A stretch of 64,000 nucleotides of DNA from Coleophoma eucalyptorum (lineage: Eukaryota > Ascomycota > Leotiomycetes > Helotiales > Dermateaceae), in the NCBI GenBank assembly GCA_026120035.1, contig JALRME010000022.1:372001-436000 (forward strand), in the 5' to 3' direction. Below, one piece after another: positions 1 through 64,000 of the stretch. A model generated the notes under the pieces. The model made no database searches and was not told the origin of the DNA. It saw nothing but the letters and a program-made list of their open reading frames with translations. Numbering within the stretch: the first letter of the stretch is position 1; each line of letters begins with the position of its first letter. The position numbers and the translations under genes are program-made.

Positions 1-1184
1 ACGCATAGCGGAAAAGTAATCTGCTCGACGGATAATCGGCTTGCTCTAGGCTGTTGGGGTATGAGGCTATATGATATAATCTCATCCACATAAAGATGCA
101 TGTTACTTACATCATCCTTATTACATTTTTCCTAATTTGTATGAAATTTTAACTGATATAACATTGTAGAATGATCAGAGATCAATTTGGAGCAGTGGAT
201 ATCATTATAAATCTATGAACGATTTTGAGAAATCCTTGAAGCTAGTAATTCCGGCATCTTAATATCATAAGAGTAGAGAATCCATATATTAGTCTTTTCT
301 TGATAAAGAAAGACCCCATTGGCGTGTTTACAGTAGTATACTTTATTAATATCTTCTATGACGTGAGAGCATCTGACTATGAGATTATCTGTTCAGACTC
401 GCAAGCAAATCCCCCAGATTGGAGAATAAGCTGCATTTGGAGCCGCATCATCCAAGCTGCCAAAAACAAACTTTTACCCTACGTAGTGATATATAAGGCA
501 CTTTCTTGCGGTATAATAGCGCCAGTTTATTTTTCATCTCTAAATTCCAGAATAGGGGACATGAATGCTAGAACTGGGAAGATAACACCAGCTGTCCTGA
601 CAGGCTTACAATTCTTTATCCGTATAACGTATGAACCTCGAACCAATCTCACCCCCCTCTCTATATATACATAAAGATATTCACATGTCGACCTGGGGCA
701 CATATTGTGGCCTGAAGCCTACGGCACACACACATAGCGCTAGTACCTAGTATCTTCTTTCCTTTCTGTACTTACAGTAGCTCTTTTCCAACAAGAACAT
801 CCTTGGACACAGTTCGTGTCCATTAAGAGTCTATCATATCTTTCTGAATCCCCTATTAGTACATGGGCATATAGAATTTGAAGAATAATTGCGAGTATAG
901 AACAAGCGCTCCCAGCTGCACGTCTACACCTACCAGAGAATGAATTTTCCAAGGCACTTCGCTATGAAACAGAAGTGTTCTGAGTTCGAGTATCTACCTC
1001 TGTGGGAGAAATCCAAGATTTGTGATACTTCAACCCAAGGCGTGTGTAGGATGGTAACTGGTGACTTGATAGAAGTATGTGAAAGCTAATAGCAGAAATG
1101 AGGAATTTCATTGAAATCACGCAAGAGGAATGCACCACCAAACTAAAATACATGAACTACTACTTCAAGATTCCTTTTAGCAAG
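1..1184. other. Intergenic, AT-rich, no gene recognised
   Basis: The left end of the window is AT-rich. Open frames here are short; the longest, of 124 codons, starts with TTG. None resembles a protein family I know, and no RNA gene or mobile-element end is visible. The part nearest 1185 should hold the 3' untranslated region of the minus-strand transporter. Confidence 0.5.
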
Positions 1185-2842
1185 CTAGTCACTTGTAGCA
1201 TTAGCAGCTACCTCTTTGAGAAGCCTAGCGTCTGCCTTTTGTTGCTTTCGCCATTCCTCAGCATACTTGACTCCAAACCCATGCTGGAAAACAGTCCTGA
1301 CTTCTTCTAAAGTCATATTTGCTGCTTCAGGGAAGCAGAAGTACACAAAAACCCAGCCGAGGAAACACAGAACTGCGTAGAATCCAAAGGTTCCGGATGG
1401 AGAGATGCCCTTCATCATGGACAAGAAGGTGGAAGAAATGATGATATTTGGCCCCCAGTTGAAGATGTTGATCATCATTGTGCCCATAGCTCGGACCTCC
1501 ATGGGAAGGAATTCATTTGCCTGCCACGGGACACAGCCCAGACCAGCGGCGTAGAAGGCAACAAATCCGATCATGGAAACAAGTACCACGATTGCAGGCC
1601 ATCCGACTTTGTCATTTGTCAACTTGAGAGTGGCTTGGTCAATAGGAACCCATTTAAAGGCGATGGCAGCCACTACTAGGCAGAGTGGCATACCCCACAT
1701 AGTCCAGAGTAAGATGCGGCGGCGTCCGACACGATCAATGACCAAGATGGAGACGATAGTAAAGATCCAATTGACCGCTGCGACTACAGTTCCCACGGCA
1801 ATTGGGTTCTTGAACCCAACGATATCAAAGAGCGTAGATGAGTAATACATCAACGTGTTAAACCCACACCACTGCTGGAAAAACATGAGGCCACAGGCTG
1901 CGGTCAAGGCGCGGAAATTGGCTGGAATGCCAAAGAGACTTCCAAAGGCTTTGAGAACCGAGACCTCTTCGTTCAAAGTCTTGGAGTAAGTGACACCGAC
2001 CTCAATCGACTGGACCTTGTCTGCGATCATTTCTTCGGAAGAATTGGGGTAGATGGATCGGATGACGGAGATACACTCTTCGCGTTTGTTGTGGTAAAGA
2101 AGTTGGCGTGGAGACTCTGGACACCAGAACATGAAGACTCCAAGCAAGATAGATGGCACAGCTCCGAGACCAACCATATAGCGCCAACCATGGGCTACAT
2201 TGGCAAAGGCAGCGTCGAGTGCATAGGCAAGAACCGATCCGCCGCCTAAGAATATCATGTCGACAGAGATCATGCGGCCCCGAAATCGGGATGGGGAGAT
2301 CTCTCCAATGTACAGAGGCACAATCTAAGAATAGGGGTTAGCTCTATTTCACCACATAATGAGAAGACTATTACAGTTGAGGCAGATCCGACACCTAGAC
2401 CAATGAGGAAGCGTCCAATTGTCATCTGAACAAGCGTGTATGAAGTTGCTTGGATGATTGCACCAATGGTGAAAAGCACTGAAGCAAACCAAATAGCTGG
2501 TCGGCGACCATACTTGTCTGCCGTGGCTCCAGCAATGACTGCTCCACAAAGGGCCCCAGCAGCACAAAGAGCAGTAATAAGCTCTTTCTCCGAGCTGGAT
2601 AGAGCTTTATGGTCAAGGTCATTCCCAATGACAACAAGTACTCCAGAGATTACACCGGTATCGTAGCCAAAGAGGAGTCCACCAAGGGCTGCAGCTGCAG
2701 CCACAAGCCAGACAAAAGCGCCGGGGGTAGTGTCTTCGATGCTGTCGAGGTTTCGAATTTTCAGGTCGGGCGGGTGTTCCTGGGAGTTCTCGACCTGCTG
2801 GACATCGATGGTATCTTTTGGGAGTGCATTATGGAGAGACAT
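1185..2842 (-). CDS. MFS sugar transporter, ITR-type (myo-inositol/H+ symporter-like)
   Basis: Two exons (2842-2375 and 2324-1185) around a 50-nt GTAATA...TTAG intron give 535 aa, normal for a 12-helix major facilitator sugar porter. Seen: GYDTGVISGVL at the end of the first helix, the loop motif ADKYGRRPAI, a split sugar-transporter signature (GRFLIGLGVGSAST joined across the intron to IVPLYIGEISPSRFRGR), PESPRQ, DRVGRR, and the tail FPEAANMTLEEVRTVFQ. The early LVVIGNDL stretch and the LTLEEV...GFGV-like tail are more like fungal myo-inositol carriers than hexose carriers; this is inference from family memory. It would act at the plasma membrane. It diverges from an inositol-dehydrogenase-like gene, which supports a polyol substrate. 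ATG at 2842 was chosen because it opens the conserved cytosolic tail. Confidence 0.9.
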
Positions 2843-3851
2843 GATGAATTTTCACTGAGATGAGCAGGAGAATAGCTGAGGACAGAAATGTGCTGAGCCG
2901 ACTCTCTAACTTGAGGACTCTGTTGTTGAAGCCCGTGGGGGATGACTGGGAAAGCAGGAATAGTTGAAGGACCAGAGTGCCATCTTATAGTGCCATTGGA
3001 CGTCAACCCAGAACTCAGATCACTAACACGGCCAAGACTCTGGGGCCGTCAACCACCGGCATTTGTGGGGTAGGGGGCAGATACATCACACGTCGTAAGC
3101 GAAAGTTGGGGAAACGAGGGATGTCTGGAACCTGGAACGGTGGGATGGAAAGTCTGGAGTCGGGGGAGCACCTAACTGAGAAAGTCCGCCCGGACCTGTC
3201 CTCGGAGTTCCAAGCCACCTCCAAGCCGTTTAGATGGACTAAAGGATGCACGAGCATGAGTAGTAAAATCAGACAGGCGAAGGAGCAAGTCTGCCCGGAA
3301 CGCAGCGCTAACAGCCTCGCGTATTCACCTGCTGTATTCAGGACAACCCAGCTCGGCTACAAAACCTCTGGAAAGTCTCTCCGGAACGGGGCAGCTCAGG
3401 TGTCTGACTAACGCGCCAGGGCAGACCAGGCCGCTAAGCGACGCCTCGACTTCCTTCACATGCCGCTCCTTGCCAGGTGAGCCGGCAGCAGATGATCACC
3501 AAACGAGAGCCGCATTGGCACCACGGCTCCAATTTTGTCCTGTGGTCCCTTCCCCGGGATATCAATTTCTCTATACTCGCCCGTACTTTCTTGAGCACAG
3601 TTCCAAGACTCTGCCCTTCTAAGAAAGTTTCGCCGTAACTCCACACGCCAAGGTCGGAAATGGTTGGATTTCCCCACACGAGCATGGTCATATGAGGGGA
3701 CGTGGGCCAGCTAGAAATATAGATAAGTAGCTACCAGAGAGCTCAATTGAACCTCATCACTCAAGCTTTACTTCCTCAATTGCTTTCAACGTAGCTTCGA
3801 CTATCCTTGTGAACCCAGACTTTTACAATCACCTTCTCTCTACTTTAAAAT
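2843..3851. promoter_or_regulatory. Shared divergent promoter region, transporter / dehydrogenase
   Basis: A 1,009-bp non-coding stretch separates the divergent start codons. Just before the dehydrogenase there is an A/T-rich patch (about 3712-3730) followed by a pyrimidine-rich leader up to the ATG, a common layout for fungal core promoters. Open frames in the region are shadows without family resemblance. Co-regulation of the two genes from this region is an inference. Confidence 0.5.
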
Positions 3852-4999
3852 ATGCCTCCTCAAAAGCTCAAGGTTGCTGCCGCCGGTCTGGGCCGCATGG
3901 GCAAGCGCCATGCTCTGAACTTTCTCAACAAGGCCCCTCGAGCTGAACTTGTTGCTGCATTCTCCCCCGATCCATCTGAGCTTTCATGGGCCAAGCAAAA
4001 CTTGGAGCCATACGGCGTAACTCTTTACGACGACTATGACAAAATGATTTCCCAAGAAGGCCTTCAAGCTGTAGTGATTGGTACGGCTACTTCTGTGCAT
4101 GCCGAAGAGGCCATCAAAGCCATGGAGAAGAACCTACACGTTTTGTGCGAGAAGCCACTCTCTACGAGTATTGAAATTGTAAGTGCCCGATTAATCTTTG
4201 CCTAGGCTTTTGCCCCATAAATTTTGGACATTACTGACAAAACCTGTCAACCTTGTAGTGCAAGTCCGTTGTCAATGCTGCCAAGAAGCACCCTCACCTC
4301 AAAGTCATGTGTGGTTTCTCTCGAAGATTCGACGACTCCTACCGTGATGCGTTCGAGAAGACCCAACAAGGGCTCATTGGCCGCCCATCCATCCTCCGCA
4401 GCCAAACCTGCGACAAGCATGACCCATCCGGCTTTTTCGTCGCTTATGCTGCCTGGTCCGGCGGCGTCTTCGTTGACATGGCCGTGCATGATATTGATCT
4501 GACGCTTTGGTTCTTCGGCGACGACGTGGTGCCAAAGAGCATCTCCGCCCACGGCATCACTGCCGTACAGCCCGACCTGAAGAAATACAACGACTACGAT
4601 AATGCGGTGGGCATTGTGGAGTTCCACAATGGCAAGGTTGCTTATTATTACTGCTCGCGGATGATGGCTGCGGGCCAGGAAGACACCACTGAGGTTATTG
4701 GCACCGAGGGGAAGCTCACTGTCAACGGCAATCCTCAACAGAACTTGGTCAACTACTACCACGCGGGTGGTATCACGAGGGAGATCCCTGCGACCTACTG
4801 GGGACGATTCGAGCAAGCGTTTATCAATGAGACTAATGAGTTTACTGCGGCTTGTTTAGATGGAACTCCGTTGCCGCTGAAGTTGAGCAATGCAGTTAAG
4901 GCGGTTGAGATTGGCTCGCTCTTACAAGAGGCACTGGTTAGTGGAAAGCAGCTCCATTTCGATGAAATTGGGAGACGGATTGAGAAGGCACAGCTTTAG
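3852..4999 (+). CDS. Gfo/Idh/MocA oxidoreductase, inositol 2-dehydrogenase-like
   Basis: Exons 3852-4178 and 4259-4999, with an 80-nt intron, give 355 aa, the usual size of the family. The N-terminus has the Rossmann dinucleotide motif AAGLGRMGKRHA (GxGxxG). Around residues 95-105 comes CEKPLS, carrying the catalytic Lys, and further on GGVFVDMAVHDIDL, which places Asp and His four apart as in inositol dehydrogenases. The reaction would be NAD-dependent oxidation of myo-inositol to scyllo-inosose, or of a related sugar, in the cytosol. The divergent ITR-type transporter supports polyol use. The 5' leader is pyrimidine-rich. The exact substrate cannot be read from sequence: glucose-fructose oxidoreductases and other sugar dehydrogenases share the fold. 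Confidence 0.88.
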
Positions 5000-5339
5000 A
5001 TCATTCTTTCCGCATTATGTTACGCGCAGTTATTTTGTTATGTTTAAAGAGTACTCGAAAAATGCATAATGGTTTCTATATGCATTAAGTTGTTAAAAAG
5101 AGTGAAGCGACTGACTACGGAACTATTGACCTAATTATCATATCTTTCACCATGAATGACTGACACTGCAGCTCTCAGTATCACCATAATTGTTTTATTA
5201 ACATAGTCATTATCCATCGCTTTCCTCGACTAACTATTTGTAGCACTATCATATGAAAAGATTGTGTTACAATCCTCCACGGATAAGGTGATCTTTATGT
5301 ACGAATAAGCATGAATGTGCAGTTTATAATCTTTGGTTA
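5000..5339. other. Convergent 3' intergenic region
   Basis: 340 bp of AT-rich sequence lie between the 3' ends of the dehydrogenase (plus strand) and the first Zn2Cys6 factor (minus strand). It probably holds both polyadenylation regions. No gene or repeat was seen. Confidence 0.5.
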
Positions 5340-7773
5340 TCAAACACCGTCATAATCTTCAGCCCACTGCTCTTTCAGCGATTGGATAATGCCTTCCATC
5401 CTCCAACCTGTTGTCTCTTCCATCTGAAGTAGAAAAGAAAGAGCAGCTTCCTGGTCCAATTCATCTCTTAGTACTCCTCCCCCTAGTGTCATCAGTTGAT
5501 ATAAAATACTATGCCATTTGGGAAGACTCACAAACGGACAACGCATGGCGAGCAGTGAACATTGTATTTTGACAACGTTTATTTGAAATTGAGAGCCCTA
5601 AAACAATACGAAGGTGGTTGCGGACTTTGTTCTGTACCTTTATCAGTACGTTATATTATATTGGGACAGTGGGGCGCTATATACTTCCAACTCTCGGCCT
5701 TCTCGAAGGCTCGCATATCCAGAGGTGGAAGCTCGAGGTCCTGAGATTGCAAGGACAATTTTTGCAATGTGGTAGTATTGCATCCCAACCACTATACCAT
5801 TAGCATTGCAGATTCAAAATTAAAGACAGAACATACCATGAGAAGGCATGAGCATCCAAATCTCCGGAAAGGCACGTTGTTGCGTTTTGCTTCTTGGGTT
5901 GAATAGGATTGGCGCAAAGATTGAACCTTTACCATTCGCCCACTCACCTATCTCTCGGTTGATCTGATGCAATTTCTCCATATCTGCGTCACGCGCAGGA
6001 TGGAATACACAACTGAGGAGTTTCGCTAGCAAGAAAACCATGTGATTAGCCACTGATATATCATCGTCATTTTTAAATGTTCTGCTCTCGTGGTAATTCT
6101 CGAGATGAGTTCGCAGTGGTTGCTGGGACACCAGGGAGACGTAAATATCTTCTCGTAGGCATAGCCAAGCTGCAGCTTCGCCGAGACCACCGGAAGAAGC
6201 AAACATTGCCACGGAGTTCAACATTCGTGTAGTTCCTATGAGGTGACATCGTTGGTCAAATGCTATTGTTTTCTTAGCTACACGCTCGCCAGTAGAGAGA
6301 AGACCATTACCATCTAGCTCTTCGTATTGCCGTAAAATCGCAACTGCTGCAAGTATGTCTTCATTCATACTATCTTTCGGATTTGAAAGAATGGGAATGA
6401 GATATTCCAGGCATTTATTATGATATTCCACCGCTTCCGTCTCTTCGTAGTTAGAACATCGACTAACATGCCGTGAGGAGAATGCGAAGATTGCATATCT
6501 CAGAACAGGCTGGTCCATTGCTCTCCGGGGGACCACAACTTCAAAATGTCGCTCTGGATCTGTAACATCGGCCTATATGGAGGGTGAGCCAATATTAAAT
6601 TACGTTCCATAATTTTTCATTTACCCAAAGCGCCATATTCTCGATGAAATTTCTCATCAATAGAGCTTCCCTTGGAGTGAAAGGCGAACTGTGAAATGTT
6701 ATATCTCCCAATTCACCAAACGAAGCAGTTGAACTGGGAGATTCATGTAATGGGCTGGCAGCTGCAATGGAGTGGAACAGAGGTGGTAATTGCCAGATCT
6801 GTCTGTCTTGGAAGGACTGTGATATGGATAAATCAATATGAGCAATGTTAAGATCTTCGTCATTAACATGCTCATGAGCATGGCCGAAATTACTATGCAT
6901 CTCGTGCTCTCCTATGTTTTTTATATGTTCAATGGTCTGGTTTGGATGCGATGTTTCAGGGTTCGAGGAATCTCCATGGCTATTGTCTGGAGCGACAACA
7001 AGGTTACCATAGTGCTCAACAATCGATCCCTAAAATATATATTAGTAATACATTATTATTTTAGCTGGTCACAAACCTTCTCATAACGGCGAGGCTCGTC
7101 TTGAAATGACGACGGCCTCGCTGTTTCGTTTGGTGCATGTGTTGGCAATTGAGGTGAAGGCATGGCGATTGAGTGATCTTGAGGGCCATTCATATGTCCC
7201 AAATTATCCTTCATTTCAATATCGGTGTTCTGAATCAATTCTCCTTCGTAAAACCGCACTAAATTTGCTGTTTCATCCATATATCGAACTCCAAAATTAG
7301 CAATATACAACAATGGGTTTCATGTTGAGGCTCACGGTCTGTGGATGGCGAAATCCATATTTGGTCCTCTGAATATGACAGATCCATATCGTTGATAGAC
7401 CTTGGATGGCACCGAAAGCGAATATTAATTTCTCTTATGCACTCGATCGCACTTTCGTGACATCGAGTACAGGAAGGTATGCTTTCGTCACCTGAGAATG
7501 ACTAAGGTGAGCCGAACAGAAAACAAAAACAAAGAGGTCGAGGTGCATGCGTACATTTCAAATGGAGAGCTATTATGAGGCCATATCAGCAGGCGCAGTC
7601 GGAATTGCGAGAAAAGGACAAGGCAGGACTTACCGCGGCAGTTTTGGCTGTCATGATTGTCAGTTGTGCCTGTAAAGTAGTGTCGAAGGGATAAAAGCGG
7701 GTGCATACCATACTGTCTTAACTCTCTTAACTGCAGACGACTCGGGCGCCGATTTACTTGTCAGAGCCATCAT
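5340..7773 (-). CDS. Zn(II)2Cys6 transcription factor with ten exons, two of them micro-exons
   Basis: Exons on the minus strand: 7773-7709, 7648-7635, 7569-7555, 7491-7336, 7288-7077, 7029-6625, 6572-5837, 5791-5685, 5637-5532, 5482-5340; 652 aa. All nine introns are 45-65 nt GT-AG and every junction keeps frame. The splice reconstitutes a zinc cluster with exact CX2CX6CX6CX2CX6C spacing (CQNCRALHLKC, then CTRCHESAIEC). It is followed by a basic IREINIRFR stretch and the DLSYSEDQIW element seen in ARCA-like factors. The rest matches the fungal-specific regulator domain: a LLMRNFIENMALW helix, then DPERHFEVVVPRRA, a SSRHVSR segment, and FTARHALSVWGG with TGWR near the C-terminus. It should be a nuclear DNA-binding regulator. 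It lies next to the inositol-type genes, so it could control them, but nothing in the sequence proves it. A second in-frame ATG at 7770 is equally possible. Confidence 0.85.
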
Positions 7774-9131
7774 CTCCCCACGGTTGAGTGTCGCCCAGGC
7801 TCACCCACATACCCCGCAGCTGCTCCACGGGCTCATCAAGAGCCTGAAGTCTCAAGATGACGCGTTCAGTAGGCTCACTATGACCATAGATAAACGCATA
7901 GCATGTTTATCAACCAGCGGCTGAGGTTTTTGCAATGCACCATATGCGTTGAGGGAAGATTGGATCGCCAGAACATCTGTAAAGTGAAATCATAAGGTGG
8001 AACTAGATGCTTGTAAATGGCGGGGTTGCAAATAATTGGACACCGGTGATTGGTCGGTTTGCTTACCGCCGGAAATATCCCACCCAACCTACCACACCCA
8101 AGAGCCAGTCTTGTACGAGCTTAAAGTTGATCTAGGAACGAGATCTCACCAACATGCCCTCGGTTATAATCCTCGCATTATAATGCTGTTTGATCGTGAT
8201 CGTGGAAACTCTTGGCTGGGCCTCACCCATTCTCCTGTATGATTGGCACCAGATCCTCGGCACTCATGTATGTGCTTCAGGTCGTGCTGTGAGAGCAGGG
8301 TGGTTTCCTACCACCTTCTCTATCACTGTTTAGTACACCGGTCTTCCTCGAGTGCTAGAAATACGCAACAATTATCCTTGTAATTCAGATGTGAACAGCT
8401 AGATACAGGCTCACTTGGAACCTGAGCGCCCAGTTGTGATGGATCTAAAAACTGCCAATTTGTCTACAAGTTTTCGATAAAGATGAAAACATTTATCAAC
8501 ATTCCTATTTAAATTTTGTATTCCTGTTATTGCAATCAAAATCTCCGTCACCCGTCATCCGTCATCTAACGGAACTAGGCTGCGAGCGACCTCACAAACA
8601 GACACAACTTCGTATCATGCGGGGGTTTTGTATGCAAGTATCCCTCTACATCCTTGCCAACTGCAGACTGAGAGCCATTAATTCCATCTCCTGTACGCGA
8701 TGCCATCTTATTTAACCATTCGAGAAATGGTAAATAAACTTATAAAGTATTGAAAATGGGCCCAGTTTCTGGTAGGAGTCTAAGGAATCACGGCAAAGGA
8801 CTTGGAACCTCGGCTTCTCGTTATCTAATTGAAATATATAATGCCATGTGAATTAATTGCCAAATTTGGGTACCAGTGCGTATGTTTATAAAGTACTTCA
8901 AAAATATCTGCTGGAATACCAAGTGTAGTTGATGAGAGCAGGACATGGAATTGTGGATACACGGTTGTATTCGGCTAGCACCAAGTGGTTCGCTGATGCC
9001 ACGTGCACTAGGCAACCTCATGACTGCGCCGCGATTGTTATTCGAAGGCGAGCTTTTGATTACCTGTATACTTCACGTCGATTTACGAGCCCAGGTAGTT
9101 AAAAAGTAACTATTTGCATCTGGGAACCCAA
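7774..9131. other. Divergent intergenic region between two transcription-factor genes
   Basis: 1,358 bp without a supportable gene, lying between the 5' ends of two divergently transcribed Zn2Cys6 genes. It should hold both promoters. Short open frames in it have no family resemblance. Confidence 0.45.
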
Positions 9132-11901
9132 ATGTCAACAATCACGAATGCAGATGGCTCTACCACGGCAGCTCAACAATACAAGCGTGCACGCAGCCAG
9201 CTGTCATGTACAAACTGCCGTGCAGCAAAGTTGAAATGCGATCGTCAAATGGTGAGCAGGTATCTGCAAATGTAGATGCTTCAATTTCGCTAAAGTAGTT
9301 TCTTAGCCATGCTTTAACTGTAAGAAAAAGGATCGTGTATCATCATGCACATTTCCTGCGCCTGTTCCCCGGAAGAAAGCGCCACTTTCGATGAGGAATC
9401 GCTTGAAGCATCTGGAAGGCCTTTTAAAGGATGTCATTGAAGGCCAAACCCCAGTTGGATCCAATCCCTCGCCGAATGACTTTCAGAGTAGCAATAGTGG
9501 TTCTACTGCTGCGAGTGTGCAAGCCATCTCAACGAGCAGTAGTGAGGAACCTGCGTTCTCACTCTCTCCACGTGAAGAGTTATCCAACGTTCCAGGCCAG
9601 GTACTGCTGGGTACTCAGACAACTCCGTCAGCATATGTGGGATCTACACATTGGGCTGCTATACTGGATGATGTAGGGCATTTGAATTTAGTGTTGTATT
9701 ATGTTACTAAAAATTTCAGATTGAAGAGGTTAAGACCTACTTCGACACATCGGATCACGAGGACCTTGAGGATTATGAAGACCAAGGACCAGAGAATATA
9801 GTGATATTCAGTGATTCTCCTCCAAGTTCGAAGCAGGAGCTCCTCGATGCATTACCACATCGTCCTATTGTCGACAAACTTGTATCACGCTACTTTAACT
9901 CGAACAACCCAAACGCATGTAAGTGAGGTATTTGTGGTATGACCAATACTTATCTTATTCAAGGTATCCTTCACGGCCCATCTTTCCAAGAACAAGTAAG
10001 CAATTGGTTTTCTTAGAAATTATTCGGGGGGACTCTAGCGCTATACCGGGCCATTGACACAGGACTCCTTTTCTGGTAGGGCTTGATCGGTTCTAAGTGG
10101 AATGGTCAAGCTTATCATCAGGACCTATCAGGGTATTATTTCTTAGAATCTTGATCCTTGTGGTGCTCAGGGGCGTTCGAGCTTATCTATTGATAGTACA
10201 AATCTTTCTGGGCAGACCCATCAGCCTGTTCAACTAGCTTTTTGGGGCTATTATTCGCAATATTGTGTCTTGCAACAATTTCAACACTGGATCAGGCAGC
10301 TGGCCAACAGAATATTGACCCACGAGGCTCACCAACACAGATGATTCGCATGTACAAATCTTATTGCAGGAAATGCCTAATCGTTTCGAAATACACAAAC
10401 GTTGGACCGCACATCCTCGAGACACTTATTCTCCATATGGAGAGCGAGTTTCTCTGCGGAGTAGACCAGGTAAACACAGACCTTTTAGTAGGAATAGTAA
10501 TAAGATTGGCACTTCGCACGGGATTACATCGCGATTCAAGTAAGGTAGGGGGGAATATCACAATTTTCCATGCGGAGATGCGCAGAAGGATATGGTATTC
10601 CCTGGTTCAGATTGACCTGCTTGCTAGTATTCATTTTGGTCTGCCGAGTAACATCAATGGGATCGAAAGCGACACAAATTTGCCAGGAAACTTACTAGAT
10701 ACAGACTTTGCTGAAGACAGCATTGAAGTTCCACGATCTAGACCATTTTCGGAATCCACCCCTATGACATATTCGATTGTCAAAACGCAGGTCTGCATTA
10801 TCGCTGGTAGCATTGCAACCCAAGCCAATCGTCTCACGTCGCCATTATATAGTGAAGTTCTAGCTCTTGATGAACGGCTCTTCGAGGTGTGGAATAAGGT
10901 TCCCGAATTTCTTCGTGCACGACCGCTCAATATCTCTATCACCGACTCAGCGAGGGTCATCATACAGAGATATAGCATTGCTTTGCTTTTTCACAAAAGT
11001 CGTTGTATACTGCACCGCAAGTACCTCGTTAAAGAAGTTAGGAACTCGATGTACTCCTACTCAAAGCAAAGAGCTCTCACTTCTGCCATGAAACTACTCT
11101 CTTACCAAATTGAGATTCATGAAGCAGTTCAGCCAGGCGGTCCACTAGCACAGGACAAATGGTTCGTCTCTTCAGTATCAATGCATGACTTCCTACTGGC
11201 AGCCATGATAATCTATTTGGTGATACTTCAAATGATTGAGTCGGATTCGACTTCATATGAGGTTGAAGGGGGCGACAATCTCCAATTTCAGGACTTACTC
11301 GATGCCTTGGAGCTATCTTACAAGACGTGGAACGCAGAGTGCGATGCTTTCAAAAATTCAGGTCGCGCTTGTACAGTTCTTGCATCTATGGTGAAGAAGG
11401 TACATTCTGCTCTAAAAGTCCGCCTGGTGATTAGTGGTCGTGGCGAGGCTGACTGGCACTCAACACGAATCGAGAGCGCACATGGACCTTTCACGAATCT
11501 CTCCATATCGGGTATGCGTCCTGAGTCGATATCGAATAACGCAATAACATTTGCAGGTGCAGATTTTGAAAATTTTGTCCCAAGCTCGTCGGTGCCTATC
11601 AACTTTGAATCCAGTGCACAAACCGAGCATCAAGGACTCTTAGACTATGAGACCATTCTATCACAGCCTGTCGATTGGATGACCAATATACCAATGAGCC
11701 TTGACTGGGTATGATATATTCTTTATGGGCACATTGTTCAGCCATTTTATTAAATGGTTCTCTATTTTACCGAACTTTCCCACTAACAATACACAGGATG
11801 CCTTCGACTCCAACATTTGTTCTGATGAACACCTACAAGACAGTCCACTTGAAGCCTACTTCCCAAATCTTGATACAAACGTGGGAGTTCTTCCTCTATA
11901 A
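9132..11901 (+). CDS. Zn(II)2Cys6 transcription factor with fungal-specific regulatory domain
   Basis: Exons 9132-9251, 9307-9672, 9720-9918, 9964-9995, 10197-11708 and 11797-11901 give 777 aa. The first intron splits the zinc cluster, CTNCRAAKLKCDRQM joined to PCFNCKKKDRVSSC (CX2CX6CX5CX2CX8C). RNRLKHLEGLLKDVIEG follows as the usual dimerisation coiled coil. The middle domain (PF04082 type) is clear: HWAAILDD at the end of exon 2, FWADPSACSTSFLGLLF, then RLALRTGLHRD and EMRRRIWYSLVQID. The C-terminus ends with an acidic DSPLEAYFPNLD segment that only appears after the last intron is removed. The intron before exon 5 is long for this window (201 nt), so an unseen small exon there is possible. 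It is convergent with the SDR gene, with only 54 bp between stop codons. The target is unknown. Confidence 0.87.
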
Positions 11902-11955
11902 TGAGCTTCTCAGACACAGCAGGTCATGCTTTGCTGAAAAGGAACTTTGAAGAAA

Positions 11956-13078
11956 TCACAGAAAGCGTTTGGTCTCCCGCTCACAAAAAGCCAAGAGCTT
12001 TTTCGAAGCTCCGCTGCCACCTTCACTCGTACTCTTTAGACCGGCCCTTATATCAACTGGCATGTCGCAAAGTCTACCCCAGGCCGTGATATAGGATCCA
12101 TTATTTTCTTTCTTAAGTTCTGGAGAAAAGCCAGCATAAAGTTCAGAGTACGCCCCGTATACTGCTGGTTTGAAAACGATGCCCTATGACCAGATACATC
12201 AGTCTAAGTATAGTTGTTGGCAATTCTTAACTTACCATGACTTGGCGGGCTACCCATGGCAAAGTTCTTTGTAGATCCGTTCTTAATAATCCTGGGTGTA
12301 CGCTCTAAACCAATTTAGAAGCAAATCTCTGCGATTTGGATTTAGGCTCGACTTACCAAACTCATGATTCCAGCCTCGCCAACTCTATCAGCATATTCTG
12401 CTGCTAACCATGCATCGCCTGCTTTTGTTCTCATGTAGTTTTCCATCGGCTTCTTCTGGATCATTGGTACGCCGTTGGAATCAAAACTCATTCCACCCTT
12501 TGGAGTATCCATATATAGTAGTGATGATACCCACACGATTCTTACTTGTCCAAAGCCAGTGGCCGAGGCTGCGGTGCGCCGAAGGATGTCTTCCAACAAA
12601 CGTGTCAGGAGGTAAGGAGCAAGGCAATTTGTTGCAATTTCCAGATCGTAACCCTCGGAAGATTTAGTTGACCCGAGTACGAAACCAACGATTGAAAACT
12701 TACATCTTTCGACTTACTTCCTGCTGGGGGCATCATAACTCCAGCATTGTTAAAGAGAACGTCCAAACGGTCCTCCTTTTTCAGGAACTGTTGCACAGCA
12801 GGCTTGACAGTTTTTAGATCTGCAAGATCAACAACCATGCGCTCCAGCTTTCCTTTTCCACCGACAGCCTTCACCTTTTCGATTCCTTCGCTACATCTTG
12901 CTTCTGATCGGGCTGCAATATAGATAGTGGCTCCCTTTTTATAGAGGAGTTTGGCTAGCTCGCAACCAACACCGGACCCGGCACCGGTGATGATATATAC
13001 CTTGCCCGAAAGGGATGGCAGATTCGCATCTGTGAAAGTCGGGGCAGGTGGGAATTGGAGATTAATTAATGAAGGCAT
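11956..13078 (-). CDS. Short-chain dehydrogenase/reductase (retinol dehydrogenase-like subgroup)
   Basis: Exons 13078-12704, 12653-12357, 12304-12236 and 12183-11956 give 322 aa, typical of classical SDRs of this subgroup. Seen: cofactor loop TGAGSGVG near residue 33, VDLADL, the NNAG motif (FNNAGVMMPP), and the catalytic pair in NYMRTKAG (YxxxK) preceded by IVWVSSLLY. SVHPGLLRTDL is the usual post-catalytic loop, and the C-terminal helix ends LLAFCERETKRFL. It would be a NAD(P)-dependent oxidoreductase of small alcohol or ketone substrates. The specific substrate cannot be deduced. It is tail to tail with the second Zn2Cys6 factor, so their 3' untranslated regions probably overlap. The start was chosen at the ATG that gives the short leader before SGKVYIITG. 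Confidence 0.9.
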
Positions 13079-14159
13079 CTTGGGACGATTTTGGAAACGA
13101 TGAAGTGCTTGATTTTGTGAAGTGCTGGTCAATGCCAGTACTATGCTCTTTATATACAATTCACAAGGCCAGCGGATCTCAAACATTACTATATCTCCGG
13201 AAGCTTCATCTAAAAGTGACACCAGCGGACATACAAGACATCATCTCAGCTCATCCCCGATGACAATGTAATTCGGATTTTGTAAATGATGTCGATGCTG
13301 GGAACTAAACATCGCATGCCGGACTCAAAATCAATCATAAATCCGTAGCCATTCGATTGGCTTCCTAACCGACACCCTCTTCACCCAGGACAGCAAATTC
13401 ACGTGATGCCAGTTCCCGACTTTATCCTCAGCTCAGGAAGAAGTCGGGAGAGGTCGAAGCATGACCGGAGATCAATTCGAAATTGAACTCCTGAAGCCAC
13501 AAGACGACAACCTGCCTAATCCGTCTCCCTCGCCACAGCTGTACTTTGGTAGAAGCCATCCTTGCACCACCACGAGCCAACGAGATGTTCGTGACAGCAG
13601 GCTTCGGACCACTTTCTTGATGCGGACTGACTATTACGCAAAAATTTGCAAGCTCGGTTTAAACTTTGGTCGACGATCTTGGGTGCCGAGGGGTGCTTCA
13701 ACTCTACTGTACAGTCCTGATCACTGGTCCCCAACGATTTAGGTCTGCATTGGCGTTGTCGCTTCCCCACAATGCTTCGAGCTTGGGAATTCGACGTTCC
13801 ACGGTCCACCGGGCTCCACTGACTGGGGGTCGGGATGTTTCTGCAAGAAAATAGAGTATGCGGGAGGTGGGGGCACATACCAATAAGGCACCGACAGAAC
13901 ATTAGGCAGGAGGCAGCAGGTGCGTTGTTGGATTTTGGACTCGGACGTAATTGTGCCGCCGAAGGTAGCCGACCACCGAAGCTGACTGTACAGACGATCG
14001 AATGATGTTCTGGATGCTACGTCTCATCGCCGCTGGCGTGTCTGTTGATAACGACACCAGTCAGTCACTTGTTGAATGGCACTACTTTGTCATCCGACTC
14101 AAGACAGGGGCTTTGACGGCAGTTAAGCGACAACAATCACAGCAAAACAGCCATCCTCG

Positions 14160-14176
14160 GCTTATCGATGATAAGC
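14160..14176. promoter_or_regulatory. Inverted pair of GATA motifs
   Basis: GCTTATC and GATAAGC form a perfect 7-bp inverted repeat with a 3-bp spacer. Fungal nitrogen regulators of the AreA/NIT2 type bind GATAA-type sites, often in pairs. The site is 1.5 kb upstream of the PTR2 peptide transporter, a typical target of nitrogen control, but the distance is large and a chance occurrence is quite possible. Confidence 0.3.
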
Positions 14177-15579
14177 TTCCACAAGCAAAAGCCCCTATAG
14201 CCAAGCCCGGATCTGAGTACCCTTGGTCGTTGGCTTCTCTTGCATCTCCTAGGACCGAATCAAGGCGTCAAAGCGAGAGATGCAATAAACCTCCAGTGAT
14301 TGGCTAGTGGGCTTGCTGCTATCAGTTCCCCGTCCTGCTGTTTTTGTACGTCTCGATGTCAGAACATATTAAGTTGTAGCCCGGGTTTCGGAATGCGTTT
14401 CGTGCACTTAATCCAACACATGCTTGCCGGTCTCTGCTCCCGCGACTTGATATTTTATCTCTCTGTTTCCAAGTGCCTGAACTGTTGCAGAAGCAACCCA
14501 TAAGTTTTTAAGTTGCAACGTTGTTTAAGCAAGAGCCGCCATCTTCAGCGTTCTTTGGCAGAAGTGCTGCGTGGCGGGCGTGCAATGGCGCGGGGGCGTG
14601 ACACTTCTGCACACCCACGCACGGCTTGGCGCAGCAAAGAAGCCTTTGATCGGAATTGGCAGGTCCAACAAGCACGCTCCGTTAGAAGTAGTAATCGATG
14701 AATGGTGTCGAAGCTATGAAGCTGTAGTAGCCATTCCGGGATCTTTATTACCGACGCTGGTGTTTCTCACCACGCCAGCGACCGGCTGGGAGGCAATCAA
14801 AGCTGGGGACGTTATCAGTTCAAGTTTCTAGCGTCCTTCCATGCTACCCGCCCGCCACTGCATTAGCCTGGACTCGAGCATTCCTGGCGATCTCCGATGC
14901 AGACCTTACTGGTTCTCTGTCCTTCTCCATCTTCCTCCATTCCCTTGCCCCTCGCTCTTCCCGGGGCACACTGGTCGCTGACTTTCGAGAGCTGGCAGCT
15001 AGACCGACAGCTGATATTTACTTTTTCTTTTGCACCAGTGACGCAAAGCTCAGGTACAGGAGAGGTTCCAAATATTGAACCTTCTCTTAGATCACGGTTT
15101 TATTCTTTAGGAGATTGGGAATTTGAACCCTGAAAATTTTATCGCAAACTTTCTAATTGATCGCACTGTCCTGGGACGTTTCCAAAACAATTTTTGGTCC
15201 ATGAATTAATTGTGCGCCCCTACTGAATTCATATGCAGTAAGATCTTCATCTAGGCTTGATGGACTAGGTACAAACAGGAAGGAATTCCTGGAGGGCCCG
15301 GCACAGCTCAGTTCACTTAGTCTTGGCATGCCGAGACGGTGCATGAACCATGTCAAATCAGATGGCGAGTACATTCTGAAGGTAGGGAGATAACGAAGCA
15401 CGCAGGGCTAAAGAAAGTAAGTGCAAATTCTGGAACTCCATTTGTCCAGTGATATGGTAGTACACAATCAACTCCTCTCAGGGATCTGCTCACTTGATGC
15501 AGTGTAGCTCTTGAACCCTAGCTCCCTGCTGCATCTAGCCTTCAGCTCGTAGCGGACGGTGCACGATGCATCTGAAGCA

Positions 15580-15585
15580 TATAAA
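15580..15585 (+). promoter_or_regulatory. TATA box of the PTR2 gene
   Basis: TATAAA lies 88 bp before the start codon at 15673, followed by a pyrimidine-rich leader of the kind found before highly expressed fungal genes. Confidence 0.5.
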
Positions 15586-15672
15586 CCCTTGGCTTTCCCA
15601 ACCTCTATTGACTTTATTCGAATTCACACACCCATTCACTCCTCTACCATCTCCATTCATTTCGTCGCCAAG

Positions 15673-17651
15673 ATGACCTCTGGAGATGTCTTTGACACTG
15701 CCGCCGGCGCACGGCACGCTGATCCTGCTCTTGCACTTCCTCCTGACATGAAGCATGAGCTTCCTCAGTCCGCTCACGCTGTTGAAAAGATTCCCGTAAT
15801 GGAGGGCACCGCACAGGCGACCTATGTCCACGACAGTTCTGACGATGAGCTCGATGGAGAATTCCCCACGGAAGAAGAGTACCATACTCTGCGCCGTGTT
15901 TCAGACAAGATCAATTGGTCGGTCTACACAATCGCCTTTGTAGAACTCTGCGAGCGATTCAGTTATTATGGAACTACGGTTGTGTGTAAGTAAAAATCCT
16001 TCTCGTGTCGCCTGTAAGCGAAAATGCTGACATGCGCGATTAAGTTACCAACTTCATCCAACAACCACTTCCTATAGGATCGCGCACTGGTGCTGGTTTC
16101 GGTGGACAAAGTGGTGCCCTTAACATGGGGCAGCAAGCTTCCACCGGTATTATAACCTTCAACCAGTTCTGGGCTTACCTCATGCCTCTCTTTGGTGCCT
16201 ACATGGCAGATGCTCATTGGGGTCGTTACAAGACCATTTGCGTCGCTCTTGGAGTTGCTATCTTTGGCCACATCATCTTGGTCATTTCGGCTGTTCCACC
16301 CGTTATCACCAAGCCTTCCAACTCACTCGCGGCCTTTATCATTGGTATTATCATCATGGGGTTTGGAACTGGTGGCTTCAAGCCCAACATTTCACCCTTG
16401 ATTGTCGAGCAACTGCCTCTTACCAAGATGGTCGTCCGCACAACTCCTACTGGTGAGCGTGTTATCGTCGATCCTGCTGTGACCGCGAGCAGAGTGTACC
16501 ATTACTTCTATCTCTTCATCAATATTGGTGCTCTCATTGGACAAGTCGGAATGGTGTACTGTGAGAAGTACGTTGGTTTCTGGCTCGCGTACCTCCTTCC
16601 AACTATTCTCCTCTGCATTTGCCCATTGGTCATGTGGTATGGACGCGATAAATACAAGCGAGCACCACCTCAGGGAAGTGTCTTTGGCAAGGCAATGCGC
16701 ATCTTTGTCTACGGCAACAGAGGACGCTGGTCTTTGAACCCAGTTGCAACCTACAAGCGTCTCAACGACGGTACCTTCTGGGAGAGTTGCAAGCCATCTA
16801 ACATTGAGCCTACTCTACGCCCCTCGTGGATGACATTTGATGACCAATGGGTTGACGAAGTCCGAAGAGGTTTCGCTGCATGCTCTGTCTTCTGCTGGTA
16901 CCCATTGTACTGGCTCACCTATAACCAACTGAACAACAACTTGACCTCCCAGGCAGCAGTGATGAAGCTAAACGGACTACCCAACGATGTTTTGTCCAAC
17001 TTGGATCCCTTCGCCTTGATCATCCTCATCCCAGTCTGTGATCTCTTCATCTATCCCGCACTTCGCAAGGCCAAGATCAACTTCTCACCCGTCAAGAAGA
17101 TCGCCGCTGGTTTCTTCACGGGCTCCATGGCCATGGTTTGGGCAGCTGTCATTCAAGCATACATCTACAAGAAGTCAGTTTGCGGACACAACGCTGCTGG
17201 TCTGCTCCCGGCCTCGCTTGGAGGCGATGGAGAGACCGTCTGCCCCACGGTTGATATCAACGTCTGGGCCCAAACCGGAGCCTACGTCCTGATCGCCATT
17301 TCCGAGATCTTTGCTTCCATCACCTCGCTCGAATATGCCTTCTCCAAGGCCCCCAAGAACATGCGTAGTATGGTGCAAGCCGTCGCTCTCTTCATGTCCG
17401 CTATTTCTGCTGCTCTTGGCGAGGCTTTCGTCTCCCTCTCGACTGACCCGCTCCTGGTCTGGAACTACGGCACCATGGCTGTCTTGGCATTTGTTGGTGG
17501 ATGTCTTTTCTGGCTGCAGTACAGGGAGCTGGATGCTATGGATGATGAGCTCAACCAGCTTCCCACGGGTAATTTGGTTGCGACGAAGGATGTCGAGGAT
17601 AATGCTAGTATTGATACCCGCCCGGCTCCGGTCGAGTTGCACGAGAAATAA
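15673..17651 (+). CDS. PTR2: PTR2-type proton-coupled di/tripeptide transporter
   Basis: Exons 15673-15985 and 16045-17651, with a 59-nt intron, give 639 aa with about twelve membrane helices. Family marks: VELCERFSYYG in the first helix, which holds the ExxER proton-coupling motif of POT transporters; the intron joins TTVV to FTNFIQQPLP. GFGTGGFKPNISPL and YLFINIGALIGQ are the PTR2 signatures. The N-terminus is a long acidic cytosolic tail (DDELDGEFPTEEEY), as in yeast Ptr2. It would import di- and tripeptides at the plasma membrane. A longer in-frame start exists at 15559, but the ATG at 15673 follows the TATA box and leader at normal distances. PTR2 is used here as a family name; orthology within the fungal paralogues was not tested. 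Confidence 0.93.
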
Positions 17652-18147
17652 ATGTTTGGGGGTGGATTATGGGACGGTGTTTGGTCGTTTTTTCGCCTTT
17701 CATTTTTTGGGAGCGGAAAAGTAGATTTTAATATTTGAAGGGGTGTTAACACGCCTTTCGTTTCTTATAATACAGAACTTAGTAATTCCTCTAGGTTTAC
17801 TTGTGCTTAACGCAACGGTTTCGATTGTGATTTATTTCTCTTGTGACTTTAGATCATGCTTGTGAAGATATTAAGCCATAGAATCCGTTTCTCGTTTAAG
17901 TGAGTAATTTGTACTAGTCGCAAAAAGTTGTTATTAAGATTAGATATTTATATTGGCTTGGTCAACAACCAAACTACCTACTAGATAAAAGGTGTTTTAT
18001 AGTATTTGTTGTTATTAAGGTGTCCTATTCCTTATACTAATTTGATACTATTCTATAATTTAACCATGTAAACAACAGGATATCCAGATGGTTTTCTATA
18101 GCGACTAATATACTGATATTGACCATTTTCACCGTAGTCTTTTAGAT
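17652..18147. other. Convergent 3' intergenic region
   Basis: 496 bp of AT-rich sequence lie between the 3' ends of the PTR2 gene and the receptor gene. No gene, repeat or RNA was recognised. Confidence 0.5.
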
Positions 18148-19486
18148 CTATATTACAATATCCTCTTTCTCAGCCTTCCATTCAGCTAAATTTTTGTAGG
18201 ATAACAAGGTATATGGGTGATCGGGTCCGATGACAAGTTTCCGTAATTGTATGCAATCCTCCATAAGCCTTATGCTTTCAGCTTTTTTACCCATTTCTTT
18301 CCACGTAGATGCAAGGTTGTTCATGCTAGTTAATGTCTCAGGATGGTCCGCTCCGAGTTTCTTCTTGCGAGCCTCCATTACTTGCACTTCTAGGTTTTCA
18401 GCTATATCCCATCGGCCTTGATTCCCGTACGTTAACGCCAGATTGCCCATACTTGTAAGCGTGTCTGGATGGTCCTCTCCGAGTTTCTTCTTGCGGGTCT
18501 CCATTACTTGCACCTCGAGGTCTTTGGCTGCATCCCATCGGCCTTGATTCCTGTACGTCGACGCCAGGTTGCCCATACTTATAAGCGTGTTTGGATGGTC
18601 TGCTCCGAGTTTCTTCTTGAAAGTCTTCATTACTTGTACCTCGAGGTCCTCAGCTGTATCCCATCGGCCTTGGTTCCTATACGTCGATGCTAGGTTACCC
18701 ATACTTATAAGCGTGTCTGGATGGTCCGCTCCAAGTCTCTTCTTAGAAATCTCTATTACTTGCACCCCAAGGTCTTCAGCTGCCTCCCATCGGCCTTGAT
18801 TCATATACGTCGACGCTAGGTTACCCATACTTATAAGCGTGTATGGATGTTCCTCTCCGAATTTCTTTTTACGAGCCTCCATTACTTGTACCTCGAGGTC
18901 TTCAGCTGCCTCCCATCGGCCTTGATTCCTATACGTAATCGCTAGGTTACCCATACTTGTAAGCGTGTCTGGATGGTCCGCTCCGATTCTCTTCTTAGAA
19001 ATCTCTATTACTTGCACTTCGAGGTCTTCAGCTGCCTCCCATCGGCCTTGATTCATATATGTCGACGCTAGGTTATCCATACTTGTAAGCGTGTCTGGAT
19101 GGTCCGCTCCGAGTTTCTTCTTGCGGGTCTCCATTACTTGTACCTCGAGGTCTTCAGCTGCCTCCCATCGGCCTTGATTCCTATACGTAATCGCTAGGCT
19201 ACCCATACTTGTAAGCGTGTCTGGATGGTCCGCTCCGAGTTTCTTCTTGCGGGTCTCCATTACTTGTACCTCGAGGTCTTCAGCTGCCTCCCATCGGCCT
19301 TNNNNNNNNNNNNNNNNNNNNNNNNNNNNNNNNNNNNNNNNNNNNNNNNNNNNNNNNNNNNNNNNNNNNNNNNNNNNNNNNNNNNNNNNNNNNNNNNNCT
19401 TGATTCCTGTACGTCGACGCTAGGCTACCCATACTTATAAGCGTGTATGGATGTTCCTCTCCGAGTTTCTTCTTACGAGCCTCCAT
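18148..19486 (-). repeat. Tandem 126-bp (42-aa) TPR repeats
   Basis: Going down from 19260, full units occupy 19260-19135, 19134-19009, 19008-18883, 18882-18757, 18756-18631, 18630-18505, 18504-18379 and 18378-18253, with a diverged last partial unit to 18148. One more unit, 19486 to 19261, is interrupted by the gap. The consensus contains KKKLGADHPDTLTSMGNLAS and TYRNQGRWEAAEDLEVQV. Inner units are nearly identical in DNA; the last two have diverged. This pattern points to recent unit exchange or duplication. Confidence 0.93.
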
Positions 19487-21356
19487 TACTTGCACGAATA
19501 GCACTTCAGCTGCGTCCCATTGACCCCTAAGGTTATGTGCTAAGCCTACCATTGCTATACAATTCAGTGTTTCGTGGTGCTCTTGACTATAAACCCCTCT
19601 TGTAGCTTTCAATGCCTGAGCCGACATCTTCTCTGCCTCCACTCCATTCCCCATTCTCAATGCGTACCATGCTACCTTATATAGTATTAAAGCCCAATCT
19701 CTTAACGACTCTTGTTCCTCCGGTTGCTGTACTACTGCTAATTGCGCGTGTGGGAATAGCGCCTGACACGTTACCCAATTCTCATATTCTCCTGTCGGTA
19801 GCTCTATGCAAAGGTTTCTAAGAAACTTTTGTTTCCACTTCTCTTGCTGCCCGTGAGCTTCCAGCCATTTTCGCGTGGCTAGCTGAACCAATCTATGCAT
19901 TTCGAAGGTGGTGCCGTCCGTATTAGTAGAGATAAATGAGTAATTCCGTAGGGCCGAGACATCATCCTCAAATTCATCATTCACACCAGATCCATCATTC
20001 ACACTAAATCCTTTATTCACACTAGATCCATCGCTCATGCTATATTGCAATGTGTTATCTTCATCGTCTTCGCTAGAACCGCTATTAGCACAACTGTCAC
20101 CGTTGCTCTCTTCCTCGGCTTGCCGCAAGTTTCTCTGTTCGCTTCGATGACGAAGCAATATCTCAGGGATTCCTTGCCGGTCAAAAAAGCTCATAAGTGA
20201 TAATAAATCAGCAGCAGAGGGTCGAGTTACACGGATATGATCGAATGATATTTGCCATGTAATAATAATAGAGTTCTTTGCTTCCCAATCTCGACGGAGC
20301 TGTTCGCCTTCATAGTTAAGGAGACCTGCTTTCTTACGATCGCTTTTCCGAAAGTCCTGAAGGTACTTTTGTATAGAATAGCGTGGCGCTCTGTGGGAGA
20401 TATATGCGGCTGCTTGAACGATAGCAAGCGGCATAAGCTCGAGCTCTATAGTAAGCTCGGTAGCGATATCGTCGTCCACTTGTATATCCTCCCCTAGCTT
20501 GTTCTTAAAGAGTGTCAGCGCATCCGCCTTGCTCATCGGCTCGATTGTAATAATATCGCGCTGTTCAACCAGCTTTAGCGCCTCATTTCTGCTCCGTGTT
20601 GTCATGAGTATCGATCCATTCGGGCACTGTGGGAGATATGATTTAAGCGGTCGTAAGTCCTCACTATCTATGTCGTTCATTGGCCTATGCTGTTCTGTGC
20701 TTGGGGCCTCAACGAGGAAGCTAGCATCATCCACATTATCAAGTATAAGAACCCACTCCCCCTTCTTGTTATTGTGCAGCCAGTCATGCACAAGTTGGAA
20801 TATATTTGTCTTCGGATTCTCCCGCCCGGGGATTTTGGCGCAGTTTGCAATATCTCGAAAGCTCTGTTCAAACCGGGCCGCGTTGCTTGCGTGGACCCAG
20901 AAAACCCACGTTTCTAGCGATCGGACCCGTGTTCGATAGGCGTATTCGATGGCAAGTTGCGACTTGCTTCGCGGTAGTTAGTTCTAGCATCTAGCATCTA
21001 GCATCCGCCGCAACGGGAACGTTTGTGCCTACCCAACACCCCCCAGACCAACGAGCGCGATCCGAGACTGCGCTTTCCGTGACTTTAAGTAAGCACAGTT
21101 CTCATGGATCCGATCAAGTATTGATTCTCTCTCGACAAAGTCTATGTCACGACTGAAGGGTATGACGGCCGATGGCTTCGGTGGAGTTTCTGGTCGCTCT
21201 GCGCGAGCCGTCATTAGCGCCCATTAGCTGCCGTTCTGGGACCTTTGGCGACTCACCAGGAGGGGCATGGTGATGAAAATCATTATGAACTTGACCGTTA
21301 ATAATTCCGGCCTGAAAGGCGGAGTTGAAGTCGCCAAATAATATCGTCGATGCCAT
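18148..21356 (-). CDS. NB-ARC/TPR NOD-like receptor with N-terminal amyloid-type motif; contains assembly gap
   Basis: Exons: 21356-21257, 21198-21033, 20966-18148 (the last crosses 97 Ns). Exon 1 codes almost only for a Gly/Asn motif (residues 4-23, core FNSAFQAGIINGQV). Exon 2 and the start of exon 3 form the NB-ARC head: PFSRDIDFVERE, then Walker A GLGGVGKSQLAIEY, whose glycine codon is split by intron 2. VLILDNVDDA (Walker B), GSILMTTRSR, MPLAIVQAAAYI (GLPL-like) and MHRLVQLATRKWL (MHD-like) follow. The C-terminal part is at least nine 42-residue TPRs of kinesin-light-chain type. There is no effector domain at the N-terminus, only the motif, which fits a receptor that acts on a separate effector, the divergent gene at 21545. 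Such STAND proteins oligomerise when their repeats bind a ligand. The gap shifts the apparent frame, but flank analysis suggests the frame is intact (about 1,000 aa or more). Confidence 0.85.
19302..19398. other. Assembly gap (97 Ns) inside the TPR repeats
   Basis: Left flank ends ...CGGCCTT and right flank begins CTTGATTCC, while an intact unit reads CGGCCTTGATTCC. The two flanks hold 41 and 88 nt of one 126-nt unit, 129 in total, so they overlap by exactly CTT. The true insert is therefore 126n minus 3 nt, where n counts missing units and may be zero. The number of Ns is not the real length. Confidence 0.85.
19977..20030 (-). repeat. Three 18-bp units in the receptor's linker
   Basis: Three imperfect copies of an 18-nt unit (19977-19994, 19995-20012, 20013-20030) encode a six-residue repeat around SVND/DGSG. 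They fall in the acidic, disordered-looking linker between the NB-ARC head and the TPR domain. Copy number is likely to vary between strains. Confidence 0.75.
20984..21005. repeat. Three tandem 7-bp units in receptor intron 2
   Basis: Plus strand: TAGCATC repeated three times within the 66-nt intron that splits the Walker A codon. It is a small slippage-type repeat with no obvious function. Confidence 0.7.
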
Positions 21357-21544
21357 CGCAGTACTGATTTTTTGTTACAAAGTGCAAACAGCAACTGAGC
21401 TTGGTCGTCTGGCTGGCTATCTTCAGCCGCACAGCATGGGTTGGTTACCTTCCAATCACATTGGGCGCCTCAAAGCCCTCCGCTCAAGCTTCAGATCTTT
21501 ATCAAACTGTGTCTGAACCCAGTTTCTATTATCACTAAGCACAA
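21357..21544. promoter_or_regulatory. 188-bp bidirectional promoter of receptor and effector genes
   Basis: The two start codons face away from each other with only 188 bp between them, far shorter than other divergent intervals in the window (about 440 to 3,400 bp). Both genes must share promoter DNA, so linked expression is likely. Confidence 0.65.
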
Positions 21545-22438
21545 ATGTCTGATCCTCTCAGCATTACCGCCAGTATCATAGGTATTACAGTACCAGCCTT
21601 GCACGGCACACGACTCCTTCTAGAAGATCTGCAGCAGCTCAAAGATGCACCCAAGACCTTTCAGCGCCTAATGGAAGACGTGAACTCTGTTGGCACAGTA
21701 CTCAAGTTGGTCCAGAGTGTGGAGGATAGGGAATGGGAGTTACTAGGCGTAGATATAGCTGAGCAGTCAAAAACGACGATTAGTAGCTGCACAGAAGCAT
21801 GTAACCTTTTTAGAACCGACCTCCAGCGGTGGACTAGGCACTCACAAGATGGAAAACTAGCATGGCAGGATCGAGCAAAGGTGGGCTTCTTTAAGCAAGG
21901 GCAAATCAAAGCAATATCAGAGCAGCTTTCAAACTGCAAGCTCTCTATTAATACTGTCGTCAGTATAGCAACCTTGTAAGTAATTAACTGTGATTTGATC
22001 GTCTCAATGCTAATTCTGCCTTATAGATATAACTCTGTCCGTCATAGCCATATCACGGAAGAGATCAAGAAGACAATATCTACAAAACATGCCGAGGTCA
22101 AGGATGCTATTACCACAGCGGACAAGCAGCTGGTAATATTAGAGCACAATCTAGAACAGCTAAACTTCAGCGGCGATGATGATGATGAAGCTTCTGAACC
22201 CAGGGAAGACAAACACGAGGCTTTGCAACAACTTGAAGAAGAACTCAAAGCCGTGAAAGCGTCGCAGAGGCTGCTAGATGAGCTGCTGTCCAAGTCGCGC
22301 GAAGAAGCTGTTGCGAAAGCCGCAGGGGTCCAGAGCCCTTCAACCACGACGACGGTGACGTTCGGTAATCAGAACTCAGGCTTTCAAGCTGGGATCATCA
22401 ATGGCGGAGTTAGTGGGCTCAGATTTGGACCAAACTGA
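21545..22438 (+). CDS. HeLo-like cell-death effector candidate with C-terminal amyloid-type motif
   Basis: Exons 21545-21975 and 22027-22438, with a 51-nt intron, give 280 aa. The N-terminus, MSDPLSITASIIGITVPAL, followed by an all-helical region to about residue 150, resembles the fungal HeLo-like N-terminal domain family (PF17111 type). Members related to HET-S and HELLP disrupt membranes and kill the cell. Residues 150-250 are charged and coiled-coil-like with an acidic DDDDEASEPRED stretch. The last 28 residues carry TVTFGNQNSGFQAGIINGGV (253-272), matching 14 of 20 positions of the receptor's N-terminal motif. Known role of the family: the receptor's motif nucleates an amyloid that templates the effector's motif and frees the helical domain. 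For this pair that is inference. It could also be an uncharacterised regulatory partner rather than a killer. Confidence 0.8.
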
Positions 22439-23018
22439 GCAACTGCAATTTGCATCTTGACGGTTGATTAACCTATTTCTTGATTGAAACGATGATATCT
22501 TGTGTGATTCTGCCTAAGACCAATGGCATGTCACGTGCTAGGAAAGCGCTGAAGCTCCAATTCTACGGCTTGATATAAAAGGGCATTTGAAAATAAACGC
22601 ACCCAGAAGGTAGGGTTTTGGTTGGGCTGGGCTCTAATTGAACAGTCTAACTTCCAAAATGATATGCAAAAATAGGACTGTACAGTGGCTGCTATATATG
22701 TAGAAAACTTTATAAAACCACACTGGCCTTATCATGTGGTGAACTTCAATTGACTGCGATAGTCAAGCGGCCAGGGCTGAAGCTCGGCCGGATGCGACCA
22801 GATATATAGTCGGCGCCCACTTTTGGTTACTGCAGTGCTATGGTGCGTTACTGTTGATTGGCCTGATTAGATACGGCTTCTTCTTTGATGCTGATTGACT
22901 TGTTTGACAGAACAAGACCGCAACGTTGATGACTGAGTCATATATCCTTCTCTGCCTCAAATTTCTCTAGACAGAAGGTCCGTAACTTGAAGTTGGTCCT
23001 AAGCTCTAACCAAACAAA
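22439..23018. other. Intergenic, effector / dioxygenase
   Basis: 580 bp without a supportable gene. It holds the effector's 3' end and the promoter of the following dioxygenase gene. Confidence 0.5.
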
Positions 23019-24362
23019 ATGCCCTCAACCACTTTTGTGTCCTCGCCAGCATTCACCATACAGCCCCTCTCGCCGGAGCTATCGCAGAAGTCCCTTATTG
23101 GGGCTGAGGTGATCATCAACTCCGGGGCACCACAAATCTTGTCCATCGAAAACCTTGTGGCCGAAGACATCTCTATCCTCCGTCAGGCGCTGTATGACTA
23201 TTCAGTCTTGGTCATAAGACGACAAAATGGCATTGATCCAACTACGCTACCCCAACTGGCCGCGATCTGGGACGACAAAATGATTGCAATGCATTCGGTG
23301 GGCAAGCAGCCCATCTCAGACCCGAAGAATATTCTCAGTCGGACGGTGGCTTTGAGGACAGCGAAATGCGATGCTGTAAGCATCATTGGGAATGGCCATT
23401 TTGAAAACTATGAGGGCATTGACAATTTGGACTTGCTTCATGTTGTAGGTCTTCTAAGCTGACCTAGATATGCGTGATTTCATGATGCTCAAACAAGGGA
23501 TAGGAACATAGCGAATTCCATGCAAACCCGTTGACCAAGGAAGAGATAGCGGATGGCCAGACGAGGTTTTATCGTTGGCATATGGACATGCCATGCTATC
23601 AAAACTTGCCCGGAAAGGTCACCTTGATTCACGGGATCGTCATTCCTGATAAACCAAGACAGAAGATTGTTTTTGAGAACGGCGGCGTCCTACCAGTTGA
23701 TGCCGGTGCTACAGCTTGTACGTCTTCAGGGCAGCCAACATGAAATAGTGACTAACATCGCATTGAAGTCGTCTCTGGTGCTCGTGCATTCTCATTACTC
23801 ACGCCAGAAGAGCAGGAGTTCGCTCTCAACACCACCATTAAGTACGCCCCGCGACCTTATGAGTGGATCAGGGACTGCAAAGCCACATCCGATGGTATCA
23901 CAATTGCCAAGGTGGGCAATGAGCGACCTTATGATGAACTACCGGAGTGGACAGAGGAGCATGTTCAAGCACACCCAGTAAGTTTAGCCCCCTCCCAGTA
24001 AAATCTTCTTTCTTATAAAATATCAGATGGTATGGCGTAATCCAGGCCGACCAGACCAGCCGCACCTTCAAATCCTCGGCAACTGCGTCCGTTATCTCGT
24101 CACAACTGATCCAGCTACGGGAGCGCAGACGGTCATTGACGATCTAGCGGAGACCAGAAGGATTTGCCGTAGTCTACAGAAGAAGACCATGTCACCAGAG
24201 TACATCTACGCGCATGCATGGGAACAAGGTGATCTGGTCATCTTCCACAACCAGGGAGTTTTGCATTCTATCACTGGTCAATTAGGGGACACAAAGCGCT
24301 TGATGTGGCAGTGTACTATGGCAAGTGCTGCCCCGCCGGAAGCATTCCGTCCGGTAAAATAA
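23019..24362 (+). CDS. TauD/TfdA-type Fe(II)/2-oxoglutarate dioxygenase
   Basis: Exons 23019-23444, 23504-23717, 23769-23977 and 24027-24362 give 394 aa. The acceptor at 23503 (not the AG at 23515) is chosen because it yields LLHV-EHSEFHANPLTKEE in frame. Metal ligands: the HxD pair in YRWHMDMPC and the distal His in NQGVLHSITGQL. A downstream Arg (TKRLMWQ) fits the 2-oxoglutarate carboxylate anchor. The enzyme would couple 2-oxoglutarate and oxygen to hydroxylation of a small molecule, for example a sulfonate, an aryloxyalkanoate or a secondary metabolite. The substrate cannot be told. It is tail to tail with the M24-like gene. Confidence 0.87.
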
Positions 24363-24897
24363 CTTGGGCCACTTCCTATACTATGATGTATTCGGTGCTA
24401 GCTATGACTGCCTAAGTTTTTTTTGAATGTGCAAAAAGAATTCGTTCAGTAACCCTAGTATTTTATAATGTTGGCGGACTTGCCTAAAGCGAAGCTTCTA
24501 CTAAAATAGGACAGTGGTCTCGATAACTGTCACGCATTTAAAATCTATATATCCATGTAACACTTGCATTGAAGATAATGTCACTCTGTGATAGAGCTAC
24601 CATAAGCTTCAACTTACGCGACGCAACTTCTAACTCCACCTCATATTCAATAAACTTACCTGTTACTTGACAACTTAGATAAACGCTGTTTCTGTCTTAT
24701 ATTTGATTAAATTAAATATGATGCAGAAAACTCCACTTCAAATTTCAATGCTGCATATTTACAAGTGATACTTTTGGTACTATAGAACGTTAGGGGTTTC
24801 AAAGGACCTTAAAATTCCTTGCTGAACTCTCCGACCTTTCCTCCTATAAAACTACTCAGGGCTTGCGACTCCTCCCAAGGGAGGTGTGATAGTCCAT
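24363..24897. other. Convergent 3' intergenic region
   Basis: 535 bp of AT-rich sequence between two convergent genes, with no gene or repeat recognised. Confidence 0.5.
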
Positions 24898-25602
24898 TCA
24901 GCCGACGGTTAGGAGCTGCTCATAGAAACCTCCAATTTCGCGGGCACGGTCGACGAGGTGGATTTCCAGAATCCAGTGTCGTTTCTGGCCGGATTTACTA
25001 AGAATGCTCATGGATTGGTCGTTACCACGCGTGATGTAGAGTGAAATGCGGTCGTTGGGAATACGCTCATGAGGGAACAAGCCAACCAGATGGCCCGCGA
25101 TCTTTCCACCGAATTCCCACCCAGCCTTCTCAGCCAAGTTGCAGGCCAGCTCGTACAGGGCCTCGCCCGTCATATCTGGATTGGCTAGATAGTGTGTCTT
25201 AGCAGCATTGAAGATTGGCTCAAGAGAGTCCCGCAGACGTTGCTTTGTAGGATCGTTGCCGAGCACGAAGGTTCGCCCAAAATCGGCTTCCCAAGCCTCA
25301 AAGATTGGTCCCAGATCGATGAAGAGAATGTCATCCTCTTGGATGATGCGGTCGGGAGGATTTTCAGCATAGGGCATCAGTGTGTTCGGTCCGCTCCGGA
25401 CCACCCGCTTATGCCAGTGTTTGGTGACGCCGAAACGCTCAGCAGCGAGGTCGTGAATCTCGTTACTCACGGTCTTCTCACTCACACCGGGGCGGATGAG
25501 GGTTTTCTCGATTTCCTCGAAGAGACTGACCGCTTTGTTTTGCGCATCGAGTAGATAGTCTGCGCGTTGGCGCTCTTCTACCTCGGAAGCTTCAGTCGTC
25601 AT
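24898..25602 (-). CDS. Peptidase M24 (creatinase/aminopeptidase P-like) family protein
   Basis: Intronless, 234 aa: a free-standing pita-bread domain without the N-terminal domain of creatinase or aminopeptidase P. The likely metal ligands are in order: Asp in FIDLGPIFEAWEADFG (two Asp), His in AGHLVGLFPHE, Glu in ILEIHLVD and Glu in GGFYEQLL. With these residues kept, a metal-dependent hydrolase is plausible. Short proteins of this type are common in fungi and bacteria but poorly characterised, so the substrate is open (X-Pro dipeptide or another small amide). The ATG at 25602 is the first in frame and lies close to the start of the domain. Confidence 0.87.
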   Translation of the reverse strand: MTTEASEVEERQRADYLLDAQNKAVSLFEEIEKTLIRPGVSEKTVSNEIHDLAAERFGVTKHWHKRVVRSGPNTLMPYAENPPDRIIQEDDILFIDLGPIFEAWEADFGRTFVLGNDPTKQRLRDSLEPIFNAAKTHYLANPDMTGEALYELACNLAEKAGWEFGGKIAGHLVGLFPHERIPNDRISLYITRGNDQSMSILSKSGQKRHWILEIHLVDRAREIGGFYEQLLTVG

Positions 25603-26833
25603 TATGTCGGTTGCTTAGGCAAGTTATAGCGTATTCAGTGAAGGATTGTTGTGGCAATGATAGAGATGCTAGAGGAACAGATGATAAAAGATGTTGATTC
25701 TTGAAGAAGCGCTATTTAAAAACAATATGGGATGCTGAGTTGTAAGATAATTCAATAGGAGAGTTGATGGAGTCATAGCTGACTATCTTGTAGCCGACGG
25801 CTGGCTTGTCTAGCTTGATGGCGAAATGTCAAGAATGCTTCTAGAGTGCGGGGTTGAGCCTATCAATTGCAACAGATAGTAAGCCTGTGCCTTGCAGTAG
25901 TGAATTTCGAGTTGTATTCGCCGTGGAAAGTGGAGTATCGTGAGATACGCCGTCGGACCGGGTAGAATTAACTAAAGAGGGAAGGCGGAGCTGACTGACT
26001 CCCCAATTCTAGTCTTATCCAGGCTAAGGCGCGCGGCCTTTTAGAAATAATATGCTGTCTAATATTCCCGTACAGCAAAGACACCGGAAAATTGTATATT
26101 AGAGGGAGAAATGCTATCTTATGTGATCAAGTTCCGAGGAGAAATTCGCCACACTCGTCGCTTAATAGCAGTGCCGGCTCCCGTTGATTACATTTGAGAT
26201 TGTCGTGTCTCGCGGAGTCAGGTATCCTCCCCCCTCGGCAAGCTACTTATGAGTCAGCGTTGAGCCCTCCCAATACTGGCCATCATGAGTAATCTGATCC
26301 AAAGGTTCCTGGAGTTCGAGTTTACTCTATGATTCCTTGTGTGCGAACTAAAAGTAGAATCAGAGAATACATCAATCACAACGACCACTGAGGAATGCCG
26401 GGGTGAACCGACCAACTTTTCAACTTCCTTACCAGCCACGAGGCATCGAATATAATACTGAATCAGCTGGATAGTTTTCCTGTAGCTTGCAGACTTGCTA
26501 TTGTAGTTCTGTATCTCGATAGGCCTTGTTTACAATGCCGTTAAAACAGATTGCATGCCTTTATGAATAGGCAATGGCACCAACGACCAGTTCGAGTTCG
26601 AAAGCGGTCAATACCAATTCAACATCTACTAAACTTCTCTGATGTTCATAGATAAGTAATAGCCCCAAATGAGGCTACCAGATGAAGGGGAAGCAGATAA
26701 ATTTTGGATTTTCTGTCTATCCAACGCCGAAGCAATGCCGCTAATCATTAACCACCTCCATCACGTCCTTCCACAGCTGTACCCCACAACTCCAATCACT
26801 CCTCACAAATCATACATCCCTTTACTCGGTACC
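25603..26833. other. Intergenic, 1.2 kb
   Basis: Upstream region of the M24 gene and downstream region of the reductase gene. Only short, unrecognisable open frames; no RNA gene or repeat seen. Confidence 0.45.
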
Positions 26834-28828
26834 TCAGTTCAGTAGCAGATTCCACAGACCATCAGTGTCCTTGAAGCCGTGATAGATAACATTGACCAAC
26901 CACACATCATCTCTCACCTGCTCCACCAAAGCCTTGCTTGCGCTCCTTGGTGGGTAGACTCTAGACCACTCTGCCCAGATACCGAATGCCTCTTCAGACC
27001 AGGCCCGGAAACTAACTTCCTCGATGATGGTAGGTGTAATGATTTCCTTGCCCGTGAAACATCCCCAGGTTACAGCATTGGTGCTACCTTCTTCGGCGCT
27101 TCCACCCGAGATAAAATCGCCCGAGGCATTGGTTGCGTAATAGCTTACATCATCACCTAAAGCCTCGAGCTTCGTGCGCAGGGCTTTCCAGTCCGACGAA
27201 GGCAGGAAGAGCTCGACAAAGGCCTTTTGGAAAACGAATCCATTCTTTGGGCCCCAGCCAAAGATAGGATCAGTGGAACGCACGCCGTCTACAGCGGGCT
27301 GTGATGCTACTGTCCACCATCCCTTTTGGTTCAAAGCCAACAGCTGTGACTTGATGCTATTCGTCTCTTCATTCAAGCCCTCCTCACTCCATGGTATAGC
27401 ACTCAGCTTGCCTTCAATATGTTTGATGAACAGATCTGTGATGTCTGATACCGAGGTGGGGTGTCCCCAGAGCTTGATCGCTTGGTTCACTGACATGTGC
27501 AAGGAAACGCCGTAACCGTCAATCTCACCATAAGCTGGAGATCTAGCGTCACCCCAACGACCATTGGGGAAATCATCCCAGGTTGCTTCACGTCCAAGGG
27601 ATCCTTCGCCTTCCGAGATGGCGAGAGTGTTGGCTCTTGTGTTTATGCTTTCTGCAGGAATGGATGCTTCCTCAGCAGTAGTTTCATAATCTGGGTTTGA
27701 AGTTCGAGCCGCGCTGACGATGACACGGTTATAAGGGTCGGACCCTACAGATGACTGACGTCGGAGCGATCGGCTTCTCGATTCTGGTACAGATAAATTA
27801 GTTGATCCGTTGATGGCCAAGGTTTGAAGTGGAACATCGACAATAGCTATCTCGTCGGCAATCTCTGGTTCTGGAATCAGGTTTGTCCGCTCAAGGATAA
27901 ACGACACAGCCTTTTCAAGGTTCAGCGTGTAGAAATGGAATCCTCTTGGTCCTGGAGCAGGAACCTCCGAAGACTTGATATGTGAGACCATCTCACTGAC
28001 AATATCAACACCAACTTTCTTGACCATCTCATCGTCACCTCGTACTTCATCCAATCTCGACATAATATCGTCGGGAATTTTGGCATGACTAAGTTTCGTT
28101 GTACGCTTGATCATCTGGTAGCTCTGAATTGGCATCATACCAGGTATGATATGAATGTCTTTAAAAGCGCCACTGGGGTGCTCCCGTAGTATTTTCTCGA
28201 ATTTGTCATAGGATTCCACATCAAAGAATAGCTGGGTCATGATAAAATCCGCCCCAGCTTGGACTTTCGCAACGAGATATGGTAAGTCATGCTCAAAACT
28301 CTGACCGAGCGGGTGAAGCTCATCTGCATGTCCCTCGGGATATGCTGCAACTCCTATACAAAAGTAGTCTCCATACTGCTTTCTGATATATTTCACCAAG
28401 TCGATTGCCCATTCAAACTCCTCCTGCTGTGCTGGGTTTTGTCCAGACTTGTCTTCGAGGTCACCGTATTCATCGTTTCGTGGAGGGTCACCTCGCAGGG
28501 CCAAGATGTTTCTAATTCCGAGCACTTTTGCCTCCTCCAATGCCTTATCAATCAATGCCCGACTCATGTTGGTGCAAGTGAGATGCAGACATGTTGTGAG
28601 GCCCAATTCTCTTTGGCACAATTCGGCAAGTTCAAGGGATTTCGTAGAAGTAGAGCCTCCGGCACCCCAAGTAACAGTTACGAAGAGAGGTCTTAAGGCT
28701 CGGGACATCCGATCGAGACGTGCGCGGAGATTGGAAGACCCCATTGTTGTCTTCGGAGGGAAGAACTCAAGGGAGAAATAGTTTGCGCCGGGCGGCAATG
28801 CCGCGATCTTGTCGGTGATTTTCTCCAT
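26834..28828 (-). CDS. MET12: Methylenetetrahydrofolate reductase, MET12-type
   Basis: Intronless, 664 aa. It reduces 5,10-methylene-THF to 5-methyl-THF for methionine synthesis, in the cytosol. The N-terminal catalytic barrel is complete: YFSLEFFPPKT, VTWGAGGST, HLTCTNMS, ILALRGDPPR, GVAAYPEGH and a MTQLFFD segment. The C-terminal eukaryotic regulatory domain begins with GSLGREATWDDFPNGRWGD, continues GEIDGYG and FGWGPKNGFVFQKAFVELF, and ends in a YHGFKDTDGLW motif. FFPPKT (rather than FVPKT) and the GEIDGYG form point to the MET12 rather than MET13 paralogue, from family memory. The open frame runs 57 codons upstream but without an ATG, so the start is 28828. Confidence 0.93.
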   Translation of the reverse strand: MEKITDKIAALPPGANYFSLEFFPPKTTMGSSNLRARLDRMSRALRPLFVTVTWGAGGSTSTKSLELAELCQRELGLTTCLHLTCTNMSRALIDKALEEAKVLGIRNILALRGDPPRNDEYGDLEDKSGQNPAQQEEFEWAIDLVKYIRKQYGDYFCIGVAAYPEGHADELHPLGQSFEHDLPYLVAKVQAGADFIMTQLFFDVESYDKFEKILREHPSGAFKDIHIIPGMMPIQSYQMIKRTTKLSHAKIPDDIMSRLDEVRGDDEMVKKVGVDIVSEMVSHIKSSEVPAPGPRGFHFYTLNLEKAVSFILERTNLIPEPEIADEIAIVDVPLQTLAINGSTNLSVPESRSRSLRRQSSVGSDPYNRVIVSAARTSNPDYETTAEEASIPAESINTRANTLAISEGEGSLGREATWDDFPNGRWGDARSPAYGEIDGYGVSLHMSVNQAIKLWGHPTSVSDITDLFIKHIEGKLSAIPWSEEGLNEETNSIKSQLLALNQKGWWTVASQPAVDGVRSTDPIFGWGPKNGFVFQKAFVELFLPSSDWKALRTKLEALGDDVSYYATNASGDFISGGSAEEGSTNAVTWGCFTGKEIITPTIIEEVSFRAWSEEAFGIWAEWSRVYPPRSASKALVEQVRDDVWLVNVIYHGFKDTDGLWNLLLN

Positions 28829-29237
28829 GGTGGATATCTGCAGCTGCGTATGTCTGAATTCAAGATTCAAGAAGAGTGTTGTGCTGCGACAATCCGTGGA
28901 TCCGGAAACGGTGTAGTTGTCGTCGTTGATTAACGGAAGTGAAAACCTAGGACAAGGCTGAATGACGAGGGGTACGCCATTTCTTCTCGGCTTAAGCAAG
29001 AACTAGCACTAATTCTGATGGTGGGATATGTCACGAGACCTCGCATGACGACGATCCTTCCCATTTCAATTGGCTGGTTTTGTCTTCTGCACTTGAGGTT
29101 ATATTGTAGAGGACGTAAATGATATCTCTACAAGATTCTATGAGATGCTAAGCTCGGTTGGGTTTTATAGTCGTTCGTCTTGATATCTTGCTGACAATTT
29201 CCCTTAGAATTAGTTGCCCCAAGAAGTAAGCAAGCAC
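28829..29237. other. Upstream region of the reductase gene
   Basis: 409 bp between the 5' end of the MTHFR gene and the 3' end of the SnoaL-like gene, both on the minus strand. No gene seen. Confidence 0.45.
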
Positions 29238-29974
29238 TCAATCCCAGAACAGATTGATATCTTTCCCCTCCAACCAATCATGCATCGCTTCATACATCTT
29301 GTAGAACGCCTCATTGTTGACGGTAGGAAGTTCCATCAAGATCGGGTGTCCTATCTTGTGCTGCGCAACTGCAAGATATTGATACCCTTTTGGATATTTG
29401 GCGAGCTCCTCCTTCTCGAACACCGGTACCGTCTTTCCATCAACGGGAATCATTTTATCCTTCTCATAGAAGACTCTTTTGTACTGAGCCTTCCACTCAC
29501 TACCTTCTTTTTTGCACCAGAAAATAAATCGCCCATCACATTCAATGTCAACCGCGATGCCGTCGATTTCGAAGCGTTGGGTGATGGTAGCCTTCATCTT
29601 GCCAACCGCACGACCCTTGGCAAGGTTTAAGTCTACCAGAGTTCCGTTCTCACGGTGCATGATGAAGTCTCCATTGGCACGGCCTTCTTTAGATACTTTG
29701 ATGAAGTCGTCGATCGTGCGACCACCGCTCCAGGCTAGACAACTGTTACTATGCGCACCTTGATGCAAGGAAGAGATGTTGACATACTTGTCCATATATA
29801 AGCATCTTTCTCGGTGAATATGCTGCGATAATTTTCCCACTCTGATGCATCTCGATAGACAGGCCATCCTTTACAAAGCTCAGATACACAGAAGCGAGCG
29901 AGAATCTCCTCTGTCGTGCCATTGAAATGACTGTACGTTACAGGTTGAGTTTCCTTCTCTGGGACATTGTACAT
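29238..29974 (-). CDS. SnoaL-like (NTF2-fold) protein
   Basis: Exons 29974-29788 and 29734-29238, with a 53-nt intron, give 227 aa. The junction restores [20 protein letters not shown]. The order helix ([13 protein letters not shown]), [21 protein letters not shown], then a strand-rich half with [14 protein letters not shown] and [17 protein letters not shown] is typical of SnoaL-like ketosteroid-isomerase-fold proteins. These include small-molecule isomerases, cyclases and hydratases as well as non-enzymatic members. No substrate can be assigned. No signal peptide is seen, so it is probably cytosolic. Confidence 0.8.
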
Positions 29975-31157
29975 CTTGGGCCGAATAGGAGATTATGGCT
30001 GGGTTCAGTGAAAAGTCTTACGTGGCTGTGAAAATATAATGGCTCTTTGCATTTTTCCCCCAAGAGACATTTACCTGAATATATACTTGCTAGTCTCCTG
30101 ATGTCCTAACCATAACAGATTCAAACGAATGGGCAGCTAAGCAAAAGTTGAAGGTCGAATTACCCGGAGCCAGCGGGCATATACAATGACTACAAAGCCT
30201 ATTAGCATTACATCATGGCACGGCAAGCAATTTGCCATAGGAGATTCAAAGGATAGATGCAAATGTGGACCAAGCCTGAGCCTGGCAAGAAGTAAACTCA
30301 ACACGCTACGGGGGATGTCTCCGCATGGCACATATGACGGATTCTGGGTACTTTCCGTGTTAATGAATATCATGCTGATTGGGTACCTTATCTAGTAAGT
30401 ACTTACCAATGGGGATTCTACCGTGTAGGTATATTCTAGAAAGTCGTGCATGGCTACGTAACTTATAACAGTTCTGCCGTGTCGGTCGGCAAATTTCAAG
30501 TCGTCTGATTCTGCCGGACGGTTCCGCAGATATATCCCGGTCGAAGAATGACCTAGATGCAAATGATGCCACCATGATCATACTGTAGTGGAACGATGTT
30601 TGTGCTCTCCGTCATTGAATGCGGAAGTTTTAGTCTTACTAGGGAGACGAGGAGTTTGCAGCAGGACATGTAGCTAACCGCAAGATTATACTGCAAGGCT
30701 GAGGCCGAGGTATACATTAGATTATGTGGTGACGCCAATCAAATGGTTCCATAAGACCAGGTATCAGCAAAGAGTTGAATATATAAGGAGTAGATATTGA
30801 GAAATCGACATAGTCCTTGGCTTATATATTCTTGGTTAAACATGCAAATGGCAATTCACCTTTGCAAACACCAAGAGTTTATCGCTTCAATCACGTGTGG
30901 AGTCAATATCTGCTTTGGTAGCTAGTGTAGATACAATGCTTCTATACAAGGCTCTGGGTATTGGTAAGAGCTTATGGATAGCTCGTAGACTGTGCTAGAG
31001 TGATATTCAATAATCGAATTTTATCATATGTATATATCAGTGCCATTTTCGGCTAGTCTATACTGATTAATAGAATTAGGTCAGCCTGCGGAGCAGCCAT
31101 CACTCTCAATAGAAGCCTCACTCAATCACCATTTCTTATCAAGACCCATGCCGAGCT
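29975..31157. other. Intergenic, 1.2 kb
   Basis: Between the 5' ends of the SnoaL-like gene and the HET-domain pseudogene. AT-rich, only short open frames, nothing recognised. Confidence 0.45.
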
Positions 31158-33596
31158 ATGGAGTCGTACTCCTATACGCCACTAGACCCCTCTCGCAATC
31201 AGTTCCGTTTGTTGGTTCTCAAGTATAATTTGAAGGCAAGCGACGGTATTATCGGCCCGGAACCTCTCTCTGGGAGCCTAAAATGCTACAGTATTCCCGC
31301 TGCTGGACTCTCTACTAGCTCGCGTGCCTTCCGAGGTCTAAGGCTCCCGGGCTACCAGGCATTGTCTTATGTCTGGGGTGATGCAACTCCGACAAAGGAG
31401 ATCATCATAGATGGCAAACGGCTTCTCATTGCAGCCAACCTCTACGATGCGCTGACACATTTCAGACTGTACAACTATTCGGAGGTAAAGGTCTGGGCCG
31501 ATGCAATATGCATAAACCAAGATGATCTCTCAGAAAAGTCCTCTCAGATCCTTCTGATGCGTCAGATCTATAGCCTTGCTTCTGATGTGAGCATCTGGTT
31601 GGGACATAGTACTAAGGACAGTAAGAAAGTCATTAGCTTTGTCAATATACTCACATGGGGCGGGGATCCTGAGGATGAGAGTGAAAGTGAAGATGATTCT
31701 CGAATCACGCATGTCATCAACTCCGTGGGCACAACTCTGCTCCTTCGGCCAGTCGGAAAGCTACAGCAAGGTGTAATGGTCCTTGATCAAGTTGTCAGTC
31801 TCTTTGAAGAGATGATAGATATTGCAATGGGTGAGGATTCAGGAGGTCTTGTCACAGATGAAGAGGGATCCTTTTCACTTGAGCAAGAAGCCATTCTCGA
31901 ATTAATCAACTGGAAGCCAAAGCCCGCGCGGCTAAAAAAGGTCCAAGGCTACGATTTTCATGAGATAGCTGGGTTGATAAGTAAGCTTCTCATAGATGGG
32001 CCAGAGTGGTTTGAACGAATCTGGGTTGTCTAAGAAGCCGGCACTGCGCTCGGTATAAGAATTCGACATGGGAAATACGATCTGAGTTGGGCAGACTTTC
32101 TTTGTGCCGTTCACTACCTCCATTATTCGTGCAATATTTATATTCCAAATATCCGCAAGATTACTGCCATCGAGATCATTCGGCTTGCATGGGGGAATCA
32201 CAAACGTCAAGCGTTGAGAGACCTCATTGTTGAATGCCGCCACCGTTGCTCCTCTGACCCTCGAGATAAGATCTATGCCTTGCAGGGTTTAATGGGCGAT
32301 CCTTTGACGCCATATCTTGAGCCCGATTATCACAAGCCGGTCACCGAGGTATATTCCAATGCGGCCCTTCACATTATTACACAAGATTCATCTTTAAACC
32401 ACATATGTGGCCAGCAGGCTGAAAACCGCCGGGAGGGGCTACCATCTTGGGTACCAGACTATGAGTTGGACCGTAGTCTCTGTGCAGCCTCATTAGTTCC
32501 ATTGCTGGGACGAAATACAGTTTTCAATGCAGCAGGACAGAGTTACCAACAACGGTATGCATTCAAGGACCCCGTTAGTCTGAGTGGACACTGGTCTATT
32601 TTACCCACTCAAGGCATCTGTCTCGATGACATTGCCCGCACCTCTGTCTCCCCTAATACTGGAGATAAGCAAGAACCTGGGAAAGCCGAGAAGGATTGGC
32701 TGGCACTTCTTACCAATGCTCCAGAAATATCTCAAGATCTACCATCATCTACACGCAACTTCCTGGAGCATATTTCACAGGTTGTGGGAATTTATAGTGA
32801 CTTCCTGATCTCCGGTTACGAAGCAGTCGTGTTTAAGAAGCTAAACAGCATGTCTTTGTCGGAAGCAAGTCTGCTTAATCCCGATCTTCACGAGACTAAT
32901 GTTCAAGAGGAAGGTGTTAGCATGCCGATATTGCACGAAGCAAAAGGGACAGACTCAGTGTTGAGTGCATATATTGCTACTCTACTTTCCGGCCGCGTTT
33001 CCTCTAAGGAACGACTTGATCCAGAAAAGCACTACTCGAAGATTTTCTACCCATTACCGCCACTACCAAAACGACCCCAAATCGAAAGTCCTCCATCTTC
33101 CAGCTCACGTATAGCAAAGCTTAAATCCTTCTCTGTATCGTCGTTGAATCTATCAAGGTCAAATTCCGATCTACCCAACGAGTCAACTCTATCTACCCCT
33201 ACAAATGATCAGACCGTCTCGAATCAAAAACCAAATTCGAGCTTTGCATCGCTCGAGTCAAGTCCATTTATTAAACAAATTGCACGCATGTTTTCGGCAG
33301 GTATCACGCGCCGAAATCTAATGGTAACACGGACAGGAATGATAGGTTCCTCTCCCCAATATGCTAAGCCCGGGGATAAGGTCTGTATTCTGTGGGGTTG
33401 CGATGTGCCTGTTGTTTTGCGGCCAACGACGGATCCTTTCGTGGATGATGGTACAACACCAAGCCTTTCAGGCTCTAACAATCAAGCGACTTATGAATTC
33501 ATTGGAGAATGCTATTTGCATGGCTATATGGATGGTGAGGCTCTCTCGGGCGTTGCCGATGGCCGTTTTGAGGTGCAGGAATTCATGTTAAGATAA
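31158..33596 (+). pseudogene. HET-domain gene interrupted by a single in-frame TAA
   Basis: One frame of 813 codons from ATG 31158 to TAA 33594-33596 is open except for a TAA at 32031-32033. Before it: LSYVWGDATPTKEI, WADAICINQDDLSEKSSQ and RQIYSLASDVSIWLG, the standard HET (heterokaryon incompatibility) elements, ending FERIWVV. After the stop the frame continues EAGTALGIRI, DPRDKIYALQGLMGD and the usual C-terminal GDKVCILWGCDVPVVLRP and FIGECYLHGYMDGE. The family has Gln at the stop (RIWVVQE; the intact paralogue near 62.9 kb reads NRVWVVQE). One C-to-T change (CAA to TAA) therefore explains the break. It may be a null allele segregating in the species, a young pseudogene or a sequencing error. 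As read, only the first 291 residues would be made. Confidence 0.82.
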
Positions 33597-34609
33597 AGAG
33601 AGGAACGCGGAAGTGAAGGCTAGGCCTTCATTTACACATGCCAGAATGAAGTCTGCAGGACATGATCTGTCTCATCGAATATCCGGAAATATCAGATGGT
33701 ACTGGTATCCTCCAAGTAGCTCAAAGCCCGACCAGTGAGGAAACAAGAGGGAAATGACGAGATGAAGTTCGTATCCCCTTAGATTTGGGACCTTACATGA
33801 CGGGTGTTCTCCATGCGTGGGAATCGAAAGAGTGGAGAGTATAATCGATGTCAATAAAGCAGCCGATAAGGATAGGTGCTATACTACGATCGTAAGGTTG
33901 GATGAAGTTTCCGTGAGGGAAGAAAGTAAGGACTTAATGCAGAAGGCTGAAGCATTTGGGCTCAAGTATCATGAGGAATATATGAACGACGTGATTAATA
34001 AAGCTCAAATCTCATGGCCTTGCTTATCTTTAAGGCCCTTGGGAACACTAAAATGTGGGGTTACGAAAGAAAAATGCTTGCAGGCTATTCTCAGTCATGA
34101 ATGCTATTGAGCCTTCTCTGAATATAGACTAGATTTATAATACTACATGAAAATTTGTGAGTAAACTCAAGAATTTCAGTAGAAATAGTTAAAGTCCATC
34201 TCATGTTTGTATCGCAAAAAGTGCTGAGTGCAATACTCAAAAGCTGCAAAGTGAGTTTTTACTTCAGGTGTATATGAATATCATTCTGATTTAATCTATA
34301 GAACTGCGACTTTATAAGAGGTCCCTGAAAAATCCCTAGTAAGATGAGCTGAATACAGGAAACATGGAGTTTGTGATTACCTCGTATTCTACATTCCAAG
34401 CTAAGGACTGCGCTCTGTATCATTGATACTTTGGCATACAGAGGTAATGGCCGGGCTCAAGCTCTGTTCTGACGGGCAGACTGAACCATCTATACCGTGA
34501 TCAAAATATAGATTTGAGATATTTCAATTGTTATGTCTCGGGTGTGTCGTACTGTAGACGAAGACTGTTGTATATTTGGTGCTGGAGGCTGAAGAAGCCA
34601 ATTCAGATC
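33597..34609. other. Intergenic, 1 kb
   Basis: Between the HET pseudogene and the 3' end of the YJU2 gene. A 97-codon plus-strand frame at 33817-34110 has no resemblance to a known family and is not annotated. Confidence 0.45.
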
Positions 34610-35416
34610 TCAAATAAGAGATGGCTTCTTCTTGATCCCCAAAGCGGCGGCATGGTCCTTCTTCTTCTTAACCACGCGCTTGAAGCTTGGAGGCGGCATT
34701 TCCAAAGCAGCTTCTTTTGTGATTGTTGGTGCGGTCGTGGCATTGTATTCATCATCCTCGATGATTTCCCCAAGATCCTCCTGTGCCCGCATGAATGCCC
34801 TCCTAGCTGCCTCCTCGTCCTCTCTCTCCTGTCGTTCTCGCTCTTCATTTATACTTTCTCTCACAACCGTAACATCTGTTCCATCTTTATTAATTCTTTC
34901 GTTCCTTGCATTTTTCATCTGAATTTCGTCCAACGCATCCGCCACTTGCATCTCTCGTTTTGCATCCAAGGTCTTTGTCTCAAGTTCTTGCATAGCATTC
35001 TTCTCCTCCTCCTCACGTTCCAGTCTGTCCAAGCGCTCCTCATCGCTCTCTTGAACACCAGCACCATTCATACGCCACGGTTCAGTATTTCTCTTCGCGC
35101 CTCGTTCGCAGGTATAATCCATGTTCTTCGGGTCTGTTTTGAACGTGATCTCACCAGAACATCTTGTGCACCGGATGTAGAATCGATAGATTGGAATGGC
35201 GTAGTATTTCTCTTCAGTGGTTTCCTTCCGAGCGTTGAACTTTCGTCCTTTGTAGATGTATTCTCCGCAGGCTGTGCATTTCATAGGAAATGGTGCCATC
35301 AATCGAACAGTCTGTACCTTTGGTCCTGCATTCTTGGGTCCCCGAACTCGACGTTCAAGCTTTGATGGATCAAAGTCCGGGGGGTAGTACTTCTGGAGGA
35401 CCTTTCTCTCAGACAT
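34610..35416 (-). CDS. YJU2: YJU2/CWC16-family pre-mRNA splicing factor
   Basis: Intronless, 268 aa. The N-terminus MSERKVLQKYYPPDFDPSKL is the hallmark of the Yju2/CCDC94 branch. Zinc-binding Cys pairs are present in MKCTACGEYIYKGRKFNARKE and in RFYIRCTRCSGEITFKTDP, followed by DYTCERGAKRNTEPW. The second half is an acidic/basic coiled coil, and a lysine-rich tail (VKKKKDH...GIKKKP) could serve nuclear entry. The yeast protein promotes the first step of splicing by docking the branch helix in the spliceosome. The family's other branch (Saf4/CCDC130) starts differently. It diverges from the CDC16 gene. Confidence 0.93.
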   Translation of the reverse strand: MSERKVLQKYYPPDFDPSKLERRVRGPKNAGPKVQTVRLMAPFPMKCTACGEYIYKGRKFNARKETTEEKYYAIPIYRFYIRCTRCSGEITFKTDPKNMDYTCERGAKRNTEPWRMNGAGVQESDEERLDRLEREEEEKNAMQELETKTLDAKREMQVADALDEIQMKNARNERINKDGTDVTVVRESINEERERQEREDEEAARRAFMRAQEDLGEIIEDDEYNATTAPTITKEAALEMPPPSFKRVVKKKKDHAAALGIKKKPSLI

Positions 35417-35856
35417 TGTTGAAGATCGTTCTACGAAGTTGTCGTGCCTGGAGCTGTCGTTCGGGTATTGTCAATCCTGCCAAGAGAGGACGTTCGAGAC
35501 TGCGTTGAAAAGGAGGTCGCAGAATAAAATTCCGCCCGGTACTGGTTCTTGTGTATATCCTCGTAGCGTTCCTGAGGCCGAGATATGGCGGCGTCGTGAT
35601 CAAGGCGCTTTCGAGGTTGAGATGTATGAGTAGTGGCGGCTAAGTTTGCGAAATGATACCGAAGTCATGGGAACGAGGGGCGTATGTAAGCAATGCCACG
35701 GCTGAAAAGTAGCCTTGCCTGTCGCGTTCGCTCAAGTTTACCAACGCGACTGCTCAATCATGATATTGCCTATAAGATCATGCACGACCAATCGTTAGCA
35801 ATTCTAGTGAGCTGACCGTCTTTAATACTGTATTTCCAGTCAAAAATCCGAATGTT
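35417..35856. promoter_or_regulatory. Divergent promoter YJU2 / CDC16
   Basis: 440 bp between divergent start codons of two housekeeping genes. A TTTCCAG just upstream of the CDC16 start (about 35840) could be the acceptor of an intron in its 5' leader; this is not proven. Confidence 0.45.
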
Positions 35857-37777
35857 ATGACGAATATGGAGTCATTCTTGCGAAATTGGCGGCAAGATGC
35901 CTTAAACAAGCATCAGTACGATTCTGCCATCTTCATCGGCGATAAGTTGTTAGCTTTGACCAGTACGTAGGCAGTCTCAACTTTCCAAATCCTGTTTATT
36001 ATAATCCTGTGCTCATACCCCAGTAGACAACGACAAAGACGCATTCTGGCTGGCTCAAGTCCACTTCTCCACCGGAAATTATACTCGAGCGCAAAGCTTC
36101 CTCTCCAAACAAGACCTTGTTGCTCGAAACCCCTCATGTCGATATCTTGCTGGTCACTGCCTCATCAAGCAAGGAAGATTCGATGAAGCGTTGGCGCTGC
36201 TTGGTGAAAAGAATCCTACACATCTGATATCAAGCTCCAGTAACAGTCGGCGGAAGCTCCAGCACGGTCGTAATGGATCTATACAGCATGGGAAGGGCAT
36301 GAGGCATGAGAGAAGGGACCAGGCCGAGCAAGATAATGCGTCTAATATAAAATTCGAGGCTGCGATGTGCTTCTTGCGAGGTCTTTGTTACGCAAAACAG
36401 AATGCTTTCGACCGGGCCAAAGACTGCTACAAGGATGCTGTCAGAATTGATGTCCAGTGCTTCGAGGCATTCGAGCAATTAATGAAAAATTGCTTGATGT
36501 CCCCGGATGAAGAATGGCAATTTTTGGATTCTCTAGATTTCGACGCAATATCCATTGCGGACGATACATCCTCGTCACAAGAGGCTGCAGAATTCACGAA
36601 GATGCTCTACACAACTCGCCTGTCCAAGTACAAGAACCCTGCAGCATTTACTGTAGCTACAGAAACACTATCGACTCACTATAATCTTTCCACTAACCCC
36701 GATCTTCTCCTTGCTAAGGCAGACCTTCTCTTCACGCAATGCCGCTTCAAGGACTCCTTGGCCATCACTAGCGCAATTCTCCAAGACGACAAATACAATT
36801 TTAGCATCTACCCGGTTCATTTAGCTTGTCTCTACGAGCTGGAAATGAAAAATTCGCTGTTCTTGGTCTCCCATGACCTTGCAGATAATCATCCAGAGGA
36901 ACCTTGTACGTGGCTAGCCGTTGGTGTCTACTATCTGGCGACCAACAAAGTAGCCGAGGCTCGTAGATATTTCAGCAAAGCAAGTATGATGGATCCTCAC
37001 TTTGGGCCAGCTTGGATTGGATTTGCTCACACATTTGCGGCGGAGGGTGAACATGATCAAGCGATATCCGCTTACTCAACCGCTGCGCGACTCTTCATGG
37101 GCACGCATCTGCCACAACTATTTCTTGGGATGCAAAACCATTTTCTCAACAACATGACACTTGCAGATGAGTTTTTGAAGACCGCTTATGGACTATGCCG
37201 GACCGACCCGCTGCTCTTGAACGAGATGGGAATTGTTTTCTACCACCAGGACCGGTTGCAAGATGCTGCAACCATGTTTACTAAAGCACTCGAGATCGCG
37301 GACGACATTGACAGTGATTCCCAGGCCTGGGTCTCTACTCGGGCAAATCTGGGTCATACCTATCGCCGGCTCCAAAATTGGGATTATGCTTTAGCAGAAT
37401 TTGAGGAAGTATTGCGGCAAGGAGGCAAGGACCCAGCGATCTTCTGCGCAAAGGGGCTCGTATTACTGGAGCAGAGAAAGCCCTTTGATGCAGTTCAGAT
37501 GTTCCATGAGGCTCTTGCAATAGCCCCACAGGATGCGATTGCTACCGAGCTGTTGAATCGGGCATTAGACGAGACGGCCAGCTCCGCACCGAATGGATTA
37601 GATGAGTTGGAAGATGACGAAGAATTCGAGCGGGAACTCGCAACCAGAAAGGCAGAAGCCGCTCAGATCGTTGCGGGTCGCAAGCTCAACAAGGGCAAAG
37701 AGAGGCTCCGGCCACGGAGAAGCAGTGGTATTGGCACCGAAGCAGACATGTTGATGGAATTGAGTGAAGACGAGTGA
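35857..37777 (+). CDS. CDC16: Anaphase-promoting complex TPR subunit CDC16/APC6
   Basis: Exons 35857-35962 and 36027-37777 give 618 aa. It starts MESFLRNWRQDALNKHQYDSA (from the second in-frame ATG, 35866) and continues IFIGDKLLALT, then across the intron DKDAFWLAQVHF and YLAGHCLIKQGRFDEAL, as in APC6. At least ten TPR-like helical hairpins follow, including WLAVGVYYLATNKVAEARRY, FGPAWIGFAHTFAAEGEHD, LLLNEMGIVFYHQDRLQDA and TRANLGHTYRRLQNWDYALAE. The acidic and basic C-terminus is low complexity. It is a scaffold subunit of the APC/C ubiquitin ligase. The intron acceptor is a tandem CAGTAG: either AG keeps frame and the two products differ by one residue. Confidence 0.93.
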
Positions 37778-37995
37778 AAAGTATTTTTGGGACCTTGCAT
37801 GGACGGCGCACTTGTGGCATAGATGGCGTTGACGACGCAGATGTCTGGGAAGACCTTCATCTCGGGGTGGTCATGATATGACAGGAAATCATGGTTAATG
37901 AAAATAACATTTTGCGATTCAGATGATATCCCGCCCCCGTGAACGCCGCGTGAGAAGAGAAGACCATTTCGCCATTTGCCAGACCCAATTCAACT

Positions 37996-38511
37996 TTACA
38001 AACTGACCTCAGCGTGCTTTCCTCCATGGATACCATATCGCCATCCCATATAGCCGAGCATTCCAGCTATACTTCCAGCTCCGGTTCGACCGGCCACGCC
38101 CCTCCACCCCAGACTCGACTTGGAATCGGTCAGAGATGACGCCAATCCAACAGCCATCAAAGCATAGGTCCAGTCATCACATTCCACCTGGCCTTTGTTC
38201 TCCAAAAGCCTCCAGCTGCGGTCCGCCCATTCAATCTCCTCCTTCCCCCTCATCTGCAGGGGCAATGCAACGGCCAGAAACCCCGTGCCCACAACGGCCC
38301 CAACGCCCGTTGAGCGCAGAACGGTAGCTGTGAACGTGGATGGGTTTGGCTTCAGCAAGCGCCATTGGCGTAGCAGATACACAGAGCCGCCAATCCCGGT
38401 GCCGACAATCGAACCGGTTTGTGCTCCCCGGGTCAAGACGTGCGTATATAGGATGGCATGAGAGTACGGTTGATCCTCCGCGTAGGCAGAATGCGGCCAG
38501 AAACGTGACAT
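37996..38511 (-). CDS. Small Gly-zipper membrane protein, probably mitochondrial
   Basis: Intronless, 171 aa. It begins MSRFWPHSAYAEDQPYSHA, then has hydrophobic segments rich in GxxxG spacing: TGSIVGTGIGGSVYLL, GVGAVVGTGFLAVALPL, YALMAVGLASSL and GAGSIAGMLGYMGWRYG. This resembles a fungal family of unknown function (DUF1757-like) and, more loosely, the Tim17/22 fold also used by the complex I subunit B14.7. The mitochondrial inner membrane is a guess from that resemblance. It diverges from the acetoacetyl-CoA synthetase gene and is tail to tail with CDC16. Confidence 0.7.
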   Translation of the reverse strand: MSRFWPHSAYAEDQPYSHAILYTHVLTRGAQTGSIVGTGIGGSVYLLRQWRLLKPNPSTFTATVLRSTGVGAVVGTGFLAVALPLQMRGKEEIEWADRSWRLLENKGQVECDDWTYALMAVGLASSLTDSKSSLGWRGVAGRTGAGSIAGMLGYMGWRYGIHGGKHAEVSL

Positions 38512-39322
38512 GTTGCTGGGGGTGAGTATTGCAGGATGAATTGGTGCAATAGGGAGATTGATTAGATAGATTTGGGAGGTTTACGCGCGGTTGTTGGGAA
38601 GGGGTACAATAGATGTCGATGTACTCAGGTCACGGCATGATTTCTTTATGTCTAATGTGGCATGGCATGGAAGGGGCATTATTACGGCCGTCAGAAGGTC
38701 CATACTGGGATGAAAATGTTCCGACGGAGGTTCGAGGACTGAAAGAGGCTTGATGGGGACTGGTAAGCATCGGACCTGATTGGCCCAGCCGGTGTGCTTA
38801 CGGCCGAGCTTGTCCAGCGGAGACAAGGGCAGTACCATCTCCATCATAGGCGAATGCGTGAGATCCAACTCGGGACATCTTGCATTCTAAGCTTTCGGAT
38901 AACTTATACAATGGGTTTCTGTGTCACTTGTGTTTGTATACACTTGGCTTTGCTTCTTCACGACGGGCGCCGCCGCGACCACCACTGCATTGTGCAGTGA
39001 ACTATGCCGCAATGCAGCAGTATCTGACATGACCTCCCCATGTCAGGCCGAGCCCCTGCAATTGATTGATCGTAACTCCGCCGGAAGCACGCCGAATAAC
39101 CGACAACCTTCGCGATGGCCTCCACCCCCGCCCCCGCATTGTGTTTTGTAGCCGCCGCATCAGGGCACTTGGCTGCTTCACTCAGTCTTCCAATTCCCAG
39201 TATCTGTTAAGAATCTGGCAGTGATTGTTTACTATTGCCGATGATCTTGGCCTATCCTTGTATCTTGACCTTCCGACCACCCTTTCTCACCACGCGCATT
39301 ACAGTCCTCTAAGTAGTGAATC
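38512..39322. promoter_or_regulatory. Divergent promoter region, membrane protein / AACS
   Basis: 811 bp without a recognisable gene between divergent starts. A pyrimidine-rich stretch (about 39220-39300) precedes the AACS start. Confidence 0.45.
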
Positions 39323-41699
39323 ATGGATTCTCTCCAAGTACCGAGGAAGCTCTGGGAACATCCGGATCCCAACAGCACGGAAATGTACAGGCTGATGCAA
39401 GAAATCAACCAGAAGCACCATCTGAACTTGAAAGTATGTCAGCGAGCTGCAAAGTGAACGAAGATCCCTCCCTAACTTAGTCAGACTTTCTGGGAGTTGT
39501 ACCAATATTCCATAAGCCAACGAGCGCAATTCTGGGACCAATGTTTCCCCTTCCTCAATCTTATCTATAGCGGATCCTATCAGAAAGTGGTTGATGAATC
39601 GGCCCGCATTGACTCAATCCCCAAGTGGTTTGACGGCGTCCACGTGAACTATGCTGAAAACCTTCTTTACTCGAGGCCAGCGGGCGCGCCAACCTCGCAC
39701 AGAGGGACGGTTGGGAAAGAAGATGGCAAGGTCGCCGTGACGGAAGTCCGTGAAGGGGCTACTGAGATCCGGCATGTCACTTGGGGTCAGTTGCGGAAAG
39801 AGGTCGCAATTCTTGCCAGTGCTATGAGAGCCCATGGTGTTCAGAAAGGCGATCGGGTGGTGGTGGTCGCTAGTAACTCGGTTGATACTCTGAAAGTCCT
39901 TCTGGCTGTTACAAGTATCGGTGGGTTGTTCAGCAGCAGTTCGACAGATATGGGCGTACAAGGCATTCTGCAAAGAACGCTTCAGGTGACTCCCAAGGTA
40001 CGATTTAGCTTTATGCCTCATATTCCTTTCTTTTTGCGGGACTAATCCTTAACATAGTATATCTTCATGGATGACATTGCTGTGTACAATGGCAAGACAG
40101 TGGATTTACGACCAAAAATGACGGAGATTGTCAAGGGCATGAATGGATGTGAAAATTTCATTGGGATGGTCTCGATGCCACGGTTCGCTGAAGCCAAAGA
40201 CATCAGCAACGTGCCGAGCACCAAAACGCTGGCACAATACTCGTCCAAAGCAACATCCAGTGAACTTTCTTTTGAGAAAACACCATTTCGACACCCATTT
40301 CTAATCGCGTACTCGTCCGGCACGACTGGTATTCCAAAATGCATTGTCCATTCAGTCGGAGGCGCACTAGTATCCTCTGTCAAGGAGATGAAACTACACC
40401 GAGAGTTGACGCCTGAGAGCGTTACTTTGCAATACACGACCACAGGATGGATCATGTATTTCTCCTCTGTCATGGCATTGCAACCAGGCTGCAGAGTAAT
40501 CTTGTACGATGGAAGTCCTTTCCAACCAGATCTCACCACTTTCGTAAGACTTCTTGGCGACCAAAAAGTCACCAAGTTTGGTACAAGCCCGAGATGGTTT
40601 CATGAGATGCAGAAGAATGGGATAAAGCCAAGAGAAGTCACGGATCTTTCGAACCTGAAGGCGGTTGGCTCGACTGGAATGGTCCTCTCAGACCAGCAGT
40701 TTGAGTGGTTCTATGATGTTGGGTTTCCGAAGCATGTCCATCTTTCGAATATTTCAGGCGGCACTGATCTGGTAAGTTCTCGTCTTGTGCTTTCGCAAAA
40801 AATCATCTACTGATACTATGCAGGCGGGCTGTTTTGCCCAGGTAATTAATGCCCCCTTCATAGTCAAAACAACCGAGACACAGAGAGCTGACACGCAACT
40901 AGGAAAACCCGCTCACTCCCGTATACGTTGGAGGCTGCCAAGGACCAAGTCTGGGAACACCCTTAGCCGTCTACGACTCCTTACTAGAAGGCGGGAAAGG
41001 AGTGAAAGGAATCGAAGTCGAGCATGGCATAGCCGGCGAGCTCGTCGCCCCAGCTGCATTCCCCAATGTACCCGTCCAGCTATGGAACGACACAGACGGA
41101 TCAAAGTTCTTTGCCGCGTATTTCGAGAAGTACGACGGCGTATGGACGCACGGCGATTTCGTCATGATCCACCCGGTCACGAAAAACGTCCTCTTCCTTG
41201 GGCGAGCCGACGGAGTCTTGAACCCCTCGGGCGTGCGCTTCGGATCCGCAGAGATCTACGCAGTGCTCGAGAATGAGTTCCCGATGCTGGCGGACTCGAT
41301 CTGTGTAGGGCAGCGGCGTCCGCAGGACAACGATGAGTCGGTTATGCTATTCTGCTTGATGAAGCCCGGCGAGAAGTTCACGGCCAAGCTGGTGAGTGAC
41401 ATCAAGACTGCGATCCGGAAGCAGCTCAGTGCGAGGCATGTTCCGAAGTATGTCTTCGAGACACCAGATATACCTGTGAGTATTGGAAAGCCAGCCGCAT
41501 TTTTGGCAATGCTTGGAGTGGAATTGCTGACGTGCCATAGACGACGGTAAATCTGAAGAAGGTTGAATTGCCCGTAAAGCAGATCGTGTCGGGCAAGATC
41601 ATTAAGCCGAGCGGAACATTGTTGAACCCGCAATCATTGGAATATTATTACCAGTTCGCCAAGGTTGAGGAAATTCTAACCCCCAAGAGTAAACTATAG
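39323..41699 (+). CDS. Acetoacetyl-CoA synthetase with C-terminal SKL
   Basis: Exons 39323-39433, 39485-39997, 40058-40771, 40824-40841, 40903-41475 and 41541-41699 give 695 aa, the normal length. Exon 4 is only 18 nt (AGCFAQ) and is needed to join SGGTDL to ENPLTPVYVGGCQGPS. Adenylation-enzyme motifs: IAYSSGTTGIPKCIVHS (P-loop), TTGWIMY, GGTD, WTHGDFVMIHP, and a C-terminal SGKIIKPSG with the acceptor Lys in the usual region. It activates acetoacetate to acetoacetyl-CoA (ATP to AMP), linking leucine and ketone-body breakdown to sterol or lipid synthesis. The protein ends PKSKL, a canonical PTS1, which predicts import into peroxisomes; the animal enzyme is cytosolic. Confidence 0.92.
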
Positions 41700-41938
41700 A
41701 TATTTGGTGGCAAGGGTTCATTCCCTTACTAGAACAGGTGAGAGGAGAGACGGCAGGTGTATTCAGAATCTTATGCATCTACCATATTTTCGTGTTGGAC
41801 ACATATTGCCATATTAGAGATTGATTTCTTGACAACATGCGCAAAAGAACATGGATTCCTATAGACTCTCTAATAATGCCAGTTCTAAAGTGAAGAATGG
41901 ACGGAGTACAGTGATTTTTGGCTGGCTCGATAATTATA

Positions 41939-44126
41939 CTAGTGTGCACTTGACTCTCTCCTTCCAGTTCTCAAGAACATATTACGAAGTCTTCTTGGGC
42001 GACCCTCAAGGTCCACCTCATCATTCTTATCACCTGCTGGTGGATGCGTTTGTGCTCCAGTTGATGCAGGTGGCATGTTCATTGCCACTCCCACCACCCC
42101 AGCGATATTGTCTTGCTCATTTGCGGTAGCTTGGCTGAGTTGGTTTTGCTGCACCTGCAAATGCTGTGCCGTAAGAAGTTCAGTCGATTGTTTTGCTTGC
42201 TGTTCATCAACACCAACCATGACATGTCCAGCTGCAGTCACGATTTGGCACATCCTGCTTCGCAAAAGCTGACAGCCAGTGCAATCAGTCTGATGGTCAT
42301 GGAACAGCTTCTCGATGTCGTTCCCACGCTGTTGATAGTTCATTGCATACGTAACTTCCTCCACTGTGAAATTTCCAGGGAAACCGGACTCTCCAATCTC
42401 AATGCTGGAAAATTTTCCGACAGTGTCAAGGTCGTAAGCTTGTCCAGAGGCATTATACTGCAGAGAAGCTTCCTTGAGCGCAAGCATAGCGTCTAATACA
42501 GACGGGGTCCAGGACTTCAAAGACAGTGTAGGCCGTTTTGTTATGATATTGGCGTCATAAAGGTGTCGCGGGATTGTTGCTTCAATAGTAAACGTGGGAG
42601 GTAGACCCGCGTTTATCTGATTTTCTCCCCGTACAGTTGCGGAGTCGCCTTCACCACCACCAAAGACTGCAGCAACAACACGAAAGCGGTCAGTCGACTT
42701 ATGCCGCCCTGAATTTCCATGTGGATTTGTTTGGGGATCGCTATCTCGAAAGCAGTAGACCGCGAAGTCAACCTTTTGGTGGGAATAAGCCAAGTGTTCT
42801 GCCTTCCTGTGCTCGAAATGCCATGTCTGCCCACCCATGATCAGCAAGTTTCTTTGCCCAAAAAAAAAGGACTCAGAATGTATAAAAGACTCAGGAGAAA
42901 AGAAAGTACGAGCCAGACTACTAAGTGCCAAACAAATAGTATTAAAAGTGACTTACTGGAGTAATCATCATATTTTCGGATCTAAAGGCCGGAAGAATGC
43001 AATGTTGGAGCCTACGTCTGAATGGATTTATGCCAGACCTTCCACCTGGAGATTTCTTAAGGTCATGAAGACCAATAAAAGGACCTCCATTTTTAGGAAT
43101 CTTGGAAAGAAAGTTGCCAATATCTCGGTGATAATCACAAGCGACAACTTCGTAGATATAATCACCCTGCACCGAGGGAAAGCTCAACTCACCGTCGACA
43201 ATCGTCAATCTGTTGATGTAATTCAAAAGATCGCATCGCCTCTGGGTCAACCAAGATCCATGGTCATGGCGATAGAGAAAAGACTTCTCTTCACGGCGCA
43301 ACGCCAGATCAATCTGTTCATCCGAGAATGGAAGACGATCCTTACTCAAACCCACTCTTCGTATGAGCTCGTCGGGATTAACAGTTTCGGGCTCAGTGCC
43401 GGCTATACCATGGCTGGGATTTTGGTGGTATGATCGAAGAAACTCCCAGAAGTAGTAGAAAGTAAGCGTATCTGCCATATACACAGGGTGGCCACTTTTG
43501 CAAGGGTGGTCTTGTTTGTAGTTTTCATGAACGTAAGCATCTACTTCAGGAAGTTCAGCCACTGTACTCTCGCTGGGCAGATGGGTTGGGGCAGGCCGAA
43601 TCTCATCTCCATTGTCGACAGCGGTAGCATCTGAAGCAAGCCGTATCTGGGGACCTGCTTGGCTGTTTGGAATGCCGACATTCGTTCCATGGGAAGCTTG
43701 GGCGCCGTGAGAAATCGATGCTGAGTCTGTGTCATCTTTGGAGTTGACGCTAATGACGTTCGACAGGACTGGTGCGTGGGGCTCTGCAGAGTCACACGCT
43801 GCATTACTGGTATTCGCAGTAATGGCAGTGTCACGGCAATCATTGCCCTCAGGCACTGGCTGTATATTTTCGTCGATGCCGACAATAGCATTCGACTGCA
43901 AGCTTATATGATGTTCCCCATGCTCACTCCCGTTAACAAGTATTCCATGTTCAGGTGCTGGCGGAAGTGGTATACGTGGTACTGGTACCAGTGATCCTCT
44001 GTGAGCAGGCTCCTTCCCACCAAAAAGGCCAAAGACTGATTGCCTTACAGCTTTTGCCTTCTTTCCTACAGACTTAGACAATGTGCCAGGAAGTGAGCGT
44101 AGGGACTTGGGGGACTTGGGGGCCAT
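41939..44126 (-). CDS. Unrecognised two-exon protein
   Basis: A 390-codon exon (44126-42957) starting MAPKSPKSLRSLPGTLSKSV ends in a strong donor (GTAAGT). It is followed by a 300-codon open frame down to 41939. Two phase-compatible acceptors exist: at 42890 (67-nt intron, good pyrimidine tract) and at 42872 (85 nt). The first gives about 706 aa. The N-terminus is basic and Pro/Ser-rich, residues 60-190 look disordered, and an ordered part includes YMADTLTFYYFWEFLRSYHQ and GDYIYEVVACDYHRDIG. The second half has TFTIEATIPRHLYDANII, TDCTGCQLLRSRMCQ and a Gln-rich stretch. No transmembrane helix or family was recognised. The two frames could also be separate genes, the second starting at ATG 42841. 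Confidence 0.55.
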
Positions 44127-44480
44127 GGCGGATACAAACTGAAAACTGATATGGTTTCTTCCTGTGCCCTCATTAAGTATGTGACACTACAGAACTAAGT
44201 TGATCATACCTAGCTGAGAATGAGGGATGGTTATACAGTCAGGTTGAAATGGTGATACGAGTAGCAATGCTTGTCCAAGAAGAAGTTGATATCGGCAGAT
44301 AATGGCAAATGGATTGGCAGAGTCTGGATGTGTGGTATGAAAAGACTTCCCTGAGAAGGCAGAGCAGTGAACAAATGAACAGCTTCCTTGATCAAGAATC
44401 CAGGGAAGGAGCTCCTTCGCAAGGAAGCCACTGCACAACCATTCTAGTCCAGCTGTTGTTGAGTTGCATTAAATTGGTCC
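44127..44480. other. Short intergenic region
   Basis: 354 bp between the 5' end of the unrecognised gene and the 3' end of the YIH1-like gene (both minus strand). Nothing recognised. Confidence 0.45.
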
Positions 44481-45335
44481 TCAGCGCTTTCCCTTCTTTT
44501 TCGTTGTATTGTCATCTTTGACAAAGTCACCTTTCACAAACGCGTCCCTGGCCACAGCATTTATGATGCTGAAGCGCTTCGGTCCCAGCTGATGCCCTCC
44601 ATACCATCTTGTGACTACAACCATAACATCCCAAAGATCCATAAGCTGCATCAGGTGCAGCACTCGTCCACCCGCCGCCGTTTCTCCATCATCATCGCAA
44701 TCCTGGTAGCTAGCACCACCCTCCCCTCGGATTCTCCAAGCTGTTATATTGTGCGTCGCTGAACGAACTTTCTTGTCGGTATCAAGGAGATGTTGCAGAT
44801 ATTGTTTGGCTTGGCTAGGAGACGACACCGGTGCACATCTCGCTATAAAGACGGATTTAAGCTCGATCAGCACATCAGAAGCTATCCACGGTGGTGCCTC
44901 TTGGAGACCAGCCACATCCCTCGGCACATCTTCTCCCAATTCTTGTGCTGGTGCATCAATCAATTCGTCATCCACTGAGGCTTGCTGGACGGCAAAGGCA
45001 GATTCCGTAGATGCTTCTAGGGTGGTGTTGACCTCCTCCACGACATCAAACAAGCAGACCTCGCCAGGTTGGAAGAGTCTTCCCAGCGCATCTCGAAATA
45101 CTGCAAGTACATTAGCAGCCTCACCTTTACGCAGGTGCTCTCCAGCACTTTCGGTCCCAAGGACAGCTGGAGGAGCCGATGGATAGTCATGAGGAAATTG
45201 GAGCCTCAGCGACACTTCCTGCTGGGGCAGATGTAATACAAATGTTTGCTCCGCATCTCCCCCGGCAGCAACAAGAGAGTCCGGGCCATAGATAGAGTTA
45301 ATGGCCTCGACCTCGTTCTGCAAATCTTCATTCAT
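44481..45335 (-). CDS. YIH1: YIH1/IMPACT homologue (RWD plus UPF0029 domains)
   Basis: Intronless, 284 aa. The N-terminal RWD domain is marked by MNEDLQNEVEAINSIYGPDS and FPHDYPSAPP. The C-terminal ancient domain has FIARCAPVSSPSQAKQYLQHL, ATHNITAWRI, DDDGETAAGGRVLHLMQLM, VVVTRWYGGHQLGPKRF and a lysine-rich tail. Yeast Yih1 and mammalian IMPACT bind Gcn1 through the RWD domain and so restrain Gcn2 kinase and the amino-acid starvation response. The residues and domain order match. It diverges from the DUF3433 gene. Confidence 0.95.
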   Translation of the reverse strand: MNEDLQNEVEAINSIYGPDSLVAAGGDAEQTFVLHLPQQEVSLRLQFPHDYPSAPPAVLGTESAGEHLRKGEAANVLAVFRDALGRLFQPGEVCLFDVVEEVNTTLEASTESAFAVQQASVDDELIDAPAQELGEDVPRDVAGLQEAPPWIASDVLIELKSVFIARCAPVSSPSQAKQYLQHLLDTDKKVRSATHNITAWRIRGEGGASYQDCDDDGETAAGGRVLHLMQLMDLWDVMVVVTRWYGGHQLGPKRFSIINAVARDAFVKGDFVKDDNTTKKKGKR

Positions 45336-46020
45336 TCTTGCTGTTGCGGTGCGCTGAAGTCAAGATATGAAGACGTTGATTGGTAGTGTTGGTACCGGCG
45401 CGTAATGCTACAGAGATCTGCGGCGTTTGGCCGGCCGGCGGGAAAACTTTGGTGGCGGCGGAAGTGGAGTGGACCACCACTGCTTGTGCGACGACAGCAT
45501 CTTATCATATATCACGTTGGCATACAAAAGATCTATGTGCAATATAATATATAAATGGCCATCTGTTCTCTGGACTGCACTATGCTGGATTTCTTTCAAC
45601 TTCTCTTCTCCTCGTTATCAAGTGGCAAGATCAGAGAGAAGGATGTCCTAGCCATGTCTTCTATTATGGACGGGCCCGCAGGTCCCTTGCACGGCGCTTA
45701 GAAGCCAGTCTCTCCCGTTGCTACTTCTCCCAATATACTATTTGTATACAGCTGCATGCTTTTAAGCCAATGATACTTGACTTTGAGTCGCATTTGGCAG
45801 CTCAATAGCTCCACGCCAAACTCCAACACTCAAGGCTTTGAAACTCCAACATAAGATACAGCCTCCTGGCATATCTTATGTCTTGGGCACTCTTGATAGC
45901 AATGGCTTAAGATCTCAGAGCGTTCTCTAGTTTTCCTTTTCATATGTCTTGTCTTACTTTATTTCTGTGCCTCTATCCTAATTCATCGCGCAGTCACTGG
46001 TTGACTGCTGCATATCCTTA
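45336..46020. promoter_or_regulatory. Divergent promoter region YIH1 / DUF3433 gene
   Basis: 685 bp between divergent starts, with no gene. A CT-rich leader (about 45920-46010) precedes the membrane-protein start. Confidence 0.45.
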
Positions 46021-49000
46021 ATGTCTATGTCCACTATCACTGCTCCAAGGCACGAGCCGCTTCAAGCTCATCCAGTAAATCGACTCCCAAACTATACCGA
46101 CTACCTGAAGTTCAAATCGGCAGATATTCATGTTACTCAGATTTCCAGGGAAGAATATAAGACCACTTCAAAGCATCCCAAATATGACTGCAAGATTTCT
46201 GCTTCAAAGTGGTTTCGAATCAAAAGGTTCTTGCCAGAATGGTGTCAACAAGATAGCGGCAGTAAGTAACTATGGCGATTTTCCTTATCCCGAGCTTATA
46301 GGCTACACAGAAATAAATTTGGGTAAAGGATGGAAGCCTATAACTCTTCAAGCTCCAATCCTTGGCGGTTTCGTGGTTTTCTCGATCGCAGTCATTGTCG
46401 TTCTTGAAGTGTTATCACGCACCAGCACTAAGAGCTCAAATGGAGGCGGCCTTACTTTTGCGTCTAACGAGGATGGCTTGTCAACCACGACAACATTCGT
46501 CTTTCTGTACCTTCCTACAATACTGTCAGTAATTTATAGTATGCTCTGGAACTGGGTCAGTTACAATCACAATCGACAGCTTCTAGTGACTCTATAACTG
46601 ATCCTTCTGCAGGTCGACTTGGATACCAAACGACTGGAGCCTTGGTTCCAATTATCTCGTCCAGATGGTGCTTCGGGGCCCGACTCACTTCTACTTCAAT
46701 ATCCTTTTGACTTTCTGCCATTCATTCCTATAACTGCTGCCCGTAGAAAGCATTGGGGCGTATTTTTTGCCGGAACGATCATGCTTCTAGTCTTTTGGGG
46801 CGTAACACCTCTGCAGTCTGCAATATTCAATACAGGCACAGTTACACGGATAATAGAGACAGCCATGGAAGATTCAGGCCACCTTCTTTCTCTCGAAACT
46901 CAAACAACTGGGCTGAATGCGAATTTTCTCAATACCGGATATGGTATCTCGTGGCTTAATCAGACGCTTCCCTCTTTCACAACAACAGACTCAGCTATGT
47001 TGCCTTTCTCTCCAGTCAATGTCAGTGGACCAAGCTCCCCATCCGAAGTATGGACAACAACAACAAATGTCTACAGTACCAATTTGACGTGCTGGCCGGC
47101 TATTGTCACACAGCAAATAAGCCCTCCAGGCTATAACTTTGACAATGGCAAAGGCTGCGTTCTCCCAGACGTGACCCTTGCCCCCACAACAGGTACCTCG
47201 AAGTATATGCTAAATTATATAGGATACTATAATAATGCAGAACTTGATTGGGCGCTGCAAAATCCTAATTGTACATCAGAGTTCTCTAACAACTTCCTGG
47301 CGGTGTTCGCTACATCTGCTGCTCGAAAAGAAAGTGGCATGTACAGCAATCTCACTGCTGTATTTTGTGAGCCTTCATATTATTACATGAATTCATCCGT
47401 TCAGATAAATGCCTCAAGTCTTGCTGTACAAAGCATTCGAACCATCGACGCTCCTATTCCAGTATCATCATCCTCGTTCAACACATCAAACTTTGAGTAT
47501 ATAATTGGCACTGGCGTGCCTTCAACAAATCAACGAAGCAACTATCCAGATACTTCTGTTCTTGAACAATATCCCCGAGTCAAGGATTATAATGTGACGT
47601 GGCCATTTTCTCAAATGGTGGGTTTTGCTTTAGCTCTAAATCCAACAACAGTAGACGATCTTGCGGGCCCAACTGCCCTCCAAAATGCTTTCGAGAAAGC
47701 TCATAAACTTCTCTTCGCGGCAGCATTCAGCACCTTGGTCAACTCGACAAACTTGAAATCGGCAGACCATCGCCCTGGAACTCGACAAGGCCGACCTGAG
47801 GCGATTATATTGGTACGGCCCATCGCGATTGTCGTTGAGGTTGCATTTGGCCTCATAGCGATTTTGACAATATGTCTGTGGTACTTTTCTCATCATCGGT
47901 ATTCAAATCTTACCTCTGATCCGGCATCTCTGGCGGATATAATGGTAAAACTATCCAGGATGGAAGACATTGATGACAAAATTTATGGTGACGGGACTCT
48001 CACAATGGAAAGGCTTGAATCTGTTTTCGCTCACCACAACTTTCGACTCAAAACCACCAGCTCATACCACACCTCGTGGAGCTACCTTGTCATTGACGAA
48101 GATCGCAATAATTCATTATCTGTCAATCGTGAAACCAATAACACCACTTCGAAGGGTGAAGCTAGTCTTTCGCCAATTCGTCCGGTAGAGCTTGGGACAA
48201 TCGCCGGGTGTTTATTTGTGTCAATAATTGCACTTGCAATTTCTGTGCTTGTGTTCATGGGTGTCTGGAGTTTTAAGCATGAAGGTGTGTATCTTTACAT
48301 GTTTTATCGATTGACACTTGACCGCTGCTAATCTTGCACTGGATAGGTTTTGCTCTCCCGTCAAATAATGCTGTTGTCCTCTCCATAGTAGAGAATTATC
48401 TTCCAACGGCGTTCGCCACATTTCTCGAACCTGCTTGGGTTATTCTCAATCGCTTGTTATGCTTACTAAAGCCATTCGACGACATGAGAAAGGGCAATGC
48501 TCCCTCATACAAGTCAGTTGAATCTAAGTATACCTCACTTCCGCCGCAGCTAGTCATATTGGGGGCGCTTCGAGCTCGGCATATCCTACTCGCACTGGTC
48601 TGCGTTGTTGCAATATCCACCAATGGCCTCGCAGTAGCATTGAGTGCTCTGATGAACGAGAATCATATTGAAGTCACAACCCCCTTGAATAGCACTCGGC
48701 ATATGCTTCCTTACTTCGACGGCACCGCCCTTCGTAGCGATGGCATTGGAGGCACTGTCGTTCGTAGCGATGGCGGAGGCCCAGTGATAACGTATGACCA
48801 TTTCTACGTGGAGATGTCAACATTAACGCAAAATAACACTAGACCAGCTTGGGTTGTAAGTATGAATTTGTTTTCAAAAATGATGGGCCTCTAACACTTC
48901 AACCCAGGATGAGAATCTGTTCTATCTCCCATTTGATCTGAGCACCACTCTAGCACTTCCTATCAATAATACGACTTTTCAAGCTTTCCGTGGATCTACA

Positions 49001-50170
49001 ATAGGAATAGGTGCAAAAACAACCTGTCGGAGCCTATCTTCGATATTAGGGAACGATACCGTACGTTTCTTGCCAAACAACAATGGGACAAAGGTCAACT
49101 TCAGCACTTCACATACTCTCGTGAATGGCACACAAGTGACATGTGCTCCTCAATTGGTTGGCAATGCGGGTGACCTTGAAATAGTCACTATACAGGAACC
49201 ATTTTCAGACGCAGCAAACGCTTTGGAGGTCATGACCACAATGCAGCCTGCTTTTAGTAATGACTCCACAACTGTATGTCCTTCAACAGTGGTTGCTGGC
49301 TGGATACGAGTAGCACCAGCATCTGACCATAGCGCAAACTCTACAAGAACTTTGGATACCACTTTTGTTGCATGCACGTCAGTGTTGCGTGTGGGTGCGT
49401 TTGACATTCTAGTTGACTCTAAAGGACACATTCTCCAATCGAACCAGACAAGAGATGATTCGAGCAATACTGCTCAGTATTTTGCGTCAAACTTCAGTCA
49501 GGTTCAGTTATTTCAACAAACCAACTTACTCATGACACCTTATACCACCCAAGGCTTTAATTGGCACAATGACAGCTTTACTTCCGACTGGATGAATTCA
49601 CTGCTCGGCTATATGAACAATTCAGATCAATTGGTAAATCCAATGGCACCTGTCCCATCCACCAAAGTTGTATCCGCAGCAATGGAGGGCATGTATCAGC
49701 AGCTCTTTGCCATACTTCTTGGCCTCAACCCTTATGTCCTTGCCACATCCCCAGGCGGTATACCATTAACAGCGGGGGTCGTTATGACCGAGCCGCGGAT
49801 CTTTGTGTCTGCTATTATGACACAAGTTTCTGTTGGGATTCTGGCATTGCACCTTGTTGTGGCAATTCTGTACTATATCTTTCGACCGAAAAGATTTCTT
49901 CCAAGAATGCCAACCTCAATTGCATCGCTTATGCTTTACGTTTCAGCAAGCCGAGCACTTCAGGATTATGACCCAGAGCCAAAGGAAAATAAGGACCGCA
50001 GGAACAACAAGTATGGTTATGGACGTTTCATCGATGTTCATGGGAATACTCGTGTGGGGATTGAAAAACAGCAATATGTGGTACCACTCGAAAGCAAGAA
50101 CCCAGAAGCAAGAAGGCGTCTATTCCGATTCGGGAAACCCGACGAGCGGCAACCCAAGACTTGGCTTTAG
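46021..50170 (+). CDS. Large DUF3433-type multispanning membrane protein
   Basis: Exons 46021-46261, 46302-46555, 46613-48284, 48347-48855 and 48908-50170 give 1,312 aa; the first intron is only 40 nt. Two similar halves are seen. Each has paired helices (ILGGFVVFSIAVIVVLEVL and FLYLPTILSVIYSML; later IVENYLPTAFATFLEPAWVI and HILLALVCVVAISTNGLAVA), a WxxxD or KP turn, a long Asn/Ser/Thr-rich luminal or outer loop with many NxS/T sites, and a returning helix (VRPIAIVVEVAFGLIAILTI; IMTQVSVGILALHLVVAIL). YPFDFLPFIPITAARRKHW is the diagnostic region. Function of the family is unknown; location is probably the plasma membrane or cell periphery. A short duplication (RSDGIGG/RSDGGG) lies near 48730-48780. 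Confidence 0.85.
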
Positions 50171-50838
50171 CATTCTTGCTGGATATTACTCATACAAGTT
50201 ATGTTTCAATATATTCTAGTATACTTTATAGATAGTGTCAATGTTAAGGGCAATTCAAAACACGGTCTGGTGGTTCAAGGATTTGAAGCTAGCACAAAGT
50301 TCAAAGTGATTCAGCTACGCAGCCAAGCATGAGTCCCGTCTGTCTCAGAGTGGCATTGAGATGGTGTATTTTGCCTAATTCAGGTTTCTCCGCCTTCCCT
50401 AATGCCGTACGTCTATCCACAGCAGAAAGATTACTAACAAGCAGAACCTTTACGTGATTAGTTGAGAGGATGGGATGGCTCTTGGAAGCGAAGCGTGTGG
50501 GGTAGTCAAGGAAGCGACGGGTACTGCGACGGCAATAACGTTAGTGTCTCCTCCTCCCGTACCTTCTACGATTCAACATCCTTGACACTCGCATCTGTCA
50601 ACTGACACCTTTAATAACCTCGGTCTGATATCAGGTTGCATCTCCCGTCGCGCAATTACTTCTTTCCGCCATGCGTCCCCCAACACGAATGGAAGAGGAA
50701 TGGTCCACCATGGAGTTCAAATACATAATTCCTTCCATCCGGAACAGTATCAAGCTCCCAACATCAAGCCGATTCTGCCCTTTCTTGATTCTTCTCTTCC
50801 ATTCCTTACTCATTTAATTGTTCTTTTAGAGCCTGTAC
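50171..50838. other. Intergenic, 668 bp
   Basis: Promoter of the following monooxygenase; a pyrimidine-rich stretch around 50770-50830 precedes the start codon. No gene seen. Confidence 0.45.
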
Positions 50839-52658
50839 ATGATGTCTGATCCAAGTCCTATCCCCACCGTCCAGTATGGCCGCAATACCAACACTGCCGA
50901 TGTCCTTATCATTGGCGCTGGCATATCTGGTATGACAACCGCCATTGAGATGATTCGCAAAGGAAATGGACGGAACTTCATCATCTTAGAAAAGGGAAAC
51001 CAGGTTGGTGGAACATGGAATGACCAACGATACCCAGGTTGCTGCTGTGTATGTTGTCCTGCGCAGTGACATGCTGCATATTCCTGATGAACTTACAGGA
51101 TGTCTGGAGCCATCTTTACTCTCTCTCATTCGAACCCAACGCTCGCTGGACTCGTGAATACCCTGGACAAGAAGAGATCCTAGACTACCTCGTTGATGTT
51201 GCACAAAAGTATCAACTATACAAGCACATTCGCTTCAACACCTCAGTTGAAGAGGCTCGCTGGGACGAAGCAACCAAAACATGGCAGACCACTGTTACAC
51301 GTCTAGGTGGAAAGGACTCGGAATTTGGACAACAGTACACTATCACATCTGACTTCTTAGTGTCAGCTGTTGGTCAGCTGAACATCCCCAAGTATCCTGA
51401 AATTGAAGGTCTAGACTCATTCAGCGGAAAAGTGATGCATTCGGCACGATGGGACTGGGATTATAATATCCAAGACAAACGTATTGGAATTATTGGAAGT
51501 GGAGCTACTGCAGCCCAGATCATCCCAGAGATTGCGAAAGTCTCTAAGGATCTTGTAGTATTCCAACGAACTCCCAATTGGGTTATTCCAAGGTTGGACA
51601 GGCCAATTTCACCCTCGATGCGAACTATTTATTCTTATGTTCCTTTCGTGCGCAGACGATATAGAGCAGGTTTAATGGATTTCCGAGAATCTTTCTTTGA
51701 TGCGGTTTTTGACACCAGCGCTCCAGCTCACCACTTTATCGAGGCCAGTTCAAAGGAACATCTGGTGGCTCAACTTCCGGGAGATGTGCATGCAGAACTG
51801 CGAAAACAACTTCTGCCTCACTATTCTGTAGGATGCAAGCGAGTAATCATTAGTGATGATTACTTCCCAGCCTTTGCCCGTGACAATGTGATCCTTGAAA
51901 CATCAAAAATCCAGCGCGTGACGCCAAATGGCATCGTCACGGAAGGTGGGAAGGAACACGCATTCGACTTTCTAGTCCTTGCTACTGGATTCAAAACAAC
52001 GCAATTCATGTTTCCCATCAGAATATATGGTATGGGTGGGAAATCTATTGAGGATATATGGCCTTCGGGGGCTTCTGCATACCTTGGGATGACCGTCCCA
52101 TCATTGCCGAATTTCGCTATGCTTTATGGTTTGGATCTCACATTCTGTACATGACTGGGAAGAAACTAATCAGACACAGGACCAAACACGAACCTTGGAC
52201 ACAACAGCATCATCCTTATGATTGAGGCTCAAGCTCTCTATATAAATGCCTTGATTAAAGCAATCAAGACTTCCAAAAGCAAAGGGGCAAGTTTGAGTAT
52301 ACAACCCAAGGAGGAGGTTGTGCGCAAATATAACGAGGAGATGCAAGGACGACTCTCGAAATCCGCCTTTGCAGATCCAAACTGCAATTCATGGTATAAG
52401 AATGAAGACGGGCTGATCACTAACAACTGGTCAGACACAGTTGTCAAGTACCAGCAGCGGACGAGTCAAATTAAATGGGACGATTTTGAGATCACGGGTA
52501 CTACAAATAGCGAGCTCAAGCCGCAAGGCAAAGTAAGCTGGCACAGAGTAGTTGAAGAAACCCAAGTCTCGAACACTATGTTGCTGACGGGATTGCTCGC
52601 TACTGCCGGAGTTTTCGCTACAAAGTTCTTGCTAGGGAACAGTCTAAAGATTCGCTAA
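50839..52658 (+). CDS. Baeyer-Villiger-type flavin monooxygenase with C-terminal membrane anchor
   Basis: Exons 50839-51048, 51099-52128 and 52180-52658 give 572 aa. The FAD-binding motif is [15 protein letters not shown], followed by [20 protein letters not shown] and, across the intron, [24 protein letters not shown] fits the BVMO fingerprint (FxGxxxHxxxW, with D in place of the last Pro). [13 protein letters not shown] is the NADPH Rossmann motif, and [11 protein letters not shown] the usual ATG motif. The C-terminal 25 residues ([20 protein letters not shown]) form one hydrophobic helix, so the enzyme is probably membrane-attached. It would insert oxygen next to a ketone or oxidise a heteroatom; the substrate is unknown. 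There is no obvious secondary-metabolite core enzyme beside it. ATG 50842 is an alternative start. Confidence 0.9.
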
Positions 52659-53039
52659 CTATCGAGTACACACTCTGTAAATACCTGCCACATTTTGGTT
52701 TTATTTATCTTCATAGGGCATACGTGCACTTTACTTAGAGATCTGCAGGTGTGGTAAGAATCATATATTCATTGGATTTCATGCGTCTTCTGGTCTGCTT
52801 GAACTGCCTCATTTGCTTGTACATCATGACTAGGCGTATTCACATGTTACATCTCGACTTGGCATGCCACTTTCCACTTTCCACTTCCCCATACGCCTGC
52901 TTGAGCAAAGTCAAAGCCTTAAAAGTCCTATGTACAAGAATTGTTCCCAAAAGCAAACCGCATACACCAATCAAATGCTACCTTCCCTATGCAAAAAAAG
53001 AATGAAATACTAATCGGCCGGCGATCAATCATGGTCATT
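52659..53039. other. Convergent 3' intergenic region
   Basis: 381 bp between the convergent monooxygenase and LPMO genes; nothing recognised. Confidence 0.5.
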
Positions 53040-54251
53040 TCAGGAGCGGTTGAGCAAATGACGACGGAAATGCTCTCTAGAGAATCGGACTGAGCGCTTA
53101 TTCTTGGTGGTGGCGACGATGTTCATTGTGGTGCTCTCACCCGCTGTGCACGAGGTTCCAGCAGCAAGCTGCATAACGACAGACCATGTGCCACTTGCGC
53201 ATTGCTGGTAAGAAGACCCTGAGATGCAGTTCCACTCTCCTTCCGTTGTGCAAGCAGAGCCAGCAACCTGGGCACCACTTTGAGTTGTTCCAGTGCTGGC
53301 TGGAGTGGTTGAAGATGTTGCAGTAGCCGCTGAAGTTGCGACAGCAGATGAAGCTGGTGCCACTGAAGCCACTGATGTTGCGCTGGCCTTGGCCGCTGAG
53401 GTTGGAACGGTTGCAAAGACTCCACCTTGGGATGCAGTGGAAGCCTTGACAGTTGCTGCGGCAGAGGTAGCAGCAGCAGCAGATGTAGCCTTTGCGCTGG
53501 TGGCACCAGCAGTACCGGTAGCAGCTGCTCCACTAGCAGCCTGGCAAGTACCAGAAGGTGCATGAAGGGCGGTCGAGGTAGCTGTACCATCCATTTCCAA
53601 CGAGTCGCCAGGGTTAGGGAAGATAAGATCGGTAGAATCGACAGTGCTGCAACCATTTCCAATATTGGCAACGAACATATCTGGTAGAGCGCTGAAGGCT
53701 GCCTGATCGCGCTCAACGATTTCGCTGCGCTTGGATGATGAGGAGGTGAGGCTCACAGGAGCACAGTTCATGTACATTTCGCGATTGCCAACCTTATTGA
53801 ACCAGGTCCAGGCGAGGGTCGCGTTACCAGTGGGTAGGGTTGTGGGAATGGTGTAGCTGTAGGTGTCGGGATCGACCTGAGACGCGCTGTCTCCGCTATT
53901 TCCAGTTTGACCTTTCTGTGGGCAGCCTCCTTCGATGGAGTGAATGACCTTCCAAGTGCTGCTTGCGGATGGAGTTTCGTCGTATGTAATAGAGACTTGG
54001 CAGGATCCTCCTCCGTGAACGGCGCTACCTTGGAAGGCTAGAGATTGGGTCGAACCAAGTGCCATGGAGTTGCTAGCACCCTCCAGATCGTAGACGCCAG
54101 TGCGTTGCTTGCATGGGAAATCACTGCCATCGGCGAGGAGAGGAGAGTTGTTGAGAGACGATTTGCCATAAGGAACTGGCGTAGTCATGATCATATGCGC
54201 CGAAGCGACAGAGGCAAGGCCGAAGGCGAGGGCAGAAGTTGAGAACTGCAT
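53040..54251 (-). CDS. Secreted AA11 lytic polysaccharide monooxygenase with C-terminal X278-like module
   Basis: Intronless, 403 aa. A signal peptide (residues 1-18, ending ASVASA) leaves His19 as the mature N-terminus. The second copper His is His79 in GSAVHGGGSCQ, and Tyr160 in NREMYMNCAPV is the axial residue, giving the histidine brace of AA11. HMIMTTPVPYGKSSLNNSPL is diagnostic. The catalytic domain (to about 230) is followed by an Ala/Thr/Ser linker of about 100 residues. A Cys-rich module of about 45 residues (ACTTEGEWNCISGSSYQQC, then GTWS and a last Cys pair) is of the X278 type found on chitin-active enzymes. A basic tail closes the protein. It should oxidatively cleave chitin in the wall or in prey, insect or fungal debris. 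Confidence 0.92.
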   Translation of the reverse strand: MQFSTSALAFGLASVASAHMIMTTPVPYGKSSLNNSPLLADGSDFPCKQRTGVYDLEGASNSMALGSTQSLAFQGSAVHGGGSCQVSITYDETPSASSTWKVIHSIEGGCPQKGQTGNSGDSASQVDPDTYSYTIPTTLPTGNATLAWTWFNKVGNREMYMNCAPVSLTSSSSKRSEIVERDQAAFSALPDMFVANIGNGCSTVDSTDLIFPNPGDSLEMDGTATSTALHAPSGTCQAASGAAATGTAGATSAKATSAAAATSAAATVKASTASQGGVFATVPTSAAKASATSVASVAPASSAVATSAATATSSTTPASTGTTQSGAQVAGSACTTEGEWNCISGSSYQQCASGTWSVVMQLAAGTSCTAGESTTMNIVATTKNKRSVRFSREHFRRHLLNRS

Positions 54252-57200
54252 GTTGGATGGATATTCGAGAGTAGTCGTGCCGGACGAAGTGGTCTCTGAG
54301 AAAGGGATTGGTGAAGAATGACAGGAAGGTTGGATTCGTTATTCGTTTTCAAGTAGTGGCGTAGTGTTGGAAGTTGTGAGTAGCTTTGAGAAAATGTAAG
54401 TACAGTGAAAGAAGAAACAAGCAGGTATTATTTATTGGGAAGGGAAGACAGCGCTCGTCATTCAACGATCGCTTGAATGGGTTAAACGTGGCTGTTCGAA
54501 ATAAGGTGATGATGAATGAAATGAGTGAATGTGGTTGACAATAGTAACACACAACACAATGCTTGTGGTGGTTGAATGAATGAATGAGTGACTAAATGAA
54601 TAGGCGAGGCGAGGCAGGCGAGCGAGGTCCGACGAGGTTGATGCGAGCAATGCTGTGCTGCGTGCTGCGCCATACTCGTCGAAACTCGCCGACCCCGTTC
54701 ACGGACAACGCAATAACACCAGAACAAGGACAGCCACGCATTATTTTGGGAATGCAGCAAAAGGACTTCTTTTCATCCAAACGACCCAAAGGATGATAGA
54801 ATCATAGCACCGAGAGAAATGCAACGTACTGAAACTTTGAATCCAGCCGACAGACTTTGATTTTGGGGGTGAAGGATTGTGGGTAGCGATTTGCTTCTCG
54901 ATATTCGGCCTTGAAAAAGGAGTGTTCGACAACAGGATTGCTGGACGATGGAGGTTTGTTGAATGGAATAAAGGACTAGCCTATGGAAAAAGATGCAGGT
55001 GATGATGATTCAAAAAATGCAAACAAGAATATCGAAGATAATTGCCAAGGACACAACGAACTGAAGGATAGTATCGAGAGAGTGAAACGGGAGGGCCTTT
55101 CCGCCATCTTATATTGAGGTAGGGTGCAGTCTGTGTGCTGGTTCCTGCATGCTGGTTCTCCTTTTCTCACGATGATGGATCGCATACGGCAAACCCAGCT
55201 AGCTCACGTACGGGACCAAGACACGAACAACCCTCTACCCTCGCGGGAGTGCAGCAAGGAAGCAGCACAGTGTGGCCATGGTTGGCTGCTAGGAACCGCA
55301 ATACAGACGTTAAGCTCGTCCATCAAACGCGTCCAGCCGGCATGGCATGGGCGGCAAGGACAGGCCCTCATGAGAATTTGTGCTGTCTTATTCTCTTTCT
55401 CCACAAACGCCCCTCTTGTCTCCCTTGGCTCAGCTCGACTTGGAAGTCGCTTTGCAGAGACCAGACCAGTCATATCGGCCAGTGCAGATGTCACTGCACA
55501 GTTCCGAGGCAGGGAGCTCGAATGGAGCAAGGAGCAAGGTGGGAAGGAGGGGGCGCACTGATGGCAGCGATGCGATGGAATGTGCAAGGACAGGACAAGG
55601 ACAGGATAGGCCGGCAGTACGGCGCTGTTTACGGGACGGAGCTCCTTTGGGGCAACTGGCAAAGCTGGCAGAGCTGCGGTTGAGTGATCCTCTGGAGTAC
55701 CTGAGGACGTACCGACTGCACTGTTAGTACCCCTGACTAAAGCACGCAGGGTGGGTGGTGGTGTGTGAACTAAGTCAGGCACCACCGATCTTTCTGGCTG
55801 CAGGAGCTACTATACTGTAGGGCTACGTGTCGTTGCTGCACGCTGAGAGGACGAGAGCCGCGGTGCTATCACATTGGTCACTTATCCCCTTTGTCACTTG
55901 TCACTTTCGCATCTGCTTCTATGGCCAGGAAGCGACGGTTCACGCCAGCCCAAAGTCGAGGTACTCTCTGCGTGCCATTGTCATTATGTCCCCCAGGATC
56001 GTGAAATGTCGTTGTCGGGGCCAATCAGGCTGCATGACCGCAACCCCCCAAAGCCCCCGAGATTCAGGGGTTTGCAGGTTCCAGTCTCCTTCACATCGGC
56101 CATTTTGCGCGACCCAATCGAATCCCAGAAACCTAAAGCTGCGAGAAACGGCCACAAACGGACACCCCAGGTCGCTTTTCGGGCTGGCCACTCAGTACCC
56201 AGATCCTCTGTACCCCTGGGTCGGGAGCCCGACGCTACGTTTCTAGCTTGTCGTCCGAAGGTGAGCCTGCGAGGTCGACTGGTCCAGTGGGACGAGACGA
56301 AAAAGATGTGCAGATGTGCAGGACGAGGCTGATCTCCCAACCTGAAACGTTGGCCGTTTAGACACGACCGCACTGTACGAGGGTTTCTCGTAATTACTGT
56401 GGTTTTCTTCTTTTCTTTGTCTTTGGCTCTCTCACTCATTCTGACCTGTTTTCCTGTCGGCCTTACCACTACCACTGCTATCGACAAGGTCTGAAAGTGT
56501 CTACTGTCTACTACTGCATCCTCTCGGCCTGGCCTCGTCACCTCGCGCGAGTCACATTCTTCGCGATGGGTGTGCCCTCTCCTCTCATCCCTCCGCCACT
56601 CCGTCTGGCATGAAACGTCTTTTTTTTGCTCATGCCCCCTTGGACGACAGGCCAATGCACGTGCTTTAACCCTCTATCCTTGGAACAGTTTGCCATCTCT
56701 CACTCTATCTCCATCTTAAAGCACGGAGATCTGCTCGGAGCTGAGCCACAGCCTAATGAAGAACGCCTACGTACTGTAACAATTCACGAGGGGGATCTAC
56801 ATACAGTAACGAACTCGCACCCGCAAAAGGACGCCAGTGGCTGTCGCATGAATACTGTAATTTTACCTCTTATGCTTGATTGCTCAACCATCCTAGACCT
56901 AGCTGAGTTCGGCTCCTGTTGCTTGCCTCGCTATGTCTCTCGCTGCTACCATTCCTGTTCTGCGCTCTCCACTGTGCACCGAGGTGAGGCTGGGTTGTGG
57001 CGAATGAGTCTACTTCTGTCCTCAATTAACTGCACGGAATCCTGTGATCTGCCTTGTGCCGTGCCAGTACATACCCAGTACCATTTAGGCGAAGTGGCTG
57101 TGGAGGAATGAGGATGTGACGAGAGCGTCCCGCGGAGAGACCAAATATATTCTTAGGCTGGTCTTGCGAGAGCCATGGCCATGTTCAGTTCTGCGTGCCG

Positions 57201-57681
57201 CCACTATCACCTTTTCTTTCGTCTTGGATTGCCGCTGGAGGCAAAAACATAGTCCGAGTTTTTGCCATCTGAATTTCCGGTGATGTGCTGGTGCGCTTGT
57301 GTAAACCTGGCCTGTCAGCTGAAGTCGTGGTTAATGCATGAATCACCGGTCCGGTCACCGCCATGGGCACAATACGAGTATTATTCTTGGTAGAACTTAA
57401 CCATGAGCCAGCATCAGACGGAATGAAGCAAAGAACTTGGAAAAGTTGAATGACATGTCTATTCCGTCTATTCTGATTCTTCTCAGTGGCGCATTTCCTG
57501 CCTCTCAAAGGCCTTCAATAACCGCTCGATTGGAGGCTGACTCTTCCTCCATACAATGAACCTTCAGAGCCGCGCAAATGCACCAAGACTATCCGGTCGC
57601 ATACGGGCTTCTGGGCCTTTAGGTTTTGTTATCATACATGCCCCATCATTACGTCGTCTCATCGTGAACTTTCCTCGAGGC
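54252..57681. other. Gene-free 3.4 kb region upstream of the LPMO gene
   Basis: No open frame here resembles a protein; the longest (about 190-220 codons on the minus strand near 55.2-56.7 kb) are Arg/Ser/Pro-rich and overlap others on both strands. The part next to 54251 is the LPMO leader and promoter. A pyrimidine-rich tract at about 56400-56640 resembles the leader of a plus-strand gene, but no coding region follows. A long non-coding transcript or a long 5' leader is possible. Confidence 0.4.
54573..54606. repeat. TGAA-type microsatellite
   Basis: Imperfect tandem TGAA/TGAG tetranucleotides (plus strand) run from 54573 to about 54606, with looser copies just upstream near 54505-54530. 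They lie about 320 bp upstream of the LPMO start codon, in its presumed promoter or leader. Confidence 0.7.
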
Positions 57682-58417
57682 TCAGACAGCGCTGTCAAGT
57701 ATCTCCCCCTCCACCGCCTTTTTCTCGCCCTCCTTTGCGTACGTCTTGATACCACGGCCTCCAGTCGGATCATGCGCCTTCTCGTCTAGCTCGTCAACGT
57801 CTGCAATATGGTCAGTTATGCGCCAGAATGGAGTTTCGTTTGACTCACCCGCGTACTCCTCGCTGTGGTCAGCCCAACGGTGCATCTTCTCACTCCGGAA
57901 TTCTTCGTAGCTCCACTCCTCCTTGACCAAGCCGCCGTCCTCAATCCAGACGTATGACTCCGTCTGCTTCGTCAGGCCCTTCTCGGCGCCCTCAAGAAGC
58001 TCGACCTCAACCTTGTTGCGCGAGTACTGGTCGCCCTCAAAGTGGTCGAGACGCACAATGTCCATTTCGGTCAAACCTGTAACATAGGTGCCTCGAACAC
58101 TCTTGTCCTTCTCGAATAAAATGCCTGGATAGTCACAGCCTGCGACCTTATGGCGGCAGTAGTTGTGCAGCAGAGCTGGTTGGACGGTGAAGAGAGCCGC
58201 TTCCTCCTTGGTGGGCTTCGAGGTGCCATGGCAGACGCGGTGAAGGACCTCTGGGGCCATCTGTGTTGTTGTCAGTCCATCTTCGCAGATTTTTTCTTGG
58301 GCATTGCAATGGTTGGCCTACCAATGTTCCTATAGCATCTTGTCAGCGCATACTCTTCTTGAAGTGGGGGTAGAGGGGTGAGGACATACCGTAGAAAAAG
58401 GCGGTACGGTCTCCCAT
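57682..58417 (-). CDS. AIG2/gamma-glutamylcyclotransferase-like protein with an 8-nt exon
   Basis: Exons 58417-58390 (28 nt), 58329-58322 (8 nt), 58260-57849 and 57800-57682 give 188 aa. The first three exons together make MGDRTAFFYGTLMAPEVLHR, the family's FxYGTLM substrate loop; without the 8-nt exon the GTL is lost. Further family features are HKVAGCDYPGI, VRGTYVTGLTEMDIVRLDHFEG and YVWIEDGGL. The third intron (57848-57801) is 48 nt with a strong GTGAGT donor and TTGCAG acceptor and has no stop, so its retention would add 16 residues. Proteins of this fold may act on gamma-glutamyl peptides, but this AIG2-like subgroup has no assured reaction. Confidence 0.83.
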
Positions 58418-59564
58418 GATGATTGAATTTGGTTGAAGTAGAGAGTGATTGGTGCTTGTGGGTGATGAGAAAATAAGTAAAGGCTCTACCTTTCCAAGCT
58501 TAGATCCGCTACCTCTTAAGTAGCTTCATGACTAGATTCGTTCTTTGTCCTGCTGCATCGCTGGAGTTTGCTTTCGGTTGCCTTCTCCAGATTGGGGAAT
58601 TCGCGATAAGATTCCAGCATTGATAAGAACCCTTTCAGCCTGAGGCACCAGCCCTCATTCTTTTAGGCCGTCCTAGTGGGATCGGATCTCCCGCCAAGCA
58701 TTTTCCGGGCGAAGTTTGACTTTTTGGCCCAGACAAACATTGATCCTGTATACAGATTGGCGGTTTGACGGGTTGCTATCTGGAAAGTCTATTTTATTTG
58801 CTCGGGAATTTTGGTCTCTGCCAAGTCTGCGATTTGCAAACTAAGTGTGGGAAAACACGGTCCGATATTGGGATGTTTCCACTCTTTCAAACTAGCGCTT
58901 GCCGACATGCCAGATACCTGCAAAGTGGCAGAACATGTCTGCAAGCAAGTGCGCAATCGGCCGTTCATATGGGATTTATGGTTGCTTGCATGGCTTGGCT
59001 GTAGAGTTGCAGGTCCCCCTTTGATTAGAAGGCTGCATTTCCGTCTTTTGTCATTAAATTCAGTGCAGCTGGAGTTTTCAGTCGTGTCGCGGAATAGTGT
59101 GACGCACTTGACGTCTAGTCCTCACTGGCTCCTTTTACTAAGCGACCAAGTGCACAAATTCTGGACACTTTTACTATCTTCATCCTCAGCAAGAAGTGGA
59201 GAAGAAATGGCATACAAACGGGAACTCCCTTGCCTTAATTTTCAAAATTATTTGGCAGCGTGCTACTTAGGCTAGACTTAATAATGTCTAAATAATATGG
59301 TATGCTCTTTGTTTAGTAGTCCCAGTTAACAACGTGGTGAGGCGCTGTAGCATGGTTCACACTTGTTCTCTTGTGAGCTGCTATAAATTTTAGTATATTC
59401 ATTCCATGTCCTTAACCCGTGCTACATATCCAATGCAATGCAATGCTTCTCTCCGCTCCAACGCAAAGACTCACAACACGAAATCCAAGTTACCAACCGG
59501 GCAACACTTAATCAACTTTCCGCTTCAGGCTGCTACACGAGTTCCAAACTAAAGTCTAGTTAGC
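58418..59564. other. Divergent intergenic region, 1.1 kb
   Basis: Between the 5' ends of the AIG2-like gene and the secreted-protein gene. The 154-codon plus-strand frame at 58811 has no family resemblance and is not annotated. Confidence 0.45.
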
Positions 59565-60629
59565 ATGTACTTCAGACCATACTTCTATTGGCTTGCTACT
59601 ATTACTACTACAGTCAGCTTTGGGAATGCAAAAGACCCATGGCTGGACATGATTGAGCCCCAGAACTTCAATCAAGAGGTTTCAAACTTTGCCAATCAGA
59701 AATTGATCCTCTTCAACCAACGTGTGCGGGTTGGCATCCCAATTACAGCCATGCCCAATTTCATCCTGGATCACCACTTTCCCATTGAAGTTAGCCCCAT
59801 GGATCTCGTCCTACTCCCATATCTAGACAGTGAATTCGGTGCCAATTCAAGCATGATCCAGCTCAACACAACCGGGCTCATTCTCACTTGCCCGAATCCT
59901 GACCCTCAGTTCGACATCGACTACGAGTGGCCCAAAATGGAGCTCTGCCCAGTCATGACTGAATACTTCCTGCAATACTTGGAGGATTTTCATCGGCACA
60001 GGAAATTAATTGCTATCTCGAAGATTGCCGTGGAAGAATCCAAGCCTCTGAACATTGGCAAATACGAATGCATCCCGCGCCTCTTGGCTGTGAGTGATTG
60101 CACGAGAACACCGTCCCTGGATGCCGGTCTGGTGATGTCGACTACGCTCCCATCGGTATCGACACATCTTGATTATTCGGGCGCCATGACCACAAAGCCT
60201 CCACGGCGTTCTCCCTCTTTAACGACATCAATATGCTCTATACTCAAAGCAAAGGAAGAAACTGTTACAGTCAGCAAAACAATAAAGGCCATGGAATCTA
60301 CCACGGCAAGTATAACCAGTATGCGCGCCACAACTGTGACCGCCATAACCACCAGCATCAGTACTGTACCAACCACTGTATCCGTCACAACCACGAGTAT
60401 AAGCACGTTATGTGACAGACCTGAACCAACTACTGAGGTGAGTGTACACTTGATTTTGACTGGCTCTCTAGAGAGATGTGATCAGACTGACTAACTTATT
60501 GGACTTTAGGCAGAAATGCTGGATGCTATTGATAAACTTGTAGGCCGTCTCAAGGAGGATTTCCCGAATTGGAGAATGGATAAGGAATCTTCACCTATTG
60601 CTTCCGAGGCTCCATCGTCAAGATCTTGA
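59565..60629 (+). CDS. Secreted Thr/Ser-rich protein of unknown function
   Basis: Exons 59565-60437 and 60510-60629, with a 72-nt intron, give 330 aa. The first 22 residues (a hydrophobic stretch ending SFGNA) look like a signal peptide. The next 170 residues form an unfamiliar domain with four Cys (LILTCPNP, MELCPVM, YECIPRL, SDCTRT). Residues 215-290 are Thr/Ser/Val repeats (TTVTAITTSISTVPTTVSVT) of the kind that become O-mannosylated. The C-terminal exon adds a charged helix (AEMLDAIDKLVGRLKEDF); there is no GPI-anchor signal. A cell-wall or extracellular role is inferred. No family was recognised. Confidence 0.65.
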
Positions 60630-60883
60630 TTAACTTGTAATTTTCGTCTCTTCTTTTGTTCTGGATGGGGGGCGGGGCGTGTTTGTTTAATACAACAAGA
60701 CCTAATCCTTTGCAGGCAGGCTAGTCAATTCTCGTACAAATTCCTAATTTCCAGTCTTGGAGTCTTCATCATGAGTTACTGGGTTTATCTACACCGCTAA
60801 CTGCGAGCACTTGCAAAATATGATAGATAACTTTTAGATTGTATTTGACTCTTGTTTGAGTGATTCGCAATCACGCTCCTAGC

Positions 60884-63673
60884 TTACATAAGTAACACAT
60901 AAGTCTTCTCGCCAATTTCATGACTCAAGACAGCATCAGTTTGCATGTTTTCATCTCGCATGGCCATATACGTCAATTCAAGTGCCTCGTTAGCTTCAAC
61001 TAGATCCTCCTGGGCCATTTTAATTTCTGTAGGCAGTTTGGCATTTTCCTCAGCCCATAAAGCCCCCCTCCACCACCAATCGAGTTTATCTACCTCTCTA
61101 TCGCGTTTGAAGGTTTCTCTGTCAACATAATTACGAAACAAAAGTCTTCCAAATACCTCTCGTCCTTCCATATCGCCATCTTCCTCACAAAGTTTCATGA
61201 CATGTAGCACCATTCTCGTTAAATCAGATTGGCGACGCTGCATAAGTTCTCTGAGCTCTTGTGCGCAAAGCTCAAGATTCGAAGCTGTGACTTCTTGGTT
61301 ATGGAATCGCTGGGCATGAGACGCTTGGTTTGAAAACAACCTTCCATGCCGGTTTGTCATGTGCGCCATATTGGTTTTTGCCATGTTCTTATGCTTCCAT
61401 GCTTGCATGCCTTCACCATCCATCAAGCCGTGTGCGTAACAATCTCCTATAAGTTCGTGGCATAGACTTTGCTTCACATGGTCAAACCAAGATAATTTGT
61501 CAGCCATAGAGTTTTGGTGCGTATTTCCTCCTCGGCGAAGGATAAATGGAACTCGGCATCCGGCCAGGACGTATACTTCATCATCTTTTTTAATTCCGAC
61601 TGGGCCAAGACCTATACTACCGTCGTATGTTGTAAAAAAGCGCCGACGATTTATCGCTAGTTTGATAGCAGTATCTATGTCTTGCATAAGGACCGAGGAT
61701 TCCTTAGTTTGGAGCTGACAGGATCCTTTCATATCGTTTATCATTTCCGCCATCGAATCTCTGTCAACTTGAAGGGGGCAATGGGTAGTAATCCAGGCTG
61801 CGACACACCACAGCTCACTCTCATGTAATCGACGATGTCTGCGGTTGCCGTCACTATCAATTATAGGTAGGACGTCTGCGCATATAGTCCTCAAAAAACA
61901 ATCAACTTGTTCTTTAAGGCTGCCCAAATTCCTTTGGGCTCTGGGGTCGTCGTTGGCCAATTTTGCCCATTTCCAAACCAGCGTGCCGAGTTCCTCGTTG
62001 GAAAAGTTTGCCTCTCCAGTGTCTCTAATTATTCCTACATGCAACCCTGGACACTCTAGGAAACCGCCATGGTTTTGCAGGAACAGTGGTCCATCACTTC
62101 GATCAGAATAGAAATTACAGAGACACTGTATATCATCATCCCTAAACGGAATCTGATTTCTCCCAGAACCCAAGAGTGCGTGAGTGGGTTTCCATGCATG
62201 GGTGCCTATGATTTTATCGACATCTGCTAAGGATTTGATACCATCGATTTTTTGTTCATTATTCTCATTATATTTGAGTAGCATGCGTTGCAGGTGCCTT
62301 TGAACGCCTTGGCTGGTTGGATATCTAGTGAATTTTAAAGAATTCATCTTTGTTTTACTATTGGGTGGTAAAGGGTGCACGGTATAGACCGCTCTGCCAC
62401 CAGACGCATCATAGCTGTCTATTTCTTCAGCTCGGCGCCGGTCGAGATCGTCATATGTAGCTGTCCAATCCACGACCCACGAAGGCAGATCTCCGCGATT
62501 TTTTCGGCCAAGGTCTCCTCTCAATACGTCCAGAGATTCTGATCTTCCTATAATATCCAAAACTGTATTGGTAAAGACTTCGGTCGTCGTAAGGGAGTAA
62601 TTAGGCTTAATGGAGGATAACTCGCCAACAAGACCGAGTAGCGCGTATACTTTATCGCGATCATCTGTTGCTCTTCTATCGCTGAACTGCCGTAGCAAAG
62701 GCATTAAAGCCATCTCCTCGTTCATCTGCCATCGAACACGCATTCGATGGATATCCCAAACAATCCGTGAGAAGAAAGCCAGAACATTTTTGTGATCGGA
62801 TGCTAGAGATGAGAACAAGCTGGAGTATGAATTGGTAGCGTAGAATTTTGCAGCTCTGACAAAGATAGACCAAGGGGCAACCATAGAACCAAATTGCAAG
62901 GTAATCTCCTTGGCCACGACAATCTCCTGGACGACCCATACTCGATTCCACCAAGCCGCACACATCACAACTCTCAGTGCTTCGAACACATTTGTTACAT
63001 AAACTGAGTCGATGTGGTTCTGATTAAGATGATCGAATAGAGTATTTCGGATGTTATCCGTGCTGGTACTTTGTGCAAGAAGGCTGATAAGGCAGAAAGC
63101 TTCCCGCCAGTAGTCCAGTCCAGCTTTGAGTAGTTCTTTCAAGGGCTTTTCTGAGATGCAGTTACTCTGAAACCGCTGTATCTCTTGTGCGTCCGATATG
63201 TTCCCGTGAAAGAGTAAAGTTGGACTTGTTCGTCTAGACTTGGGTGTGCCTCCTAAGAAGCTATGACGCATGGGTTCTCCCAAATACATAACTACCTCTG
63301 TTGCACGGGAATATATTTCCCTCATAAGCTCAACTTGTTGGGTTCTCTCCACATTGTCAATTTGATTGATGCATAGCGCATCTATCCATATCGTTATGTG
63401 TTCTTTGGTGTCTCGAAGTCTGTGTAAAGCAGACTCAAGATTGATGGTAACCTCAACTACATGGTCGTTCAACAGAATTTGGCGCTTCGGTGCTCCCGAC
63501 GCACCCCATACGTACGATAGAGCTTTAAAACTGGGTTTGTTGGCCAGCGAAACTTGGATTAGTTCTGTTTTTATTTTGTCCCCCGACTGGCCTGAGATGA
63601 TCGTGACTAGGCGTATATCACCCACAGGAAGAGGCGGGTACAGGCCATGCTTTTCGTCCAAAGTCTCAACCAT
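60884..63673 (-). CDS. Intact HET-domain protein
   Basis: Intronless, 929 aa from ATG 63673 (the frame is open 31 codons further up to 63766, but the start MVETLDEKHGLYPPLP fits the family better). HET-domain elements: FKALSYVWGASGAPKRQI, IWIDALCINQIDNVERTQQ, LMREIYSRATEVVMYLGEP and NRVWVVQEIVVAKEITLQFG. Next comes RRATDDRDKVYALLGLVG, and near the end LAGCRVPFILRRGG and ELIGDCYAHGLMDGEG. A charged helical tail follows (residues 800-929). HET proteins trigger vegetative incompatibility or cell death when partnered with an incompatible allele, but most in a genome have no known partner. Confidence 0.9.
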   Translation of the reverse strand: MVETLDEKHGLYPPLPVGDIRLVTIISGQSGDKIKTELIQVSLANKPSFKALSYVWGASGAPKRQILLNDHVVEVTINLESALHRLRDTKEHITIWIDALCINQIDNVERTQQVELMREIYSRATEVVMYLGEPMRHSFLGGTPKSRRTSPTLLFHGNISDAQEIQRFQSNCISEKPLKELLKAGLDYWREAFCLISLLAQSTSTDNIRNTLFDHLNQNHIDSVYVTNVFEALRVVMCAAWWNRVWVVQEIVVAKEITLQFGSMVAPWSIFVRAAKFYATNSYSSLFSSLASDHKNVLAFFSRIVWDIHRMRVRWQMNEEMALMPLLRQFSDRRATDDRDKVYALLGLVGELSSIKPNYSLTTTEVFTNTVLDIIGRSESLDVLRGDLGRKNRGDLPSWVVDWTATYDDLDRRRAEEIDSYDASGGRAVYTVHPLPPNSKTKMNSLKFTRYPTSQGVQRHLQRMLLKYNENNEQKIDGIKSLADVDKIIGTHAWKPTHALLGSGRNQIPFRDDDIQCLCNFYSDRSDGPLFLQNHGGFLECPGLHVGIIRDTGEANFSNEELGTLVWKWAKLANDDPRAQRNLGSLKEQVDCFLRTICADVLPIIDSDGNRRHRRLHESELWCVAAWITTHCPLQVDRDSMAEMINDMKGSCQLQTKESSVLMQDIDTAIKLAINRRRFFTTYDGSIGLGPVGIKKDDEVYVLAGCRVPFILRRGGNTHQNSMADKLSWFDHVKQSLCHELIGDCYAHGLMDGEGMQAWKHKNMAKTNMAHMTNRHGRLFSNQASHAQRFHNQEVTASNLELCAQELRELMQRRQSDLTRMVLHVMKLCEEDGDMEGREVFGRLLFRNYVDRETFKRDREVDKLDWWWRGALWAEENAKLPTEIKMAQEDLVEANEALELTYMAMRDENMQTDAVLSHEIGEKTYVLLM

Positions 63674-64000
63674 CTGGTAGAATCTGTGTTTGTATCTGTG
63701 TAGCAGATGGTTGATCAATGATGTATGGAAGGTATAGTATCCGATCTCAAGGTGGCATTCGAACAATATCGCGAATCAGTGAGGCTGTGCCTCCAGAGTA
63801 GTTGAGGGAAATAGGTCATCTCAGCCTCAGCAAGCAGCACGTTGAACATCTCACGTGAGTCCGTCTTACCTACTTGTTGGTTCTAGAAGGGCTGCCTCCA
63901 ACAAGAGGATACAGTCAAGATTGTACTTATTCCTGAATATTAGTAGTCCAAATAGCCAATACTATGCCTACAATATATCTATACCTGCAATCTCAGGCTC
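63674..64000. other. Upstream region of the HET gene, right end of window
   Basis: 327 bp holding the start of the minus-strand HET gene's leader and promoter. No further gene begins within it. Confidence 0.5.

What the first reader, a model, noticed from the sequence alone, without database searches (positions are those of the whole stretch)
18148..22438. Divergent NOD-like receptor / HeLo-like effector pair sharing an amyloid-type motif
Seen: the receptor's first exon codes for TILFGDFNSAFQAGIINGQV right after the start, and the neighbouring 280-aa protein ends with TVTFGNQNSGFQAGIINGGV; 14 of 20 positions are identical. The receptor has NB-ARC and TPR domains but no effector domain. The neighbour has a HeLo-like helical N-terminus. 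Established: het-S/NWD2 and HELLP/PNT1 are adjacent gene pairs in which a receptor N-terminal motif templates an amyloid on the effector's C-terminal motif, causing cell death. The Q-x-G core (FQAG) recalls the pseudo-palindromic PP motif and animal RHIMs. Inference: this locus is a cell-death pair of that type with its own motif variant.
Basis: partly seen in the sequence, partly recalled or inferred. Interest (0 to 1): 0.9.

Follow-up and report, generated by a model that had tools for sequence, protein, structure and literature searches.

The report
Fungal amyloid-motif cell-death gene pair
Two neighbouring genes in a filamentous fungus look like an immune-type receptor and its killer protein, sharing a short motif that should pass an amyloid fold from one to the other; it is a new example of a known kind of fungal cell-death switch, with one odd letter in the receptor's motif.

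Summary
A NB-ARC/TPR receptor (minus strand) and a 280-residue PF17111 (HeLo-like) protein (plus strand) start 189 bases apart. The receptor's first exon and the effector's C-terminus share a 20-residue motif with 14 identities, 10 of them through different codons. Profiles made only from other species' receptors find the effector motif, and the reverse. Both genes lie on one contig in 14 other records, next to each other in four. Best reading: an NLR/HeLo-like amyloid signalosome that works like PNT1/HELLP (PP motif) of Podospora. The motif is not private to this locus: it is in effector relatives from five classes of Pezizomycotina and resembles Pfam Ses_B, used in print as the PP profile. 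Neither window motif reaches that profile's cut-off, so strict PP membership is not met here. The window's receptor alone has Ala at the first glycine of the GxQxG core; that glycine is present in 52 of 53 receptors and 102 of 102 effectors. Amyloid formation, seeding and killing were not testable. Verdict: new member of a known kind, moderate interest.

The parts
18148..21356 (-). Receptor gene (NLR): N-terminal motif, NB-ARC, DUF7779 match, TPR array; three exons
   Evidence: splice model; Pfam; P-loop GLGGVGKS at residue 84
21288..21347 (-). Receptor-side motif, residues 4-23 (TILFGDFNSAFQAGIINGQV)
   Evidence: found by a profile of relatives' effectors at E 1.3e-5
21033..21198 (-). Receptor exon 2: linker (ERPETPPKPS...) and P-loop
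   Evidence: the linker recurs in relatives
18341..19301 (-). TPR array after the gap, 126-base units, 7.6 copies, 87% matches
   Evidence: TPR_10 2.7e-122
19302..19398 (.). Run of 97 N inside the TPR array; true length unknown
21357..21544 (.). Short shared intergenic region between the two start codons
   Evidence: start-to-start distance 189
21545..22438 (+). Effector gene, 280 aa, two exons (21545-21975, 22027-22438), PF17111 (HeLo-like)
   Evidence: PF17111 2.2e-21; 208 homologues
22352..22411 (+). Effector-side motif, residues 253-272 (TVTFGNQNSGFQAGIINGGV)
   Evidence: found by a profile of relatives' receptors at E 1.8e-8; Ses_B 15.4 bits, below cut-off 23.2

Best explanation
A two-gene fungal amyloid signalosome that works like PNT1/HELLP. 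SHOWN: a NB-ARC/TPR receptor with a short motif in place of an N-terminal effector domain, divergently adjacent to a PF17111 (HeLo-like) protein whose C-terminus carries the same motif; both genes and both motifs recur together in other fungi. INFERRED: a ligand is sensed by the TPRs, the NB-ARC oligomerises, the clustered N-terminal motifs nucleate a cross-beta seed, the seed templates the unstructured C-terminal motif of the effector, and the helical HeLo-like domain then disrupts the plasma membrane and kills the cell. The motif is a divergent relative of the PP (RHIM-like) motif. Templating strength in this strain is uncertain because the receptor's first core glycine is alanine.
Confidence: 0.85

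Rival explanations
1. The pair is of this type by descent, but in this strain the receptor no longer templates well (altered GxQxG core), and the effector acts under another trigger or the pair is decaying.
For: The window's receptor is the only one of 53 with a non-Gly two residues before the Gln; 102 of 102 effectors keep Gly. The receptor motif gives no Ses_B match at E <= 10. A decayed second effector tail lies elsewhere in the genome.
Against: The rest of the motif, the reading frames outside the gap, the P-loop and the effector are intact. Gly to Ala is a mild change, and relatives with a changed Gln in one partner also exist (P0148; P0011, P0013). A sequence error is possible.
Confidence: 0.2
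2. The shared motif is a non-amyloid docking element that joins receptor and effector by ordinary binding.
For: Nothing here shows amyloid; the motif is short and unstructured in the homologue's model.
Against: The same short motif, not a complementary one, sits on both partners and resembles the PP profile. PP motifs form prions and activate HELLP in Podospora (PMC7885112, abstract and passages).
Confidence: 0.08
3. The similarity is chance, low complexity or a recent copy.
For: The motif is short and rich in N and G.
Against: Leave-out profile E-values 1.8e-8 and 1.3e-5; only 4 of 14 identical residues keep the same codon; the motif recurs in both partners in other fungi.
Confidence: 0.01

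Closest known systems
PNT1/HELLP of Podospora anserina (Pa_5_8060/Pa_5_8070), PP motif (PMC7885112)
   Same: Two adjacent genes; NB-ARC/TPR receptor with N-terminal motif; HeLo-like effector with the motif at its C-terminus; G-x-Q-x-G core in the effector
   Different: Second Asn usually at +5 from the Gln (80 of 102 effectors, 49 of 53 receptors) where the printed core is NxGxQxGxN (PMC9815663); window motifs under the Ses_B cut-off; receptor core AxQxG. HELLP and PNT1 sequences were not at hand for a direct alignment
CgPNT1/CgHELLP/CgSBP of Chaetomium globosum (PMC7885112)
   Same: NLR and HeLo-like effector sharing a PP motif
   Different: Three genes there, including a putative lipase; only two motif copies were found in this window
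NWD2/HET-S and FNT1/HELLF of P. anserina (HRAM motifs)
   Same: NLR motif expected to template the C-terminal motif of an adjacent HeLo or HeLo-like protein
   Different: HRAM effectors carry two 21-residue repeats (PMC5485727); here there is one copy; no Pfam HET-s match was reported
RHIM of RIPK1/RIPK3
   Same: G-phi-Q-phi-G core in the effector
   Different: Resemblance of five residues, not tested by any search here; the receptor core departs from it; other protein architecture

Membership tests
Fungal NLR/effector amyloid-motif pair (NWD2/HET-S-type two-component system) | NLR gene adjacent to an effector gene | tested here: met
   Starts 189 bases apart, divergent
Fungal NLR/effector amyloid-motif pair (NWD2/HET-S-type two-component system) | NLR has NB-ARC or NACHT plus repeats, with a short motif instead of an effector domain | tested here: met
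   NB-ARC 36.7 bits, TPR_10/TPR_12, no N-terminal domain found
Fungal NLR/effector amyloid-motif pair (NWD2/HET-S-type two-component system) | Same motif at the NLR N-terminus and the effector C-terminus | tested here: met
   14 of 20 identical; leave-out profiles E 1.8e-8 and 1.3e-5
Fungal NLR/effector amyloid-motif pair (NWD2/HET-S-type two-component system) | Effector has a cell-death (HeLo or HeLo-like) domain | tested here: met
   PF17111, 76.7 bits, cut-off 27.2; killing itself not tested
Fungal NLR/effector amyloid-motif pair (NWD2/HET-S-type two-component system) | Motifs form amyloid and cross-seed | not testable with these tools
   Needs peptides or fusions
PP-motif class (PNT1/HELLP) | Motif over the curated cut-off of Pfam Ses_B (PP profile of PMC8086366) | tested here: not met
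   Effector 15.4 bits or 16.3 as a peptide, receptor no match, cut-off 23.2; the relative P0167 reaches 24.0 as a peptide and 18.1 as a whole protein
PP-motif class (PNT1/HELLP) | Printed core NxGxQxGxN | tested here: not met
   Effector NSGFQAGIIN: first part met, second Asn one residue later; receptor NSAFQAGIIN: also lacks the first Gly. Whether published members vary likewise could not be read
PP-motif class (PNT1/HELLP) | Cross-seeding with [pi] prions | not testable with these tools
   Bench test
HeLo-like (PF17111) family | Profile match over the cut-off | tested here: met
   76.7 bits; 50 of 50 relatives scanned match at E <= 0.1
HeLo/MLKL four-helix-bundle fold | Structural match standing out above unrelated bundles | tested here: inconclusive

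The most novel reading that the evidence does not exclude
The motif F-G-x-x-N-S-G-F-Q-A-G-x-I-N-G-x-V is one shared, uninsulated amyloid code across most of Pezizomycotina, distinct from canonical PP by its spacing, so that any receptor of the class could seed nearly any effector; the window's receptor would then be a natural core variant that separates the first core glycine from the rest of the motif.
Probability: 0.3. Interest if true: 0.55.

Novelty: new member of a known kind. Interest (0 to 1): 0.36.

Why it matters
It adds a clean, conserved two-gene case to fungal amyloid immunity and gives more than 150 natural motif sequences from both sides of one switch (103 effectors and 53 receptors aligned), in which the core is nearly fixed. 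The window's own receptor changes the one glycine that no other listed member changes, so the role of the GxQxG core in templating becomes testable with natural peptides. It also shows that such proteins sit in public databases under misleading names (azaphilone pigment cluster protein, cytochrome P450, kinesin).

Tried and rejected
Chance or recent copying as the source of the match: rejected.

Pair-specific co-variation of the motifs: sought, not found. Over 14 contig groups, the window included, best within-group identity averages 11.64 against 11.61 in 20,000 shuffles, P = 0.50. The Seiridium pair (P0089/P0135) was left out because its effector model lacks the first half of the motif.

Further motif copies: the nine other PF17111 places that I count were all fetched (L002-L010) and showed no comparable motif. 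In 8,513 six-frame segments of the window and the 42 loci then held, only the two window motifs score well (52.7 and 52.3 bits, next 7.6; both had trained the profile). Motifs split by introns would be missed. A decayed effector tail with a stop codon lies at C65:89149-89364; the NLR about 5 kb away is of another kind (NB-ARC/TPR, HET by eye).

Solved structures by sequence: the motif profile's best hit is an esterase at E 0.076 and the effector's best is E 0.8; nothing relevant. Foldseek: no hit at E <= 0.001 for the full-length homologue or the window's exon-1 domain. VIA rows for the full-length model are mixed helical bundles without MLKL among the 50 shown. HET-s HeLo entries were not among the rows shown.

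Literature: four exact motif strings gave no paper in the held library. This does not show that the pair is unpublished; the NLR07/PP set of PMC9815663 (296 NLRs) may well contain relatives.
Full report
What is there. The window lies in a 45.3-Mb genome of 101 contigs. Two genes start 189 bases apart and point away from each other. The left one (minus strand) is an NLR-type receptor: a 100-base first exon with the motif, a short second exon with the linker and the P-loop, and a long third exon with the rest of the NB-ARC, a DUF7779 match and a TPR array of 126-base units. A run of 97 N breaks the array; 97 is not a multiple of three, so if the gene is intact the printed gap length is not the true one. 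The right gene (plus strand) has one 51-base intron and codes for 280 residues. The splice models are mine; there are no RNA data.

Is the shared motif real? Yes. Of 20 aligned residues 14 are identical, and 10 of those 14 use different codons in the two genes, so the match is held at the protein level and is not a fresh DNA copy. Profiles made without the window sequences, from the opposite partner in other species, recover each motif at E 1.8e-8 and 1.3e-5 among 2,013 window segments. A composite receptor N-terminus searched against the whole genome returned 24 places. Two of these cover the whole motif: receptor exon 1 (E 6.9e-12) and the effector's C-terminus (E 0.0087). A third, weak row (E 0.25) begins inside it (only the tool's best candidates are scored, so this is a lower bound).

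Relatives. The effector has 208 homologues at E <= 0.001, 120 of them listed; the closest named ones are 76-77% identical (Hyaloscypha finlandica, Acephala macrosclerotiorum). The motif profile hits 104 of 121 effectors including the window's; 16 of the 17 misses are 251 aa or shorter, and one (P0082) is full-length. It hits 53 of 62 receptors including the window's. Thirteen sequences of each side, the window's included, trained that profile, so the counts are partly circular; the sequences can be read directly. Five named effector relatives that I looked up belong to Leotiomycetes, Lecanoromycetes, Eurotiomycetes, Dothideomycetes and Sordariomycetes (one species each). The Eurotiomycete one (Exophiala, P0034) and a Chaetothyriales relative (P0053) have Ala in place of the core Gln, and the looked-up Sordariomycete's gene model (Seiridium, P0089) lacks the first half of the motif; the class of other names rests on my own knowledge.

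Pairing elsewhere. By organism and contig length, both genes are on one contig in 14 other records: Hyaloscypha finlandica, Acephala, Botrytis fragariae, Leptodophora, two Leptodontidium, Tricladium, Mollisia, two Cadophora, Rhexocercosporidium, Trapelia, Seiridium and an unnamed JGI contig. Three have consecutive locus tags (Leptodophora 485/486, Cadophora M221 14029/14030, Trapelia 9216/9217). The JGI contig is 3,872 bases long and the two proteins need about 3,450 of them, so they must be neighbours if the two rows are the same contig (matched by length and source only). For the other ten the distance is unknown. These contigs were not fetched. Three receptors of the same type have a SesA (P0173) or HET (P0176, P0179) domain and no motif hit, the domain-for-motif swap expected if the motif stands in for an effector domain.

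Which known class? The effector domain is PF17111, called HeLo-like in PMC9815663 (passage) and PigL_N in the present Pfam. PMC8086366 (passage) uses Pfam Ses_B as the profile of the PP motif. Ses_B matches the effector at 15.4 bits, or 16.3 as a peptide, and the receptor motif not at all, against a cut-off of 23.2. It matches 19 of 26 motif peptides at E <= 1, best 1.4e-6, 8 of 10 peptides, and 24 of 50 whole effectors at E <= 0.1. One peptide (P0167) reaches 24.0 bits, though the whole protein scores 18.1. The motif is thus related to PP, but the window's copies fail the curated threshold. I file the locus under the wider kind, NLR/effector amyloid-motif pairs, and say that it works like PNT1/HELLP, not that strict PP membership is shown. 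PNT1 is a NB-ARC/TPR receptor and HELLP its adjacent HeLo-like partner (PMC7885112, section 6). The printed PP core NxGxQxGxN (PMC9815663) differs by one step: here the second Asn is at +5 from the Gln in 80 of 102 effectors and 49 of 53 receptors, and at +4 in 2 and 3. I could not read the published logos or obtain the HELLP and PNT1 sequences, so I cannot say whether this spacing is new.

Two residues before the Gln, Gly is present in 102 of 102 effectors with a letter there and 52 of 53 receptors; the exception is the window's receptor, with Ala. It may be a sequence error, a weakened template or a tolerated change. It is the main reason to doubt that this particular receptor signals at full strength.

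Results against. No co-variation of motifs within pairs (P = 0.50). PP scores under the threshold. A core substitution in the receptor. Unspecific fold matches. No expression or amyloid data.

Papers, what I saw. PMC9815663: outline, sections 19 and 24, passages. PMC5485727: parts 1 and 2 of 4. PMC7885112: passages and section 6. PMC7889193, PMC12258605, PMC12261475, PMC8086366, PMC4986451: passages. PMC3321046: search listing only.

Noticed in passing
21308-21320 (-), receptor motif core: Ala where 52 of 53 receptors and 102 of 102 effectors have Gly.
   Followed up: partly
19302-19398: 97-base run of N inside the TPR array; the flanking repeat phase suggests a repeat-related assembly gap, so the TPR number is unknown.
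   Followed up: partly
G000:C65:89149-89364 (L042 about 2649-2864): Decayed remnant of a second effector C-terminus, with an in-frame stop and a frame break, about 5 kb from an NB-ARC/TPR gene of another kind.
   Followed up: partly
L003:951-4949 and 5220-6651 (G000:C37): A 1,332-aa open frame with NPHP3_N (NTPase) and WD40-type matches lies just before another PF17111 gene on the same strand; no motif of the present kind seen there. Possibly another NLR/effector neighbourhood.
   Followed up: no
31113-32033 (+) and 60884-63775 (-): Two HET-domain (PF06985) genes in the same window, 90.3 and 97.2 bits.
   Followed up: no
P0011, P0013, P0034, P0038, P0053, P0087, P0118 (effectors) and P0148 (receptor): Relatives in which the core Gln itself is replaced (N, A, V or L in effectors, E in the receptor).
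   Followed up: no
names given by sources: Effector homologues are named azaphilone pigment cluster protein or cytochrome P450, and receptor homologues kinesin or kinesin light chain: probable misannotation.
   Followed up: no
P0016 and P0019 (Pseudogymnoascus sp. WSF 3629, VE00_10179 and VE00_10182): Two effector homologues three locus tags apart, both rows with a longest contig of 55,014 bases, suggesting local duplication.
   Followed up: no
P0155 (Cadophora sp. M221 receptor homologue): The receptor model ends in an aminoglycoside-phosphotransferase-type (APH, PF01636) kinase-like domain, 41.0 bits; either a fusion or a gene-model error.
   Followed up: no
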